From Pseudomonadota bacterium (lineage in GTDB: Bacteria; Desulfobacterota; Desulfobulbia; Desulfobulbales; Desulfocapsaceae), in assembly GCA_018821985.1 (NCBI GenBank), contig JAHJKP010000032.1, positions 186,001 to 250,000 of the forward strand: a stretch of DNA of 64,000 nucleotides, written 5' to 3'. Below, one piece after another: positions 1 through 64,000 of the stretch. The notes under the pieces are model-generated. The model saw only the letters and a list, made by a program, of their open reading frames with translations, did not search any database and was not told where the DNA came from. Position 1 is the stretch's first letter. Each line of letters opens with the position of its first letter. The position numbers were made by a program, and so were the translations under genes.

Positions 1-1725
1 GGCCAGCGCCGCCTGGCTGTTCAGGGTGTAGCAGCGGAAACCACCAAGGAGGATCACATCAGCAAGCCCGGCAAACAGGGGAATATGCCCCAGATTATTA
101 ATCCTGAATCCCCGGTATCCTGAACCATGCAGCATCTGCACAGCCCGCCGGTATTCGATCCAGTCGGGACCAAAGAGCATGGCCGGGATCTCCCAGGTCA
201 GCCGCTCTTTCTTCTGAGCCAACTGCCGCTCAACACCCTTGAGGGCGGCAAGATTCCTGGAGGTCAGCGACAGCTCCATGAACGCCACCTGTTGCTGGTC
301 ATCGAGCAGTCCGATATCATGGATCTCCCGGCCCCGGACTGTGAGCTCAGGCATCGCTGTCGGTTCCACCGTAATTTTCGGCAGAAGAGCTGCCAGGGCT
401 TGGGCGACAGAGGTCTCCCGCATCCTTACATGCTCCTCCGTCCGGGGAGACAGAGCCACCTTGGCCAGCCGCTCAAGGCACGCATCAGGGCTCAAGGTGA
501 AGAGCGGCCTACCGCCCACCTTGAGTACCGCATCCCCTACCCTGAAAAATCCCTTCTCCGGGATCTTAACCTGGACAAAATCACCGGCCTTGACCACCTT
601 TACCTTTTTCTTTTCGCGGAACAGTTCCCGCACCGTAAAGCTGATACCAGCCTGATCATTCTGGGGCTGGATACGGATCCGGTCGCCCACATGCAGACGT
701 TCTTTGGATGTAAAACCGATCGTGCCACCGCGCAGGGAAGCAACCTCACCGAGAGGACGCCCCAAACCCCCATGCTGGGCTGAATCGGCAATACCGGTGG
801 GCACAAAACCGGTGAGAAAACCCTTGGTGGCCTGACGGCCGAAAGAGAGTTCCAGATGTTCAGCGGCCTCCAGGAGAGCGGTCTTGCGCTGGCTCTCGTG
901 GGCATCGAGCATCAGACGATAGGCCGCCACTACCCGGGCCACATACTCGGCGCTCTTCATCCGCCCTTCTATCTTGAAGCTCATCACTCCGGCCTTGAGC
1001 AGCTTGGGCAGAACCTCGATGGCGCTCAAATCGCTGGTGGAGAAATGATAGCCCGGCTGTTTGCGGTTATGCAAACGGCGGCGGCAGGGTTGGGCGCAGC
1101 GGCCGCGGTTGCCGCTCATGCCGGTCAGGGCCGAGGAAAAAAGGCACTGGCCGGAGATGGAAAAACAGAGGGCCCCATGGACAAAATGTTCCAGCTCGAT
1201 GCTGGTCTGGCTGCGTACCTCGGTGATCTCGGCAAGAGAGAGCTCACGGGCCAGCACCGCCCGCGTAAAACCCATCTGTTCCAGCATCTTGACCCCGGCC
1301 GCGTTATGGACAGTCATCTGGGTGGAGGCATGGAGGGAGAGCTGGGGAAAATGGTGACGGGCCAGCCGCCAGACTCCCAAATCCTGAATAATCAGACCAT
1401 CGACAGGGATAGCGGCCAGGGAGGCGAGGAGATCCACCAGCTTGGGCAGCTCTGCCTCCTTGATCAGGGTGTTGAGGGTGATATAGAGGTGTCTTTTCTG
1501 GCTGTGGGCATAGGATGTCATTCGCTCCACATCGGCCAGGGTAAAGTTCCTGGCCCGGGCCCGGGCGGAAAACTCCTTGAGACCGCAATAGACCGCGTCG
1601 GCACCATGATCGAGGGCAGCAAAAAAGGCCTCAATACTGCCGGCCGGGGCCAGCAGCTCAGATTTGACTGATTTTGCAGGGGCAGGAATGTTCTGTTGTA
1701 ACACTGCGCCACGTTTTGTATTCAT
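1..1725 (-). CDS. Peptidase U32 family protein (RlhA-like), C-terminus cut by window edge
   Basis: 575 N-terminal residues are present; the gene runs off the left edge. The start is ATG at 1725 with an AAGGTG ribosome site just upstream. The U32 core begins with LLAPAGS and carries HGALCFSISGQC (183-194) followed by GNRGRCAQPC (205-214). The four cysteines C187, C194, C210 and C214 have the spacing of the family's iron-sulfur cysteines. The region after about residue 300 resembles the DUF3656 extension of long U32 proteins. Family members RlhA and TrhP hydroxylate 23S rRNA or tRNA together with prephenate; others were annotated as collagenases. RNA hydroxylation is the likelier role here, by inference from the domain layout. 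Confidence 0.85.
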   Translation of the reverse strand, partial: MNTKRGAVLQQNIPAPAKSVKSELLAPAGSIEAFFAALDHGADAVYCGLKEFSARARARNFTLADVERMTSYAHSQKRHLYITLNTLIKEAELPKLVDLLASLAAIPVDGLIIQDLGVWRLARHHFPQLSLHASTQMTVHNAAGVKMLEQMGFTRAVLARELSLAEITEVRSQTSIELEHFVHGALCFSISGQCLFSSALTGMSGNRGRCAQPCRRRLHNRKQPGYHFSTSDLSAIEVLPKLLKAGVMSFKIEGRMKSAEYVARVVAAYRLMLDAHESQRKTALLEAAEHLELSFGRQATKGFLTGFVPTGIADSAQHGGLGRPLGEVASLRGGTIGFTSKERLHVGDRIRIQPQNDQAGISFTVRELFREKKKVKVVKAGDFVQVKIPEKGFFRVGDAVLKVGGRPLFTLSPDACLERLAKVALSPRTEEHVRMRETSVAQALAALLPKITVEPTAMPELTVRGREIHDIGLLDDQQQVAFMELSLTSRNLAALKGVERQLAQKKERLTWEIPAMLFGPDWIEYRRAVQMLHGSGYRGFRINNLGHIPLFAGLADVILLGGFRCYTLNSQAALA

Positions 1726-1791
1726 ATGACACACCTTAAATGCATTCTTTGAAAGAAAAAAGGCTTAAGGAAGTGCCATTCGGCTCCGTCC

Positions 1792-1815
1792 CCATTTTTT
1801 ACGCCATTTTTTACG
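1792..1815. repeat. Perfect 12-bp tandem duplication (CCATTTTTTACG twice)
   Basis: Two adjacent identical 12-mers lie in the 137-bp gap between the small exported protein and the U32 gene. No gene is visible in the gap. Confidence 0.7.
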
Positions 1816-1862
1816 ACAGGTGGCGCTTCACCGGAATGGGTTTGTTGAAACTGATAGCGTTT

Positions 1863-2267
1863 TTAAAAAGAACCTTGTAACTGCAGTCCAATATACTTTC
1901 CTTTCGCAGAGTAGTTCGTGACCACGGGTGATAAAATAAAACGATCCGTCACCCAGGCACCAATAGCTGAACCAATCATGTGTGTAGTAGCATCCATCAG
2001 TTGTCCACCCGCATTGCCATGGAGTGCATATTCAACACCTTGCTCAGCAAAGATGGCAACAGTGCTGACTCCAAAGCCGATCATTCTTCTATCATCCCGA
2101 TACTCTGGATAATAACGATCGACTACCGCCGTAATGCTGCCGGCCATTAAGGCCCCTCCTACCGCATGACTCATTTCACTTCCCATGCTGCCGTTGGCAT
2201 GTGCATCGGCGGTAAAAAAAGTGATGATGGTGATCAAACTGCAGAAGAGAGTTGTTGAAATTTTCAT
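1863..2267 (-). CDS. Small exported protein of unknown function
   Basis: 134 residues, with a Shine-Dalgarno GGAGGA six bases before the ATG. An N-terminal signal peptide (about residues 1-24, ending ADAHA) predicts export. The mature part is glycine-rich and amphipathic, with SHAVGGALMAG near residue 33 and DATTHMIGSAIGAWVTDRF near 91. These look like two or three short hydrophobic helices holding conserved-looking histidines. That arrangement loosely recalls YfiM/DUF2279 periplasmic proteins, but I do not recognise the family with confidence. It stands alone, downstream of murJ on the same strand, and is separated from it by the murJ terminator. Confidence 0.65.
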   Translation of the reverse strand: MKISTTLFCSLITIITFFTADAHANGSMGSEMSHAVGGALMAGSITAVVDRYYPEYRDDRRMIGFGVSTVAIFAEQGVEYALHGNAGGQLMDATTHMIGSAIGAWVTDRFILSPVVTNYSAKGKYIGLQLQGSF

Positions 2268-2396
2268 TTTTCCTCCAATAAAAATTAGCTCTGTCTTATG
2301 TGAAACTGGATTTGTGAAATACGCTCATACTGATTGTAAAATATTTATCGCAGATTTAGGAGCTTGTCCAGGGAAGTCTGATAGCTCCCGTCTGCG

Positions 2397-2429
2397 AAAA
2401 AAACTGGCTGCGTGGTTATTTCCACGCAG
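2397..2429 (-). terminator. Rho-independent terminator downstream of murJ
   Basis: Read on the minus strand, the arms CTGCGTGG and CCACGCAG enclose a six-base loop and are followed after CCAG by seven Ts. It lies about 120 bp beyond the murJ stop. The rest of the 280-bp gap (2268-2547) shows no gene. Confidence 0.7.
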
Positions 2430-2547
2430 TATCACGTGTTGCGGAACACCTGTAAAAAATGCAACTTTCTATCCGGACAACATTGGCGCTGAATAGTTAC
2501 ATCCATTTTCTCTTTTATCCACACCCGTCACTGAATAGGTTATTCCG

Positions 2548-4134
2548 TCAGCAAAATTTTGCCCGAACTTTATCGACAATCTCGGTCAACTCCGACAATT
2601 TCAGCCAGTGCAGCACCACTGTATAGAGTCCTGCCGCCAGAACAATCAGCAGCAGGACGGCAAGGAGCTGCTGAAACAGATTACCGACCAGAAAACCCGC
2701 CAGCATCATTTTGACAAAAAAGAGGAGCAGGCTCATGCAGCAGGTGGCGATGAGGATCTTGAACAATCCTCTGAACAGTGCGCGCAGCGGATACCCCTCC
2801 ATCTTCCGGTAGAGTACCGCACTTAAAAAGAGAAAATTGAGAAACATGGTACAGGAGGTGGAGAGGGCAATGGCCTTATGCTGAAAGAAGGTGATGGTCA
2901 GATTGATGATCAGGATATTGGCAAGCACTGCCAGGAAACTGGCCATCACCGGATAACGGGTATCATCCAAGGCGTAGAAGACCGGCACCAGAATTTTGTT
3001 GGCCGAATAGGCAAAAAGCCCGATTGCATACAGGGTCAGGGTCTGGGCGGTGGCCACAGTATCAAAGGCGGTGAAGGCCCCTCGTTCAAAGATCAGACGG
3101 ATAATCGGTTCAGCAAGAAGGACGAGTCCGGCAGTTGCCGGGATGGTCAGGCAGAAGACCATGGTGAGGGAGGAGACCAGGGTGTCGCGCATGGCAGGCA
3201 CATCCTTCTTGGCGGCATGTCTGGCCATAACCGGCATGACGGCAATGGAAAAGGCGACGCCAAAGATACCAATGGGCAGCTGCACCAGGCGAAAGGCGTA
3301 ATTCAGCCAGGAGACGGAGCCTTCGGCGCAGGAGGCGGCAAAGCTGGTATTGACAAAGATATTGATCTGGGTGGCGGACAGGCCGATGGTGGCCGGGATC
3401 ATCAAACGGAGGATGCTGTGCAGTCCTGGGTCTTTTAAATCAAGATGAGGAAAAAAACGGAACCCGGTCTTGAAAAGCGCCGGTAACTGGACGCCAAGCT
3501 GCAGGATTCCGCCGACCAGGGTGCCGATGGCCATACCGACAATGGCAGGATACCCGTAACGGGGCAGAAGCCAGGCCATGGACACGCCACCGACGATGGA
3601 CCCCAGATTAAAAAAAGAAGAGGCCATGGCAGGCACAAAAAAACGTCCCTTGGTGTTGAGCATCCCCATGACAACAGCAGCCAGGGAGATGAAGACCAGA
3701 AACGGCATCATGACCATGGTAAGCGTAGCAGTGAGTTCCGCCTTGCCGACAACCTTGGAAAAATCAGGGGCCAGCAGAGAGACCAGAGGCCCGGCTAGGA
3801 AGATGCCGAGCAGGGTGAGCAGAGAGAGCAGGATGGCAAAAAAGACGAGGACATTGGAGGCGAGATGCCAGGTCTCTTCCTGGGTTTTATTGGTGTCATA
3901 GCGGGAAAAGATAGTGACAAAGGCCGCTGACAGCGCCCCTTCCCCGAAAAGGTCGCGGAGCAGATTAGGGATCCGGAAGGCAACCACAAAGGAATCATAG
4001 GCAAAGCCTGCGCCAAACATGGCGGCAAAGATCTGTTCGCGAACCAGACCAAGCACCCGGCTGCACATCACTGCGATACCCACGGTTCCTGCGGATTTTG
4101 CTATTGCCGTATTTTGTCGTGCCTTTTCCTTCAC
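2548..4134 (-). CDS. murJ: Lipid II flippase MurJ
   Basis: 528 residues, the usual size for MurJ/MviN, with about fourteen membrane helices. The start is GTG at 4134, preceded by AAGGAA. The N-terminal signature is clear: SRVLGLVREQIFAAMFG, then YDSFVVAFRIPNLLRDLFGEG and LSAAFVTIF. MurJ moves lipid-linked peptidoglycan precursor across the inner membrane. It is transcribed away from the EF-G paralogue, with a 419-bp gap between them. Confidence 0.95.
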   Translation of the reverse strand: MKEKARQNTAIAKSAGTVGIAVMCSRVLGLVREQIFAAMFGAGFAYDSFVVAFRIPNLLRDLFGEGALSAAFVTIFSRYDTNKTQEETWHLASNVLVFFAILLSLLTLLGIFLAGPLVSLLAPDFSKVVGKAELTATLTMVMMPFLVFISLAAVVMGMLNTKGRFFVPAMASSFFNLGSIVGGVSMAWLLPRYGYPAIVGMAIGTLVGGILQLGVQLPALFKTGFRFFPHLDLKDPGLHSILRLMIPATIGLSATQINIFVNTSFAASCAEGSVSWLNYAFRLVQLPIGIFGVAFSIAVMPVMARHAAKKDVPAMRDTLVSSLTMVFCLTIPATAGLVLLAEPIIRLIFERGAFTAFDTVATAQTLTLYAIGLFAYSANKILVPVFYALDDTRYPVMASFLAVLANILIINLTITFFQHKAIALSTSCTMFLNFLFLSAVLYRKMEGYPLRALFRGLFKILIATCCMSLLLFFVKMMLAGFLVGNLFQQLLAVLLLIVLAAGLYTVVLHWLKLSELTEIVDKVRAKFC

Positions 4135-4247
4135 CGTGATTTCCTTCTACTTTCCATTGTGCTGTCAACAACGACATTTTGCGGCTCCGACGAACATTAA
4201 CGTCTCCTTGCCTGCGTTGCTATACATACCTTTTTCATCTTGTTATT

Positions 4248-4273
4248 ACCAGAAATTCATGAGAATTTCTGGT
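4248..4273. other. Perfect 11-bp hairpin in the murJ/EF-G divergent gap
   Basis: ACCAGAAATTC, a four-base loop ATGA, then GAATTTCTGGT. No T-tract follows on either strand, so it is not an obvious terminator. The surrounding gap 4135-4553 is AT-rich and holds no convincing gene. Confidence 0.5.
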
Positions 4274-4553
4274 TGCAAACTATTGCGAAATCGCTATTCT
4301 GTTCTTCATTATTTTCTGATTTTTCTACCAATCCGACTTCCTGCTTTTATGTAAGGACCAGAAGATCAAACCCTTTGCAGGCCGGAAAAACTAAACAGCT
4401 TGATCTATCAATCATCCTTGACTTCACAACAATATATTGAATATATAACTAATAGCCTTAATGATTTATTGATCCATATATAAAGCAATCAGCAAAAAAC
4501 TTCGTGAAAGTTATCCCCCAATTTTCCAGGGACCTTCATAAAAGGAGACATGC

Positions 4554-6614
4554 ATGCAAGATATTAATATGATCAGGAATGTTGCCATAATCGGACACGG
4601 ACATTGTGGAAAAAGTTCCTTGGCAGAGGCCATGCTTTATACCGCCGGAAAAATCAAAAGACAGGGTAAGGTGGATGAAGGCACCTCGGCCATGGATTTT
4701 GACGAAGAAGAAATTCGACGTAACCTCTCCATCAATTCTTCTTTTCATAACTATACATGGAAGAAACATACCGTCTTTCTTCTGGACACCCCGGGAGATG
4801 ATAATTTCCTTAACGAAACCTACCAGGCAACTCAGATCGCTGACAGTGCTGTTTTTATAGTTGGTGCGGTCCTTGGGGTCAAAGGTCAGACAATAAAATT
4901 TGCCAATTTTATTGCTGACAAAAAACTTCCATGTCTCCTTTTTATCAACAAGATGGACAGGGAGCGTGCTGATTTCAAAAAAACCATAGACGAGATCAAG
5001 ATTTCCCTTCCCATCAACCCGGTTATCCTCCATTTACCCATCGGCGCAGAAGAGGGCTTCAGGGGAATGGTTGATATTGCCTCAGAATCTGCCTATCTCT
5101 TTGATGATGATACCGGCATTAAAAAGATTGCGATCCCCAAAGATCTAGTGGCTCAGGTTGCAGAATACCGTGAAAAACTCATGGAAATAGTTGCGGAGAC
5201 AGACGACGATCTCATTGAAAAATTTCTTGAAAATGGTGAACTAACTGAAAGTGAAATCAGATTTGGCCTGAGAAATGGAGTGGCAAACGGCAGTATCGCC
5301 CCTGTCTGTTTGGGATCGGCCCTTCTGAATAAGGGGACTTTGTCCCTGCTCGATACGATAAATGATTTACTGCCCTCCCCTGCTGAACGTCCACTTCTGG
5401 TGGGAACTCATCCTGTCACCGGAGAGATTGAGGAACGAAAGCCCTTTGCCAATGAACATTTTTCAGCCATGGTCTTCAAGACCATGGCTGATCCCTATGC
5501 CGGCAGGCTCACCATCTTCCGGGTTTACTCAGGAGCCCTTACCGGTGACACTTTCTATAATGCCAGTAAAAAAGTAACTGAGCGTTTTGGGCAGCTCTAC
5601 CTCATGGAAGGCAAGGAACAGCGAGCCATTGATATGGCTGGTCCGGGAATGATTGTCGCTGTGACAAAGCTCAAGGAGACCACAACCGGCGATACCATCT
5701 GTGATGCCGGCCACCCGATTGCATATTCTCCCCCACAATCATTTACGCCTGTCATCTCTTTTGCCGTCCATGCCAAACAAGGTGAAGAAGAAAAACTCTT
5801 TTCCGCCCTTACCAGGATTCTGGATGAAGACCTTACCCTGCGCCTGACCCGTGACCAGCAGACCGGAGAGGTTCTGCTTTCCGGCATGGGCCAGATTCAT
5901 CTGGAGGTGGTCGGGGCCAGGATAAAAAGAAAGTTTGGCGTGGACATGGAACTGACCCTGCCTAAAATTGCTTACAAAGAGACCATCAAAGGATCAGCCA
6001 GGGTCCAGGGGAAACATAAGAAACAGAGTGGCGGCCGTGGACAGTTTGGTGACTGTACCATCGAGATCATGGCCTTACCCCATGGCAGTGGATTTGTCTT
6101 TGAGGACAAGATCGTGGGTGGAGTTATCCCGCAACAGTATCGTCCGGCTGTTGAAAAAGGCATTATCGAGGCCATGGAAAAAGGTGTTCTGGCCGGATAT
6201 CCGGTGGTTGACCTCAAGGTCGAGCTGGTTGATGGCTCCTATCACACAGTGGACTCTTCCGAGATGGCCTTCAAGGTGGCAGGATCACTGGCCTTTAAGA
6301 AAGGAGCGCAGGAAGCAGGCCTGGTGCTGCTTGAACCCTACACCAAAATGACTATCAGGGTCGGCAAGGAACATGTAGGCGACATCATGGGAGATCTGAA
6401 CTCCAGACGGGGAAAGGTGATGGGCATGGATGCTGATGCCAAGCATGAAATCATTATCGCCCAGGTCCCGCTGGCCGAAGTTCAGCGCTATGCCACCGAT
6501 CTGACTGCCATGACCGGTGGCCTGGGAACCTTCACCATGGAACTTTCCCACTATGAAGAGGTGCCGGCTCATATCGCCGAGAAAATCATTGCTGCCAGCA
6601 ACCAACAACCATAG
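4554..6614 (+). CDS. Elongation factor G-like GTPase (EF-G paralogue)
   Basis: 686 residues in the full EF-G domain order. The ATG at 4554 follows AAAAGGAGACATGC. The P-loop is GHGHCGKSS (14-22) rather than the GHIDAGKT of canonical EF-G; DTPG lies near residue 82 and NKMD near 132. The switch I segment reads RRNLSINSS in place of RGITI, typical of the EF-G-like branch. Domain IV (SGGRGQFGDCTIE) and a domain V with SRRGKVMGMD are present. It is probably a ribosome-binding GTPase that supplements the main EF-G; canonical fusA normally lies in the str operon, which is not here. Mog follows 14 bp downstream. Confidence 0.88.
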   Translation: MQDINMIRNVAIIGHGHCGKSSLAEAMLYTAGKIKRQGKVDEGTSAMDFDEEEIRRNLSINSSFHNYTWKKHTVFLLDTPGDDNFLNETYQATQIADSAVFIVGAVLGVKGQTIKFANFIADKKLPCLLFINKMDRERADFKKTIDEIKISLPINPVILHLPIGAEEGFRGMVDIASESAYLFDDDTGIKKIAIPKDLVAQVAEYREKLMEIVAETDDDLIEKFLENGELTESEIRFGLRNGVANGSIAPVCLGSALLNKGTLSLLDTINDLLPSPAERPLLVGTHPVTGEIEERKPFANEHFSAMVFKTMADPYAGRLTIFRVYSGALTGDTFYNASKKVTERFGQLYLMEGKEQRAIDMAGPGMIVAVTKLKETTTGDTICDAGHPIAYSPPQSFTPVISFAVHAKQGEEEKLFSALTRILDEDLTLRLTRDQQTGEVLLSGMGQIHLEVVGARIKRKFGVDMELTLPKIAYKETIKGSARVQGKHKKQSGGRGQFGDCTIEIMALPHGSGFVFEDKIVGGVIPQQYRPAVEKGIIEAMEKGVLAGYPVVDLKVELVDGSYHTVDSSEMAFKVAGSLAFKKGAQEAGLVLLEPYTKMTIRVGKEHVGDIMGDLNSRRGKVMGMDADAKHEIIIAQVPLAEVQRYATDLTAMTGGLGTFTMELSHYEEVPAHIAEKIIAASNQQP

Positions 6615-6628
6615 ACAACTCAGGAAAA

Positions 6629-7165
6629 GTGCTGAAAAATATGAGACATGACGCCAGTCGATTCAGTTGTGCGGTGCTTACCATGAGCGACAAAGGGTCT
6701 CGTGGTGAGCGCGAAGATGAAAGCGGGGCCATGCTCCAGGAGATGCTGCGGCAAGAAGGATATCAGCTGCGTGGCTACAAAATGGTTCCGGACCAGATCG
6801 AGGCCATTACAAAAGCCTTGGTGCAATGGGTAGATCAGGACAAGATCGACCTTATACTGACCACGGGGGGAACGGGAGTCTCGCCCACAGATGTGACCCC
6901 TGAGGCCATGCGGGAAGTCATTGAAAAAGAGATCCCGGGAATGGCAGAGGCCATGCGCGCCGCCAGTCTGCTGAAGACCCCCCATGCTGTTCTTTCACGC
7001 TCCATGGCCGGGATTCGTGGAAGAAGCCTGATTATCAACCTGCCTGGCAGTCAGAAGGCAGCCAGGGAAAATATAGAGGTACTCCTCCCTGCCCTGCCCC
7101 ATGCCCTTGACAAGATCCAGGGTGGAACCAGCGACTGTGCCAACTTAAGAGTTGATAAGGAATGA
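6629..7165 (+). CDS. mog: Molybdopterin adenylyltransferase, MogA/MoaB family
   Basis: 178 residues. It contains LTTGGTGVSPTDVTPEAMRE, the MPT-binding signature of MogA/MoaB, and NLPGSQKAARENIEVLLPALPHAL near the C-terminus. The product activates molybdopterin by adenylation before molybdate insertion. The frame opens with GTG at 6629, directly after CAGGAAAA; ATG at 6641 (174 residues) is an equally good start. It is probably co-transcribed with the EF-G paralogue. The moaA gene near 26.9 kb serves the same pathway. Confidence 0.9.
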   Translation: MLKNMRHDASRFSCAVLTMSDKGSRGEREDESGAMLQEMLRQEGYQLRGYKMVPDQIEAITKALVQWVDQDKIDLILTTGGTGVSPTDVTPEAMREVIEKEIPGMAEAMRAASLLKTPHAVLSRSMAGIRGRSLIINLPGSQKAARENIEVLLPALPHALDKIQGGTSDCANLRVDKE

Positions 7166-7235
7166 GTACTGTTTTTTTTCTTACTTATTCCTTAACGGCT
7201 CTGTATGTAGTTATGTAGAAGCCGTTATAAAATAA
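7154..7235. repeat. Degenerate copy of the intergenic palindrome family
   Basis: A right-end-like half (7185-7207, with TTAACGGCT and TGTATG) and a possible left end (GATAAGG at 7154) span about 54 bp. A further half, AGCCGTTATAAAATAA, lies at 7220-7235. The copy overlaps the mog stop and abuts the terminator. Its match to the better copies at 19.0, 26.8, 42.0 and 51.0 kb is only partial. Confidence 0.45.
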
Positions 7236-7244
7236 TTATTTCAC

Positions 7245-7290
7245 AAACAAGAAAGGGCGTTTATCTTACGATAAACGCCCTTTCTTGTTT
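7245..7290. terminator. Bidirectional terminator between mog and purM
   Basis: Perfect 21-bp arms (7245-7265 and 7270-7290) around a TTAC loop, with AAACAAGAAAGGGC at the outside. It sits between two convergent genes, so it can serve both. Confidence 0.85.
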
Positions 7291-7317
7291 CACCGAAAAC
7301 TCTTTGTAACTGGAGGA

Positions 7318-8373
7318 TTAATTGATCAGTTCAACCTGTTCCTCTTCCCCATTCTCTGCAGCCGCAATTTCGCCTATGATACATGCCTGTTCACCAAGTG
7401 CCCCAAAGTGATGGACGACATCTTCGGCAACAGACTCTTCTACAATGGCCATCAGACCAATGCCCATGTTAAAGGTGCGGTACATCTCCTCCATGGGAAT
7501 GTTCCCTTTTTCACTTAAGAAAGTAAAAACAGGGGGGGTCTTCCACGCAGAACAATCAATGATCGCCTTGCAGCTTCGAGGCAAGATTCGAGGAACATTA
7601 TCAATGAAACCGCCACCGGTATTATGGACCATACCGTTAATTTTATAATGTTTTAATACACCCAGAACTGACTGGACATAAATGCGGGTGGGCTTGAGCA
7701 GCTCTTCGCCAAGGGTGCAGCCAAATTCTTCCATCTGCTGTTCTACCGAGAGCCCAAGATCTTTAAAACAAACCTTTCTCACCAGCGAGAACCCATTGGA
7801 ATGGAGGCCACTGGAGGCCACACCAATAATCTTGTTGCCAACCTTGATCTCGGAGCCGTCAATGATGGCATCGCGATTGACAATTCCCACCACAAAACCG
7901 GCAAGATCATAATCATCACCATTATACAGACCTGGCATCTCTGCTGTTTCACCACCCACCAGTGAACATTTTGCCTGCCGGCACCCCTCGGCAATCCCCT
8001 TGACCACTTCGGTGGCTATATGGAGATCCAGCTTGCCAATAGAGAAATAATCAAGGAAACAGAGAGGCTTGGCCCCGCCGACAATGATATCATTGACACA
8101 CATGGCAACAAGATCTATGCCGATAGTATCATGCTTATTACAGAGACCGGCAATGGCCAATTTTGTACCCACCCCATCAGTGGATGAGACAATTACAGGA
8201 TGGTTGTAAGTATTGGTATCGATGGCAAAAAGACTGGAGAATCCGCCGATATCGTTAAGTACCCCACGTTGGTGTGTTGAGGCGACAATATCTTTAATCC
8301 CCTTGACAAAGGCATTTCCTTTGTCAATATCAACGCCTGCCTCACTATATTTTGATTGATGTAAATCGGTCAT
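7318..8373 (-). CDS. purM: Phosphoribosylformylglycinamidine cyclo-ligase (AIR synthetase)
   Basis: 351 residues, normal for PurM, which forms aminoimidazole ribonucleotide in purine synthesis using ATP. Family motifs are intact: YSEAGVDIDKGN at the N-terminus, STDGVGTKL, GIDLVAMCVNDI and GGETAEMPG. The C-terminus NTGGGFIDNVPRILP also fits. It is a single gene, convergent with mog and divergent from the arsR operon. Confidence 0.97.
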   Translation of the reverse strand: MTDLHQSKYSEAGVDIDKGNAFVKGIKDIVASTHQRGVLNDIGGFSSLFAIDTNTYNHPVIVSSTDGVGTKLAIAGLCNKHDTIGIDLVAMCVNDIIVGGAKPLCFLDYFSIGKLDLHIATEVVKGIAEGCRQAKCSLVGGETAEMPGLYNGDDYDLAGFVVGIVNRDAIIDGSEIKVGNKIIGVASSGLHSNGFSLVRKVCFKDLGLSVEQQMEEFGCTLGEELLKPTRIYVQSVLGVLKHYKINGMVHNTGGGFIDNVPRILPRSCKAIIDCSAWKTPPVFTFLSEKGNIPMEEMYRTFNMGIGLMAIVEESVAEDVVHHFGALGEQACIIGEIAAAENGEEEQVELIN

Positions 8374-8707
8374 GATATGCCCTTAAATCAGGGAGATTGA
8401 GGTTGTTATTTTAATTGTAAAAAAAAGGCTTTTTCACAAAACACGTAAAGATTTCACAAGTAGTGCATATTATAAGGTGTGCTTGAAAAATGCAACCTGT
8501 ATTCAAATTGTAAGGACAACTCATTGCACTCTGCTTGAGCAAAAAGGTGAATGCAAGTTTATTGTGAATCAACACCACGAATATATTGAAGAGGTGTGAC
8601 TTGATCCTGGTCTTCTTTTTAAGATCATATGGTGCATAAACTTACCATCACTCGTTAGCTTCTCTTCCCCATGCCTTATTGCTTATTCTTCCAGAAAATA
8701 AAAATGA

Positions 8708-8754
8708 TTGACGCAGCCACACACTGTGACTATATAGTTGTATAGCTATATAGT
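8708..8754 (+). promoter_or_regulatory. arsR-operon promoter overlapping an inverted-repeat operator
   Basis: A TTGACG -35 box (8708-8713) is followed after exactly 17 bp by TATATA (8731-8736). The inverted repeat ACTATATAG / CTATATAGT (8729-8737 and 8746-8754, 8-bp spacer) covers the -10 box. This is where an ArsR dimer would block polymerase. The remaining upstream gap from 8374 holds no visible gene. Confidence 0.7.
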
Positions 8755-8771
8755 AATACTAAGGAGTAGAG

Positions 8772-9119
8772 ATGAAAAACTTTATCAAGATCATGAAAGC
8801 CCTTTCCGACCCCAACAGGGTCAAGATCATTAAGATGCTCCAGCTCAGAGACAGTCTATGCGTCTGCGAGATACGGGCCATACTGAAGCTGGCCCAGCCC
8901 ACTGTGTCCAAGCATCTCAAGGTACTGGAAGAGGCAGGACTGGTCACATCTGAAAAAGACAAGCTGTGGGTCAACTTCCGGCTGAACCCGGACAGCGATT
9001 CACCTTATATCGTTTCCATGTTGGGGCAGCTCAAAAACTGGCTGGACGAAACGCCGGAGATCAAGGAGATCCAACGGCTCCTGCCCACTATCAACCGTAA
9101 AGACATCTGTAAACTCTAA
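8772..9119 (+). CDS. arsR: ArsR-family metalloregulator, arsenite type
   Basis: 115-residue winged-helix repressor. The start follows AAGGAGTAGAG. Helix 3 carries DSLCVCEIRAIL, the vicinal-cysteine site by which ArsR binds As(III) or Sb(III) and leaves DNA. The recognition helix is QPTVSKHLKVLEEAGLV. It is first gene of an operon with a permease (11 bp gap) and a thioredoxin-like protein, and very likely represses that operon through the inverted repeat over its own promoter. Confidence 0.92.
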   Translation: MKNFIKIMKALSDPNRVKIIKMLQLRDSLCVCEIRAILKLAQPTVSKHLKVLEEAGLVTSEKDKLWVNFRLNPDSDSPYIVSMLGQLKNWLDETPEIKEIQRLLPTINRKDICKL

Positions 9120-9130
9120 GGAAAGACACC

Positions 9131-10222
9131 ATGCAGCCCATCACCCCTATCCAACAACATAATCAGGGATCCGGCCCGCAACCTGAACCAGCGCTTCCGA
9201 CCTTGCTAAAGGTAAAATATACATTAATTGGTCTTGCCGGGGTTGGTCTCTGGTTTGCCCTGTACCGGCAGCTTCATGCCATGGCCGAATATCTTGTTTT
9301 CTCCCTGCTCGGCATGAAAGCAGGCAGTCATCTCGGTGAGGCAGTACTTTTCTTTTTTTACGATACCCCCAAAGTGTTGATGCTCCTTACGCTCATTGTC
9401 TTTGCGGTGGGAGTGCTTCGATCCTTTTTCACGCCGGAACGGACCCGAAAAATACTGGCCGGCAAACGAGAATCCGTGGGCAATGTCCTTGCGGCCCTGC
9501 TTGGCATCGTCACCCCCTTCTGCTCCTGTTCGGCTGTGCCGCTATTCATCGGTTTTGTCACAGCCGGCGTCCCTTTAGGTGTGACCTTTTCCTTTTTGAT
9601 CTCAGCCCCCATGGTCAACGAAGTCGCCCTGGTACTCCTTTATGGGCTTCTGGGATGGAAGGTGGCGGCCATTTATCTGAGTACCGGGCTTCTGATCGCT
9701 ATTTTTGCTGGGTGGACCATCGGACGCCTGAAAATGGAGGACTCTATTGAAGACTGGGTACGGGAATTGGATGGTAATGCCGCCAATATTCCAGACCAGA
9801 ATCTGACCTGGGTCGAACGGTTCGGGCACGGTAAAACAGCGGTGCGGGACATTGTCGGCAAGGTATGGATCTATGTGGTCGCCGGGATTGCAGTAGGTGC
9901 CGGGATCCACGGCTTCGTGCCCGAGGGTTTCATGGCCTCGATCATGGGGAAGGATGTGTGGTGGTCGGTGCCGACAGCGGTGTTGATTGGTATCCCCATG
10001 TACTCTAATGCTGCGGGTATTGTGCCGGTTGTACAGGCCCTACTCGGCAAAGGTGCGGCTTTGGGTACGGTGCTCGCCTTCATGATGAGCGTCATCGCTC
10101 TGTCATTTCCGGAGATGGTCATTCTCCGCAAAGTTCTCAAACCGCGACTTATCGCGGTTTTCATAGGGGTGGTGGGTGCCGGCATCATGCTGGTCGGTTA
10201 TCTCTTCAACATTATCATCTAA
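9131..10222 (+). CDS. ArsP-type permease (DUF318 family)
   Basis: 363 residues with about eight to ten membrane helices. The hallmark TPFCSCSAVPLFIGFV near residue 132 contains the conserved cysteine pair of ArsP/DUF318 permeases. A second family segment, FLISAPMVNEVALVLLYG, follows. ArsP exports trivalent organoarsenicals; other members of this family have unknown substrates. Its position directly after an arsenite-type ArsR supports an arsenical substrate, but that is inference. Confidence 0.85.
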   Translation: MQPITPIQQHNQGSGPQPEPALPTLLKVKYTLIGLAGVGLWFALYRQLHAMAEYLVFSLLGMKAGSHLGEAVLFFFYDTPKVLMLLTLIVFAVGVLRSFFTPERTRKILAGKRESVGNVLAALLGIVTPFCSCSAVPLFIGFVTAGVPLGVTFSFLISAPMVNEVALVLLYGLLGWKVAAIYLSTGLLIAIFAGWTIGRLKMEDSIEDWVRELDGNAANIPDQNLTWVERFGHGKTAVRDIVGKVWIYVVAGIAVGAGIHGFVPEGFMASIMGKDVWWSVPTAVLIGIPMYSNAAGIVPVVQALLGKGAALGTVLAFMMSVIALSFPEMVILRKVLKPRLIAVFIGVVGAGIMLVGYLFNIII

Positions 10223-10236
10223 TACGGAGGTCAATT

Positions 10237-10470
10237 ATGGAAATCAAGGTACTGGGACCGGGATGTGCCAAATGCACTGAAGCTGAAAAACTCATGCGGG
10301 CCGCAGTCGACGAGGCAGGTGTTGCCGCCACCATCGAGAAGATCAGCGATTTTCAGCAGATTGCCAAACACGGTGTTTTTTCAACCCCGGCTGTTATTAT
10401 CGACGGTCAGGTCAAATGTGTGGGCAAGGTCCCATCGATAAAAGAGGCCCTTGACTGGGTCCGGCAATAA
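10237..10470 (+). CDS. Small thioredoxin-like redox protein
   Basis: 77 residues with a thioredoxin fold. It contains GPGCAKCTEAEKL, giving a CxxC redox pair at about residues 9-12, and the cis-proline segment VFSTPAVIIDG. This is the redox-active disulfide protein 2 group often found beside ArsP/DUF318 permeases. AGGTCA lies just before the ATG. It presumably reduces the permease substrate or the permease cysteines, by inference from the conserved pairing. Nothing resembling a terminator was seen in the 159 bp that follow. Confidence 0.85.
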   Translation: MEIKVLGPGCAKCTEAEKLMRAAVDEAGVAATIEKISDFQQIAKHGVFSTPAVIIDGQVKCVGKVPSIKEALDWVRQ

Positions 10471-10629
10471 GCTCTCCTTGTGGCAATATCAACTGGATGC
10501 GGCCCATAATGATCCTATAAATACTTTTTCTCCATCCTCCGCATCTTCAATCAAAGTCCATCACTGAGCCGCATGCAGTCGTCCTTTCTATCCCTTGCAA
10601 AAACGCTGGAAATATGCTAGCTGACAGCT

Positions 10630-10815
10630 ATGAAATTATTTATTTTACTCATTGGCATGGTGCTGATTTTTGAAGGCCTTCCCTATGTGGCTGCCCCGGA
10701 ATCGATGCAGGCCTGGTTGAAGAAAATCAGCGAAATGCCCCCAGGGCAACTCCGGATTATGGGACTTGCAGCCATGGCTACAGGGCTTCTGCTCTGCTGG
10801 ATAATTCAGGGGTGA
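10630..10815 (+). CDS. DUF2065 family membrane protein
   Basis: 61 residues consisting of two hydrophobic helices. The family pattern MVLIFEGLPYVAAPESMQAW and a final helix MGLAAMATGLLLCWII match DUF2065 (E. coli YjeT type). Function is unknown; in many proteobacteria members lie near the HflK/HflC region, which is not present here. It is isolated between the arsenic operon and mgtE. Confidence 0.8.
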   Translation: MKLFILLIGMVLIFEGLPYVAAPESMQAWLKKISEMPPGQLRIMGLAAMATGLLLCWIIQG

Positions 10816-10958
10816 CATATTATTTTAAACTCCCAGCAGAGTTTTTACCCCTGAAAAATCTGCTGGCGCACCAGCGTATCTGAGTGAATCTGTATCCGGA
10901 AAATCCCCACCCTCCCCACCCCTCCTTTATCCCTCAACAGCATTCTATTATAAAGTAA

Positions 10959-11002
10959 TTGACGTAATCTTATCAATAAAGGTACTATATCGATAAGATT
11001 AC
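10959..11002 (+). promoter_or_regulatory. mgtE promoter overlapped by an 11-bp inverted repeat
   Basis: TTGACG (10959-10964) and TACTAT (10983-10988) are separated by 18 bp. A perfect inverted repeat GTAATCTTATC / GATAAGATTAC (10964-10974 and 10992-11002) begins at the -35 box and ends just past the -10 box. This is a plausible operator; no M-box riboswitch signature was recognised. Confidence 0.5.
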
Positions 11003-11089
11003 AATCAAATTATATGAATAAATTCTTTATGTAACAAGATCTTAACCAGCCCCTGACACGATCTGAATATATTATTATCGGTAAACGCC

Positions 11090-12472
11090 ATGGAAGAAAC
11101 GACAAAAAGAGAACTCATTGGCAATGAGGGGATGGTTATCCTGGACATGGTTCAGCGCCTCAATCGACGCAAGGCCACTGCCCACCTGTTAAAGTTGATC
11201 TCCAAAACCCACCCTGCTGATATGGCCTGGGTTTTCCGTCACCTTTCCAAAGAAGAACGGAACGATGTGTTTCAGGTCATCGCCCAGACCGATCTGGTGG
11301 GCGAATTTCTCAGTGAGCTTGATAAGTCCATCATGCTTTCCCTGGTTGAAGACCTATCCAATGAGTTTATGGCTGGTGTTATCAGCAAGATGCCAACTGA
11401 TGACGCAGCGGATCTGATTGCGGCACTGCCTGAAGAGGTGGCTGATAATATCCGCAAGCACATGAACAAGGAAGACCGGGAAGAGGTTGATGAACTCCTC
11501 CAGTACGACCCCCAGACCGCCGGCGGACTCATGTCCACCGATTACATGTACCTGGACGAAGAGCTCAGTGTGGGTGAGGCTATTGCCAAGGTCCAGAAGC
11601 GCAGCGAAGAAAAGGAGATGGTCTTTTATCTCTATATCACCCACGGCGAGGGGAAACTGGCCGGAGTGGTCTCTTTGCGTGAACTGCTGATGCATCCGCC
11701 CCACCGCCTCCTGAAAAATATCATGAAATCAAACGTGATATCGGTCAGCACCGACACCGATCAGGAAGAGGTTGCCCATGTCGTCTCCCAGTATAATATC
11801 CTGGCGGTTCCGGTGGTTGATTCCAGCTATACCCTAGTGGGCATCGTTACGGTCGATGATATTATTGATGTTATCCGGGAAGAAGCTACCGAAGACTTCC
11901 TGCAGATGGCCGGTGCCGGTAAGGATCGGGAGATCCTGTTAAAATCAACCTCTGCCAATGCCATGACCCGGGCGCCCTGGCTTCTGGCCTCCTGGCTGGG
12001 CGGGGTCATGGGTATTCTGGTCATCAACTCCTTTACCAAGGAGCTGAATCAGGTTCTGGCGCTGGCCTCTTTTATCCCCATTGTTTTGGGAATGGGCGGC
12101 AACATAGCCACTCAGTCATCGACCATTATTGTCCGCGGCATTGCCACCGGCCGAATCCACATGGATCAATTTTTCAAGATTATCTTCAAAGAGATGCGGG
12201 TTGGACTGATCCTGGGAGTCATTTACGGGATACTACTTGGGGTTTTTGCCTATTTTGGATACGCCGAACCCAAACTTCTGGGTATGGTGGTCGGGATATC
12301 CATCTTTTTTTCCATGTCCATGGCGGCAATGGTTGGAGCCTTTATCCCCCTTGTCCTGAAACGTTTTGATATTGATGCCGCCGTGGCAACCGGTCCCTTT
12401 GTTACCACCTCCATTGATGTCCTCGGTGTCTTTATGTTTTTATGGATCGCCAAGTTATTCCTGAACCTATAG
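11090..12472 (+). CDS. mgtE: Magnesium transporter MgtE
   Basis: 460 residues, the standard MgtE length. The order is an N-terminal helical domain (about 30-135, with DAADLIAALPEEVADNI), two CBS domains (about 140-260) and five membrane helices (about 285-460). The pore region WLGGVMGILVINSF and MGGNIATQSSTI are recognisable. MgtE is a Mg2+-gated Mg2+ channel closed by cytosolic Mg2+ bound between the N and CBS domains. A second Mg2+ transporter, corA, lies at 16-17 kb. Confidence 0.95.
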   Translation: MEETTKRELIGNEGMVILDMVQRLNRRKATAHLLKLISKTHPADMAWVFRHLSKEERNDVFQVIAQTDLVGEFLSELDKSIMLSLVEDLSNEFMAGVISKMPTDDAADLIAALPEEVADNIRKHMNKEDREEVDELLQYDPQTAGGLMSTDYMYLDEELSVGEAIAKVQKRSEEKEMVFYLYITHGEGKLAGVVSLRELLMHPPHRLLKNIMKSNVISVSTDTDQEEVAHVVSQYNILAVPVVDSSYTLVGIVTVDDIIDVIREEATEDFLQMAGAGKDREILLKSTSANAMTRAPWLLASWLGGVMGILVINSFTKELNQVLALASFIPIVLGMGGNIATQSSTIIVRGIATGRIHMDQFFKIIFKEMRVGLILGVIYGILLGVFAYFGYAEPKLLGMVVGISIFFSMSMAAMVGAFIPLVLKRFDIDAAVATGPFVTTSIDVLGVFMFLWIAKLFLNL

Positions 12473-12504
12473 CTTCCCCACCATTCACAACTCAGCAAAT
12501 CATC

Positions 12505-13617
12505 ATGCACACTTCTTCCGGAAGAAGATCTTCACCATTTATCCTTATCGTCCTCCTGGTCCTCGTTGGCCTCTGGTTTGTCTATAAGCCTCTTGAACAA
12601 CGACGTCATGACCCTGCGGCCACTCCCCATGTGATTGCCGCCAGGGGCGATCTGGCGGCCGATGAACAAAACACCATTGATGTCTTCAAAAATGTCTCGC
12701 CGGCCGTGGTATACATCACCAGCATCGCCCTGCGTCATGATCTTTTTTCGCTCAATGCCATAGAGATCCCCCAAGGAACCGGTTCCGGCTTTATCTGGGA
12801 TGATCAGGGACGGGTGGTGACCAACTATCATGTGATCAGTGACGCCAACCGCATCCAGGTAACGATGTCTGACAACAGTGTCTGGAAGGCCGTCCTCATC
12901 GGCGCGGCCCCTGATAAAGATCTGGCGGTCCTGCAGATAGATGCTCCCAAACGCCAGTTGAAGCCGATTCCGATCGGGGAATCGCGGAATCTGCTGGTGG
13001 GACAGAAGGTCTTTGCCATCGGTAATCCCTTTGGCCTTGACCAGACCATGACCTCCGGCATCATCTCTGCCCTGGGACGCGAGATCAAGGCCATCACCGG
13101 TCGTCAGATCCGCGGCGTGATTCAGACCGATGCGGCTATCAACCCAGGCAACTCCGGCGGCCCCTTGCTCGACAGCGCCGGACGTCTGATCGGAGTCAAC
13201 ACCGCCATCTACAGTCCATCAGGGGCCTATGCCGGCATTGGCTTTGCCGTATCTGTTGAAGATGTCAACCAGGTAATCCCTCAACTCATCCGCCATGGCA
13301 AGTTGATCCGGCCCGGCATCGGCGCCACTTTGGCCGATGCCCGTCTGGCACAGAGGCTGGGCCTTGAAGGGGCGCTGATCCTCAATATTGAAAAAGATGG
13401 ACCGGCCAATAAGGCGGGGCTGCACCCCACGGAACAACGGGGAAACGAGATTATTCTTGGTGACATTGTCAGCGAGGTAGCTGGCAAAAAGGTGCAGTCC
13501 TATGACGACATCCGCACCGAACTGGAACGTTTTCAGGTGGGAGAAGAGGTAACCTTGACCATCATCAGAGATGGTCGGCCCATGCAGGTGCCGCTTCGCT
13601 TGAGCGCCCTGGAATAA
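12505..13617 (+). CDS. HtrA/DegP-family serine protease, membrane-anchored
   Basis: 370 residues from the ATG at 12505. A longer frame opens at 12442 inside mgtE but adds no recognisable sequence. A single N-terminal membrane anchor (about 11-27) is followed by a trypsin-like domain with triad H109 (TNYHV), D139 (DKDLAV) and S217 (NPGNSGGP). One C-terminal PDZ domain (about 270-365) follows. The single PDZ and anchor resemble DegS/HhoA rather than soluble DegP. It faces the periplasm and probably serves envelope quality control or stress signalling. Confidence 0.93.
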   Translation: MHTSSGRRSSPFILIVLLVLVGLWFVYKPLEQRRHDPAATPHVIAARGDLAADEQNTIDVFKNVSPAVVYITSIALRHDLFSLNAIEIPQGTGSGFIWDDQGRVVTNYHVISDANRIQVTMSDNSVWKAVLIGAAPDKDLAVLQIDAPKRQLKPIPIGESRNLLVGQKVFAIGNPFGLDQTMTSGIISALGREIKAITGRQIRGVIQTDAAINPGNSGGPLLDSAGRLIGVNTAIYSPSGAYAGIGFAVSVEDVNQVIPQLIRHGKLIRPGIGATLADARLAQRLGLEGALILNIEKDGPANKAGLHPTEQRGNEIILGDIVSEVAGKKVQSYDDIRTELERFQVGEEVTLTIIRDGRPMQVPLRLSALE

Positions 13618-13620
13618 TCT

Positions 13621-13644
13621 ATTTTTCAATCAAATTTGAAAAAT
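13621..13644. terminator. Hairpin between the HtrA-like gene and DUF445
   Basis: Arms ATTTTTCAA / TTGAAAAAT around a six-base loop, placed between convergent genes. The AT-rich stem makes it a weak terminator candidate. Confidence 0.4.
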
Positions 13645-13668
13645 ACCCCCATTAACCCCAAACCTCCC

Positions 13669-15297
13669 TCAAAAGAGGGTCAAAAACAGCACATTCAGAC
13701 AACCGATCAAAAACCCGAGGATCGCGCCAAAGAGATTGATATATTTGAACTGTTCCTCCATGATGGAGAGGAGCAGCCTTTCCAAACGCATCAGATCCAG
13801 GGAATCTACTTTTTCCTTTACGATCTGTTTGAGGTTCAGGGATGCCACCAGACCGGGCACCTCAACGGCCAGCATGTCAGAGGCCATCTTCTGAATGGAC
13901 AGATAGAGACCATCCCGTACCCCGGCAGGAAGCAGGGCGGAAAGACGTCCTATAGGCCGGCTGAGAAGATCCTGCAGCAGGGTCTGGGTCATGAAATTCA
14001 GGTTCGTTCTGGTGTTTCCCGAACGGAGGATGGCCAGGATCTCATTTTTGATCCATCTCTTTCCCTTCTGCGTCCCGGTCTCTCCCATTAAGTCCTGCAG
14101 CGTCTCACCGAGTGATAAGCCCCCGCTCTCCATATGGGTTTCGAGATTGTCTCGAATCATGGAGGCCAGAGCCGTGGTCGTTTCCGGCTCACGGAGGAAG
14201 GCCGCAAGCTGCAGGCTCAACTGCGAGCAAAACCGCTCCACCTTGTCCCCCTGGCCGTCAGTCGCGTCTATACTACCCACCATCTTCACAAGCGGGGTGG
14301 CCAGAAAGGCCTGGCTCCTTTCACGCAGAACGGTTGACACCCGTTGCTGCACCTCCCCGTTCTGCAGCCAGTCGACAATCTCGTCCTCTTTGTCAATCAG
14401 ATACTCACGAACCTTCTTCTCTACGGTCTCCATGCTGAGAAAGGTCTTGACCATTCCCGCCATGGGACCCATGGAGGCAATGAAATTCTCCACTCCAACC
14501 CGGACCCCTCGAACTATTTTATCCCGAATCTCAGGCTCGCTCAGGACTACGGCAAACTTGCCGAGAAGAGCCGGGGTCTGTTCTTCGATGGTGTTAACAA
14601 CAAGGTCCTGCAGAGACTCAGGGAGGATATCGGCAAGAGACTTCTCCTGGCTAAGGGTTGCATAAACCTTCTGCTGAACAAAGGTCTCCAGCCATTGTTC
14701 CATGGCGGGATTGGCCAGCATACGGGCCAGGTTTTTCTCAATAAAAGCATACCCCTCTTCCCGCTCTTTTCCAGGAAATATCTCGGAGAGACGGGTTTTC
14801 AGCAGGCGTTCAAACTGTTGATCAAGAGCTGATTCCACAATGACTGCAAAGGCGGAAGAGGCCACAAAAAAATGTATTCCCTCCTGGGCTTGATGAGTGA
14901 CAGCCTTGACAGCTACGTCAAAATAGCTCTGATATCCTTTGGGAATAAGGCTTGAAAGCGGACCAAGATCCCGGTTTAGCAGGGCGCTCCCCCTGCTTTC
15001 TATCAAACCGTGGAGATGGGTCTGAAACGATTCATTGGTCAGGGCCTGGCCGATCTCCTTGCTGGTCAGGAGATGTTCCCCCACCATCTCGCCGATGTTG
15101 ACGGCCAGTTCACCCCGCTTGGAAGGAATAACTCCCGGAGTCAACGGCACACGGACACCAAAGACCCGCCAGGCCTTCAGGGGGCGAAAAAGCATCTTGA
15201 TAGCAACCTTATTGGTCAGATAGCCGATAAAAGCTCCGACCACAGGCGGGGTCGCGTAGGTCAGGACAGTAACAAGATCAGCGTTTACTATTGACAT
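13669..15297 (-). CDS. DUF445 family membrane protein
   Basis: 542 residues. A hydrophobic N-terminus with PPVVGAFIGYLTNKVAIKMLF and GVRVPLTPGVIPSKR is the strongest family signature. A long helical middle and a C-terminal membrane segment (GAILGFLIGCLNVLF) follow. DUF445 proteins (YheB/YjiN type) have no settled biochemical role. The gene starts inside the last 20 bp of gph, so the two are translationally linked in one operon. Confidence 0.85.
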   Translation of the reverse strand: MSIVNADLVTVLTYATPPVVGAFIGYLTNKVAIKMLFRPLKAWRVFGVRVPLTPGVIPSKRGELAVNIGEMVGEHLLTSKEIGQALTNESFQTHLHGLIESRGSALLNRDLGPLSSLIPKGYQSYFDVAVKAVTHQAQEGIHFFVASSAFAVIVESALDQQFERLLKTRLSEIFPGKEREEGYAFIEKNLARMLANPAMEQWLETFVQQKVYATLSQEKSLADILPESLQDLVVNTIEEQTPALLGKFAVVLSEPEIRDKIVRGVRVGVENFIASMGPMAGMVKTFLSMETVEKKVREYLIDKEDEIVDWLQNGEVQQRVSTVLRERSQAFLATPLVKMVGSIDATDGQGDKVERFCSQLSLQLAAFLREPETTTALASMIRDNLETHMESGGLSLGETLQDLMGETGTQKGKRWIKNEILAILRSGNTRTNLNFMTQTLLQDLLSRPIGRLSALLPAGVRDGLYLSIQKMASDMLAVEVPGLVASLNLKQIVKEKVDSLDLMRLERLLLSIMEEQFKYINLFGAILGFLIGCLNVLFLTLF

Positions 15298-15940
15298 AAC
15301 TCACAATCTCCAAAGGATGACTGATTATTTTCCCAGCCTTATTTTTTTCAAGCTCCTGGCGTTCCCGGAATCCCCAGAGAACACCCATCGTAAACATCCC
15401 CGCCCCATTGCCGGTCTGCATGTCGATGCCGCTATCCCCTACATAGAGGATCTGCTGAGGCGCAAGCTGCATCAAGGCGGCAATTTCTCCGGCCCCGGCC
15501 GGATCAGGCTTTTTGGGTACCCCCTTACGCTGGCCATAAACAAAGTCAAAGGTATACGAGGCAAAAAAACGCTGAACGCAGAGCTGGGTAAAGGCATGCG
15601 GTTTATTGGAAAGGACAGCAAGCTTTACTCCTTCCTGGTGCAACTGGTGAAGCATCTCCATGATCCCTGCATATGGCCTGCTCCGCAGATCCCAGCTCTG
15701 GCCATACAATTGCATAAAAGTCTCCATGCAGGCAGCAATCTCCCGCTGAGAACGATTTTTCTCCGGGAGAATGCGTTCTATCAGGGTCATAAGTCCCTCA
15801 CCGACAAAGTAGCGATAGGCAGTAGTCGAATGGACGGGAAACCCAAATTGAGCCAGAGTCGCATTAGCGGCATCTGCCAGATCCTCAAGGGTATCGAGCA
15901 ACGTGCCGTCAAGATCAAAGATTACACCACGAATTTCCAT
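15278..15940 (-). CDS. gph: HAD hydrolase, phosphoglycolate phosphatase-like
   Basis: 220 residues. The HAD motifs are intact: motif I VIFDLDGTLLDTLEDL, motif II AVLSNKPH, and motif III with the lysine in GVPKKPDP followed by ILYVGDSGIDMQTG. The cap domain is the small helical type of Gph/PgmB. Phosphoglycolate phosphatase is the best guess, although HAD substrate assignments are seldom certain from sequence. It overlaps the start of DUF445. Confidence 0.85.
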   Translation of the reverse strand: MEIRGVIFDLDGTLLDTLEDLADAANATLAQFGFPVHSTTAYRYFVGEGLMTLIERILPEKNRSQREIAACMETFMQLYGQSWDLRSRPYAGIMEMLHQLHQEGVKLAVLSNKPHAFTQLCVQRFFASYTFDFVYGQRKGVPKKPDPAGAGEIAALMQLAPQQILYVGDSGIDMQTGNGAGMFTMGVLWGFRERQELEKNKAGKIISHPLEIVSYVNSKR

Positions 15941-16076
15941 AATATAGTTATCAGTTGAATTCAGGCAACAAAGAGCAGTGCAAAAGCAGCGTTATAAAAA
16001 AAAGGGGGGAGTGAGAAAAGAACGTAAGCAGCACAAGAAGGGAAAGCACCACCACTGATTCATGGAGTGTCTCCCC

Positions 16077-17033
16077 CTAGAACATACGTTTTTTCCAGAG
16101 AACAAAACCAGCTACGCCGGCAAGCGACATAGAGAGAAAGAGAACGAGCCAGAAGCCAAGTCGCTGATCCGGGAAGGGAACCCCCACGTTCATGCCCCAA
16201 AAGCTGGAGATCATCGTCGGGATGGAGATCAGGATGGTGATGGAGGCAAGCAGCTTCATCACCTGGTTCAGATTGTTGGAGATAACCGAGGTGAAGGCAT
16301 CCATCATGCCGCTGAGGATATCGGAATACATCTGCACCATCTCCAAGGCCTGACGGTTTTCAATAATAGCGTCTTCGAGTATGTCCTCATCCTCTTCGTA
16401 CTGTGGCAGCAGATGCTGTAGAGCGCTGTTCTTTCTAAGACGCAACAGCCGTTCCAATACCAGGCCGTTGGCGCGCAAGGCCACGGTAAAGTAGGTGAGG
16501 CCTTTTTCCATATCGAGGAGCTGAAACACCTCTGCATTGTTCATCGATTTTCGCAGATGACGCTCAATTTCATCGGTCTGGCGGTTAATCTGATGGATAA
16601 AGCGCAGATAGACCTTAGCAGTCTTGTAGAGAATTTGAAAGAGAAAGCGGGTGCGCTTACCGGTGTTGTAATAGGCTGGCGCACCGGGGCCGACAATATT
16701 TCCGGGCAGAATCTCGGTTTCTTCCAGAGACACGGTAATGACCTGATCCGGGGTCAGAATAATGCCCAGCGGCAGGGTGTCATACATGTTCGGCCCACGC
16801 AGAATCGGAAAATTGGTCAGCACCAGCATGCAGTTATCTTCAATCTCGATACGAGACCGTTCTTCCGAGTCCAGGGCCGCCCGGAGCAAGTCTTCCGGTG
16901 CTCCGGTCGCTTGGGAAACCGTACGAATTTCATCCGGCGTCGGGTTGACCATTCGGATCCAGGATCTTGGAACAGGGCCACTGTCAGTGACGATCTGCAA
17001 CTGATGATCAAAGCGTTTGTATATAGTAAGCAT
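16077..17033 (-). CDS. corA: Magnesium/cobalt transporter CorA
   Basis: 318 residues from ATG at 17033. A TTG at 17042 is in frame but lies only one base after the GAGGAGG ribosome site, so ATG, ten bases away, is preferred. The large cytosolic N-domain is followed by two membrane helices (about 255-310), with the selectivity signature GMNVGVPFP between them. CorA forms pentamers that take up Mg2+ or Co2+. The cobalt link is notable given the cobalamin genes at 32-36 kb. Confidence 0.93.
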   Translation of the reverse strand: MLTIYKRFDHQLQIVTDSGPVPRSWIRMVNPTPDEIRTVSQATGAPEDLLRAALDSEERSRIEIEDNCMLVLTNFPILRGPNMYDTLPLGIILTPDQVITVSLEETEILPGNIVGPGAPAYYNTGKRTRFLFQILYKTAKVYLRFIHQINRQTDEIERHLRKSMNNAEVFQLLDMEKGLTYFTVALRANGLVLERLLRLRKNSALQHLLPQYEEDEDILEDAIIENRQALEMVQMYSDILSGMMDAFTSVISNNLNQVMKLLASITILISIPTMISSFWGMNVGVPFPDQRLGFWLVLFLSMSLAGVAGFVLWKKRMF

Positions 17034-17043
17034 GCTCAGCAAG

Positions 17044-17105
17044 CCTCCTCTTCGGGGCGAAATTTTGTCCGGCCCGCGCCTCAGTATTGTGGGGCCGCCT
17101 AGAGG
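17044..17105 (-). promoter_or_regulatory. Possible structured leader of corA sequestering the ribosome site
   Basis: In the minus-strand transcript CCTCT (17105-17101) can pair with AGAGG inside the Shine-Dalgarno (17051-17047). CGGCCC (17097-17092) can pair with GGGCCG (17075-17070). It matches no riboswitch class I recognise. Confidence 0.3.
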
Positions 17106-17722
17106 AAACTCCAGAAAGATAACAGTCGGTTGCAGAATTTCCGAGAGAGAATAGAATCAGGGAAAGGTGTAAAGGAGATCAAGGGAACTTCCCCTTCACA
17201 CAATTCAAAACTAGAAAAATTCTTTACTCGTTTTTAGAAGCCCATGTCAACCCCAAAAAGGAACGACCAGAAAGAAGAGTGTGCTCAAGAGTGTCGGAAT
17301 AAAAAGGTCACTGAACCCAAGAGCCACACACTCAATAACTGTGCAAGAACACCATAATAGATAACTTGTCACCTGCTAATATCCAATGGTATACTCTGTT
17401 TTTCATATATTAAAATAATACGGGGTTTTCCATGGCACTTCAAAAAAACTCATCGACAAAAGAAATCTACTTTTTTCTCAACTTTTCATTTATCGTTTGA
17501 AAATAATTTTCATTTTTTTTTGATTATCTTCCATCCAGAATACGCTTCCATGATTTTCTTCAGGTTTTTAACCTCTTCTATCAAAAAAAAAACCATGGCC
17601 ACTAGTGATCTGTTACTTTTCCTGAGAGTATGTGCGGCGGAGTGCCCCAAAGGCATCTCCACCCGCCAACTTGCCCACATAAACCGTGATTATTTCACAT
17701 CATCTTTTTCCAGGAAGCAATC
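17106..17722. other. Gene-poor stretch upstream of corA and the M23 gene
   Basis: More than 600 bp between divergent genes, becoming very AT-rich after about 17.4 kb. A short plus-strand frame (17520-17774) lacks a ribosome site and any recognisable motif. I see no gene, RNA or repeat here. Confidence 0.5.
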
Positions 17723-18487
17723 TTGTCCAACTCTCCTCCAAACCATGACAGCACTGAATCGTCGGAGTATCTAAGCGAACGTGATGTGAGATTACCTAAG
17801 TCGCCCGACTCTTTTTTCAATCTCTTTGTGAAGCTGAATAAACTGGATCAGATCTCGCATTTTCTATTCCAGCCAGGCATGTTGTTCAATGATACCCTGC
17901 AATGGTGGACATCAAAAAAAAGGCCGCTCTTCACCCGTTCATGGAAAGAGGGGAACCGGAACGTCCCTGCCCTGCGGCCACATCCCCATGCAGGCATTGA
18001 TATCTACCTGATGCAACGCTTGAACATGGATACCAGCACAGTCTTGCCACAGATGTTGATCCCGGCCATGCTGTCAGGAGAGCTGGTTCATTTTCATCGT
18101 GATTTTTTGGGAGAAACCCTCTATATTCGACATCCGAAGATCCGGCAGAAAAATAGTGTTCTGTACACGCTCTATGGCCACATTTGTGCCATCCCTGGCT
18201 CACGGGGCACTGGGGCCTCTCTGCCCTGCTCCTCTCACATACGTTTCACAGGAAGTGGGTTTGGGGAACAAACCAGCGCCGGGCTGGCCTGTTCCTCTTT
18301 CATCGACAAGGGACAAATTGTGGGGATGATAAGCCCTCCTCCTGCAACAAGCTCAGTTCCCGCTCATCTTCATATCAGTTGTGCCTGGATAGACGAAGAG
18401 CTGCAAATGGAAGAGCTCAACTGGGAGAATATGAGCACCAGTGGCAAGGTTATTTTCATAGATCCCCTCCCCTTTCTCCTCAAATAA
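17723..18487 (+). CDS. M23 (LytM-like) metallopeptidase-domain protein
   Basis: 254 residues. The start is TTG at 17723 with AGGAAG five bases upstream; no ATG occurs until about residue 53. Zinc-site residues of M23 are all present: H89 and D93 in HPHAGID, H153 in LYGHI, and H215/H217 in AHLHIS. There is no signal peptide or membrane helix, which is unusual for a peptidoglycan hydrolase. Between GHI and IDKGQIVG about 35 residues (156-191) replace a normally short loop and look like an insertion. It may be cytoplasmic or exported by an unrecognised route. The yaiI-like gene follows 43 bp downstream. Confidence 0.72.
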   Translation: MSNSPPNHDSTESSEYLSERDVRLPKSPDSFFNLFVKLNKLDQISHFLFQPGMLFNDTLQWWTSKKRPLFTRSWKEGNRNVPALRPHPHAGIDIYLMQRLNMDTSTVLPQMLIPAMLSGELVHFHRDFLGETLYIRHPKIRQKNSVLYTLYGHICAIPGSRGTGASLPCSSHIRFTGSGFGEQTSAGLACSSFIDKGQIVGMISPPPATSSVPAHLHISCAWIDEELQMEELNWENMSTSGKVIFIDPLPFLLK

Positions 18488-18530
18488 GAGGGAGAACAAC
18501 CATCAACATATCGTATCAGGAACTTCACAA

Positions 18531-18989
18531 ATGCATATTCTGGTAGACGCCGACTCCTGCCCTGGAATCATCAAGGATATCCTCTACCGGGCAGTGGAAA
18601 GGACCAGAACCCAGATGACCCTGGTGGCTGATCGTCCACTGACAATTCCGTCATCTTCTCATATCAAAAAGATCCAGGTCCAATCAGGGCTTAATGCAGC
18701 CGATATCCGCATTATTGACCTGGCACAGCCTGGTGATCTGATTATTACCGATGATATTCCTCTGGCCTCGGCAGTGGTTAATAAGGGAGCTCTGGTCCTC
18801 AGTCAACGGGGCGAGATGTTGCGGAAAGAAAATGTCGCCGAACGACTCTCGGCCAGGGATTTCATGACCGAACTGCGGGAGAACGGCATCAACACCGGCG
18901 GACCGGCACCATTGAGCCAGAAAAATCGCCAATCCTTTGCCAACCAGCTGGACCGGCTCCTGGTTCAACAGGCCGTCGTTCAAAAATAA
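18531..18989 (+). CDS. YaiI/UPF0178 (DUF188) family protein
   Basis: 152 residues, the typical length. It opens with MHILVDADSCPGIIKDILYRA and contains DLIITDDIPLASAVVNKGA, both diagnostic of the DUF188 group, which shares a PIN-like nuclease fold. Function is unproven in any organism I know of. It lies 43 bp after the M23 gene on the same strand. Confidence 0.9.
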   Translation: MHILVDADSCPGIIKDILYRAVERTRTQMTLVADRPLTIPSSSHIKKIQVQSGLNAADIRIIDLAQPGDLIITDDIPLASAVVNKGALVLSQRGEMLRKENVAERLSARDFMTELRENGINTGGPAPLSQKNRQSFANQLDRLLVQQAVVQK

Positions 18990-19015
18990 TTAGCTCATTG
19001 TTATGTCACGTGCGG

Positions 19016-19079
19016 CATAACGGTCCGTAAAGAAATAGATAAAATTGTAATGGTTATTTCTTAACGACCCCCCTAAAAG
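19016..19079. repeat. Intergenic palindromic repeat, copy b
   Basis: 64 bp. The left part CATAACGG then GTCCGTAAAGAAATA is mirrored by TATTTCTTAACGACC and CCTAAAAG on the right. A further small inverted repeat GTTATG/CATAAC (19000-19021) abuts it. It sits between the yaiI-like gene and terC. Confidence 0.65.
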
Positions 19080-19114
19080 ACAGACACCTTAGACTCATAC
19101 CAAGGAAAAATATA

Positions 19115-19876
19115 ATGGAATTGCTTGCTTCCCCTGAAATCTGGATGGCCCTTGTCACCCTGACCGCGCTCGAAATTGTCCTCGGGGTTGATAATATCAT
19201 CTTCATTGCCATCTTGGTCGGGCACCTCCCTAAAAGCCAGCAATCCAGGGGCAGAACCATCGGTCTGGCCATGGCTATGCTCACCCGGATCGGACTTCTT
19301 TTTTCCATTACCCTGATCATGCGCCTGACTCATCCCTTTGTCACCCTCTTTGAACACGGCATATCCGGTCGCGACCTGATCCTGATCGGTGGCGGCCTGT
19401 TTCTCCTTGCCAAAAGCACCCTGGAGATCCATGAGAGTTTGGAGGGCGAAGTACTTGAGGAACATTCCACCCATAAAAAATATGCCTCCTTCTGGCCCAC
19501 CATCGTCCAGATCATGATCCTTGATATCGTCTTCTCGCTGGACTCGGTGATTACAGCCGTGGGACTTTCAAACCAACTGGCAATCATGGTCACAGCCATT
19601 GTCATCGCCGTGGGGGTGATGCTCTTTCTGGCTGAAACCATTTCCAACTTTGTTGAGCTCCACCCGACCATCAAGGTCCTGGCCCTCAGCTTTCTGCTGC
19701 TGGTGGGCATGGCCCTGATCGGTGAAGGATTCACCCTGCACATCCCCAAAGGTTATATCTACTTTGCCATGGCCTTCTCTGTCTTTGTGGAGATGCTGAA
19801 CATGAGACTGCGGGCCAAGAGGATTGAACCACTGCGCCTGCGCAAATCCGTTCCCATGGATCTGGACGTCGAATAA
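19115..19876 (+). CDS. TerC-family integral membrane protein
   Basis: 253 residues with seven predicted membrane helices. AAGGAAAA precedes the ATG. The acidic membrane motifs LEIVLGVDNIIFIAIL (near 19-34) and LDIVFSLDSVITAVG (near 133-147) are the family's metal-binding signature. TerC proteins are linked to tellurite resistance and, in several bacteria, to manganese export. No yybP-ykoY manganese riboswitch was recognised upstream. The following flavoprotein gene starts only 5 bp after its stop. Confidence 0.9.
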   Translation: MELLASPEIWMALVTLTALEIVLGVDNIIFIAILVGHLPKSQQSRGRTIGLAMAMLTRIGLLFSITLIMRLTHPFVTLFEHGISGRDLILIGGGLFLLAKSTLEIHESLEGEVLEEHSTHKKYASFWPTIVQIMILDIVFSLDSVITAVGLSNQLAIMVTAIVIAVGVMLFLAETISNFVELHPTIKVLALSFLLLVGMALIGEGFTLHIPKGYIYFAMAFSVFVEMLNMRLRAKRIEPLRLRKSVPMDLDVE

Positions 19877-19881
19877 TTGCC

Positions 19882-20913
19882 ATGCACTTCCATACAGTCA
19901 TAGTTGGGGCTGGCCCTGGCGGTCTTGCCTGTGCCAGGATTCTTGCTGAACACGGCATACAACCTCTGGTTCTTGAACGGAAAAAGACAATTGGGGCCAA
20001 GGTGTGCGCCGGGGGGATCACCTGGGGTGGTCTGATCAGCCGCGTGCCGAGAGATCTTGCTGAAAAATCTTTTCCGGTACAGCATATCATTACCCGCCTC
20101 CAGAAGGTACGCATTGAAGAGCCGGCACCCATCATCGCCACCATCAATAGAGTAAAACTTGGCAATTATATGGCGAAATGTGCTCGGGAGGCCGGGGCCG
20201 AGATCATGACCGGTTGGCAGGTAAAGGGGATCAAAGGACAGACACTGGTCATTAAGCAGAAAGAGAGCGGGCGCCAGCAGGAGATCACCTTTGACTATCT
20301 GGTGGGGGCAGATGGCTCAAGTTCACTGGTGCGAAGACATCTGGGACTGACAAGTAACAGAATGGGTGTCGGCATCAACTACCAGATCAGCGGCGATCTG
20401 CAGCAAATGGAGTGGCATCTGAATAGCCGTTTTTTCAGAAACGGGTATGGCTGGATTTTTCCCCATAGAGATACCGTCTCCATTGGCGCTTATATTCCCA
20501 AGAGCATGTTTCCCGACCAGCGCCTGAAAAATGGTCTGATTGCCTGGGCCGGGACCCTGGGATTTTCCCTTGAAAAAGAACAGGCCAGAGCCGACTATAT
20601 TAATTATGATTATCAGGGTTGGAGATTCGGCAGGATTTTTCTCATTGGCGATGCCGCTGGTCTGGCCTCGGGACTGACCGGCGAGGGCATCTACCCGGCC
20701 ATCATCTCCGGTGAAGAAACGGCGCGTACCATTCTTAATCCGGAGCACAACACAGCGGTAATGGAAAGGCTGATCCGTAAACAGCGCCAGCACAGCCGTA
20801 TGGCAGACTGGACTGGTTTTAGTCCCGCCTTTAATATCATTGCCGGAGAGTTCGTGACTCTGGGGCTGCGATGTGGCATAATCAGATTCAACAAACTTGA
20901 AATGGCAAATTAA
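19882..20913 (+). CDS. FAD-dependent geranylgeranyl reductase-family oxidoreductase
   Basis: 343 residues. The N-terminal FAD site is VIVGAGPGGLACARIL, followed by LERKKTIGAKVCAGG, a GGR-family segment. The second FAD motif FLIGDAAGLASGLTGEGI occurs near 253. Members reduce isoprenoid chains of lipids, quinones or chlorophyll. The substrate here is unknown; the ispA and dxs genes in this window make the isoprenoid precursors. It is probably in one operon with terC and the small cytochrome. Confidence 0.82.
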   Translation: MHFHTVIVGAGPGGLACARILAEHGIQPLVLERKKTIGAKVCAGGITWGGLISRVPRDLAEKSFPVQHIITRLQKVRIEEPAPIIATINRVKLGNYMAKCAREAGAEIMTGWQVKGIKGQTLVIKQKESGRQQEITFDYLVGADGSSSLVRRHLGLTSNRMGVGINYQISGDLQQMEWHLNSRFFRNGYGWIFPHRDTVSIGAYIPKSMFPDQRLKNGLIAWAGTLGFSLEKEQARADYINYDYQGWRFGRIFLIGDAAGLASGLTGEGIYPAIISGEETARTILNPEHNTAVMERLIRKQRQHSRMADWTGFSPAFNIIAGEFVTLGLRCGIIRFNKLEMAN

Positions 20914-20963
20914 GACAACGCCCTTTTCTTATTCATCAACTCTTCAGCAACCAAACCTGAGCC

Positions 20964-21236
20964 ATGCCTCCAACATCAAATAAAAAGACAAACTCACTGC
21001 TTCTGAATATCGCCTTCGCCCTCTCCTGTGGCGCCATTCTTTTTTTCCTGTTCAACGCCCCTGGAGAGACCACGGCCAAACTTCCCAAAGATCCTGACCA
21101 CAGCCGATTCCAGGATATGGATAAGAAAGAGGCAGAAAGATTTTGCACCGAATGTCATTCCCCGACAGGGGTGTATCCTCTTCCTGATGGCCATCCCCCC
21201 AAATATCGCTGTCTTTTCTGCCACAAAAGGGACTGA
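20964..21236 (+). CDS. Small membrane-anchored dihaem cytochrome c
   Basis: 90 residues. One membrane helix (about 11-31) acts as an uncleaved anchor. The periplasmic tail holds two haem c attachment sites, CTECH (61-65) and CLFCH (83-87), with several further histidines as possible axial ligands. The spacing of only 17 residues between the sites suggests closely packed haems. I cannot name a specific family. It follows the reductase gene by 50 bp and may be its electron partner, or simply a neighbour. Confidence 0.75.
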   Translation: MPPTSNKKTNSLLLNIAFALSCGAILFFLFNAPGETTAKLPKDPDHSRFQDMDKKEAERFCTECHSPTGVYPLPDGHPPKYRCLFCHKRD

Positions 21237-21302
21237 CAGCAAGATGTATCAACACTCAAGCCCTTTTCCAGTAAAGTAAAAGCGCTCTGGTGAATCTGGG
21301 AA

Positions 21303-24300
21303 TTATCGGTCGGCGTCCAGGACCTCTCTGACGACCCGGGCCAGGCCGTCTCTCATTACCGGCTTCATGACAAAGGCCTTGATGCCGAGAGAAAGCGCCT
21401 CTTCTTTGCTCAGAATTGCGCTGTAGCCCGTGTAGAGAATAATAGGTAGATCCGGACGGGCAACCAGCATCTTCCGGCTGAGTTCGGCACCGGTCAGATG
21501 AGGCATGGTCATGTCGGTGATCACCAAATCAATTTTCTGCGGAGCCAGCAGAAATTCCTCCAGGGCCTCGACGCTGCTAGTAAAAGCTGTAATTGTATAG
21601 CCAAGACCTTTCAGGATCGCTTGTTCCAACTCCAAAATTGTTTGTTCGTCATCCACCAGCAGAATATGTTCGTTCCCGCAAGGAACTACTGCGGCATCTT
21701 CCTCCTGGCTTATCTCTGCCTCTATCTGAGGGAGGTAGAGATGAAAGGTGGTGCCGACTCCGACTTCGCTGTAAACCGTCATCTCGCCACCCATATTCTT
21801 AACAATCCCGTGAACCAGCGACAGCCCCAAGCCGGTTCCCTCACCTTTGACCTTGGTGGTAAAATAGGGTTCAAAAATCCTGTTCAAGACGTTTTTCTCA
21901 ATGCCTTTGCCGGTATCGCTCACTTCAAGACGAACATAGTTACCTGGTAGCAAGGCGACTTTGTTCTGCAATTCGCCGGACCCTAAATACATGGATGTCA
22001 AAGATACAGCGAGAACGCCGCCCTCCTCACGCATGGCGTGGTAGGCGTTGGTACAGAGATTCATGATTATCTGATGGATCTGGGTGGGATCGGCGAGAAC
22101 TGGCCCGCAATCCGGGTCAATCTCCTGCCTGAATTCAATAGTGGAAGGAATAGAGGCACGCAGGAGCTTGAGCACTTCTTTGACAACAAGCTGCATACAC
22201 AGCGGCTGCAGCTCCTGTTCGCCCTTATGGCTGAAGGCAAGGATTTGCTTGACAAGATCGGCGGCGCGTTTGGCGGCCTTCATTATCGCCTCCTGTTTTT
22301 TTCGGGTCGGACTTCCTATCGGGAGTTCCATTAAAAGCAGTTCTCCGTAGCCGAGGATGGCGGTGAGAATATTATTGAAGTCATGAGCAATCCCTCCTGC
22401 CAGAGTGCCTACGGCCTCAAGTTTCTGAGCCTGCCGGAGCTGTTTCTCTATTTCCAGCCGCTCACTGACGTCCCGTTTGACGGCAAGGTAGTTGATAATT
22501 TTCCCACCCGCGTCAAAAATCGGTGTGATAGTGGCTTCCTCTTCCAAAATGGTACCGTTCTTCTTCTTATTGATGAAATGGCCGGACCAGACCCTGCCAC
22601 TGGCCAGGACCTTCCACATCTCCTTATAAAAAGTGCTGCCATGCTCGCCGCTCTGCAGAATACGCGGGGTTTTGCCGATCGCGTCCTGTCTGTTATATCC
22701 GCTAATTTTTTCAAATGCGGGATTCACATACTGGATAATACCGGCCTTGTCCGTGATAAGAATGGAGTCACCGGTCTGTTCAATGGCCTTGACCAGCCGG
22801 GAGTGTTCCTGCTCCAGACATTTGCGTTCAGTGATATCCTGGACGGTACCGACCATTTTCAGTGGCAGGCCTTCGGCATCATACGAAAATTCTCCCTCTT
22901 CATGGACAATCCGTTCACTGCCGTCGGGAAGCAGAATACGGTGCTCAATGCTATACCGCTTTTTTTGGGCCATAGCATCGCTGAGAACCTTTCCCAGCAT
23001 TTCACGATCTTCAGGATGCACCTTTTTAAGAAAAGCCTTATACGATACGCTGAATGTTTCCGGGGCAACGCCGAAAATCTTATACACCTCTTGTGACCAC
23101 CAAAGGGCATTTCCCTGGATCGTCCATTCCCAGCTGCCCAGCTTGGCGATGCGCTGAGCAGCGGTCAGGTTTGTCTCGCTTTTACTCAAGGCTGCTGTTC
23201 TGCTTGCCACAAGGTCTTCCAGATGCTGTCGGTACTTTTTAAGTTCTTCCTCATACTTTTTGCGGACACTTATATCCTGAACAACTGCAAGAAGGCGTTC
23301 CTCCCCACCGATGGTGGCCTTTTTCAGGTTCACCTCACCCCAGAACAGCTCACCATTTTTTCGCCTCACAAGCCACTCAAAGGTTTGCGGGCCGTCATCA
23401 CGAGCCTTGCTCATCAGGGCTGTGGCCTCCTGCATAGTACAGGGAGGAACATTGGCGCTGAAGTCCGCCATGGTGCTTGCCAGTGCATCATCTCTGCTGC
23501 AACCGTACATCTCACACATAGACTTGTTCACATCAAGAATGTCGCCGGTTTCCAGATCATGGACAAAAATAGCCTCATTTGAGCCGTGAAAGATTTCCCG
23601 GTAAGTTCGTTCCGAGGTCTCCTGAGCCCTATTCGCACTCTGTACCTGCTCAAGTTGCATGACAATTTCATGCCGAGCTGAACGTAGTTTTTGATTAATA
23701 CGCACAGTAAAGATGACTGCCAGGGCCAGAAAGGAGAAAAGGGTACTGGTTAGTAATACCCAACGGCTATGCTGTTCGATGATGTCAACAAAGAAAATTC
23801 TTCCTTTATGATGTGCATAGGGACCGAGATACAAATCCTGTAATAGAGCGTGGACAGGCTGATAATCAAGAGGTACAGTCCAGCCACCGATATGGGCAGC
23901 CTTGGCAGCCTTGCTGTCGGGTGGCATGCGCAGCAGGGCAATAGCGACTTCTTCTGCAAGTTTTTCAGGCGTATGCCGAAGCCTGGCAAAAGGCCATTCA
24001 GGATAAAGTCTGGTACTGTGCAGATAGCTAAAATCTGCTTTGGATGACTGGGCATTGATAATTTTCAGGGAATCAAGACTAATTTTCCCTTCCTCGGCCA
24101 TCCTCTCCAGGGTGTCTGTGCGCACGGTGCCAGCATCAGCCTGACCATTAAGAACAGCAAGGACCACGGCATCGTGGGTACCGGCAAAAGAGAGTGGTCG
24201 GAAATCCTTTTCCGGGACAAGGCCCTGATCCATCAATTCCCTCAAGGCCGTAAGCCAGCCGCCCAGGGAATCCCGGTCAACGGCCTTGAATGATTTGCCG

Positions 24301-24743
24301 CGCAGATCTTTAACACAATTAATATCCTCCCGGTTCGTACGGGTGAAAATCACACCGCCGAAGATGCTCTGAGGTCTGTAATTCAACAGATTTTTCATGG
24401 TGACGATCCGGCTGATGCCGTAATCGAACTCCAATTCCACATAGTAAGCGCTGTTAGTCAGTAGGAAATCGATACTTTCTTCCTTCACGGCCAAGCGAAC
24501 CTGTTCAAAATCAAGGGGTTTGATGCTAAATGTGTATTGTGGAATGGCGGCGCTCAGATATTCAGCCGTGGCTGTCCATTGCTGCACAGTATGTGGACTG
24601 CCACGTTTAGCCAGCACGCCGATTTTTACAGGGATGGTGTCACTACCGCAGGCAAGTGATGGAAGAAGGAAGAGGAGACAGAAAAATCTGCATAAAAGCA
24701 GACATCTCAGGATGATACATGGACGTGAAGCACGAAGATGCAA
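21303..24743 (-). CDS. Hybrid sensor histidine kinase with PhnD-like sensor and three PAS domains
   Basis: 1146 residues. Signal peptide (1-33), periplasmic PhnD-like binding domain (about 38-310), membrane helix (about 328-348) and three PAS domains (about 380-495, 520-640 and 648-760). Next come HisKA with phospho-accepting H787 in GGIAHDFNN, an HATPase domain with N895/N899, DTGKG (943-947) and GTGLGLSL, and a receiver (1026-1142) with D1077. The start is TTG at 24743 preceded by AGGTGAA; no in-frame ATG occurs near it. PhnD-type domains bind phosphonate- or phosphite-like oxyanions, but the ligand here is unknown. No partner regulator is adjacent. Confidence 0.88.
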   Translation of the reverse strand: MHLRASRPCIILRCLLLCRFFCLLFLLPSLACGSDTIPVKIGVLAKRGSPHTVQQWTATAEYLSAAIPQYTFSIKPLDFEQVRLAVKEESIDFLLTNSAYYVELEFDYGISRIVTMKNLLNYRPQSIFGGVIFTRTNREDINCVKDLRGKSFKAVDRDSLGGWLTALRELMDQGLVPEKDFRPLSFAGTHDAVVLAVLNGQADAGTVRTDTLERMAEEGKISLDSLKIINAQSSKADFSYLHSTRLYPEWPFARLRHTPEKLAEEVAIALLRMPPDSKAAKAAHIGGWTVPLDYQPVHALLQDLYLGPYAHHKGRIFFVDIIEQHSRWVLLTSTLFSFLALAVIFTVRINQKLRSARHEIVMQLEQVQSANRAQETSERTYREIFHGSNEAIFVHDLETGDILDVNKSMCEMYGCSRDDALASTMADFSANVPPCTMQEATALMSKARDDGPQTFEWLVRRKNGELFWGEVNLKKATIGGEERLLAVVQDISVRKKYEEELKKYRQHLEDLVASRTAALSKSETNLTAAQRIAKLGSWEWTIQGNALWWSQEVYKIFGVAPETFSVSYKAFLKKVHPEDREMLGKVLSDAMAQKKRYSIEHRILLPDGSERIVHEEGEFSYDAEGLPLKMVGTVQDITERKCLEQEHSRLVKAIEQTGDSILITDKAGIIQYVNPAFEKISGYNRQDAIGKTPRILQSGEHGSTFYKEMWKVLASGRVWSGHFINKKKNGTILEEEATITPIFDAGGKIINYLAVKRDVSERLEIEKQLRQAQKLEAVGTLAGGIAHDFNNILTAILGYGELLLMELPIGSPTRKKQEAIMKAAKRAADLVKQILAFSHKGEQELQPLCMQLVVKEVLKLLRASIPSTIEFRQEIDPDCGPVLADPTQIHQIIMNLCTNAYHAMREEGGVLAVSLTSMYLGSGELQNKVALLPGNYVRLEVSDTGKGIEKNVLNRIFEPYFTTKVKGEGTGLGLSLVHGIVKNMGGEMTVYSEVGVGTTFHLYLPQIEAEISQEEDAAVVPCGNEHILLVDDEQTILELEQAILKGLGYTITAFTSSVEALEEFLLAPQKIDLVITDMTMPHLTGAELSRKMLVARPDLPIILYTGYSAILSKEEALSLGIKAFVMKPVMRDGLARVVREVLDADR

Positions 24744-25026
24744 TAAAATTCACCTGTGGATGGTTATCATCAGGGTTGTCTTGTCTCTTTATTCATTTTC
24801 AGGGAGGAATAGATCAAATACACATAGAGGTATATCACCACTGCAAAGCTCGTGTAAAGATAAAAATAAGGCAACGGGTGTGCGGCAGGAAAAATGGCAT
24901 TTCCTGTGCTAGACGTGCAAGTCAGCTGAAGAAATGAGATAGACTGAAGAGAATGAGTACTAACACATTGTGGCACCGACAACAGAGAGTTTGCACACCT
25001 TCTTTTGTTCTCGTACCTTCAGAGAA

Positions 25027-25527
25027 CTAATTCAAAAGATGCTTCTGGCTCCGTTTCTGTCTGATTTGGACAAAAAGACGAAGAGAGAGGAAATAGCTGA
25101 CAATAGCACAGGGGAGCGCCAGAACAGTTCCTCCGACGACAAGGACAATCGCTGCCTCATAGCCTAGCCCGACAAGGGCTTCCAGCGATTTATACAATCC
25201 TGGATGTTGAAGCAGAATGTCCAACACCTCCTTTATCCGGGTCCAGGATAGTTGATATGGGGTAAGAAAATTACCAACGATGGTGGAGAGATAATACTGA
25301 GGAACATAGGTTATAGGATTACAGACCAGAAGACTTCCGAGCAAGCCTGCAATGGTTGAGGTTCTGGTCACAACAGTAATGAAAATAATGAGTATGGTAT
25401 GCAGCGGCATGGTGGGAGTGATACCAATAAACACACCAATGGCAATGCTGATAGCCAGGGATTGAGGATCACCTTTCAGTCGCATGAATTTTAAATAATA
25501 ATACCTGGCGATTCGTTTCAGATTCAT
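25027..25527 (-). CDS. DUF2062 family membrane protein
   Basis: 166 residues with about three membrane helices. LKGDPQSLAISIAIGVFIGI, PTMPLHTILIIFITV and LGSLLVCNPITYVP are typical of DUF2062. Function unknown; some homologues are fused to glycosyltransferases. It is transcribed after tsaD with a 15-bp gap, probably as one unit. The 283-bp stretch between it and the hybrid kinase shows no gene. Confidence 0.82.
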   Translation of the reverse strand: MNLKRIARYYYLKFMRLKGDPQSLAISIAIGVFIGITPTMPLHTILIIFITVVTRTSTIAGLLGSLLVCNPITYVPQYYLSTIVGNFLTPYQLSWTRIKEVLDILLQHPGLYKSLEALVGLGYEAAIVLVVGGTVLALPCAIVSYFLSLRLFVQIRQKRSQKHLLN

Positions 25528-25542
25528 TTCTTTGTATTATTC

Positions 25543-26652
25543 CTAAATTTGAGAACGAGAATAAACGTCCTGATCATAAGAGCCTGGCGCTGATTTCCGG
25601 GCGTAATAAAAACCAGCCAGAGCAATCATTGCCCCATTGTCCGTACAAAAAGAGGGACGAGGGACAAAGAGGGCTTTGTTCTCCTGCCGACAACGGTCCA
25701 GCATAGATTCGCGAAGTCGTGGATTCGCTGAAACCCCGCCCCCCAGGACAATGGTCTGGATATTATGCTGCCTGGCAGCATGCAAGGTCTTCTCCACCAA
25801 AACATCAACAATGGCCTCCTGGAATGAGGCGCAGATATCCGGAATTTGCAGGGGAATGTCTTTCTGTCTGGACTGATTACAGTGATTGAGAACCGCAGTC
25901 TTCAGGCCGGAAAAACTGAAATCAAGTGATTCATCTTCGACGGCCATGGATGGCAGTGTGTCACCCGCACTGGCCAAGGATAGCCCAGTGTCGCGCGTTC
26001 CATGAATGGATGGAGCATGGCCTCCATGGAAGGATAAAGAACGGCCAAGCCAGGCCCTGGGAAATTTGACAGCTGCGCCATTACCAGCCTTAGCCTCTGC
26101 AGAAACATGCGGGCCACCGGGATAAGGCAGGCCAAGAAGCTTTGCCACCTTATCAAAGGCCTCTCCGGCGGCATCATCTCGGGTCCTGCCCAGCAAAGAG
26201 AAGGAGGTATGACTCTGCGCCAGATAAATCGAGCTGGTCCCGCCCGAGACTATGAGGGCAATGTAGGGGAATTCTGGTTTATCCTCTTCCAGAAACACTG
26301 CCAGCAGATGCCCTGCCATATGATCGACACCGACAAAGGGAATCCTGGTGACATAGGAAATCGCCTTGGCGTAGCAAAAGCCAACAAGCAGTGAGCCGAT
26401 CAGTCCTGGCCCCTGGGTGACCGCGATCAGATCAATTTCCTTGAGGGTTACACCGGCCCGATCCAGAGCCTCCTGGACAATGGGCGCGATGGCTTCCAGA
26501 TGTTTCCGGGATGCAAGCTCTGGGACGACCCCGCCAAAACGGGTATGAATCTGATCCTGGCTGCTGAGGACGCTGGAAAGCAGGATATCGTTGTCTTTGA
26601 GGACCGCCGCGGCCGTATCGTCGCATGAGGTTTCTATTCCAAGGGTGAGCAT
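25543..26652 (-). CDS. tsaD: tRNA N6-threonylcarbamoyladenosine transferase TsaD, with an inserted repeat
   Basis: 369 residues from the ATG at 26652, where the conserved MLTLGIETSCDDTAAAV begins; an upstream in-frame ATG at 26706 adds nothing conserved. The metal ligands H111 and H115 (HMAGH) and the LIVSGGTSSIYL phosphate loop are intact. TsaD transfers threonylcarbamoyl to A37 of ANN-decoding tRNAs with TsaB and TsaE. Between FPRA (197-200) and SLDFSFSGLKTAV (242-254), where homologues have a short linker, about 40 extra residues occur. They are encoded by the coding-sequence repeat (25974-26026 core). Confidence 0.95.
   Translation of the reverse strand: MLTLGIETSCDDTAAAVLKDNDILLSSVLSSQDQIHTRFGGVVPELASRKHLEAIAPIVQEALDRAGVTLKEIDLIAVTQGPGLIGSLLVGFCYAKAISYVTRIPFVGVDHMAGHLLAVFLEEDKPEFPYIALIVSGGTSSIYLAQSHTSFSLLGRTRDDAAGEAFDKVAKLLGLPYPGGPHVSAEAKAGNGAAVKFPRAWLGRSLSFHGGHAPSIHGTRDTGLSLASAGDTLPSMAVEDESLDFSFSGLKTAVLNHCNQSRQKDIPLQIPDICASFQEAIVDVLVEKTLHAARQHNIQTIVLGGGVSANPRLRESMLDRCRQENKALFVPRPSFCTDNGAMIALAGFYYARKSAPGSYDQDVYSRSQI
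25974..26026 (-). repeat. Coding-sequence-embedded repeat, copy in tsaD
   Basis: 53 bp that align without gaps to 30833-30885 in larE (about 40 identities by eye, mostly transitions between them). In the tsaD frame it encodes GGHAPSIHGTRDTGLSLA. Similar sequence (GGCCATGGATGGC) continues on the low-coordinate side (25943-25955), so the full insert is longer than this core. Confidence 0.75.
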
Positions 26653-26762
26653 TGTATGAATTCTTTGAGGGAAAAAGGCGAATATCTCTTGGCAGAAGCA
26701 GAGCATTCAGGGTAATAAGCCATTGTAAATAAACAATATGACCACATAGTTATTGAAAATGG

Positions 26763-26824
26763 CATAAAGAACCGTAAGAAAATGGCTAACAAAGGCCAAG
26801 TTATTTCGTAGCGGCTCCTAAAAG
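26763..26824. repeat. Intergenic palindromic repeat, copy c
   Basis: 62 bp from CATAAAGAACCGTAAG to TTATTTCGTAGCGGCTCC and CCTAAAAG. The left arm is the more degenerate. It sits between the divergent tsaD and moaA genes. The right end matches copy b closely, including CCTAAAAG. Confidence 0.6.
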
Positions 26825-26891
26825 TTTATTTATCCATATGATCCTTTTTGGAAAAAAAGTCAACGTTCACCCGTATCAGGAATTTTTCGTC

Positions 26892-27920
26892 ATGGATTCA
26901 TCAAAAGAAAATAGAAACAGAGAACAGCTTGTGGATCAATATTCGCGGACGATCTCCTATCTGCGCCTCTCCATCACCGATCGCTGCAATTTGCGTTGTC
27001 TCTACTGCATGCCCTCTTCCTCTCTCGTTAAATGCACAGATCTGCTTAGTTTTGAAGAACTGCTGCGGATCGTGGGTATTGCCGTTGGTATGGGGATGAA
27101 TAAACTGCGCCTGACCGGGGGTGAGCCTCTGGTCAGAAAGGGGGTCATGGATTTTATCCGTAATCTTGCCGGGATAAAGGGTCTGGAAGATATCCGCCTG
27201 ACCACCAACGGCGTCCTCCTCCATGAAAAGGCAGCGGAACTCTATGGTGCAGGAATCAGGAATCTGAATATATCGCTAGACAGCATGAAGCGCGAGCGTT
27301 TTCGCGCGATCACCGGAGCCGATCTTTTCGATCAGGTTTGGCAGGGTATCCAGACTGCCTGCGACCTGGGATTCAATGTCAAACTCAACGTCGTGGCCAT
27401 GAAAGGGATTAATGACGATGAGTTTGCTGATTTTGCACGACTAGCGACCCAGAGACCCATTCAGGTACGCTTCATCGAATTCATGCCCATTGGCAATAAG
27501 GATAGTTGGGACAAGACACGGTTTATTGCTGCAGACGAACTTAAAGAGATGATTTCAACCATGGGGACGTTGGAACCATCTCCTGGCTCCCGTCTGGAAG
27601 GACCGGCCAGGGTCTATCGTCTGACCACATCGGATGGACAAACGGGCAGGATTGGTTTCATCAGCCCCATCAGCCACCACTTCTGTGACAAATGCAACCG
27701 ACTGCGCCTGACCTCAGAGGGCAGGCTGCGAGCCTGCCTGCTGCACAACCATGAAACCGACCTGAAGACGCTACTGCGTCAGGGTGGCACAGACAGTGAA
27801 ATTCAGAAGGCAATCCAGCAAACCATCCTCAATAAACCAAAAGGACATACCTTGCAGGATGACCTGGCAGGTCCTGACCAGGTCAACTGTCAAGGTCAGA
27901 TGTCACGCATCGGTGGTTAG
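26892..27920 (+). CDS. moaA: GTP 3',8-cyclase MoaA
   Basis: 342 residues from ATG at 26892, chosen because AGGAA lies nine bases upstream; an in-frame ATG at 26838 has no ribosome site. The radical SAM cluster is C32, C36 and C39 in RCNLRCLYC. The C-terminal substrate-side cluster includes CDKCNRLRLTSEGRLRACL, and the protein ends with the required double glycine (RIGG). MoaA starts molybdopterin synthesis from GTP. Its last 18 bp overlap the end of convergent pheA. Confidence 0.95.
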   Translation: MDSSKENRNREQLVDQYSRTISYLRLSITDRCNLRCLYCMPSSSLVKCTDLLSFEELLRIVGIAVGMGMNKLRLTGGEPLVRKGVMDFIRNLAGIKGLEDIRLTTNGVLLHEKAAELYGAGIRNLNISLDSMKRERFRAITGADLFDQVWQGIQTACDLGFNVKLNVVAMKGINDDEFADFARLATQRPIQVRFIEFMPIGNKDSWDKTRFIAADELKEMISTMGTLEPSPGSRLEGPARVYRLTTSDGQTGRIGFISPISHHFCDKCNRLRLTSEGRLRACLLHNHETDLKTLLRQGGTDSEIQKAIQQTILNKPKGHTLQDDLAGPDQVNCQGQMSRIGG

Positions 27921-29003
27921 GCTTTCATAACAGGGATACGAACCGAGCCATTCAAAATAGGAACAGATCTCCTTCAGGCGATCGCATCCCCGCTTGATTT
28001 TTTCATCTTCCATATGTCCCATCATATCAAGGAAAAACAGATACTTCCACTGTTTCCCCTTGATAGGACGAGACTCGATTTTGGCCAGATTAATATCTTC
28101 TTCAGTCAGTACTGTCAGTACCTCGTTCAAGGCCCCGGGGCGATCCATGAGTCCCAGAAGCAGGGATGTACGATCCGCTCCACTGGGTGTTGGAGACTGG
28201 TTGCCGATGACCAGGAAGCGGGTGGTGTTGCCCCGGTAATCTTCTATGCCTTTCACCACCACCTGCAGGTCATAAGTTTTGATGGCAAGGGAAGAAGCGA
28301 TGGCCCCGATGTTAGGATTATTGGCGGCCATCTGAGCCGCGGCTCCGGTGGAAAAGACCGGAAGAGTCGGTACTTGTGGCAGGTTTTTACGTAACCATTC
28401 ACGGCATTGGGCCAGTGGCTGAGAATGTGAGGCCACGGTCTGGATATCTTCGATATTGCCCGAACGGCATACCAGGTTATGGCTGATTTCAAGCAGCACT
28501 TCGCCACAGATCTTGACCTTGTACTTCATGAACGAGTCAAGGGTGGAAAAGACTGAACCCTCAATGGAATTTTCCACCGGAACAATACCATAATGGGTCC
28601 GATTCTTTTCCACCTCGGAGAAGACATCATCGATGGATTCCATGGGTTTGAAGGCGGCGGATTGGCCAAAATATTTTACTCCGGCCAGATGGGTAAAAGT
28701 GGCTTCAGGTCCCAGATAGGCCACTGCAATTTTTTTCTGTGAGAGCCGGCAGCTGGTAATGATTTCATTAAAAATGAAACGCAGAGCGGCTTCAGGAAAA
28801 ACGCCGTTGTTCAACTCAATGAGCCGTTCATAGATCTGCCGTTCACGCAGCGGGTCCCATTTGGCCCGATTACTTTCATTTTTAAGCCTGCCGATATCCT
28901 TTGCACAACCAATTCTCTCTTTGAGAAGGGAGAGGATTTGATTATCTATGGCGTCTATCTGTTCACGCACCTGGGCAATATCCGGTTTTTTTTCAGTTGC
29001 CAT
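27903..29003 (-). CDS. pheA: Bifunctional chorismate mutase/prephenate dehydratase
   Basis: 366 residues in three parts. An AroQ chorismate mutase (about 5-90, VREQIDAIDNQILSLLKER) is followed by prephenate dehydratase (about 92-270, VAYLGPEATFTHLA and VENSIEGSV). An ACT domain (about 283-355) carries the phenylalanine-binding IESRP. It converts chorismate to phenylpyruvate with feedback control by phenylalanine. The stop lies within moaA's last codons on the other strand. Confidence 0.95.
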   Translation of the reverse strand: MATEKKPDIAQVREQIDAIDNQILSLLKERIGCAKDIGRLKNESNRAKWDPLRERQIYERLIELNNGVFPEAALRFIFNEIITSCRLSQKKIAVAYLGPEATFTHLAGVKYFGQSAAFKPMESIDDVFSEVEKNRTHYGIVPVENSIEGSVFSTLDSFMKYKVKICGEVLLEISHNLVCRSGNIEDIQTVASHSQPLAQCREWLRKNLPQVPTLPVFSTGAAAQMAANNPNIGAIASSLAIKTYDLQVVVKGIEDYRGNTTRFLVIGNQSPTPSGADRTSLLLGLMDRPGALNEVLTVLTEEDINLAKIESRPIKGKQWKYLFFLDMMGHMEDEKIKRGCDRLKEICSYFEWLGSYPCYESLTTDA

Positions 29004-29248
29004 GGCCTTTCCTGTTTATGATTGAAGAGTGCATACGTCTTGAGTAATAAATAGTTCAGTGAAACATTTAATTCAGGTGAAAGAATCTAGGTGAAAGAAA
29101 AAAGTATGTCAAGCTGTAAAAAGGTTGATATAAGATAGAAGTCTGCGATAAGATCAAAAACTATTCAGATATTAGATTGGTGAAAAAATATAATCTGGCA
29201 TACCTACCTGAAACAGCAGGAAGCCATTTCCTTGAGAGTGAAACAGAC

Positions 29249-30442
29249 ATGAGCAATATTCAAAAGACATATGAAGAGATTAACGCCAGGATCAGATCTG
29301 GTGAGGCGGTGGTCGTGACCGCCGAAGAGATGGTGGACATTGTCCGCTCCAAAGGCCCGGAACAGGCTGCCCGTGAGGTTGATGTGGTAACTACCGGTAC
29401 CTTCTCCCCCATGTGTTCATCTGGAGCCTTTTTTAATTTTGGCCAGATGACTCCTACCATCAAGGCCTCTAAAGTCTGGCTGAATAAGGTCTCGTGCTAT
29501 GCCGGTCTTGCGGCAGTAGATGCCTATATCGGGGCTACCGAGCCAGCAGAGGACGATCCCCTCAACAAGATCTATCCTGGAGAATTCCGATATGGTGGTG
29601 GCCATGTAATTGAAGATCTGGTTGCTGGAAGAAAGGTCTTTCTTGAAGCCAAGGCCTATGGAACGGACTGTTATCTGGCCCGCAAGATGCAAAAGGAAGT
29701 GACCCTTGCCGATCTCCCCTATGCCTTATTGTGTAATCCGAGAAACGGCTATCAAAATTATAACTGCGCGGTTAATCTCTCTGACAAGACTGTTCATACC
29801 TATATGGGTATGCTCAAACCCCATTGCCGTAATGCCAATTTCTGCAGCGCCGGGGAATTAAGCCCCTTGTTGAATGACCCCCACTACCAGACCATAGGGA
29901 TGGGAACCCGGATTTTCCTTGGAGGCGGGATCGGTTATGTCACCTGGCACGGAAGCCAACATAATCCCAATGTCCCCCGCACCGCAGGTGGCGTGCCCCG
30001 CAAGCCGGCTGGCACGATCATGGTCCAAGGCGACCTTAAACAGATGTCGGCCAAATGGCTGCGCGGGATCTCCATTATGGGCTATGGCAATACCATGGCC
30101 GTTGGCATTGGAGTGCCCATTCCCATCCTGAATAGTAAGATGGCGGCCTATACCGGGGTTTCTGACGCGGAAATCTTTACCCAGGTTGTGGACTATGGCT
30201 ATGATTACTCCAATGGTATTGCCCGCAATTATGGTGAGGTCAGTTATGCCCAACTGAAATCAGGATCCATTGAGGTTAATGGCAAACAGGTGCCCACTGC
30301 CCCACTGTCCAGTATGGTCAAGGCCAGGGAGATCGCAGAGACCCTGAAGGGATGGATCAGAGATCGCAAATTTCTGCTCAACCAACCGGCCCAGTTGTTG
30401 CCTGACGCAGACGTAGCAGATGGACAGGGATCTGAAAAATAA
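29249..30442 (+). CDS. DUF39 homocysteine biosynthesis protein (aspartate-semialdehyde sulfurtransferase type)
   Basis: 397 residues from the ATG at 29249; an in-frame GTG at 29177 has no better ribosome site. The sequence matches the DUF39/HcyBio family, with TTGTFSPMCSSGAFFNFGQ, VSCYAGLAAVDAYIGATE and GGGIGYVTWHGSQHNP. Methanosarcina MA1821 is the model: it forms homocysteine from aspartate semialdehyde with sulfide. Catalytic-type cysteines are present (SPMCSSG, NANFCSAGE). No CBS or ferredoxin domain is attached, unlike many archaeal partners. It overlaps larE by 23 bp. Confidence 0.85.
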   Translation: MSNIQKTYEEINARIRSGEAVVVTAEEMVDIVRSKGPEQAAREVDVVTTGTFSPMCSSGAFFNFGQMTPTIKASKVWLNKVSCYAGLAAVDAYIGATEPAEDDPLNKIYPGEFRYGGGHVIEDLVAGRKVFLEAKAYGTDCYLARKMQKEVTLADLPYALLCNPRNGYQNYNCAVNLSDKTVHTYMGMLKPHCRNANFCSAGELSPLLNDPHYQTIGMGTRIFLGGGIGYVTWHGSQHNPNVPRTAGGVPRKPAGTIMVQGDLKQMSAKWLRGISIMGYGNTMAVGIGVPIPILNSKMAAYTGVSDAEIFTQVVDYGYDYSNGIARNYGEVSYAQLKSGSIEVNGKQVPTAPLSSMVKAREIAETLKGWIRDRKFLLNQPAQLLPDADVADGQGSEK

Positions 30443-31331
30443 ACTAGCTCGACTCCGGGAACTGCTGCAGACCTACAAGAAGGTGGCTGTGGCCTTTTCC
30501 GGAGGAGTGGATTCCACCCTGCTTCTGCGGGTGGCCTGTGACACATTGGGACCAGACAACGTGACGGCCCTGCATGCGGTTTCCTGTCTCATCCCCGTTG
30601 CCGACCAGATTAAGGCTGAAAGACTGGTGACCGGACCGGATGGCATCCACTGTTCTTATCAGGCAGTGAAGGTCTATCCCCTGCGATGGCGTGAATTTGT
30701 GGCTAACACTGAAATGCGTTGTTATCTCTGTAAAAAAAGAATTTACGGTGCCTTTCAGAGAGCACTGAGGCAAAAGAGTCATGTCGGTTGTTCTTCGGCC
30801 TCAACGGGTGCTTCCATTGAAGTGCCCCCCACTGGAGGTCACGCTTCATTTATACATGGAGCGCGTGAGGCTGGTTCATCCTTGGTTTGCGTTCTCCTGC
30901 TCGATGGGACCAACAGCGATGATCTTCAAGAGCATCGACCAGGATTACAGGCCATCCGGGAACTTGCAATGAAAACTCCCTTGGCCGAGGCACAGCTCAA
31001 TAAAAAGGATATTCGCTTCCTGGCCAGGCAGATGGGACTGACAAACTGGAATCAACCCTCAAATTCCTGCCTCGCCACCCGAATGCCAGTTCATCAAAGA
31101 ATCACTATCCCCTTGCTGAAACGTATAGAGCTGGCCGAAAATTTTCTCCAAAACAAGGGTTTTTTGGGGTGCCGGGTAAAACCTGGTCAAGAAAGTATTG
31201 TGATTCACGTTCTACCCAGTGATCTTGAGGAAATGATCATACTGTCTTTACATCCTGAAATGATTCAATTCTTAGAGAATCTTGGCTTTGACGAGATTCA
31301 TCTGCAAATACAAGGTCGTGAGAAGAGTTAA
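30420..31331 (+). CDS. larE: LarE-family ATP-dependent sulfur transferase, with an inserted repeat
   Basis: 303 residues. The PP-loop SGGVDS lies at 27-32 and CYLCKKRIYGAF at 101-112. NSCLATRMP contains C217, the likely counterpart of the sacrificial cysteine of Lactobacillus LarE. LarE supplies sulfur to the nickel-pincer cofactor of lactate racemase; no larA, larB or larC is seen here. Its overlap with DUF39 suggests sulfur supply for homocysteine formation instead, by inference. Residues 119-157 separate RALRQ from LLLDGTNSDDL where homologues have a short linker. They contain the same repeat-encoded peptide type as TsaD. Confidence 0.85.
   Translation: MDRDLKNKLARLRELLQTYKKVAVAFSGGVDSTLLLRVACDTLGPDNVTALHAVSCLIPVADQIKAERLVTGPDGIHCSYQAVKVYPLRWREFVANTEMRCYLCKKRIYGAFQRALRQKSHVGCSSASTGASIEVPPTGGHASFIHGAREAGSSLVCVLLLDGTNSDDLQEHRPGLQAIRELAMKTPLAEAQLNKKDIRFLARQMGLTNWNQPSNSCLATRMPVHQRITIPLLKRIELAENFLQNKGFLGCRVKPGQESIVIHVLPSDLEEMIILSLHPEMIQFLENLGFDEIHLQIQGREKS
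30833..30885 (+). repeat. Coding-sequence-embedded repeat, copy in larE
   Basis: 53-bp core aligned ungapped with the tsaD copy and read in the same frame (GGHASFIHGAREAGSSLV). TGGAGCGCGTGAGGCTGG within it also matches the inverted copy in cbiET. Confidence 0.75.
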
Positions 31332-31482
31332 TAATTTTTTCTGAGGGAATATTCAATTTTTCTTGATTCATCATCCGGATTCATATATGCTAATTTGTAC
31401 ATGTGAATCGTTACAGCTTGATTTTAAAGGAGTGTAGAACGGTCGATGGAAAAAAAAATTGCTAAAAACAGCTCTTTTTCTT

Positions 31483-31510
31483 TTGACAATTCTAAATGCT
31501 TCTATTAAAG
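31483..31510 (+). promoter_or_regulatory. Likely promoter of the HU gene
   Basis: A perfect TTGACA (31483-31488) is followed after 16 bp by TTAAAG (31505-31510), or after 14 bp by TATTAA. The -10 box is imperfect. The rest of the 258-bp gap 31332-31589 shows no supported gene. Confidence 0.4.
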
Positions 31511-31589
31511 CACTATCAAGTATTGGGAGGAAGGGGAACGATACTATCTGCCCCTGAAGGTAAAGAATGATTTTTTCCGGGAGGAATCC

Positions 31590-31862
31590 ATGAACAAGAA
31601 GGAATTAGTTGAAAGTATTGCAGGGGCCGCCGACATCAGTAAAGCCGCAGCAGAAAAGGCATTGAACGGAACCCTTGCCGCCGTTGCAGAGGCCTTGAAG
31701 AAAGGTGACAAGGTAACACTTGTAGGTTTCGGAACTTTTTCCGTTTCCAAGCGTGAAGCACGTACCGGTAGAAATCCCCAATCTGGAAAAACCATCAAGA
31801 TTCCAGCCAAGAATGTTGCTAAATTCAAGGCCGGATCCAAACTTTCCGAAGCTATCAATTAA
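31590..31862 (+). CDS. hup: HU-family DNA-binding protein
   Basis: 90 residues. MNKKELVESIAGAADISKAAAEKAL begins the HU fold, and GFGTFSVSKREARTGRNPQSG covers the family signature and the DNA-clasping arm. GGGAGGAATCC precedes the ATG. HU bends and compacts DNA as a dimer. It is a single-gene unit with its own strong terminator. Confidence 0.96.
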   Translation: MNKKELVESIAGAADISKAAAEKALNGTLAAVAEALKKGDKVTLVGFGTFSVSKREARTGRNPQSGKTIKIPAKNVAKFKAGSKLSEAIN

Positions 31863-31961
31863 CTGTCTGAAATTAATGAATGTTTCATCTGACTGATTGC
31901 CAGCCATTATCAGAAAAAGTGTCAGATGTAATGGACTAACGTTTTTCACATGATATGTTTT

Positions 31962-32000
31962 AAAAAGCCGTACAGTAAATTACTGTACGGCTTTTTTTTT
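31962..32000 (+). terminator. Rho-independent terminator after HU
   Basis: A 16-bp stem built on GCCGTACAGTA / TACTGTACGGC with a three-base loop, followed by a run of nine Ts. It separates HU from the cobalamin genes. Confidence 0.9.
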
Positions 32001-32026
32001 GAGTGAAATGCTATGAGCTTCTCTAG

Positions 32027-33133
32027 ATGAAAAAATTACGGTCAGGATATACTACCGGGGCCTGTGCAGCAGCAGCTGCCAAAGCTGCCGCCCTCATGCT
32101 GATCACTGGATCCAGCCAGGACCAGGTAGCAATCCCCTTCCCTGATGGTTCGCGGGTCACTTTCCAGCTCTGCACCTGTCAGTGGCAAGACCCAGCCCAC
32201 AGCACAGCCCTTGCAGCAGTCATTAAAGATGCAGGCGATGACCCGGATGTGACCAACAGGGCCAGGATTGAGGCTGTTGTCAGATTTGCCACAGCCGATG
32301 AAGCACAAAAAAATCGAGTAACCATTGCTGGGGGCACCGGTATTGGCACTGTAACCAAACCTGGGCTGGCGATTCCAGTAGGCGAACCCGCAATAAATCC
32401 GATCCCGAGAAAGATGATCCGTGAGGCAGTGGCTGAGGCCCTTTCCCTCTCTGCCATTTCTGCCGACTGCCTCCTCGTCGTCACCATCTCCATCCCCAAC
32501 GGTGCGGAACTGGCTGCAAAGACTCTGAACCATCGCCTGGGAATCATTGGGGGACTTTCCGTACTGGGGACAACCGGAATTGTCAGGCCCGTTTCAGCTG
32601 CGGCCTGGACTGCCACCATCAGCACCTCGATGGATGTTGCCCGTGAAGCAGGGGTAGAGGCAATCGTTCTCTCCACCGGCCGGACATCTGAATCTACTGT
32701 CCAACAGCACCTGCTGCTGCCGGATGAGGCCTATGTGATGATGGGCGATTATCTCCAATTTTCACTTGAAGATGCTGGGAAACATGGTTTTTCGGCTATC
32801 CATCTGGCCGCCATGTGGGCCAAGGTATTGAAAGGTGCCATGCGCATCCCCCAGACCCATGTCCGCCATGGTGCCATTGAAATCGAAAACGCCATTTCCT
32901 TTCTGGAGAGCATAGGAACGGCACCCGCTATCCTGCAGGGACTTGCCGGATCGAATACCGCCCGCGAGATCTATGAACGGCTGGTCGCCATTGAGGCCCA
33001 TGACACTATCAGAAAGGTCTGCTGCGCTGCCCGCAATTACTGTCAGGATGTATCCGGTCTGCCGGTCACTGTCTATCTCGTGCACAACTCCCGACAGATT
33101 GTCGAATCAGTACCGGGGAACCTGTCAAAATGA
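32027..33133 (+). CDS. cbiD: Cobalt-precorrin-5B C1-methyltransferase CbiD
   Basis: 368 residues. It opens with LRSGYTTGACAAAAAKAA and contains TIAGGTGIGTVTKPGLAIPVGEPAINPIPR, both diagnostic of CbiD. The enzyme is specific to the anaerobic, early-cobalt route of cobalamin synthesis. It heads a tight cluster whose next start overlaps its stop by 4 bp. No cobalamin riboswitch was recognised in front of it. Confidence 0.95.
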   Translation: MKKLRSGYTTGACAAAAAKAAALMLITGSSQDQVAIPFPDGSRVTFQLCTCQWQDPAHSTALAAVIKDAGDDPDVTNRARIEAVVRFATADEAQKNRVTIAGGTGIGTVTKPGLAIPVGEPAINPIPRKMIREAVAEALSLSAISADCLLVVTISIPNGAELAAKTLNHRLGIIGGLSVLGTTGIVRPVSAAAWTATISTSMDVAREAGVEAIVLSTGRTSESTVQQHLLLPDEAYVMMGDYLQFSLEDAGKHGFSAIHLAAMWAKVLKGAMRIPQTHVRHGAIEIENAISFLESIGTAPAILQGLAGSNTAREIYERLVAIEAHDTIRKVCCAARNYCQDVSGLPVTVYLVHNSRQIVESVPGNLSK

Positions 33134-34458
33134 GTCAAACCAGGGTACATCTGATCGGGGTAGAGAGTGGTGAGCAGATTTCTGATAAACTCATTGTTCT
33201 CCTGCGAAACTGCCGGGCGCTGGTTCTCTCAAAACGACACCGAACCATGTTTTCTTCAATCCTGGACCAGCAAGCAGCAAAACGCCTTATCCCCATTGCC
33301 CCGGTTCAGGAGGCACTTGAACAGGTTGCTTTCGAATTAGCACAGGGCGATGTAGCGATTCTTGCCTCGGGAGATCCTCTTTTCTTCGGGATTGGCCGTA
33401 CCCTGCTCCAGAGTTTTGGCCCTGACCGTATCACGATCTATCCGGCACTTTCATCCATGCAGAACGCTTTTTCCCGCTTCAAGATCCCCTGGGATGACGC
33501 CAGATTCCTTTCCCTGCACGGACGTGCGACAAACAACCTTGCATCTAGCATCCTCATCCATAACAAGGTCTTCCTTTTTACCGACCACAGCTTCAGCCCT
33601 GATCTGATTGCCCATTCCCTGCTGACTGAATGCGGCAAAGCGATCGATACCGAATATATGGTTCATGTGGCAGAAAACCTGGGGATGGACAATGAACGTC
33701 TGCACACAGGCACCCTCAGTGAGATTGCTGTGCGCAGCTTTTCCCCACTCAATGTGATGATCCTGCTTAAGATCTCGCCAAGATCCACGCTTCCCCCTTT
33801 TGGTCTTTCGGAAGACGAAATCGTACACAGTCGTGGCCTGATCACCAAAAACGAGGTGCGGGCCGCCAGCCTTCATGCCCTGAAACTGCCGCGGCAAGGG
33901 GTCTTTTGGGACGTGGGTGCCGGTTCAGGAGCAGTCGGTCTTGAAGCGGCGCGTCTTTTTCCTGAGCTTCAGGTTTTTGCCGTTGAACGGGAAGATGAAC
34001 AGATTGGCAATATTGAAAAAAACCGTGAACACTTTCAGGCCTGGAATCTGCAGGTATTCCATGGCAGTGCCCCTGATACCCTGCCAGCTCTGCCGGCCCC
34101 TGATCGGGTCTTTATCGGCGGCAGCGGCGGGCAGCTCCATGCCATTATTAAACATGCAGCAGAAAAATTGAACCCAGGAGGAAGGATTGTGGTCAATGCT
34201 GTTTTGGAGAAAACGGCACAAAATGCGCCTGCATTTCTCCATGAGCAGGGGCTGACAGTAAGCCTCAGCGAGATCAGGGTCACACGGCGCAGCTATCCGC
34301 AGGCCATGGATGCCCCAGCATCGCTCGCTCCAGTGGTTGATGCTCCCAAGGTAGCACCCTTGGGGTGTAAAGATAGACCTGACCAGGGGAGTCAAGCCAT
34401 GCACCCTATTACCATTATTGTCGGCCAGAAGAAATCAGGCCCAGGAGAAAACAAATGA
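33130..34458 (+). CDS. cbiET: CbiE-CbiT fusion (cobalt-precorrin-7 C5,15-methyltransferase), with an inserted repeat
   Basis: 442 residues. The N-terminal tetrapyrrole methylase CbiE (1-205, LASGDPLFFGIGRTLL) is joined to a class I methyltransferase CbiT (about 225-435, SAM loop DVGAGSGAVGLE at 261-272). Together they methylate C5 and C15 and decarboxylate the C12 acetate, as in CobL. Residues 391-424, between RRSYP and HPITIIVGQK, are proline/alanine-rich and look inserted. The DNA there contains the coding-sequence repeat in inverted orientation. The gene overlaps both neighbours by 4 bp. Confidence 0.93.
   Translation: MSQTRVHLIGVESGEQISDKLIVLLRNCRALVLSKRHRTMFSSILDQQAAKRLIPIAPVQEALEQVAFELAQGDVAILASGDPLFFGIGRTLLQSFGPDRITIYPALSSMQNAFSRFKIPWDDARFLSLHGRATNNLASSILIHNKVFLFTDHSFSPDLIAHSLLTECGKAIDTEYMVHVAENLGMDNERLHTGTLSEIAVRSFSPLNVMILLKISPRSTLPPFGLSEDEIVHSRGLITKNEVRAASLHALKLPRQGVFWDVGAGSGAVGLEAARLFPELQVFAVEREDEQIGNIEKNREHFQAWNLQVFHGSAPDTLPALPAPDRVFIGGSGGQLHAIIKHAAEKLNPGGRIVVNAVLEKTAQNAPAFLHEQGLTVSLSEIRVTRRSYPQAMDAPASLAPVVDAPKVAPLGCKDRPDQGSQAMHPITIIVGQKKSGPGENK
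34304..34332 (-). repeat. Coding-sequence-embedded repeat, inverted copy in cbiET
   Basis: On the minus strand, TGGAGCGAGCGATGCTGGGG and the nine bases after it match larE 30857-30885 at about 23 of 29 positions and the tsaD copy at about 22 of 29. The host gene is on the plus strand, so this copy is read from its other strand. CCCAAGG / CCTTGGG (34347-34366) forms a small hairpin next to it. Confidence 0.65.
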
Positions 34459-35279
34459 GTGAATCTGATCGCTCCGCTACCACAAACAAGTGTTCCAGCA
34501 CCCTTCACCAGTCACTGACCATCAAGCCAATAGCCTTTGTCGGGGCAGGACCAGGGGACGTTGAATTGATCACCGTCAAAGGTAGGCGACTGCTTGATCA
34601 TGCCGATTGTATCGTCTATGCCGGCAGTCTGGTTAATCCTGCCATTCTGGCTGGATGCAAGGCCCGAATCCATGATTCTGCAGGGATGAATCTGGAAGAG
34701 ATTATCGAGACAATGGCAACTGCCTGGCACAATGGTCAATCCGTGGTCCGCCTCCATACCGGCGACCCTTCCATCTTCGGGGCCATTAAGGAACAGATGC
34801 AGCGATTGGACGCTATCGGCATTCCCTATATTGTGGTGCCGGGTGTCAGCTCTGCCTTTGGTGCTGCCGCCGCCTTAAAAGCTGAACTGACCCTGCCGGA
34901 GATCGCCCAGACGGTCATTATCACCCGTCAGGAAGGGAGGACTCCGGTGCCGGATCTGGAGAAACTGCGCCTGCTGGCAGCCCACCAGACCACCATGCTC
35001 ATCTTTCTTTCCGTATCCATGATTGAGACTGTAGTGCTTGAGCTGCTTGCTGGCGGCTACAATGAGAGCACCCCGGTGGCCGTGGTGGAAAAAGCAACCT
35101 GGGACAGTGAACAGATCATCTTAGGGACCCTGACCGATATTGCCCTCAAGATTCGTGAGGCCGGTATCTGCAAGACTGCGCTCATCTGTGTAGGCAGGGT
35201 CTTTGCTGATCTGCCGCTGGCTTCTGTTTCAAAACTTTATGACAAGGAATTCAGCCATGGCAGTCGCACAGCAGCATAA
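34455..35279 (+). CDS. cbiF: Cobalt-precorrin-4 C11-methyltransferase CbiF/CobM
   Basis: 274 residues of the tetrapyrrole methylase fold: GAGPGDVELITVKGRRLL at the N-terminus, VVRLHTGDPSIFGAIKEQM and VPGVSSAFGAAAAL in the SAM site. It methylates C11, the step before CbiD acts. The N-terminal 20 or so residues are a non-conserved extension. The gene starts within the cbiET stop and overlaps cobO by 23 bp. Confidence 0.95.
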   Translation: MSESDRSATTNKCSSTLHQSLTIKPIAFVGAGPGDVELITVKGRRLLDHADCIVYAGSLVNPAILAGCKARIHDSAGMNLEEIIETMATAWHNGQSVVRLHTGDPSIFGAIKEQMQRLDAIGIPYIVVPGVSSAFGAAAALKAELTLPEIAQTVIITRQEGRTPVPDLEKLRLLAAHQTTMLIFLSVSMIETVVLELLAGGYNESTPVAVVEKATWDSEQIILGTLTDIALKIREAGICKTALICVGRVFADLPLASVSKLYDKEFSHGSRTAA

Positions 35280-35811
35280 GGGGAATGACTCCACCAAGGG
35301 GCTGATCGCCGTTTTCACCGGCAACGGCAAAGGCAAGACCACAGCTGCGCTAGGTCTTGCCTTCAGGGCCCTGGGACACAATCATCGGGTTTCCGTCATC
35401 CAGTTCATTAAGGGAAGCTGGAAATACGGCGAACTCGATGCCGCCAGGATATTTAAACCTCTGCTCGATTTTCATGTGATGGGCCGGGGGTTCACCTGGA
35501 AGTCCGATGATCTGGAAAAAGACAAGGCCGCGGCCAGGGAGGCGTGGGAGTTTGCCGTGCACACCATCCGGGAAAACAGGCATGAGCTGGTTATCCTGGA
35601 CGAGCTCACTTATCTTTCCCATTATAAGATTATTGAAGAAGAAGAGATCCTTGCCGTTCTCCGCGACAAACCCCCTGCCATGCATATTGCCATCACCGGA
35701 CGTTATGCCTCTGAGGCCCTGATAAACCTTGCCGACCTGGTCACCGAGATGCGCGAGATCAAGCATCCATACCAGAAGGGGGTCAAGGCGCAACGAGGGA
35801 TGGAATTTTAA
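35257..35811 (+). CDS. cobO: Cob(I)yrinic acid a,c-diamide adenosyltransferase
   Basis: 184 residues from ATG at 35257, chosen for the AAGGAATT upstream; earlier in-frame starts lie deep in cbiF. The P-loop GNGKGKTTAALGLAFRALG and VSVIQFIKGSWKYGE are signatures of the CobO/BtuR/CobA family. It adds the 5'-deoxyadenosyl ligand to Co(I) corrinoid using ATP. It is last gene of the cbiD-cbiET-cbiF-cobO cluster; the other cobalamin genes must lie elsewhere. Confidence 0.94.
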   Translation: MAVAQQHKGNDSTKGLIAVFTGNGKGKTTAALGLAFRALGHNHRVSVIQFIKGSWKYGELDAARIFKPLLDFHVMGRGFTWKSDDLEKDKAAAREAWEFAVHTIRENRHELVILDELTYLSHYKIIEEEEILAVLRDKPPAMHIAITGRYASEALINLADLVTEMREIKHPYQKGVKAQRGMEF

Positions 35812-35847
35812 AAAAATGCAGACAAGACATCAGTCACCGTCCCGATA

Positions 35848-35876
35848 TTGACACCGGAGCTGCACAGAAGTAAGAT
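35848..35876 (+). promoter_or_regulatory. Consensus-type sigma-70 promoter before the FmdE-like gene
   Basis: TTGACA (35848-35853), a 17-bp spacer and TAAGAT (35871-35876). A small stem ATCAGT / ACTGAT (35887-35906) follows in the predicted leader. Confidence 0.6.
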
Positions 35877-35942
35877 AAACGCTTTCATCAGTCTATTTTT
35901 ACTGATACTATCCCCACTTTTTTCATGTCAGGGAGAAAAAAT

Positions 35943-36527
35943 ATGGAATCATTTGATGTATTACTTGAAATATCAACCAAGATTCATGGCCATATCTGCG
36001 CCGGTCAGGTGATCGGGGTGCGGATGTCCATGATCGGCCTTGAGGCCATTGGCATTCAGGACCCCAAGGGATTAGATCGGAAAAAGCTCTACGTCCTGGT
36101 TGAGATCGATCGCTGCGCCACTGACGCCATTCAGTCGGTAACCGGATGCAGTCTGGGAAAACGGTCCATGCGTTGGATTGATTATGGGATCATGGCCGCC
36201 ACTTTTGTCAATCTTGACACGGGCAAGGCGGTACGGATTGTTGCCCGCGAAGAATCAAGAGAGCTCTCTAAAAAATATTGCCCTGAGATCGAGAACAAAT
36301 ACGCGCGGCAGCTGGCTGCCTATCGGGTCATGCCCCAGGAAGAACTCTTTACCGTAGAAGAAGTAACGGTAATTATCCCGGAGCAGGATATGCCGGGACG
36401 TCCTCTGAAACGAATCCAATGCCAATCCTGTGGCGACTGGGTCCAGGATTGCCGCGATGTGGAACAGGATGGCAAATTACTGTGCCGGGGCTGCGCCCAT
36501 GGAAAATATTATACTAAAAAAAAGTAG
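35943..36527 (+). CDS. FmdE-family protein with C-terminal zinc ribbon
   Basis: 194 residues from ATG at 35943, which follows GGGAG by eight bases. The FmdE domain carries IHGHICAGQVIGVRM (14-28), with H15, H17 and C19 as likely metal ligands, and GCSLGKRSMRW. The C-terminus has two CxxC pairs (CQSC and CRGC) separated by about 20 residues, a zinc ribbon or rubredoxin-like knuckle. FmdE was first seen beside tungsten/molybdenum formylmethanofuran dehydrogenases, but its function is unsettled. Its place next to cobalamin genes is suggestive only. Confidence 0.8.
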   Translation: MESFDVLLEISTKIHGHICAGQVIGVRMSMIGLEAIGIQDPKGLDRKKLYVLVEIDRCATDAIQSVTGCSLGKRSMRWIDYGIMAATFVNLDTGKAVRIVAREESRELSKKYCPEIENKYARQLAAYRVMPQEELFTVEEVTVIIPEQDMPGRPLKRIQCQSCGDWVQDCRDVEQDGKLLCRGCAHGKYYTKKK

Positions 36528-36618
36528 AGAGTGAGTGTTGAGTGTCCACTTCGTCTACTTTATCTACAACATACTACTTTCTATTTTCTACTCACAATTT
36601 ACTACTTTCCACTCCATC

Positions 36619-38211
36619 ATGATAACACTCCTTGACTATGGCGCCGGAAATGTCCGCAGCGTCAGAAATGCAATTACCCGGCTGGGCTATACTGTTCGTG
36701 ATGTACAGGGCCCTCAGGATATCCTTACTGCTGAAAAACTGATCTTTCCAGGCGTTGGCAGCTTCGGGTCAGTAATGCAGCGTCTGCATCGTGATGGGAT
36801 GGTGGAACCCCTTATTGAACGGATTCGTCTCAACAAACCTTTCCTCGGCATCTGTGTGGCCCTGCAGGCCCTGTTTGAAGGTAGCGAAGAATCACCGGGT
36901 GTAGCTGGTCTGTCAATTCTGCCCGGCCAGGTCAAACGTTTCACCGACCGGAATCTCTCTGTGCCCCAGATTGGCTGGAATGGGATTGTACTCCATAAGG
37001 AATCTCCCATTCTCAAAGGCTACCAGGACCAGAAACTCTACTTTGTTCACTCTTACAGGGCGTCAGTTGCCGATGTAGGGCCGGATTGGCTACTTTCCAC
37101 CACCGATTATGGCGAATCCTTTGTCAGTGGTGTGGAAAAGGGCAATGTCACTGCCTTTCAGTTCCATCCCGAGAAAAGCGGTGAGGCCGGACTGAATATC
37201 CTGAAAAATTATCTTGATTCCCCAGAAAGTGAAGCAATTACCGTACGACAGTCCCTGCGGGTTCAGGATAAAAGGACACATATTGCCAAAAGGATTATCG
37301 CCTGCCTCGACGTGCGCACCAACGATCAAGGTGACCTGGTAGTAACCAAAGGCGATCAATATGATGTGCGCAACGATGGCGAGGTACGGAATCTGGGCAA
37401 ACCGGTTGAGCTCGCCCGTCGCTATTATGAAGAGGGCGCGGATGAAATAACCTTTCTCAACATCACCGGCTTCCGGGACTTCCCCATGAAGGATCAACCC
37501 ATGCTTGAAGTGCTGCAGCGCACCTCGGAGAATGTCTTTGTCCCTCTGACCATCGGTGGCGGTATACGTGAGTTTACTGATTCAGACGGTAAACATTATT
37601 CCGCGCTCGATGTGGCCGCCGAATATTTTCGTTCCGGGGCTGACAAGATCTCTATTGGCAGTGATGCGGTGTATGCAGTGGAGGAATTTCTGCAAACGGG
37701 CAAGAGAAGCGGTAAAAGTGCCATTGAGCAAATCTCCATGGTCTATGGCGCCCAGGCCGTGGTGATCTCCGTTGACCCCCGGCGAGTCTATGTCCATGCC
37801 CCTGAAGATACCGCTCATAACACCATTGAAACCACAACCCCCGGGCCGCAGGGTGAGAACTATTGCTGGTATCAGTGCACCGTCAAAGGTGGCCGGGAAG
37901 GACGTGATATCGACGCCTTGCAGCTGGCCCAGACCTGCGAACTGCTGGGCGCAGGAGAAATCCTGCTCAACTGTATTGACCGCGATGGGACCAACAGCGG
38001 TTTTGATCATGAACTGATCAGGCAGGTGCGAGGTGCGGTATCTATCCCCGTGATCGCTTCATCGGGTGCAGGATCGGCCCAGCATTTTGTCGATGTCTTC
38101 CGGGAAACCGATGTGGAGGCGGCACTCGCGGCCGGCATCTTCCATCGTCAGGAAGTCCCGGTCAGTGAGGTGAAAGAGGCCATGAGAAAAAATGGTATCG
38201 AGACCAGATAG
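36619..38211 (+). CDS. hisHF: HisH-HisF fusion, imidazole glycerol phosphate synthase
   Basis: 530 residues from ATG at 36619. Part 1 (1-200) is the class I glutamine amidotransferase HisH with C79 (GICVALQALF), H183 and E185 (FQFHPEKS). Part 2 (about 222-530) is the HisF barrel with catalytic D231 (ACLDVR) and the second Asp in NCIDRDGTNSG. HisF carries the long eukaryote-type segments GDLVVTKGDQYDVR and VRNLGKPVELARRYYEEGAD found in yeast and plant HIS7. It forms the imidazole ring of histidine from PRFAR and glutamine. No other his gene is nearby. The 90 bp before it contain imperfect CTACTTTC repeats. Confidence 0.93.
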   Translation: MITLLDYGAGNVRSVRNAITRLGYTVRDVQGPQDILTAEKLIFPGVGSFGSVMQRLHRDGMVEPLIERIRLNKPFLGICVALQALFEGSEESPGVAGLSILPGQVKRFTDRNLSVPQIGWNGIVLHKESPILKGYQDQKLYFVHSYRASVADVGPDWLLSTTDYGESFVSGVEKGNVTAFQFHPEKSGEAGLNILKNYLDSPESEAITVRQSLRVQDKRTHIAKRIIACLDVRTNDQGDLVVTKGDQYDVRNDGEVRNLGKPVELARRYYEEGADEITFLNITGFRDFPMKDQPMLEVLQRTSENVFVPLTIGGGIREFTDSDGKHYSALDVAAEYFRSGADKISIGSDAVYAVEEFLQTGKRSGKSAIEQISMVYGAQAVVISVDPRRVYVHAPEDTAHNTIETTTPGPQGENYCWYQCTVKGGREGRDIDALQLAQTCELLGAGEILLNCIDRDGTNSGFDHELIRQVRGAVSIPVIASSGAGSAQHFVDVFRETDVEAALAAGIFHRQEVPVSEVKEAMRKNGIETR

Positions 38212-38287
38212 AAAGGATCAAAGGCTAGAGCGCAAGGAAGGGTATGAACGTATCTTGTCCCCTTTTCCAAAAGGGAATCGTCTATCG

Positions 38288-39151
38288 TCAGCACTGGTCG
38301 TCTTGTTTTTTACTGGTGGCAACCCGATTACGACCTTGATCCTTGGCTTGATACAAAGCCTTGTCTGCCCGTTGCAAAACCTTTTGAGCGTTATCCCAGC
38401 CATCAGAAAACTGATACTCGGAAACCCCGATGCTGACAGTGAGATGGATGGCGGGCTGTCTTTTTCGGGGATCCGCCGCTACCATTATCGTTTCCTCAAT
38501 CTGTTTGCGTAACCGCTCAGCCAGTTCAAAGGCATTCTCGATCCTGGTGTTGGGAAGGATCACCATAATCTCTTCCCCGCCATAGCGGATGGCAACATCC
38601 ACTTCCCGCACAGATTCCGTAATCAAATGGCTGAGTTTCTTCAAGACCATATCTCCAATCTGATGACCATACGTGTCATTCACGTTTTTGAAATGATCAA
38701 TATCGAGAAGAAACACAGAGAATGGTTGTTCAAATCTCATGGCCCGTTGAAACTCTTCAACGATTCGGCGATCGAGATAACGACGATTAAACAACCCTGT
38801 TAACGGGTCGGTAATACTTTCCTGTTCAAGGACATAAATTCGTTGCAGATCAAGGGCTGTTTTCAAGGAGAGAGAGCAGACCAGAAAGACAAAAACAGCT
38901 CCACCAAAAAATATACTGGGAACAACAAGAGTGGAAATAGAATTGAAGCTATCGGGTTCGCGAATAAAGGCATAGAGAATATAACCCAAAATAAATATGA
39001 AGATAAGGCTGGACAGCAGTTTCCATCGATTCCGGGCAGTTCCTGCCGGCAACTTCTGGATAATGACCCTGACCGGGACAAGGGACTTGAGCAGAAGGAT
39101 TACCCCTGCCACTGTCAGCCCGATTGTCATCATGAAAAGATTATTCTGCAT
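38288..39151 (-). CDS. Membrane-bound diguanylate cyclase
   Basis: 287 residues. Three hydrophobic segments (about 5-25, 45-62 and 75-95) precede a complete GGDEF domain (about 115-280). The active site reads YGGEEIMVI, with an RxxD inhibitory site (REVD) five residues upstream. Cyclic di-GMP synthesis with product inhibition is therefore likely. No recognised ligand-binding domain is present, so sensing would be through the membrane part. It is convergent with hisHF. Confidence 0.9.
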   Translation of the reverse strand: MQNNLFMMTIGLTVAGVILLLKSLVPVRVIIQKLPAGTARNRWKLLSSLIFIFILGYILYAFIREPDSFNSISTLVVPSIFFGGAVFVFLVCSLSLKTALDLQRIYVLEQESITDPLTGLFNRRYLDRRIVEEFQRAMRFEQPFSVFLLDIDHFKNVNDTYGHQIGDMVLKKLSHLITESVREVDVAIRYGGEEIMVILPNTRIENAFELAERLRKQIEETIMVAADPRKRQPAIHLTVSIGVSEYQFSDGWDNAQKVLQRADKALYQAKDQGRNRVATSKKQDDQC

Positions 39152-39294
39152 CCGCCCGTTTATACTTTAGAAAAAATAACATAGTCATCCTCTTTCCATC
39201 TTCCGATCATCTTATCCATTACAATACGATTATTACAATAAGTCTTACCAGACTTAAATCCACCCGGCACTTTTTTTCTCAATGCATTGCAGGG

Positions 39295-41916
39295 TTACAA
39301 CAGGGTTTTCTGTACCACTTCATACACCCCAGCCGACAAACCAGGCTGACCTGCGATTCTCTCCATCTGTTCCCGCATCATTTTTTGTCTGCATATATCA
39401 TAGCGCTTCCAGCTTGTAAAGGGAGTCATTAACCTTGAGGAGATATGCGGGTTAATAGGATCAAGATGGATGATCTGTTCGGCCAGAAAGGCATACCCGG
39501 CTCCAGAAGCTGCGTGAAACCGCACATGATTGCCAGTACCAAAGGCGCCAATCAGGGCCCGTACCTTGTTGGGATTATGAAGGGAAAATCCAGGATGGGT
39601 CAGCAGGCCCTTTACGGTATCCAGGGCATCCTCAAGACTTGAGGTGGCCTGCAGGGTAAGCCACTTATCAACCACCAGAGGCTCCCCCTGCCACTGCTGA
39701 TAGAAATCCGCCAAGACCTCCTGCCGCTGTTTCACCGGACAATGGGCCAGGGCACTCAAGGCAGCCATCACGTCGGTCATATTGCCCTTCTGCTCATACT
39801 GTTTCACCGCCAGATCCAGATACTCTGCGGGCAATGGATCCATAGACAGCAGGAAGGAAAGACATATATTTTTCAGGCTCCTGCGCCCCATGGCCTCGGC
39901 AGTCAAAACATAGGCTCCTACCTCTCTGTTCTCCTCATAGACCTGAAAAAAATCCTGATTAAGCTGCCGGGCAAGTTCACTTCTGACAAATTTCCTGGCC
40001 AGATGGAGATTATCCGGGTCGACAATCTCCATCTGCATCGCTAGGGTGGTTTCCGCCGGCAGGCTCAAGGCCTGGGCCAGTAGCGCCTTGTCACAGCCCT
40101 GTTGCTGCAGATTCAGACGCACAGCCTGGACAAATAAAGGATCAAGGACAGGAACACCACCCTGCTGCAAGGCACTGACGCATTCCAGAATAATGGATTC
40201 ACTGAGCCGGTTGGCTGCATCCCAGCGGTTGAACAGATCGCTGTCGTGAGCCATGAGGAATGCCAGTTCTTCCCGTCCTTGAAACGGCTCAACTTTAACC
40301 GGAGCCGAAAAACCGCGCAGGAAAGAAAGTACCGGCTTTTCTCCAAGGCCCGCAAAGGTGAAAGACTGTTTTTCCTCCCTCAATTGCAACAGAGTGTCAG
40401 CGGCAATCATTTCATTACCCCGGCCATCCAGGAGGCCAATATTGATGGGGAGATGAAAAGGTTGTTTCTCTTTCTGTCCTGGCGTCGGTGCACAGTTCTG
40501 TTGAACAGTTACGATGTACATTCCTTGCTTTTCATCCCAGGAATCAGAGACATGCAGAACCGGAGTTCCGGCCTGGCTGTACCAGCACTTAAACTGTTCC
40601 AGGTCAACCCCGGACGCATCACCCATGGACGCTACAAAATCATCACAGGTCACGGCCTGGCCGTCGTGTCTGGCAAAATAGAGATCCATGCCCTGGCGGA
40701 ATCTTGTGGCACCAAGCAGGGTATGCATCATGCGGATCAGCTCCGCCCCTTTATTATAGACCGTAACCGTGTAAAAATTATTGATTTCCACATAGGAATC
40801 AGGACGAACCGGATGGGCCATAGGTCCGCTGTCCTCCTTGAACTGAAAGGTGCGCAATACCCGCACATCATCGATACGCTGCACGGATCGCGAGTTCATG
40901 TCTCCGGAGAACTCCTGATCCCTGAACACGGTGAGTCCCTCTTTCAGGCTGAGCTGAAACCAATCACGGCAGGTTACCCGGTTGCCGGTCCAGTTATGGA
41001 AATACTCATGGGCAATGACGCCTTCCACGCCCAGATAATCTTGATCGGTCGCTGTTTCCTGGCTGGCCAAAACATATTTGGAGTTAAAGATATTCAGCCC
41101 CTTGTTTTCCATGGCTCCCATATTGAAATCATCCACAGCTACTATCATGTAGCGGTCCAAGTCATACTCAAGGCCAAAGACCTCCTCGTCCCAGCGCATG
41201 GATTTTTTCAGGGATTGCATGGCGTGGTCACATTTTTGCTGGTTTCGGGCCTCATAATAGATCTGCAGGAGTACCGTCCTTCCAGAGCTGGTGACAAACC
41301 TGTCCTCAAGACAGGCCAGATCTCCTGCCACCAAAGCAAAGAGATAGCAAGGCTTAGGAAAAGGATCCTGCCACACCGCATAATGTCTGCCGGCGTGCAA
41401 ACTCCCCTTCTCAACCAGATTGCCATTGGAGAGCAGAACCGGACAGGTTTTGATGTCCGCCTCGATCCGGGTGGTGAAACGGGCCATCACATCAGGGCGA
41501 TCCTGGTAATAGGTGATCTTACGAAAACCCTCCGCTTCACACTGGGTACAGTAGTTGCCGCTGGAGCGGTACAACCCTTCGAGTGCGGTATTGCGATGCG
41601 GAAATATCCTGGTGGTAATCTCAAGGACAAAGGTGTCCGAGACTGTATGGATCAGCATCCCGGAGTCAGTCAATGAATACTCAAGGACGGTAAGCGGTCG
41701 GGAATCAAGGGTGATAGCCACAAGTTCCAGATCCTGACCATTAAGAAACAGGGACTTGTCCCCGGATGGCTGATCAGGGTTTCGCTTGAAAAAAGAGCGA
41801 ACCGTCACCAGAGTGTTATCCTGGTTCAGTTGAAAGGTCAGGGTAATATCATCGGTGAGATAGTTAGGTGCGCTATAATCCTGCCGATAAAAGGTAGGGG
41901 GTGCCAGCTGGGTCAT
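39295..41916 (-). CDS. pepN: Aminopeptidase N (M1 family)
   Basis: 873 residues, close to E. coli PepN. The substrate-anchoring motif MGAMENKGLN and the zinc site HEYFHNWTGNRVT, with the downstream glutamate in LKEGLTVFRDQEF, are intact. It is a cytoplasmic exopeptidase that removes N-terminal residues from peptides. The C-terminal helical half (about 440-873) is complete. A long open frame on the opposite strand (40246-41676) is a shadow. Confidence 0.96.
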   Translation of the reverse strand: MTQLAPPTFYRQDYSAPNYLTDDITLTFQLNQDNTLVTVRSFFKRNPDQPSGDKSLFLNGQDLELVAITLDSRPLTVLEYSLTDSGMLIHTVSDTFVLEITTRIFPHRNTALEGLYRSSGNYCTQCEAEGFRKITYYQDRPDVMARFTTRIEADIKTCPVLLSNGNLVEKGSLHAGRHYAVWQDPFPKPCYLFALVAGDLACLEDRFVTSSGRTVLLQIYYEARNQQKCDHAMQSLKKSMRWDEEVFGLEYDLDRYMIVAVDDFNMGAMENKGLNIFNSKYVLASQETATDQDYLGVEGVIAHEYFHNWTGNRVTCRDWFQLSLKEGLTVFRDQEFSGDMNSRSVQRIDDVRVLRTFQFKEDSGPMAHPVRPDSYVEINNFYTVTVYNKGAELIRMMHTLLGATRFRQGMDLYFARHDGQAVTCDDFVASMGDASGVDLEQFKCWYSQAGTPVLHVSDSWDEKQGMYIVTVQQNCAPTPGQKEKQPFHLPINIGLLDGRGNEMIAADTLLQLREEKQSFTFAGLGEKPVLSFLRGFSAPVKVEPFQGREELAFLMAHDSDLFNRWDAANRLSESIILECVSALQQGGVPVLDPLFVQAVRLNLQQQGCDKALLAQALSLPAETTLAMQMEIVDPDNLHLARKFVRSELARQLNQDFFQVYEENREVGAYVLTAEAMGRRSLKNICLSFLLSMDPLPAEYLDLAVKQYEQKGNMTDVMAALSALAHCPVKQRQEVLADFYQQWQGEPLVVDKWLTLQATSSLEDALDTVKGLLTHPGFSLHNPNKVRALIGAFGTGNHVRFHAASGAGYAFLAEQIIHLDPINPHISSRLMTPFTSWKRYDICRQKMMREQMERIAGQPGLSAGVYEVVQKTLL

Positions 41917-42007
41917 CGTATCCTCATTTTTTTATCCTGCGTAATCATCAAGCATCCAAACCTCGGCCGAATCTTGATGATTGACAGCTATTTTCCATTC
42001 CATTATA

Positions 42008-42067
42008 TTTAGATACCGTTATGAAATAAGCAGTGTTTTTTTGCTTATTTTATAACGGTACCTTATG
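42008..42067. repeat. Intergenic palindromic repeat, copy d (best conserved)
   Basis: 60 bp. Arms TACCGTTATGAAATAAGCA (42014-42032) and its near-perfect complement (42042-42060; one mismatch) enclose a nine-base T-rich loop. CCTTATG closes the right end. It lies between divergent pepN and dapL. Confidence 0.75.
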
Positions 42068-42192
42068 ATGCTTTCTGCCATCCAGATGACGATATTGTTT
42101 CTTTCAACGGCTCAACACTTCTATAAAGGGCATTCTGCAAGATAAGCCCTTTATTCTCATCTACCATAACAAATTTAAGGGAAAATGTCCCC

Positions 42193-43416
42193 ATGATCAC
42201 GATCAACGAAAATTACCTCAAGCTTCAGGCCTCATATCTGTTTTCGAATATCGCTAAACGAGTGGCAAGCTTTCAACTGGCCAACCCTGAAAAAGATATC
42301 ATCAGACTGGGCATCGGCGATGTAACCAGAGCCTTGCCGACGGCCTGTATTGCAGCCTTCCACAAGGCCGTAGATGAGATGGGAATAGACGCAAGCTTTC
42401 GCGGTTATGGCCCGGAACAGGGCTACGATTTCCTACGTGAGGCCATTGCCAAAAATGATTTCCAGGCACGAGGCGCTGAGATAACACCCGACGAGATCTT
42501 TATCAGTGACGGTGCTAAATGCGATACCGGCAACATCCAGGAACTCTTCACCCAGGATATCAAAGTGGCCATCCCCGACCCTGTTTATCCGGTCTACCTG
42601 GATACCAATGTCATGGCGGGTCGCACTGGCGACTTTTTGGAAGGCAGGTATCAGGGCCTGATCTATCTTGACTCCACCAAGGCCAATAATTTTGTCCCGG
42701 CCCTGCCTTCTACAGACGTGGACCTGATCTATCTCTGCTTCCCCAACAATCCCACCGGATCAACCATTACCAAGAAAGAGTTAAGTGACTGGGTTAACTA
42801 TGCCAAGAAGAAAAATGCCCTGATCCTCTTTGATGCCGCCTATGAGGCCTTTATCCGCGATGAATCTTTGCCCCACTCCATCTATGAGATAGAAGGGGCA
42901 AAAGAGGTGGCTATTGAATTCCGCTCCTTTTCCAAGAGCGCGGGATTCACCGGTACCCGCTGCGCCTACACCGTAGTGCCCAAGGAATGCACTGCCTTTG
43001 ACTCCAAAGGAAACCGGCAATCGATCCATGCCCTGTGGAATCGCCGCCACTGCACCAAGTTCAACGGCGTCTCGTATCCGGTACAACGCGCAGCCGAGGC
43101 CGTCTACAGCAAAGAAGGACAGATCCAGACCAAAGAGCTGGTTTCCTATTACATGCGCAATGCCGATCTGATCCGCCAGGAGATGACGACCCTTGGCTAT
43201 GACTTTGTGGGTGGTGAGAACGCGCCTTACATCTGGATAGATGCCAAAGGCGACTCCTGGGAATTTTTTGACATGCTGTTGAACAAAACCGGCGTGGTTT
43301 GCACCCCTGGTGCCGGATTTGGCAAATGCGGCGAAGGCTATATTCGTCTCTCTGCCTTTAACTCCTTAGCCAATGTGGAGAAGGCCATGGCCCGTATCCG
43401 GGAAACACTGGGATAG
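42193..43416 (+). CDS. dapL: LL-diaminopimelate aminotransferase DapL
   Basis: 407 residues. The PLP lysine is in [19 protein letters not shown], and [20 protein letters not shown] and [10 protein letters not shown] are characteristic. DapL converts tetrahydrodipicolinate directly to LL-diaminopimelate, bypassing the succinyl route for lysine and peptidoglycan. It is found in plants, chlamydiae, methanogens and many deltaproteobacteria. The gene stands alone with a terminator directly after the stop. Confidence 0.95.
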
Positions 43417-43477
43417 AAGAATTACGAATTAGAAATTACGAATCATGAATGAGACAAATCGTAATTCTTAATTTTTT
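43417..43477 (+). terminator. Terminator between dapL and ispH
   Basis: AAGAATTACGA (43417-43427) pairs perfectly with TCGTAATTCTT (43459-43469), followed by a run of six Ts. The loop contains a second TTACGAAT. Confidence 0.6.
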
Positions 43478-44408
43478 AATTCCTTCCAAGCTCTGCAGGT
43501 TTAAAAGAGACCTGCTCCTCTTTTCCCGGCAGCTCACAGACCTCAGTTGCCCCATACTCCTGTAACCAATGGACAACACCGCGCACCAAACGTTCAGGAG
43601 CGGAGGCCCCGGCCGTCACTCCCACGCTTACATGCCCCTGTAACCATTCCGGATCAATATCAGTCGCATCATCAATCAGATATCCCGTCATCCCCGCCCT
43701 GGCTCCGACCTCCCGCAACCTGTTGGAATTGGAACTGCTTTTAGAGCCAACCACCAGGAGGACATCCGTTTTCTGCGCCAATTCCTTCACCACATTCTGA
43801 CGATTCTGAGTGGCATAACAGACATTTGAACGAGGACCTCTGATTGTGGGAAAACGCTGTTCCAATTTCATTCTGATCCCGGCGATATCATTCTGACTGA
43901 GGGTGGTCTGGGTGACATAGGCTACCCGTTCAGGGTCAACAACCTGCACAGTCTCTGCTTCCTCCTCAGAGGCAATAATATGCACCCTGCCAACTACCCG
44001 GCCTGCGGCACCCTCCACTTCCGGATGCCGATGGTGACCAATAATCAGGACATCGTACCCCTCAGAATGATATTTTTCCACCATCCGATGCACACTGCTT
44101 ACCAGGGGGCAGGTCGCATCAATGGTTCGCAGACCAAGACTTTGCGCCTGCTGCTCAACTGCCACCGAGACCCCATGGGCACTGAAGATACAGACCGCCC
44201 CTGGAGGGATATCAGCAAGCTCCACCATAAAAACAACACCTAGTCCCTCTAATTCCTGGACAACATGTTTGTTATGAACAATCTCATGGAGAACATAAAT
44301 CGGAGGCCCATATTGTTCAAGGGCCAGTCGTACCGTAGCAATGGCCCGCACGACACCGGCACAAAACCCTCTCGGATTGGCCAGAATAATTTTTTTAAGT
44401 ACACTCAT
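43476..44408 (-). CDS. ispH: 4-hydroxy-3-methylbut-2-enyl diphosphate reductase
   Basis: 310 residues. The three iron-sulfur cysteines are seen in PRGFCAGVVRAI (C16), IDATCPLVSSVH and NVCYATQNRQ. The family segments HEIVHNKHVV and SKSSSNSNRLREV are also present. IspH is the last step of the MEP pathway and makes IPP and DMAPP; dxs and ispA lie at 58-61 kb. Confidence 0.97.
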   Translation of the reverse strand: MSVLKKIILANPRGFCAGVVRAIATVRLALEQYGPPIYVLHEIVHNKHVVQELEGLGVVFMVELADIPPGAVCIFSAHGVSVAVEQQAQSLGLRTIDATCPLVSSVHRMVEKYHSEGYDVLIIGHHRHPEVEGAAGRVVGRVHIIASEEEAETVQVVDPERVAYVTQTTLSQNDIAGIRMKLEQRFPTIRGPRSNVCYATQNRQNVVKELAQKTDVLLVVGSKSSSNSNRLREVGARAGMTGYLIDDATDIDPEWLQGHVSVGVTAGASAPERLVRGVVHWLQEYGATEVCELPGKEEQVSFKPAELGRN

Positions 44409-44482
44409 CAGCGATTGAAGGTTGAAAGGAAAAAATTTAGGGGTAACGATAACAGATGAATGATAAATTCTGCATCAATTTT

Positions 44483-44502
44483 AAAAGGCGTTATGCCTTT
44501 TT
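44483..44502 (+). terminator. Terminator-like hairpin upstream of the alcohol dehydrogenase gene
   Basis: AAAAGGC, loop GTTAT, then GCCTTTTTT. It points toward the dehydrogenase gene 92 bp downstream, with no complete gene before it on this strand, so attenuation is possible. Confidence 0.45.
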
Positions 44503-44593
44503 TCTTATTTCCAAGTTCTTCTTTTTCTGTTTAGCTGTATGCATGTAAAGATTCAATACTCATCCTTCAACCTTTACCCTACAACTTACTCCC

Positions 44594-45781
44594 ATGAATC
44601 ATTCACAATCTTTCACCGTTACTCAGCCAACCCGCATCCAGTTTGGTGTTGGCAGCATCAGCAGTCTGGGCAGAACTGTTCAGGACTTTAATGGCAGTAA
44701 TGTTTTTCTGGTTATTGATCCAGGCCTTGTCAAGGCCGGGATTGCCAGTCAAATAACCGCCCCTCTGGATGCCGCAGCCATACCCTATACTCTTTATGAC
44801 AATATCGATCCAGAACCGGGCCTGAAACTCGCTGATAAAGGATACAAAATAGCAAAGGCCAAAGGCTGTGACTGCGTGATCGGGGCTGGTGGCGGTTCAG
44901 CCATGGATGTGGCCAAGGCCGTGGCGATACTGCTCACCAATGGCGGCAAGGCTGCCGACTATCTCGGCCTTGACAAGATCCCAAAAGCTGGCGCAGCAAA
45001 GATCATGATCCCGACTTCGGCCGGAACCGGCGCCGAAGTGACATTCACCGCCGTGTTTATCAATGAGAAGACAGGCTCTAAAGGTGGCATGAATGGCGCC
45101 CCGCTCTATCCGGAAGCAGCCATCCTCGATCCAGCACTGACCCTCAGCCTGCCGCCTCAGGTCACTGCCTATACCGGTATTGATGCCTTAACTCATGCCC
45201 TTGAGGCCTATACCTCCAGCCAAGCCCATATCATCTCCGAGATGTATTCGCTGGAGGCCATTGATCTGATCAGCCGAAATCTCCCGAAGGCCTATGCCAA
45301 CGGCACCAACCTGGAGGCTCGTTCTGCCATGCTCATGGGCAGTCTTTTAGGCGGCAAGGCCCTGGCAACAGCCGGCGTGGGCCTGGTCCACGCCATGGCT
45401 TACCCCATGGGTGGCATGTTTGGCATAGCCCACGGTCTTGCCAACGCAGTGCTGCTTCCTTATGTAGTTGAATACAATCTCATCGGCAACATGGAAAAGT
45501 TTGCTATTTTGGCCGGGGTTCTTGGCAAAAAGACAGAAGAGATGACAATCAGAGAAGCGGCAGAGCGATGCGTGGAGGCGCTGTTTGAATTAAACGCCGA
45601 CGTGGGTATTCCGGGAACCCTGCAAGATCTGGATATTCCAGTCGATCAGCTCCCCGAAATGGCAAGAATTGCCTTGACTGTGACCCGTCCTGTTGAGAAT
45701 AATCCGCGCAAGCCAACCCTGGACGATGTTATCAATATCTACCAGATGGCGTTTGAGGGCAACAGCTCAATTTTATATTGA
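44594..45781 (+). CDS. Iron-containing (type III) alcohol dehydrogenase
   Basis: 395 residues. The NAD loop GAGGGSAMDVAKA lies near 96-108. Metal-site sequences are IDALTHALEAYTS, LVHAMAYPMGGMFGIAHG and the preceding aspartate in ILDPALTLSLPP. Members oxidise or form ethanol, butanol, propanediol or lactaldehyde; the substrate cannot be read from sequence. It is a single-gene unit ended by a hairpin. Confidence 0.9.
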   Translation: MNHSQSFTVTQPTRIQFGVGSISSLGRTVQDFNGSNVFLVIDPGLVKAGIASQITAPLDAAAIPYTLYDNIDPEPGLKLADKGYKIAKAKGCDCVIGAGGGSAMDVAKAVAILLTNGGKAADYLGLDKIPKAGAAKIMIPTSAGTGAEVTFTAVFINEKTGSKGGMNGAPLYPEAAILDPALTLSLPPQVTAYTGIDALTHALEAYTSSQAHIISEMYSLEAIDLISRNLPKAYANGTNLEARSAMLMGSLLGGKALATAGVGLVHAMAYPMGGMFGIAHGLANAVLLPYVVEYNLIGNMEKFAILAGVLGKKTEEMTIREAAERCVEALFELNADVGIPGTLQDLDIPVDQLPEMARIALTVTRPVENNPRKPTLDDVINIYQMAFEGNSSILY

Positions 45782-45797
45782 GAACTCGTCTATAAAA

Positions 45798-45845
45798 AAA
45801 TAAGAGGGTGGATTATCTGCACATTGATAATTGGCCCTCTTATTT
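45798..45845. terminator. Bidirectional terminator between the alcohol dehydrogenase and ugd
   Basis: Perfect 11-bp arms AAATAAGAGGG / CCCTCTTATTT, with an inner ATTATC / GATAAT pair. A seven-base T run follows on the minus strand. Confidence 0.7.
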
Positions 45846-45919
45846 CTCCATACTTGCCATGACGGCAAAATGCATCTCAATATTTAGCCCCAAAAGATCT
45901 GATTTTATTCAGCAGACCT

Positions 45920-47227
45920 TCACCCCCGGCCCACCCCCACATATTCAAACCCGGCGGCACGTATTCTCTGAGGAGAATAAACATTGCGCAGATCAATAAA
46001 CAAGGGCACCCGCATCAAAGATTTGACGCGCTCAAGATCAATCGCCCGGTATTGATTCCATTCGGTCATCAACACCAAAGCATCGGCACCTGTGGCTGCC
46101 TCGTAAACGTTGTTGACATAAATACACTCAGGAAATAATTTTTTGGCCTCTTCCATCCCTTGAGGGTCATGCGCCTGAATTCTTGCTCCTTTTTCATGCA
46201 ACGGAGGCAGGATACTGAGAGCAGGGGCATCACGCAGATCATCTGTTTCCGGCTTAAAGGTCAAGCCAAGTACCCCTATGGTTTTACCAGCCACATCTCC
46301 GCCAAGTGCCTCTCGAATCTTTTTGACCATACCTGCCTTTTGCGCCGCATTGATCTCAACCGCTGCCGCAACAGATCTGGCAGACACACCATTCTCCTGC
46401 GCAATACGCAATAACGCCAAGGTATCTTTAGGAAAACAACTTCCTCCAAATCCAGGGCCTGGATGGAGAAACTTACCGCCGATACGACCATCCAAGCCTA
46501 TGGCCTTGGCCAGATCAACCACATCCGCCCCCACCTCTTCACAGAGATTGGCCATTTCATTAATAAAAGAGATCTTTATAGAGAGAAAGGCGTTAGCCGC
46601 ATACTTAATGAGTTCAGCGGACTCAAGTCCGGTAAAAACAAAAGGAGTGGATATGAGATAGAGGGGATCATAAATTTCTTTCATCACGGCTTGGGCAGCT
46701 ACTGATTCAGAACCAATGACGATACGATCCGGGCGCATAAAATCATTGATGGCAGCGCCTTCTCTTAAAAATTCAGGATTGGAAACTACATCAAAATCTG
46801 CCGTCGGATTTTCCTCCCTGATCAAGCGGGAAACCTGACGGGCAGTGCCGACTGGCACGGTGCTCTTATCTATTATAACTGTATACCCAGTCAGATATGG
46901 TGCAAGCTCCCTGGCTGCGGCATAAATATAAGTCAGATCCGCGTATCCATCACCACGCCGTGAGGTCGGAGTGCCCACCGCAAGAAAGACAGCAGAGGCG
47001 CTTTGGACACTGTCTGCCAATTCAGTAGTAAAGGCAAGACGACCTTCACTCACATTCTTCCGCACCAATTCCGCCAAACCGGGTTCATAAATGGGGATTT
47101 TCCCTTCCAGCAATGAGTTAATCTTCCGTTCATCCTTATCCATACAAGTGATATGATGGCCAAATTCTGCCAGACATGCACCTGTAACCAGACCGACATA
47201 CCCGGTTCCAATTATAGTAATTTTCAT
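45920..47227 (-). CDS. ugd: UDP-glucose 6-dehydrogenase
   Basis: 435 residues. The N-terminal NAD site is ITIIGTGYVGLVTGACLA and the catalytic cysteine lies in GPGFGGSCFPKDT. GLTFKPETDDLRDAPAL marks the C-terminal UDP-binding domain. It oxidises UDP-glucose to UDP-glucuronate for surface polysaccharide. GDP-mannose dehydrogenase is a less likely alternative. The DegT aminotransferase at 47.8-49.0 kb may act on related nucleotide sugars. Confidence 0.92.
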   Translation of the reverse strand: MKITIIGTGYVGLVTGACLAEFGHHITCMDKDERKINSLLEGKIPIYEPGLAELVRKNVSEGRLAFTTELADSVQSASAVFLAVGTPTSRRGDGYADLTYIYAAARELAPYLTGYTVIIDKSTVPVGTARQVSRLIREENPTADFDVVSNPEFLREGAAINDFMRPDRIVIGSESVAAQAVMKEIYDPLYLISTPFVFTGLESAELIKYAANAFLSIKISFINEMANLCEEVGADVVDLAKAIGLDGRIGGKFLHPGPGFGGSCFPKDTLALLRIAQENGVSARSVAAAVEINAAQKAGMVKKIREALGGDVAGKTIGVLGLTFKPETDDLRDAPALSILPPLHEKGARIQAHDPQGMEEAKKLFPECIYVNNVYEAATGADALVLMTEWNQYRAIDLERVKSLMRVPLFIDLRNVYSPQRIRAAGFEYVGVGRG

Positions 47228-47330
47228 AGAAGATTAATTTTACTCTATTCTTGGTTAATAAATATCACTCAAAGTGATTGTCAGGATAGATAAACAAGTT
47301 ATCAATACTCCTCCAAAAAACACCAAACTT

Positions 47331-47361
47331 GCACTTTGTATCATAATATGATACAAAGTGC
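47331..47361. promoter_or_regulatory. Perfect 31-bp palindrome, operator candidate
   Basis: GCACTTTGTATCATA, one central A, then TATGATACAAAGTGC. It lies 33 bp before the SleB-like gene and 104 bp before ugd, which is divergent. TATTAT at 47362-47367 could be a -10 box for the plus strand. No T-run follows, so a terminator is unlikely. Confidence 0.6.
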
Positions 47362-47394
47362 TATTATGAATCCAGACAATAATGGAGAAATATA

Positions 47395-47754
47395 ATGACA
47401 CTACTGGAAGGGCTTTTGTGGTTGACCCTGAACGTGTATCATGAGGCACGCTCAGAGCCACAGATCGGACAGATTGCCATTGCCCATGTGACTCTGAATC
47501 GGGCAATAAACAGAAAGATTTCCATCAAAGATGTGGTAACGCAACCATATCAATTCAGCTGGGTAAGACAGAAGTCTTTTATCCCTCACAATATTCCTGT
47601 TTTCTTGCAATGTATGCAGTCTGCATACATTGCTCTCAGCACCAATGATTTCACTGCTGGTGCAACCCATTATCATCTGAAAGATACAGCCCCTAAGTGG
47701 TCTGCCAACTTAACCTATCTCAATCAGTACGGCAGTCATAAATTTTACAGATAA
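47395..47754 (+). CDS. SleB-like cell wall hydrolase (Hydrolase_2 domain)
   Basis: 119 residues. LTLNVYHEARSEPQIGQIAI with the catalytic-type glutamate, HVTLNRAIN, YQFSW and ATHYHLKDTAPKWSANL are the conserved blocks of the SleB/Hydrolase_2 family. These enzymes cleave peptidoglycan glycan strands. No signal peptide is present, which is typical of phage or transfer-related members; no other phage gene is seen. AATGGAGAAATATA precedes the ATG. A perfect palindrome upstream suggests specific control. Confidence 0.82.
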   Translation: MTLLEGLLWLTLNVYHEARSEPQIGQIAIAHVTLNRAINRKISIKDVVTQPYQFSWVRQKSFIPHNIPVFLQCMQSAYIALSTNDFTAGATHYHLKDTAPKWSANLTYLNQYGSHKFYR

Positions 47755-47763
47755 TTACTGAAT

Positions 47764-47811
47764 AAAAAAAACAGCCTCCAGCAAATACACCATGCTGAAG
47801 GCTGTTTTTTT
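47764..47811. terminator. Bidirectional terminator between the SleB-like gene and the DegT aminotransferase
   Basis: AAACAGCCTCCAGCA and TGCTGAAGGCTGTTT pair with one mismatch around a nine-base loop, with As before and Ts after. Confidence 0.8.
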
Positions 47812-47816
47812 AGTCT

Positions 47817-49019
47817 TTATACTTTTGCCGCCTGAGACAAAGCCATTCTCATTTCCGCAAGCCTCTCTTCCGACATCTTTACAGGAACCTGATAAACCAG
47901 GGTCCTGCTGATCAATTCTGCCGAAGCAGGTAAAAGTTCCGGGTCATAGACAACTCTTCTTTTGCCACCAGGCTCCTGAAACGGCCAACCACTTCTGGTA
48001 ACGGTTGCCCCAGCCAGCAAATGCTCCCAGCGGGGATAAAAGTGCCAGCTGTTTTCCCCAAAATTTATGGCACCAGCCTTGTTCGCAGTCAAGACCTTGT
48101 TCACCCGCAGGCAATGCTCACTGCTGTCCAGGAAAAAACAGAAGAAGGTTGCAGAATCCCCTGCCTCATCAACAAGCTCTCTGAACTGCACGCCAGGAAT
48201 AGCAGAAGCAGCCTCTTTCAAGGCGGCCTTTGTCTTTTTCTGGGCCTCAATCATGAAGTCAAGCTTGGCGAGTTGGGCAAGGCCAATGGCACCCTGCAAC
48301 TCCATCATCCGATAATTAAAACCGATAAAACGTCTGCCTTCTCCACCGCGGGCACCAGGATTGACCACATGATCATGGCCATGATCATGATATTCCGACA
48401 TGGTGCGCCATAACTGCTCATCAGCGGTAATAACCATACCACCCTCGCCGGTGGTCATGGTCTTCACTGAATCAAATGAAAAGGTGCCACAGGTGCCAAA
48501 TGTGCCAAGATGCTGCCCGTTAATCCTCGCTCCGGCAGCCTGGGCCGTATCTTCCAGCACTGGGATACCATGCCTTTTGGCAATGGCAACAATCTCCTGA
48601 ATCCGGGCCTGAGCACCCAACATATGAACAGGGATGACACACCGGGTCTTGGCAGTAATCTTTTTTTCAAGATCGACAGGGTCCATATTCAGGGTTGCAT
48701 CCACCTCAGTAAAGACAGGAATGGCACCAACGTCAAGAATCGCCTCCCAGGTGGCAACAAAGGTAAACCCCTGAGTAATAACCTCGTCGCCGGGACCAAC
48801 ACCGAGTGCGGCAAGAGCCACCTTCAGCGCAGCAGTTCCAGAGGTCACGGCCTGGCCGTAAGAAGTTCCACAATAAGCGGCAAATTGTTTTTCAAATTCC
48901 TGCACCTTATAGACCCCCTTACGCTGAGCCCCAAACTCATAACGAAAGAGAACACCAGTATCAAGGACATCCAGAATTTCTTTTTTCTCTTCTTCACCAA
49001 AAATCTCAAAGCCAGGCAT
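47817..49019 (-). CDS. DegT/DnrJ/EryC1/StrS-family PLP aminotransferase
   Basis: 400 residues. The PLP lysine is in FSFDSVKTMTTGEGGM; SGTAALKVALAALGVGPGDEVI and VLEDTAQAAGARINGQ are family blocks. Most members aminate keto-sugar nucleotides for polysaccharide or antibiotic sugars. Substrate unknown here; the exact sequence around the active site is of the less studied, longer type. It is followed on the same strand by ugd beyond the SleB-like gene and preceded by panD (27 bp gap). Confidence 0.85.
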   Translation of the reverse strand: MPGFEIFGEEEKKEILDVLDTGVLFRYEFGAQRKGVYKVQEFEKQFAAYCGTSYGQAVTSGTAALKVALAALGVGPGDEVITQGFTFVATWEAILDVGAIPVFTEVDATLNMDPVDLEKKITAKTRCVIPVHMLGAQARIQEIVAIAKRHGIPVLEDTAQAAGARINGQHLGTFGTCGTFSFDSVKTMTTGEGGMVITADEQLWRTMSEYHDHGHDHVVNPGARGGEGRRFIGFNYRMMELQGAIGLAQLAKLDFMIEAQKKTKAALKEAASAIPGVQFRELVDEAGDSATFFCFFLDSSEHCLRVNKVLTANKAGAINFGENSWHFYPRWEHLLAGATVTRSGWPFQEPGGKRRVVYDPELLPASAELISRTLVYQVPVKMSEERLAEMRMALSQAAKV

Positions 49020-49046
49020 TGGCAGAACCTCCCTAAAAAATCAATC

Positions 49047-49409
49047 TTACTTGCTGAGGGTTTCTTTGATGGCATTATGCTCATCAAGAAGAACGATAAC
49101 AGGATGATACCCAGGCACCTCATCCTCAGCAGAGAGACCGTAGGTGCAGATAATAATAATATCGCCCACCATCCCTTTCCTGGCAGCGGCGCCATTCAAG
49201 CCGATCACCCCACCTCCTGCTGCTCCCACAATGGCATAGGTATCAAAACGCTCACCATTATTAGCATTATAGACATGAACCCGCTCAAATGGCACAATCC
49301 CCACGGCATCCATTAAGTCTTTATCTATGGTAAGACTGCCCTCATAATTTAAATCAGCCTCTGTGACGGTCGCCCGATGAAGCTTTGCCCTCAGCATCTG
49401 TCGCAACAT
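49047..49409 (-). CDS. panD: Aspartate 1-decarboxylase proenzyme
   Basis: 120 residues. Self-cleavage should occur between G24 and S25 in NYEGSLTID, leaving a pyruvoyl group on S25. VHVYNANNGERFDTYAI and GAAGGGVIGLNGAAA confirm PanD. It makes beta-alanine, which the next enzyme, PanC, joins to pantoate. It follows panC by 24 bp on the same strand. Confidence 0.96.
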   Translation of the reverse strand: MLRQMLRAKLHRATVTEADLNYEGSLTIDKDLMDAVGIVPFERVHVYNANNGERFDTYAIVGAAGGGVIGLNGAAARKGMVGDIIIICTYGLSAEDEVPGYHPVIVLLDEHNAIKETLSK

Positions 49410-49433
49410 TATTAACTATCTTCTTATTATTTT

Positions 49434-50291
49434 TTACAGTTCATAGAGTCTGGCATTATCTATCAGACGAACTCTTTCATTAACCTTCACCGCCAGGATC
49501 AACCTGCTGTTTTCTGCCACAGTTTCACAGCGTTTAAGACTGTCAGTATCAACGATTTCCACATAATCAACAACACAGCCGGGAATCTGGTGAATATTTC
49601 CCTCAAGCTCGGCACACAATTCAGCAGCAAGAAGGGGTTGGACAGCAGTCTTCACCTTTTTCCGAGCAAAAACAATGGCACGATAGAGAGAGAGAGCCAG
49701 CTCCTTCTCGTCCTCCTGCAAGTAACTGTTGCGTGAGCTCATGGCCAGACCATTGGCTTCCCGTACAATGGGATGAGCAACAATATCTACCGACAGATCC
49801 AGATCCCTGACCATGCGCCTGATTACGGCCAGCTGCTGGAAATCTTTCTCACCAAAGACAGCCAGATAGGGCTGAGTCTGATGAAACAATTTCATAACGA
49901 CTGTGCATACCCCATCAAAATGACCGGGACGACTGGCTCCGCACAACCCTAGACCAAGCTCGGCTACCCGGATAGTGGTTTGAAATCCGGCAGGATACAT
50001 GTCTTGAGCAAAGGGGGCATAAAGAACATCAATGTCCTCACCAGCGGCAAGTTCCATGTCTCTTTGCAGATCACGAGGATAGGCGGCAAGATCTTCATCA
50101 GGGCCAAACTGAATGGGATTGACAAACAGGCTGACCACCACTTTGTCAGCACGTTGTCGTGCCTGACGCATCAAGGCCAGATGTCCAGCATGAAACCAGC
50201 CCATGGTCGGTACCAGGGCAATCTTCTGTCCCTGGCCCCGCCAACTGGCTGCAAGAGCTGTCATCTCCGACAGTTCTTGAACCAATTTCAC
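49434..50291 (-). CDS. panC: Pantothenate synthetase
   Basis: 285 residues. VPTMGWFHAGHLALM (27-41) is the adenylate-forming HxGH signature, with FVNPIQFGPDEDLAAYPRD, GEKDFQQLAVIRRMV and MSSRNSYL downstream. It condenses pantoate and beta-alanine with ATP. The gene starts in the stop of the TPR gene (4-bp overlap) and leads into panD, so the three probably form one operon. Confidence 0.96.
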   Translation of the reverse strand: MKLVQELSEMTALAASWRGQGQKIALVPTMGWFHAGHLALMRQARQRADKVVVSLFVNPIQFGPDEDLAAYPRDLQRDMELAAGEDIDVLYAPFAQDMYPAGFQTTIRVAELGLGLCGASRPGHFDGVCTVVMKLFHQTQPYLAVFGEKDFQQLAVIRRMVRDLDLSVDIVAHPIVREANGLAMSSRNSYLQEDEKELALSLYRAIVFARKKVKTAVQPLLAAELCAELEGNIHQIPGCVVDYVEIVDTDSLKRCETVAENSRLILAVKVNERVRLIDNARLYEL

Positions 50292-50983
50292 TGAATTGCC
50301 TTAAGTCTGGCGATTTTCTCATCAACCGCTATCTTAGCAGGATCATTTTGATTCTGGCCGGTAAAAGTCGACAGATACTCCTCATAAACAGCCAGGGCCT
50401 GTTTCATATTACCCTGAGCCTCATATATTCTGGCCAACCCGTTAAACCCTTCTCCTTCATACCCCTCAATCTTCTGCATGGCCTTATACTCAAGAGTCGC
50501 AGCATCAAAAGCACCAGCAGCCTCATTGGCCTGGGCCAAACCAAAGGTCAACAATGCAAAAAGGGGGTTAGATGCATTTATTTTTTTTCGCACTGCCCCA
50601 TATTGTTCAGCAGCTTCCTTGAATTTCCCGTCTTTCATCAACTCGTGAGCAAGTTCGGCTTTGGCCCAATGCGCCGAGGGAGTTCCTGAATAATCAGTGG
50701 CCACGGCAACCAGAACCTTATGTCTTTCCGGCACAGCAGCCTGCATGGCAACTGCCAGTGCTGCCGACGCCTTCTGTATCCGATTCGACCGATACGAACT
50801 ATACAGAGTCAAACTGATAACCACTACCGCAACAACAATGATTCCAATCTGCAGATTTTTTTTATTCTTTTTAACAAACCGGATAACAACAGGGGGCAGA
50901 TTAAGATGCTCAAGCAAACCACTACTGTCGCTGTGAGAACTCTCCTGGATCTGCTGTTTATCAAAGGCACTCTGTTCTGCCAT
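50288..50983 (-). CDS. Membrane-anchored TPR protein, YfgM-like
   Basis: 231 residues. A cytoplasmic N-terminus is followed by one membrane helix (about 47-64, IGIIVVAVVVISLTLY). A periplasmic helical-repeat domain (about 70-228) resembles Tetratricopeptide_2/YfgM, with WAKAELAHELMKDGKFKEAAEQY and GLARIYEAQGNMKQALAVYEEYL as TPR units. YfgM works with PpiD at the SecYEG translocon; whether this protein does is unknown. It is translationally coupled to panC. Confidence 0.78.
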   Translation of the reverse strand: MAEQSAFDKQQIQESSHSDSSGLLEHLNLPPVVIRFVKKNKKNLQIGIIVVAVVVISLTLYSSYRSNRIQKASAALAVAMQAAVPERHKVLVAVATDYSGTPSAHWAKAELAHELMKDGKFKEAAEQYGAVRKKINASNPLFALLTFGLAQANEAAGAFDAATLEYKAMQKIEGYEGEGFNGLARIYEAQGNMKQALAVYEEYLSTFTGQNQNDPAKIAVDEKIARLKAIQ

Positions 50984-51024
50984 ACCAACCTCCTTTTGCT
51001 TTTTGCTTTACCTTTCCACGCAAA

Positions 51025-51087
51025 CATTTTAGGATCCGTTACGAAATAATCATTCTATTCTTAACCATTTCGTTACAGATCCTTATG
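51025..51087. repeat. Intergenic palindromic repeat, copy e
   Basis: 63 bp. AGGATCCGTTACGAAAT (51031-51047) faces ATTTCGTTACAGATCCT (51067-51083), with two mismatches. CCTTATG closes the right end as in copy d. It lies in the 371-bp gap between the divergent TPR gene and xseA, which holds no gene. Confidence 0.72.
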
Positions 51088-51354
51088 CCGTCTTTTCCAT
51101 CCAAAGATAGATATAATCTTGCGACAACGGCTTAGGTTATTTTTTCTGAATATGAATTGTTCTATTTACTCGATAGCGTGCATCATGTCCATTCCCAAAC
51201 TATACTAGTCTCGCAAAAAGTCTTTACATTAACCGATCTGGCTCTATCAATCTCCAAGTCACAATCGTACATCAGGTGAACTGAAGACTTTACAAAACAT
51301 CATAGAATCGCTTAGCTACAAGTTATTCAACCATTTCCCTCCTGATTTACTCAC

Positions 51355-52725
51355 ATGGAACCTTTTACCACAATACCTTCAGGGCCGGTAACACTTACCG
51401 TTTCCCAGATCAGCCGGTCAATCAGGAATCTTCTGGAGGGTGAATTCCGTTTTGTCAGCGTAAGCGGCGAGATATCAAACCTCTCCCGCCCCTACTCCGG
51501 ACACAACTATTTTACCCTCAAAGATGAGGGTGCACAACTTAGGGCGGTGCTCTTCAAGGGGCAGCAACGTTTCCTGGCCAAAGATCTCCATGACGGTCAG
51601 CAAGTGGTCTGTCACGGTCGGATTTCTGTTTATGAACCCCGTGGCGACTATCAACTCATTGTTGATTCAATTGATTTTCATGGGGCAGGCCTGCTCCAAC
51701 TACAATTTGAAGAGCTAAAAAAACGACTGACGGCAGAAGGGCTTTTTGACCTAGAACGGAAAAAAACAATTCCCCTGTTTCCCAGAAAGATTACCCTGAT
51801 CACCTCACCCACGGGAGCCGCAGTCCATGATTTTCTCAAGATATGGAGGAATCGTAAATGGGGTGCCGCCATTCAAATCTTTCCGGTACGGGTCCAGGGG
51901 AATGGAGCTGCTGAAGAGATTGCCGAGGCAATAGTCCGAGTCAACAAGGAGACTGAGTCGGATATCATCGTCCTCTGCCGGGGCGGGGGGTCGCTGGAAG
52001 ATCTCTGGGCCTTTAATGAGGAGTGTGTGGCCCGTGCCATTTGCGGATCAACCCTACCCATTGTCTCTGCCATTGGCCATGAAGTCGATTTCACCATTGC
52101 CGATTTCTGCGCCGACCTGCGAGCTCCGACTCCGACAGGCGCCGCGGAACAGATCATCCCGGACTTTAGCTTGCTGCAAAGACAGATACTTCTCTACAAA
52201 AGACAACTCACCACTCTGCTCCTGAAAAAAATAGACGGTTACAGCAGGCTGGTATCCCAGAACAGACGTCTGCTGGGAGATCTGGGGATGACTCTTTCCC
52301 ATCTCACCTTGCAGATAGACCACCACACATCCAGACTGACCCACTCCATGGAAAGACTCCTGCAGCAGCAGACGTTTCGCCTTGAAAGAGTCATGGTCAG
52401 ACTAGAGCGCCAATCACCAGTCAACAGAATGACCATCCAGGCACAACGCCTGCGCCATGCCACCGAAAATCTGATTGAAAGGACACGGGCCCTGCTCAGA
52501 CAAAAAGGCGCAGCCTTTTCCGCCCAGGCCGCGCTTTTAGAAACCGTCAGTCCCCTTGCCACTCTTGCCCGGGGCTATGCCATCGTCAGAAGAAAGAAAT
52601 CAGGTAAAAGCAGAGAGGAAATAATTACCAGAAGCATACAGGCCTACCCAGGAGAACAGATAGAAATACTTCTCCATAGTGGCAGGCTGGAATGCGAAAT
52701 AAACAAGGTGATTAACCCAACATAG
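51355..52725 (+). CDS. xseA: Exodeoxyribonuclease VII large subunit
   Basis: 456 residues. The N-terminal OB fold (VSGEISNLSRPYSGHNYFTLKDEGAQLRAV, given here in part) is followed by the catalytic domain with LITSPTGAAVHDFLKIWRNR, CRGGGSLEDLWAFNEE and the coiled-coil region. With XseB it degrades single-stranded DNA. The small-subunit gene is separate, at 58.0 kb. The DNA before the ATG is AT-rich and contains palindrome copy e. Confidence 0.96.
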   Translation: MEPFTTIPSGPVTLTVSQISRSIRNLLEGEFRFVSVSGEISNLSRPYSGHNYFTLKDEGAQLRAVLFKGQQRFLAKDLHDGQQVVCHGRISVYEPRGDYQLIVDSIDFHGAGLLQLQFEELKKRLTAEGLFDLERKKTIPLFPRKITLITSPTGAAVHDFLKIWRNRKWGAAIQIFPVRVQGNGAAEEIAEAIVRVNKETESDIIVLCRGGGSLEDLWAFNEECVARAICGSTLPIVSAIGHEVDFTIADFCADLRAPTPTGAAEQIIPDFSLLQRQILLYKRQLTTLLLKKIDGYSRLVSQNRRLLGDLGMTLSHLTLQIDHHTSRLTHSMERLLQQQTFRLERVMVRLERQSPVNRMTIQAQRLRHATENLIERTRALLRQKGAAFSAQAALLETVSPLATLARGYAIVRRKKSGKSREEIITRSIQAYPGEQIEILLHSGRLECEINKVINPT

Positions 52726-52741
52726 GGCAGACACTTTCCCA

Positions 52742-53242
52742 TTATTCCAGATGTAACAGGGTGTTCATTTCACTATCTATCTTATAGAGAACGTTAGCCA
52801 GTTGCACATGGCTTTCAGCCCCAGCTTTTCGCAGGTCTTTTCCCCAGGCCCTTAACATATCCGTGTTGACCCTGCGTACTCGATTATCTCGGCTCCACTC
52901 ATAGCCAATTTTAACACCAAGTGCCTGCATAGCCGCCAGTCTTTTTTCTCTTTCATGTTCGGGAAATTTTTCCACAACTGCCTGAGTTATTTTTTTCCAA
53001 CCATCAAACAAAGGAATCCCTTCCTGAAACCGATGATACCACTTTCTTTCCCCTGGAGAAAGACTAGCCAGCACCTCTTCTTGGGCGTGATAAAAGCCAT
53101 TCGAGGCAATCAAAATTTCATTACCGCGCTGTGTTGTTTTCTCTGCCTGTTGAACATCCTGAAACTGCCCCGCCATTCCGTGAACGCTGAACAAAAATGA
53201 GGAAAGCAGTATCAAAAAAGAAATTCTCTTTGAAAATCTCAT
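52742..53242 (-). CDS. Exported protein of unknown function
   Basis: 166 residues with a clear signal peptide (about 1-25, ending GMAG). The mature protein is helical and charged, with LASLSPGERKWYHRFQEGIPLF and MQALGVKIGYEWSRDN. No catalytic motif or family was recognised. GGTAGG precedes the ATG. It is convergent with xseA, separated by 16 bp, and divergent from eno. Confidence 0.68.
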   Translation of the reverse strand: MRFSKRISFLILLSSFLFSVHGMAGQFQDVQQAEKTTQRGNEILIASNGFYHAQEEVLASLSPGERKWYHRFQEGIPLFDGWKKITQAVVEKFPEHEREKRLAAMQALGVKIGYEWSRDNRVRRVNTDMLRAWGKDLRKAGAESHVQLANVLYKIDSEMNTLLHLE

Positions 53243-53454
53243 ATGCCTACCAGAAATAAAATTTCAAGAAAACAATATTGTCAATATTTACGCTCTGTAA
53301 CCTATCAACAGACCTCATCACTGTTAATTATAATTAAAAAATACCTTTCATCTCTCAATAAGTCAAGATATCCTACCCTCAACCGACTACATAATATTCA
53401 CTAAAAAGCTCAATTCATTCAATGAATCCATAGCAATTCAGAGGAGGAGTTCCA

Positions 53455-54741
53455 ATGCAAACAGTCATTACTTCACTGTCCGCTTTAGAAATTCTTGATT
53501 CCCGAGGCAATCCAACCATTCGTGTCCTGTGCTGCCTGAACAATGGAATTCAAGTGTCGGCCTCTGTTCCATCCGGGGCCTCAACGGGAGAACATGAAGC
53601 GGTGGAATTGCGTGACGGTGACAAAAAACGTTACAATGGTAAAGGCGTGCTCCAAGCGGTGGCAAACGTCAACACCCTCATCGCCCCGGCACTCAATGGC
53701 CTCAATCCCAGCCGTCAGGCCGAGATTGACCGGTTGATGATCAATCTTGACGCCACCCCCAACAAAGGCAAGCTGGGGGCCAATGCCATACTCGGAGTGT
53801 CCATGGCCGTGGCCAAGGCTGCGGCTGCGGCATCAGGGCTCCCCCTGTTTGCTTATCTGGGCGGCCCCGGCGCCTTCCGCCTGCCAGTACCGATGATGAA
53901 CATCATCAATGGTGGCAAACATGCGGACAACAGCGTGGATTTTCAAGAGTTCATGGTCATGCCCATCGGTGCCCCTACCTTTGCCGAGGCACTGCGTTAT
54001 GGCACTGAAACCTTCCATGCCCTCAAAAAAATCTTGAAACAAAAGAATTACTCCACAGCTGTTGGCGATGAAGGCGGATTCGCGCCGAACCTGCAAAGCA
54101 ACGATGAGGCCTGTGAACTAATTGTTGATGCCATTGACGCTGCCGGCTACCGGCCTGGCCTTGACCTGGCCATTGCCCTTGATCCGGCCGCCAGCTCATT
54201 TTTTGCAGACGGTTCCTACCATCTTGACAAGTCCGGCCAAGGTAGCAAAAACAGCGCCGAGATGACCCGACTCTACGACCAGTGGCTTGCTGCCTACCCC
54301 ATCGTTTCCATCGAAGATGGTCTGGATGAAAATGACTGGCAGGGATTCAAGGAACACACTGCAGCCCTTGGCAACAAGACCCAGGTTGTGGGTGACGATC
54401 TCTTTGTCACCAATACCCGCTTCATTGCCCGCGGCATTGAGGAAAAATCAGCCAATAGCGTGCTCATCAAACTCAATCAAATCGGAACCATCACCGAGAC
54501 CCTGGAGGCAATCCAACTTTGCCGCCAGGCCGGATGGGGCTATGTAATTTCCCACCGCAGTGGCGAGACCGAGGATACCTTCATGGCTGACTTTGCTGTA
54601 GCCATGGGGGGTGGACAGATCAAGACCGGTTCAGCCTGTCGCAGTGAGCGGATCGCTAAATACAACCGGTTATTGGAGATTGAAAGTGAATTGGGGCCGG
54701 TAGCGGTATTTAATAACCCGCTGGCCCGTGGAACACGGTAA
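53455..54741 (+). CDS. eno: Enolase
   Basis: 428 residues, full length. [34 protein letters not shown], the metal-site sequence [12 protein letters not shown], and [10 protein letters not shown] with SHRSGETED are all present. It interconverts 2-phosphoglycerate and phosphoenolpyruvate. GAGGAGGAGTTCC gives a strong ribosome site. It is convergent with hslU across a short gap containing an inverted repeat. Confidence 0.98.
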
Positions 54742-54776
54742 AGAATTTACCTGTGAGAACACAAGACTGAACTCGC

Positions 54777-54857
54777 GCAGAGACGCAGAGAAGGACAAAA
54801 AAATAAGACAAGGAACAACCTTGAAAAATGTTTCTCTCTGCACCTCAGCGTCTCTGC
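54777..54857. repeat. Inverted repeat GCAGAGACGC ... GCGTCTCTGC
   Basis: Perfect 10-bp arms (54777-54786 and 54848-54857) with a 61-base spacer, and partial copies (GCAGAGA, TCTCTGC) inside. It lies between convergent eno and hslU and may act as a weak terminator or a small mobile remnant. Confidence 0.5.
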
Positions 54858-54873
54858 ACGAAAAACACTAAAG

Positions 54874-56289
54874 TTACAGGATAAAACGGCTCAAATCCTG
54901 ATCCTGGGCAATGGCGTCAAGCTGGGCGCGCACATAATCAGCGCTGACCACGAATTGCCCCTCACCCCGTTCCGAGGCATCATAGGAAAGCTCGTCGAGT
55001 ACCCGCTCCATGACTGTATGCAGCCGTCTGGCCCCGATCTCCTCGGTGTTCTGATTCACCTCTACCGCAATCCTGGCCATTTCCTGGATGGCCTCCGGCT
55101 CAAAGACCAACTCCACCCCTTCGGTCGCCATCAGGGCTATATATTGTTTGATCAGGGCGTTTTCCGGCTCAGTGAGGATGCGGACGAACTCATCCTGGCC
55201 TAGCGAATGCAGCTCAACCCGGATTGGAAAACGTCCCTGCAACTCAGGGATCAGATCAGAGGGTTTGCTCATATGAAAGGCGCCGCTGGCAATAAAGAGG
55301 ATATGATCGGTCTTGACCATACCATGCTTGGTGGTCACGGTTGAACCTTCTACAATGGGTAAAAGGTCGCGCTGAACCCCTTCACGGGAGACTTCCGGGC
55401 CATGACCGCCCGAACTCTTTGACACGATCTTGTCAATCTCGTCAAGAAAGATGATCCCGGATTCCTCGGTTCGACGCAGGGCCTCTTTCATCACCTTGTC
55501 CATGTCCACCAGACGCTCCATTTCCTCCTTGGTCAAGGCCTTCATCGCCTCTGGAACTTTAAGTTTCCTTTTCTTTTTCTTCTTGGAAAAGATCTTGCTG
55601 AAGGCATCCTGTAGATTGGACTGCATATCCTCCATCCCGGAGGTGGTCATAATCTCCACCATAGGCGCCCCCCCAGAATCAGTGAGATCAAGCTCAAGCT
55701 CACGCTCATCAAGCCTTCCATTCCGCAACATCTCCCGAAACTTTTCACGGGTTGATGATTCTCCCTCCCTTCGTCCGAGGGTTACGGCCCGCTCTTGTTC
55801 TTCATCGCCATGCAACAGAAAGGAATGAGTGCCACCCGGACCTTCGCCCATTGACGCGGATGGTGGCGCCGGCAGTAGGATGTCGAGGATTCGCTCCTCG
55901 GCATTGACCTCAGCCAGACCATGGGCCATCTCTTTTTGTTCTTCCTTGACCATACTGATGGCAATCTCCACCAGATCACGAATCATGGATTCCACATCAC
56001 GTCCCACATAGCCGACCTCGGTGAATTTAGAGGCCTCAACCTTGAAAAATGGCGACTGGGCAAGGGTGGCAAGACGCCGGGCAATCTCTGTCTTGCCGAC
56101 TCCGGTGGGCCCGATCATGATAATATTCTTAGGGGCAATCTCCTCCCGCAGGGGAGACTCCACCTGCCGCCGCCGCCAGCGATTCCTGAGGGCAATGGCC
56201 ACAGAACGCTTGGCGTCCGCCTGACCGACAATATATTTATCCAGCTCAACTACGATCTCTCTGGGGGTCAATGACTGTATAAAATTCAT
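54874..56289 (-). CDS. hslU: ATP-dependent protease ATPase subunit HslU
   Basis: 471 residues. Walker [16 protein letters not shown] and Walker [12 protein letters not shown] bracket a long I-domain. Within it, after LDILLPAPP, a stretch of about 35 residues ([15 protein letters not shown] and flanks) is longer than in E. coli HslU. The C-terminal tail ends DLSRFIL, the form that inserts into HslV. HslUV degrades misfolded cytoplasmic proteins. It overlaps the hslV stop by 4 bp. Confidence 0.96.
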
Positions 56290-56816
56290 ATCTTCTCGAC
56301 GATAATGGAATGATTGGTGAAGACACAGATAGAGGCGGCAATATCCATGGACGCGCGGCAGATAGCCTCTGCATCCAGATCGCTATGGCGGATCAGGGCC
56401 AAAGCTGCAGATTGGGCATACGGGCCACCGGAACCGATGGCAAGCACCCCGTTATCCGCCTCTATCACGTCACCAGTTCCAGTAAGCAGCAGGGAGTATT
56501 GACTATCAACTGCCACCAGCATGGCCTCAAGTTTGCGCAACATCTTATCTGTGCGCCACTCCTTCGCCAGCTCTACCGATGCCCGCATCAGATTACCGTT
56601 ATACTGCTCCAGCTTCTGCTCGAGCTTATCAAAAAGGGTAAAGGCATCGGCAGTGGCCCCGGCAAAACCGGTGATAACCTTGTCATGATAGAGCCGACGC
56701 ACTTTGCGGGCCTCATGTTTCATGATTGTATTGCCGAGTGAGACCTGACCGTCACCAGCAAGGGCCACCTCACCTTTATGACGTACCGCCAAGATTGTTG
56801 TTGATCGTATCTTCAT
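56286..56816 (-). CDS. hslV: ATP-dependent protease proteolytic subunit HslV
   Basis: 176 residues. The catalytic threonine is in [20 protein letters not shown]. It is preceded by five residues (MKIRS), so a short propeptide must be removed, as in many proteobacterial HslV proteins. [21 protein letters not shown] and [14 protein letters not shown] are typical. It forms the proteolytic double hexamer for HslU and is translationally coupled to it. Confidence 0.96.
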
Positions 56817-56895
56817 GTTTTTTATCCAGTAAATGTTATATTTTTTCTAATTCATACCTCTTTATGCAGAAAACGACGCAGAGGTAACAGGGAAT

Positions 56896-57801
56896 CTACT
56901 TATTTTTGGCCAGCGGATGGGCCCTATCATACACCTCTGCCAGATGGTCAAGGGTCAGATGGGTGTAACGCTGGGTCGTTGACAGACTGGCATGCCCCAG
57001 CAATTCCTGTACCGAGCGAAGATCCGCACCCATTTCCAGCAGATGGGTGGCAAAAGAGTGACGAAGGGCATGTGGTGTCACCGTCTGCGGGATCCCTGCC
57101 CGCTCTCCATAGGCCCGAACAATTCGCTCGACGCTTCTCGTGGTCAGACGACTGCCACGGCTATTGAGAAACAGGGCCTCTTGCTCCAGCAGAAGACCAC
57201 GGCCAGCCCGTTCCTGCATTAATTGCTGCCGACTGGACAGCCATACCTGAACCGCCTCTCTGGCGGGTCGGCCCACCGGCACCAGACGCTCCTTATTTCC
57301 TTTGCCACGCACCTTAAGCATCTCAGTTTCAAAATCAAGGTGTTCCAGGTTGCGCGAAACAAGCTCCGCCACCCGCATCCCCGTTGAATACAGGAGTTCA
57401 AGAATGGCCCGATCACGTGCCATAAAGCTGTCTTGTTCATTTGGGGTTTCAAGGAGCAAAAAGACCTCATCAACGGTCAAAAACACAGGGATTAACTGGG
57501 CGATTTTGGGCCCTGAAATACCGGCAAGTGGATCTTTATCTATCACCTTCTGCCGTTGGAGAAAGCGAAAGAAGGTGCGCAAGGCTGAGAGCTTCCTGGC
57601 AACCGTTGCCCCATTATTTTTACCATGCAGACTGACCACAAATTGACGGGCAGATGTCGCGTCTATGGCCTGAACTGCTATTTCGTCAGCAAGGGTCGCG
57701 GCAAACTCCAGCAGATCGTGCTGATAGCCAGAAACTGTATGCTGAGAATATCCCTTTTCATGGGTCAACCAGCGTGAAAAATCCTTGATCAGCTCTTTCA
57801 T
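56896..57801 (-). CDS. xerC: Tyrosine recombinase XerC
   Basis: 301 residues. The SAM-like core-binding domain (1-95) precedes the catalytic domain with R in YSTGMRVAELVSR, HALRHSFATHLLEMGADL, LGHASLSTTQRYTHL and the nucleophilic tyrosine. XerC with XerD resolves chromosome dimers at dif. No dif-like site was recognised nearby. It lies 79 bp upstream of hslV on the same strand, an arrangement seen in many bacteria. Confidence 0.93.
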   Translation of the reverse strand: MKELIKDFSRWLTHEKGYSQHTVSGYQHDLLEFAATLADEIAVQAIDATSARQFVVSLHGKNNGATVARKLSALRTFFRFLQRQKVIDKDPLAGISGPKIAQLIPVFLTVDEVFLLLETPNEQDSFMARDRAILELLYSTGMRVAELVSRNLEHLDFETEMLKVRGKGNKERLVPVGRPAREAVQVWLSSRQQLMQERAGRGLLLEQEALFLNSRGSRLTTRSVERIVRAYGERAGIPQTVTPHALRHSFATHLLEMGADLRSVQELLGHASLSTTQRYTHLTLDHLAEVYDRAHPLAKNK

Positions 57802-58044
57802 GCCATAATTAAGTTTTAAGTTTTAAAGGTTAGGTGTTAAGATTAAAAGCTAAAGTCCCGCTTACTGCAATGATTCTGATTTCATCTTGCAGCTGAAAAG
57901 ATTCCTGCCAGCTTTTAACTTTATTCTTACCTTGTAATCCACTGGCGAGACGTCATTTTTTTGATTATAGGCTGAAACAGATCTTTGCATGAGCTCATTT
58001 TTGTACAAACTTAAGACTTAACACTTACTACTTTTTTACTTATT

Positions 58045-58293
58045 ATGGCAAAACAAACATTTGAAAATGCTCTGGCCCGCCTTGAACAGCTCACCGAAGA
58101 ACTGGAAGATGGAGATCTGAGCCTGGATAAAAGTCTCAAAAAATTTGATGAGGGAATCAAACTCGCCGCATTCTGCAACAGCAGCCTGACCGATGCGAGG
58201 GCCAAAGTGGAGCTCCTTCTGAGTAAAGATGGTCAGCTTGAACCAGTACCTTTTAACGAGATCGACAATGGAGATCAAGACGTATCTGAATAA
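58045..58293 (+). CDS. xseB: Exodeoxyribonuclease VII small subunit
   Basis: 82 residues. [23 protein letters not shown], given in part, is the diagnostic N-terminal helix, followed by [19 protein letters not shown]. It binds XseA. It starts a three-gene unit with ispA and dxs, a very common bacterial order, and its end overlaps ispA by 26 bp. The 243-bp gap before it is AT-rich with imperfect AAGTTTTAAG-type repeats and no gene. Confidence 0.95.
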
Positions 58294-59173
58294 TCAAAGG
58301 CTGGTGATCGAAGACGCCCTGGAACAATACATGCTTACGGCTGACATGGAGAATAATGCCTTTGCCCATCATATTGAGGCCATGCGCTATAGTTTGTTTG
58401 CCGGCGGCAAACGAATTCGCCCCATTCTCTGCCTGGCGGCAGGACAGGCCATTGGCATGCGGCCAGTGCCCGACAAGGATCTGCTCCCCATCGCCTGCGC
58501 CCTGGAATGTATTCATACCTATTCCCTTATCCATGACGACTTGCCGGCCATGGATAATGATGACCTGCGCCGTGGCAAGCCCACAAATCATACCCTCTAT
58601 GGCGAGGCCGGAGCCATCCTGGCCGGAGACGGTCTACTGACCTGGGCCTTTGACCTGCTCAGCAATAACGGGCAAAGTACACTGTCCCCGGAAAAACAAC
58701 TGGCAATCATCAACATTATTGCCCGGGCCGCAGGGTCACTGGGCATGGTTGGCGGCCAGGCCCTGGATATTGACAATGAAAACAAAGAATTCCCCTTTGA
58801 AACCCTGCGTGTCATCCATCGCAGCAAGACCGGGGCCCTGATTACCGCCTCGATTCTTGCCGGGGCCATTGCAGCGGGAGCAGACCAGACCCAGCAAGAG
58901 GCCCTGAGCAGATACGGCGAGCAGATTGGACTGGCCTTCCAGATTGTTGATGATCTGCTTAATGTTACCGGAACTACAGAACAACTTGGCAAAACTGCCG
59001 GCAGCGATGTTAGCAGAGGGAAGGCTACTTATCCTGCTTTTTTTGGGATTGATGCCACCCGGCAAAAGGCAAGAAGCGCAGTTGAAGAGGCCATAGAGGC
59101 CTTGACAATCTTTGATGAAAAGGCAGACCCATTGCGGGCCATTGCCCAATACATTCAGACCCGGTCGCATTAA
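58268..59173 (+). CDS. ispA: Polyprenyl synthetase (farnesyl diphosphate synthase type)
   Basis: 301 residues from ATG at 58268; an in-frame start at 58229 lies deep in xseB. The first aspartate-rich motif is [19 protein letters not shown] and the second is [24 protein letters not shown] is the N-terminal IPP site. It condenses IPP with DMAPP and GPP; the chain length could be C15 or C20. The neighbouring dxs starts the pathway that feeds it. Confidence 0.93.
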
Positions 59174-59258
59174 AGGTCTCTTGAGAACTCAGTGGATTCG
59201 TTCAAGATACTCTCAATCGTGCACTCATGAAACTTAACACTCTCTTTTCCGTTACGTT

Positions 59259-61163
59259 ATGCTAACAAGCCCTCACCTTGATTCCAAAAGCACCAGACTC
59301 AAAGATATTCACTCCCCCAAAGACCTGCGTCTTCTCTCTATCCAGGAACTTGAAGTCATTGCCCAGGATATCAGGGAAACAATCATCAACACCGTGGCTG
59401 AGACCGGCGGCCATCTCGCGCCCAGCCTCGGTGTTGTTGAACTGACCTTGGCTCTGCACCATGTCTTCAATACCCCTGAGGATAAACTGATCTGGGATGT
59501 TGGGCATCAGTGTTATGCCCATAAACTTGTCACCGGCAGACAGGATCAATTCCACACCCTGCGCCAGTATAAGGGAATGAGCGGCTTCCCCAAGTTTGAG
59601 GAAAGTAAATATGATGCTTTGGAAACCGGCCATGCCGGTACCTCCATCTCAGCCGCACTTGGCATGTCTCTTGCCAAAAGCTTGAAGGGAGACAGCAACC
59701 GGGTCATCGCCGTGATTGGTGATGGTTCCATGACCACCGGCATGGCTTTTGAGGCCCTGAATCAGGCTGGTCACCTTGATAAAGATCTCATTGTTATTCT
59801 CAATGACAATGAGATGTCTATCTCGCCAAACGTGGGGGCCCTCTCCAGCTTTCTTAACCGCAAGATGACCGGCAAGACCATCAGCCAGATCCGCAATCAT
59901 ATTGCCACCAGATTACGCGAAATGCCGGGCATCGGGGACAACATCCTCGGTTTCCTCAAGAAAAGTGAAGAGAATTTTAAATGTTTTTTTACCCCCGGCA
60001 TGCTCTTTGAAGCGCTGAAATTCTACTATGTGGGCCCCATTCTTGGTCACGAGCTCGAAGACCTGATTGCAACTCTGGAGAATGTCCGCGACAACCTCGA
60101 TGGCCCGGTGCTGGTTCATGTCTTGACCACCAAAGGCAAGGGCTATAAGCCGGCGGAAGAAAAACCCGGCAATTATCACGGCGTTGGACCTTTTGATGTA
60201 AAAACCGGCATTCCCAAACCGACAGGAGAGTCCATCAGTTACACCAAGGTTTTTGGCGATACCATGATCAAACTGGCCAGATCCGATCGAAGGATTACCG
60301 CCATTTCTGCCGCCATGCCTGCCGGAACAGGACTGAGCAGTTTTGCCAAAGAATTTCCCGAACGTTTTTTTGATGTGGGAATAGCCGAGCAACATGCAGT
60401 CACCTTTGCGGCCGGTCTTGCCCTTGAGGGTATGCTCCCTGTGGTCGCAATCTACTCTTCTTTCTTCCAACGTTCTCTTGATCAGATCATTCATGATGTC
60501 TGCCTGCCAAACCTGCCGGTCACCCTCGCCGTTGACCGGGGGGGGGTTGTTGGTGATGACGGCCCAACCCATCACGGCGTTTTCGACATTTCATTTCTGC
60601 GATTTATCCCAAATCTCAGTTATATGGCTCCCAAGGACGAGGACGAGCTTCAACATATGCTCTACACCGCCATATTCAACCACAGACCCTGCGCTGTTCG
60701 CTATCCACGGGGGCCGGGCGAGGACGTTAACCTAGCAGGCGATTTGAAAAAACTGGAATTTGGCAAGGGTGAAGTCCTGAGGGAAGGAAAAGATATCCTT
60801 CTGCTTCCCATCGGCAACCGGGTTTATCCGGCATTACGTGCCGCCGAAGGACTTAAGAAACTAGGCATTGATGCAGCGGTGATTAATCCACGATTCATAA
60901 AACCAGTGGATGGCGACCTCATTTCCTTCTGGGCTGAGCAGACCGGGCGGATAATCACCATTGAAGACAATGTCAGGCAGGGCGGATGGGGCAGTTCTAT
61001 TTTGGAGCTTCTTTCTGCACGCCACCTCTTTCATATCAAAACAATGATCCTGGCCCACCCTGATCATTTCATTGAACATGGCCCCCAGAAAACTTTATGG
61101 AAGAACAGTGGACTGGACTCTCCTGCCATTATCAGCGCAGCCATGGAGCTGATGAAGAGATAA
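59259..61163 (+). CDS. dxs: 1-deoxy-D-xylulose-5-phosphate synthase
   Basis: 634 residues, full length. The thiamine-diphosphate site is VIGDGSMTTGMAFEALNQAG then NDNEMSISPNVGALS. The N-terminal GGHLAPSLGVVELTLALH and the transketolase pyrimidine domain FDVGIAEQHAVTFAAGLA follow family order. It joins pyruvate and glyceraldehyde 3-phosphate in the first MEP step. It is last gene of xseB-ispA-dxs and convergent with the Sel1 gene. Confidence 0.97.
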   Translation: MLTSPHLDSKSTRLKDIHSPKDLRLLSIQELEVIAQDIRETIINTVAETGGHLAPSLGVVELTLALHHVFNTPEDKLIWDVGHQCYAHKLVTGRQDQFHTLRQYKGMSGFPKFEESKYDALETGHAGTSISAALGMSLAKSLKGDSNRVIAVIGDGSMTTGMAFEALNQAGHLDKDLIVILNDNEMSISPNVGALSSFLNRKMTGKTISQIRNHIATRLREMPGIGDNILGFLKKSEENFKCFFTPGMLFEALKFYYVGPILGHELEDLIATLENVRDNLDGPVLVHVLTTKGKGYKPAEEKPGNYHGVGPFDVKTGIPKPTGESISYTKVFGDTMIKLARSDRRITAISAAMPAGTGLSSFAKEFPERFFDVGIAEQHAVTFAAGLALEGMLPVVAIYSSFFQRSLDQIIHDVCLPNLPVTLAVDRGGVVGDDGPTHHGVFDISFLRFIPNLSYMAPKDEDELQHMLYTAIFNHRPCAVRYPRGPGEDVNLAGDLKKLEFGKGEVLREGKDILLLPIGNRVYPALRAAEGLKKLGIDAAVINPRFIKPVDGDLISFWAEQTGRIITIEDNVRQGGWGSSILELLSARHLFHIKTMILAHPDHFIEHGPQKTLWKNSGLDSPAIISAAMELMKR

Positions 61164-61186
61164 TATAAAAGTAAAAGTTACGCATT

Positions 61187-61792
61187 TTACAGTCTTGAAC
61201 AATCCACTTTCGAGTTCCTGAGCCCGACACGAAGGGAATCAACTTTTTTCCGGTCAGCCTCACTCATCTCGCGTGTCAACAGCGCCATGGCCTCTTTGGC
61301 CCCCGGGTAGCCCTGTTCTTCCGCCAAACCATACCAGACAAGGGCCAGAGAATTGTCTTTTTTTACTTCTTTACCCTTTTCATATAGCTCTGCCAGAAAA
61401 AATTGGGCCATAGCCCACCCTTTTTGGGCAGCGCAACAATACCAGTTCCCTGCCGTGGCAAGATTCCTGGTAACACCACTGCCATTTTCATATTTGATCC
61501 CCAGATAGAGACAGGCTGCCGGTATTCCGGCCTCACCGGCCTGCACAAGCCAGGTGACCGCTTTTTGTGGATCAGGAGCCACGCCCTGTCCGCCATACTC
61601 ATAGAGCAGGGCAAGGGCAAACTGGGACTCACCATCACCCTGACCAGCTAAGTCCTGAATTTGCCGGCTATATGAATCATCATCCGCAAGACAGAAACCC
61701 GGAAGAGCAATCAACACCACCATCAAGCACAACAACAACCTTCCCATGATATATCCCCCACTTCCTTTGCACCCGCCAAGAAGCGTTTTCAT
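61187..61792 (-). CDS. Exported Sel1-repeat protein
   Basis: 201 residues. The ATG at 61792 follows a perfect AGGAGG by six bases; a second in-frame ATG at 61747 would give a more usual signal peptide (MGRLLLCLMVVLIALPGFCLA). Three to four Sel1-like repeats (about 50-175) include SQFALALLYEYGGQGVAPD, ACLYLGIKYENGSGVTRNLA and AQFFLAELYEKGKEVKKD. Sel1 repeats mediate protein contacts. The partner is unknown. Confidence 0.85.
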   Translation of the reverse strand: MKTLLGGCKGSGGYIMGRLLLCLMVVLIALPGFCLADDDSYSRQIQDLAGQGDGESQFALALLYEYGGQGVAPDPQKAVTWLVQAGEAGIPAACLYLGIKYENGSGVTRNLATAGNWYCCAAQKGWAMAQFFLAELYEKGKEVKKDNSLALVWYGLAEEQGYPGAKEAMALLTREMSEADRKKVDSLRVGLRNSKVDCSRL

Positions 61793-62033
61793 ATAGACCT
61801 CCTATCAAAAACAAATCATAGCATGATATCCAACAAGAAGAAACTTACCTTTCTACCTTCATCGTAATGACCAGGTTGACACAAGGGACGTTTTTAGGGT
61901 ACAAATCAGAATTCCATTCTCCACATCTTCACGAGGATAACAAAGTGACAAACAGAGAAACAGCATATTGAACACAAATTCAAATATGGTAAAAAATCAA
62001 TTTGAGAAAATTTTGAAGATAGAAGACAGACTG

Positions 62034-62564
62034 ATGAATCGACGTAAATTTCTTAGGCGGGCAATGGCAATGGCCCCACTTCTGTTACTTTCTTCCCCCA
62101 GTTCCTTACTGGCCAGCATTGAAGAAAAGACTCTTTCATTTTATCACACCCATACCTTGAAAGAGTTATCTGTTGTCTATTTCAGGAATGGTCATTATCT
62201 CCCCCGAGCCCTGACAAAAGTCAATAATTTCCTGAAAGATTTCAGGACGGGAGATATTCATCCCATTGACCCGGCCCTTCTTGACCTTCTCCATGACCTG
62301 CGACAGACTACGGGCAGTAAAGATTTCTTTGAGGTGATCTCCGGATACAGATCACCTCAAACCAATGCTAAGCTGCGGGGTAGAAGCAGTGGCGTGGCCA
62401 GTCACAGCCTGCACATGTCTGGCAAGGCCATAGATATCCGACTGCCCTCTTTCGACACCGGTCATCTGCACCAGATAGCCTTGGCGTTCCAGCGGGGTGG
62501 TGTTGGCTATTATCCTCAATCTGATTTTATTCACCTGGACACAGGCCGTGTCCGTGCCTGGTAG
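62034..62564 (+). CDS. DUF882 (YcbK/M15-like) peptidase-domain protein, probable Tat substrate
   Basis: 176 residues from ATG at 62034, where a twin-arginine signal begins (MNRRKFLRRAMAMAPLLLL). The frame is open to 61968 and no start has a strong ribosome site. The zinc-site residues of Peptidase_M15_2 are present in SGYRSPQTNAKLRG, SHSLHMSGKAIDIRLP and FIHLDTG. Homologues are periplasmic proteins linked to peptidoglycan or lipoprotein turnover. It is followed on the same strand by the GIY-YIG gene. Confidence 0.85.
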   Translation: MNRRKFLRRAMAMAPLLLLSSPSSLLASIEEKTLSFYHTHTLKELSVVYFRNGHYLPRALTKVNNFLKDFRTGDIHPIDPALLDLLHDLRQTTGSKDFFEVISGYRSPQTNAKLRGRSSGVASHSLHMSGKAIDIRLPSFDTGHLHQIALAFQRGGVGYYPQSDFIHLDTGRVRAW

Positions 62565-62601
62565 CAAGCCCATTGACTGCAGATTACATAAAGAAGCAGG
62601 T

Positions 62602-62877
62602 ATGAATTCCTGGTATGTCTATATCGTCCAGTGCGATGACAACAGTCTTTATACCGGTATCACCAAAGACCTTGAAAAACGTATTCTGGAACATAACTCC
62701 GGACCGAAGGGCGCTAAATATACGAGATCACGCCGACCTGTTTCACTTGTTTATAGCGAAGAGGCAACATCCAGATCTGCCGCGAGCTGTCGTGAATACA
62801 TTATTAAAAAGCTCGACATATCCCGGAAACGCCAACTGGTGAAGCAACATGACACACAGGACAGGGATCAGCCATGA
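62602..62877 (+). CDS. GIY-YIG domain protein, UPF0213/YhbQ type
   Basis: 91 residues from ATG at 62602, where the domain starts; the upstream in-frame extension overlaps the DUF882 gene. YVYIVQCDDNSLYTGITKD contains the GIY-YIG core in YVY...YTG form, followed by KRILEHNSGPKGAKYTRSRRP. Standalone members are poorly studied and are thought to be DNA-end or repair nucleases. The stop overlaps the next start (ATGA). Confidence 0.9.
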   Translation: MNSWYVYIVQCDDNSLYTGITKDLEKRILEHNSGPKGAKYTRSRRPVSLVYSEEATSRSAASCREYIIKKLDISRKRQLVKQHDTQDRDQP

Positions 62878-64000
62878 TATCAATCCTGATTGTTGATGAT
62901 GAACAGAGCATGCGGGATTTTCTTGAGATCCTGCTGCAGAAAGAAGGGTATCAAGTCGAAACAAGAGGTGATGGCGCAGCTGCGCTCCGCTGCCTGGAGG
63001 AAAACAGCTTCGATCTTGTCATCAGCGATATCCGCATGCCCGGCATCGACGGTCTTGATCTGCTGCACAGCATCAAAGGAAAGTATCCGACTTTACCCGT
63101 GATCCTGATCACCGCCTTTGTCTCCCCGGACGATGCTGTTTCCGCCATGAAAGACGGAGCCTTTGATTATATCAGCAAGCCGTTCAATGTGGCAGAGATC
63201 AAGAGCATTATCCGCTCAGCCACTGCCCGTAACAAAACCGAATCTCCTGGCCCATCTGCCGCCGACGCCTTTCCTGGTATCATTGGCAAGAGTCAGGAGA
63301 TGGTTAAGATCTTCGACCTGATCCAGCGCGTTGCCCCGACACCTGCCAATGTCATTATCTATGGCGAGTCAGGCACCGGCAAGGAGCTTGTTGCCCAGGC
63401 AATCCACCAACACAGCAAGGTGGCCGACCATCCCTTTGTGCCGATCACCTGCAGCGCCATCCCTGAAGACCTCATGGAAAGTGAGCTCTTCGGCCATGTC
63501 AGAGGATCCTTCACCGGGGCCATCAACGACAAGTCTGGTCTTTTCCAACTGGCCAACAACGGCACGGCCTTTCTTGATGAAATCGGCGAACTGACCCCTA
63601 TTATTCAGACCAAGCTGCTCAGGGTCCTTCAGGAACGAGAGGTCAAACCCGTAGGCTCAACCAAGATTGAACGGGTGAATGTCCGTATTATCGCAGCCAC
63701 CAATCGTGTACTTGAAGAGGAGATCATCGCCGGACGTTTCCGCGAAGATCTTTTCTATCGCCTGGCGGTGGTGCCCATTCGCATGCCCCCTCTACGTGAA
63801 CGCAAGGGCGACGTGCCGCTGCTGGTGAACCATTTTCTGCAAAAACATTCTAGATTACTGGGGAAAGAGGTCCAAGAGATCTCCTCTTACGGAATGCAGG
63901 TTCTTATGGATTACGACTTCCCCGGAAATGTTCGTGAACTTGAGAACATCATTGAACGAGGGGTTGCACTCGAAAACTCCAACATTATCCTACCGGAAAG
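62874..64000 (+). CDS. Sigma-54-dependent response regulator, NtrC/PilR type, cut by window edge
   Basis: 375 residues are present; the DNA-binding C-terminus lies beyond the right edge. The receiver (1-120) has ILIVDDEQSM and phospho-acceptor D in VISDIRMPG. The AAA+ domain (from about 138) has Walker A GESGTGKE, Walker B GTAFLDEIGE, the arginine-finger region FREDLFYRLAVVP and NVRELENIIERGV. The sigma-54 contact loop reads GSFTGA rather than GAFTGA. It starts within the GIY-YIG stop; its kinase is presumably upstream or downstream outside what is seen. Confidence 0.93.
   Translation, partial: MISILIVDDEQSMRDFLEILLQKEGYQVETRGDGAAALRCLEENSFDLVISDIRMPGIDGLDLLHSIKGKYPTLPVILITAFVSPDDAVSAMKDGAFDYISKPFNVAEIKSIIRSATARNKTESPGPSAADAFPGIIGKSQEMVKIFDLIQRVAPTPANVIIYGESGTGKELVAQAIHQHSKVADHPFVPITCSAIPEDLMESELFGHVRGSFTGAINDKSGLFQLANNGTAFLDEIGELTPIIQTKLLRVLQEREVKPVGSTKIERVNVRIIAATNRVLEEEIIAGRFREDLFYRLAVVPIRMPPLRERKGDVPLLVNHFLQKHSRLLGKEVQEISSYGMQVLMDYDFPGNVRELENIIERGVALENSNIILPE

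Follow-up and report, generated by a model that had tools for sequence, protein, structure and literature searches.

The window, by which we mean the whole 64,000-nucleotide stretch of DNA analysed, carries a gene for a small SleB-like cell wall hydrolase that is divergent from a UDP-glucose/GDP-mannose dehydrogenase gene (ugd) and convergent with a DegT gene, and a perfect palindrome lies between the divergent starts of the hydrolase and ugd genes (Table 1). The hydrolase matches the Hydrolase_2 family with an E value of 1.3e-18 and 67.9 bits, above the gathering cut-off of 27 bits, and is below the curated cut-off of the NCBIfam spore_SleB equivalog TIGR02869 (40.9 vs 236.5 bits). Its residues 13-117 align with Bacillus SleB, and as this match begins at residue 13 and the Pfam match at residue 20, too few residues precede them to accommodate a signal peptide, in agreement with the preliminary description of this locus. 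GGAG at 47384-47387 is the likely ribosome-binding site, and the inverted repeat between the convergent genes, judged by its sequence, is likely a bidirectional terminator.

A hydrolase match was present in all 17 genomes of the genus and in 34 of all 58 genomes searched. The named relatives include Desulfobulbaceae, Desulfocapsa, Desulfofustis and Desulfopila, which suggests a place in the Desulfobulbales, near the sulfur-cycling Desulfocapsa. Among these relatives (80 kept of 83), a convergent DegT gene adjoins the hydrolase in 53; only PanD/PanC was found in 4, the contig ends within less than 700 bp in 8, and neither was found in the remaining 15. The hydrolase is thus a resident gene and not a stray lysis gene, and the earlier statement that it stands alone holds for the transcript but not for the locus, where DegT is a frequent neighbor. 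No regulator was found among the two neighbors scanned, ugd and DegT. The gene names xseA, FeADH, IspH, PanC and PanD were recognized by eye, and we use them here as presumed identities.

Table 1. Positions of the features discussed, in window coordinates unless a locus identifier (L) is given
Feature	Position	Strand	Remarks
ugd, UDP-glucose/GDP-mannose dehydrogenase	45920..47227	-	divergent neighbor of the hydrolase
Conserved 39-bp block upstream of the hydrolase	47329..47367	+	ungapped, recognizable in 16/17 genus members; TTGCAn 47329-47334, TnTGATAnnAA 47347-47357, yATTAT 47362-47367
TTGCAC, candidate -35	47329..47334	+	block columns 1-6; 17-nt spacer to 47352; putative promoter role
Perfect palindrome, candidate operator	47331..47361	.	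15-bp arms, 1-nt center; single copy
TACAAA, candidate -10	47352..47357	+	block columns 21-29, with TGA before it at 47349-47351; putative role
TATTAT, alternative candidate -10	47362..47367	+	TG at 47359-47360; block columns 34-39; putative role
SleB-like cell wall hydrolase	47395..47754	+	119 aa, PF07486, no signal peptide
Inverted repeat between convergent hydrolase and DegT genes	47765..47811	.	A-run and T-run at its ends
Extra leader segment	L014:425-530	-	sister genome
Extra leader segment	L016:1398-1500	+	sister genome
Extra leader segment	L017:1858-1962	-	sister genome
Extra leader segment	L021:1858-1960	-	sister genome

The palindrome reads GCACTTTGTATCATA-A-TATGATACAAAGTGC, with all 15 pairs formed around a single central base exactly as first described, and its flanks (ccaaactt and tattatga) contain no T-run on either strand, as had also been noted. 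Counting centre and loop placements with loops of 0-8, so that a single palindrome may count at several loop sizes, the window contains 27, 21 and 17 perfect placements at arms of 10, 11 and 12 bp, compared with means of 0.85, 0.175 and 0.05 in 40 dinucleotide-preserving shuffles of the window. As the shuffles gave only 0.05 placements per window even for arms of 12 bp, chance is excluded for arms of 15 bp, confirming the earlier judgment that such a structure is very unlikely to be accidental. Dyad symmetry beyond chance, here complete at 15 of 15 pairs, is one of the features expected of the operator of a dimeric transcription factor. Many identical copies at unrelated gene ends were named at the outset as an observation that would speak against an operator; in the genome, with up to 3 mismatches allowed, the palindrome matched only itself, and its shorter core gave one extra match with 3 mismatches, vs 3 matches for controls.

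Long perfect palindromes are not rare in this genome, as 304 kb of sequence (the window plus 12 other genome stretches of 20 kb) contain 8 with arms of at least 15. A loose T-tail/A-lead terminator flag marks 6 of these 8, leaving unflagged the palindrome upstream of the hydrolase and a perfect inverted repeat at 7245-7290 with arms of 21 bp and a loop of 4 nt (AAACAAGAAAGGGCGTTTATC), the longest perfect one listed for the window. Four perfect palindromes in the window have a one-base center and arms of 13-17, two of them in coding frames (5463 and 47607); the latter, at 47607-47633 with 13-bp arms, lies within the hydrolase coding sequence and is present as a 12-bp version in genomes G002 and G006. 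A genome-wide surplus of palindromes with a one-base center was considered and dropped, as the 240 kb of other genome stretches contain only one with arms of at least 11.

The palindrome is contained in a 39-bp block with the consensus TTGCAn-N12-TnTGATAnnAA-nnn-C-yATTAT and fixed internal spacing. Sites in 16 of the 17 genus members were chosen with a seed, and a motif search run without a seed arrived at this location in all 12 genomes that it covered; in the one exception, G011, the block was not found in the 295 bp available upstream. Columns T1, T2, T19, T21, A23, T24, A25, A29 and T37 are invariant in the 16-genome alignment, with single members deviating from the consensus elsewhere, G014 the most (TTATAG, TGTCATAAAAA), and the block lies 66 to 141 bases from the ATG, depending on the genome. 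The pattern TTGCA-N13-TRTGATANNAA matches once per genome in 12 of the 17, always at the hydrolase, with 0 control matches. Beyond the genus, 4 of 79 upstream regions of named relatives scored at least 9 within 160 bp, with mononucleotide shuffles as control (one of the 80 relatives, with 52 bp upstream, was dropped); three of these belong to the close clade (L054-L056) and one is another relative (L104).

The arrangement of the block is promoter-like, with 17 bases separating TTGCAn from TAnnAA, which is the spacing of sigma-70 promoters, and with TGn preceding the second hexamer. The position of the TACAAA candidate reads TATAAA or TAATAA in relatives. The match to sigma-70 is not strong for either candidate -10, and a consensus promoter scan returned 5 sites, vs 4.1 expected, with none on the plus strand at the block.

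Base pairing across the palindrome positions varies widely among the 16 aligned genomes. It is complete in the genome of the window (G000) and in G006 and is followed by 14 of 15 pairs in G012 and G013, 13 in G002, 12 in G003, 10 in G010, 9 in G015, G001 and G008, 8 in G009 and G016, 7 in G014 and G004, 6 in G005 and 5 in G007, so that symmetry is exact in 2 of 16, reaches at least 13 pairs in 5 of 16 and lies at 5-12 pairs in 11 of 16. Pairing exceeded that of shuffled arms at p<0.05 in 10 of the 16 genomes, each taken singly and uncorrected. As column composition alone gives 149.6 of 240 pairs, the consensus is itself an imperfect dyad, with a TTATCA-N5-TGATAA core and outer GCA/TGC that are perfect in G000 and G006. 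At slide 0, 74% of the cells contain standard pairs, compared with 35-49% at slides of 1-3.

Covariation beyond column composition was reached by 6 of 5000 shuffles using all 16 genomes, and by 0 of 500 in a separate score test. This signal largely vanishes on thinning the clade of the window, as the count of shuffles reaching it rises to 257 of 5000 when a single clade member is retained and to 1746 of 5000 when the clade is left out. In addition, two of five covariation measures were ordinary (both-side-change pairs, 267 of 500; pair types, 338 of 500), and slide +2 contains more cells changed on both sides than slide 0 (20 vs 18). In the protein tree, G000, G002, G006 and G012 group together (99/98), with G013 placed elsewhere (92/97). 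As G013 is outside the clade of the window, its dyad of 14 of 15 pairs, formed with different bases and altered in both arms at three of the pairs, provides the only good independent support for selected symmetry.

Taken as a whole, we consider it slightly more probable than not that the palindrome is a cis-acting control site, namely a dyad operator overlapping a promoter specific to the hydrolase gene. RNA polymerase would use TTGCAn-N17-TAnnAA or, alternatively, the TATTAT that follows it. A dimeric DNA-binding protein would occupy the dyad and so cover the stretch from -35 to -10, and the bound dimer may keep the potentially harmful hydrolase repressed pending a releasing signal. The original idea of an operator is plausible for the palindrome, and the tight repression proposed with it is a conjecture.

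The main rival, which we rank second and regard as a real but distinctly less probable possibility, is that the block is a core promoter only, in which the RNA polymerase contacts are quasi-palindromic and were made perfect in one lineage with no dimeric regulator involved, either by ordinary substitutions or by template switching during replication (quasi-palindrome correction). In favor of this rival, six of the 16 genomes keep the block with no significant dyad. Nor does the conservation of the block stand out among upstream regions of the genus, as seedless searches at equal width yielded 46.9 bits for the hydrolase (12 genomes) and at least as much for the blocks upstream of xseA (48.3 bits, 11 genomes, G012 being left out by a length or alphabet filter) and FeADH (56.2 bits, 12 genomes). 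Within the close clade, columns 10/26 read T.T in G012, G.T in G002 and G-C in G000 and G006, a series that is readable as single steps towards perfection, and template switching is reported to be able to generate perfect hairpin stems and to preserve them (PMC8794818). Against a core promoter alone, G013 has 14 of 15 pairs and carries changes in both arms at three of them, five genomes carry at least 13 pairs, and the single one-base-center palindrome in the other 240 kb gives no sign of a general correcting process. Furthermore, the protein tree joins G002 with G006, albeit weakly (85/78), and on this grouping perfection was gained twice or lost in G002.

The two comparison blocks were also recorded individually. 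The one upstream of FeADH (44497-44535, CTTTTTTCTTATTTCCAAGTTCTTCTTTTTCTGTTTAGC) is strongly conserved, with a poor row in G010, and the one upstream of the xseA-like gene (51166-51204) is conserved in most of the 11 genomes, with poor rows in G004, G008 and G010 and a variable distance to the start of 64 to 191 bases.

It is improbable that the active form is instead a hairpin, either in the RNA as part of a hydrolase leader transcribed from a promoter farther upstream or as a cruciform in supercoiled DNA. Single-strand folding predicts a 14-bp stem, at -19.2 kcal/mol for RNA (z -6.0) and -14 for DNA (z -6.4), and covariation is seen at some pairs, such as columns 6/30, where three pair types occur. 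However, the best upstream block from the seedless search overlaps the hairpin itself, the dyad is weak in 11 of 16 genomes (no more than 12 of 15 pairs), and the covariation fades as described once the clade is thinned.

The preliminary description left the target of the operator as either the hydrolase or the divergent ugd; a conserved promoter-like block tied to the hydrolase favors the first, and an operator of ugd appears very unlikely. Ugd is found divergently beside the hydrolase in 12 of the 17 genus loci, the contigs of G007 and G011 being too short to tell. In 9 of these 12, the block and the beginning of the ugd match are 95-126 bases apart (187, 308 and 317 in the other three), including G010 and G005, where the distance from the block to the hydrolase has increased to 141; these distances do not settle the target. 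Nevertheless, the block is present in G015 and G001 with FeADH rather than ugd as the upstream gene, and in G003 with no ugd found within 1.5 kb upstream, and as it is kept where ugd is absent, the block goes with the hydrolase. Read as a promoter, it also points towards the hydrolase. Finally, although 6 of the 8 longest perfect palindromes in the 304 kb bear the loose terminator flag, a transcription terminator or an interspersed repeat can be practically dismissed, as this palindrome sits between divergent starts where no gene ends, lacks the T-run that follows the G+C-rich stem of an intrinsic terminator, and has no second copy in the genome, where an interspersed repeat has several.

A search for further sites with dyad patterns, of the kind that the preliminary description had proposed, gave no convincing second target, and the genome contains no second copy of the palindrome of the sort expected for a regulon or for a regulator controlling its own gene. 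The pattern TTRTCA-N5-TGAYAA has 10 sites in the 17 genus genomes vs 4 in the control, 3 of the 10 at the hydrolase, and TATCATNNNATGATA with one mismatch allowed has 39 sites in four genomes vs 17 in the control, 4 of the 39 at the hydrolase. The looser cores elsewhere are not clearly one system, and no common theme was visible by eye around 10 loci of the 39 TATCATNNNATGATA sites, viewed as unannotated open frames. The genome of the window has two further exact TATCATNNNATGATA cores (L152 and L160). At L152:1501-1515 the sequence is TATCATAAAATGATA, near a long open frame, and G006 has a one-mismatch counterpart in a similar context (L163:1501-1515). The contexts of all 7 TTRTCA-N5-TGAYAA sites away from the hydrolase were viewed, and three of these sites form a separate dyad, ATTGTCA-N5-TGACAAT, at one shared conserved place in G016, G009 and G008 (L048, L049 and L050, 1501-1519); its arm bases differ from those of the palindrome, and it is unrelated to the hydrolase.

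In four sister genomes (G010, G003, G005 and G007), some 80 bases absent from the genome of the window lie between the block and the ATG, with the pattern AAAGTCGTCGCT...stem...AACGACCCC ahead of the ribosome-binding site; G011 retains the 3' part alone. The segment is a candidate structured leader, with folding z-scores of -2.9, -3.5, -1.9 and -1.7, respectively. Of 257 genomes of the order, 4 carry the leader pattern, in each case at the hydrolase, and the reversed control pattern had 8 matches. An Rfam scan of loci L004, L016, L017, L014, L021 and L020 at E<=1 returned two matches, both below gathering and taken as chance (Thr_leader, E 0.11; SNORD29, E 0.62, in L017 outside the leader), with none within the leader segments. 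A fuller scheme, in which a dedicated single-target regulator, co-evolving dyad halves and this putative RNA leader in sister lineages together provide two layers of gene-specific hydrolase control, is doubtful.

If the operator reading is true, the locus would represent an individually controlled resident cell-wall hydrolase, and a limited literature search found no such hydrolase control described for this group. Otherwise, the locus illustrates how a conserved promoter can be refined into a perfect palindrome in a single lineage, with the relatives showing which bases matter.

Among known systems, quasi-palindromes perfected by template switching (PMC8794818) resemble this locus in that near-perfect stems in relatives are perfect in the genome of the window and in G006. 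They differ in that the changes within the clade are of single bases, which ordinary substitution explains equally well. The hydrolase itself resembles SleB/CwlJ-type hydrolases (PF07486; Bacillus SleB, PDB 4F55) in its domain and in the conserved VY.E.R.EP stretch, and differs from them in having no signal peptide, no further domain found and a score below the NCBIfam SleB cut-off; phage endolysins resemble it as well, with 601 of 50,697 phage records matching, all at less than 60% identity. The palindrome also resembles the promoter-overlapping dyad operators of dimeric repressors, with which it shares a perfect or near-perfect dyad that spans the -35 to -10 stretch (here a candidate one) of one gene. 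Such operators are known for dimeric repressors of the TetR, Xre/cI and GntR families, and the half sites of tetO contain TATCA/TGATA as does the palindrome, with a spacing between TATCA and TGATA that differs from the five bases found here.
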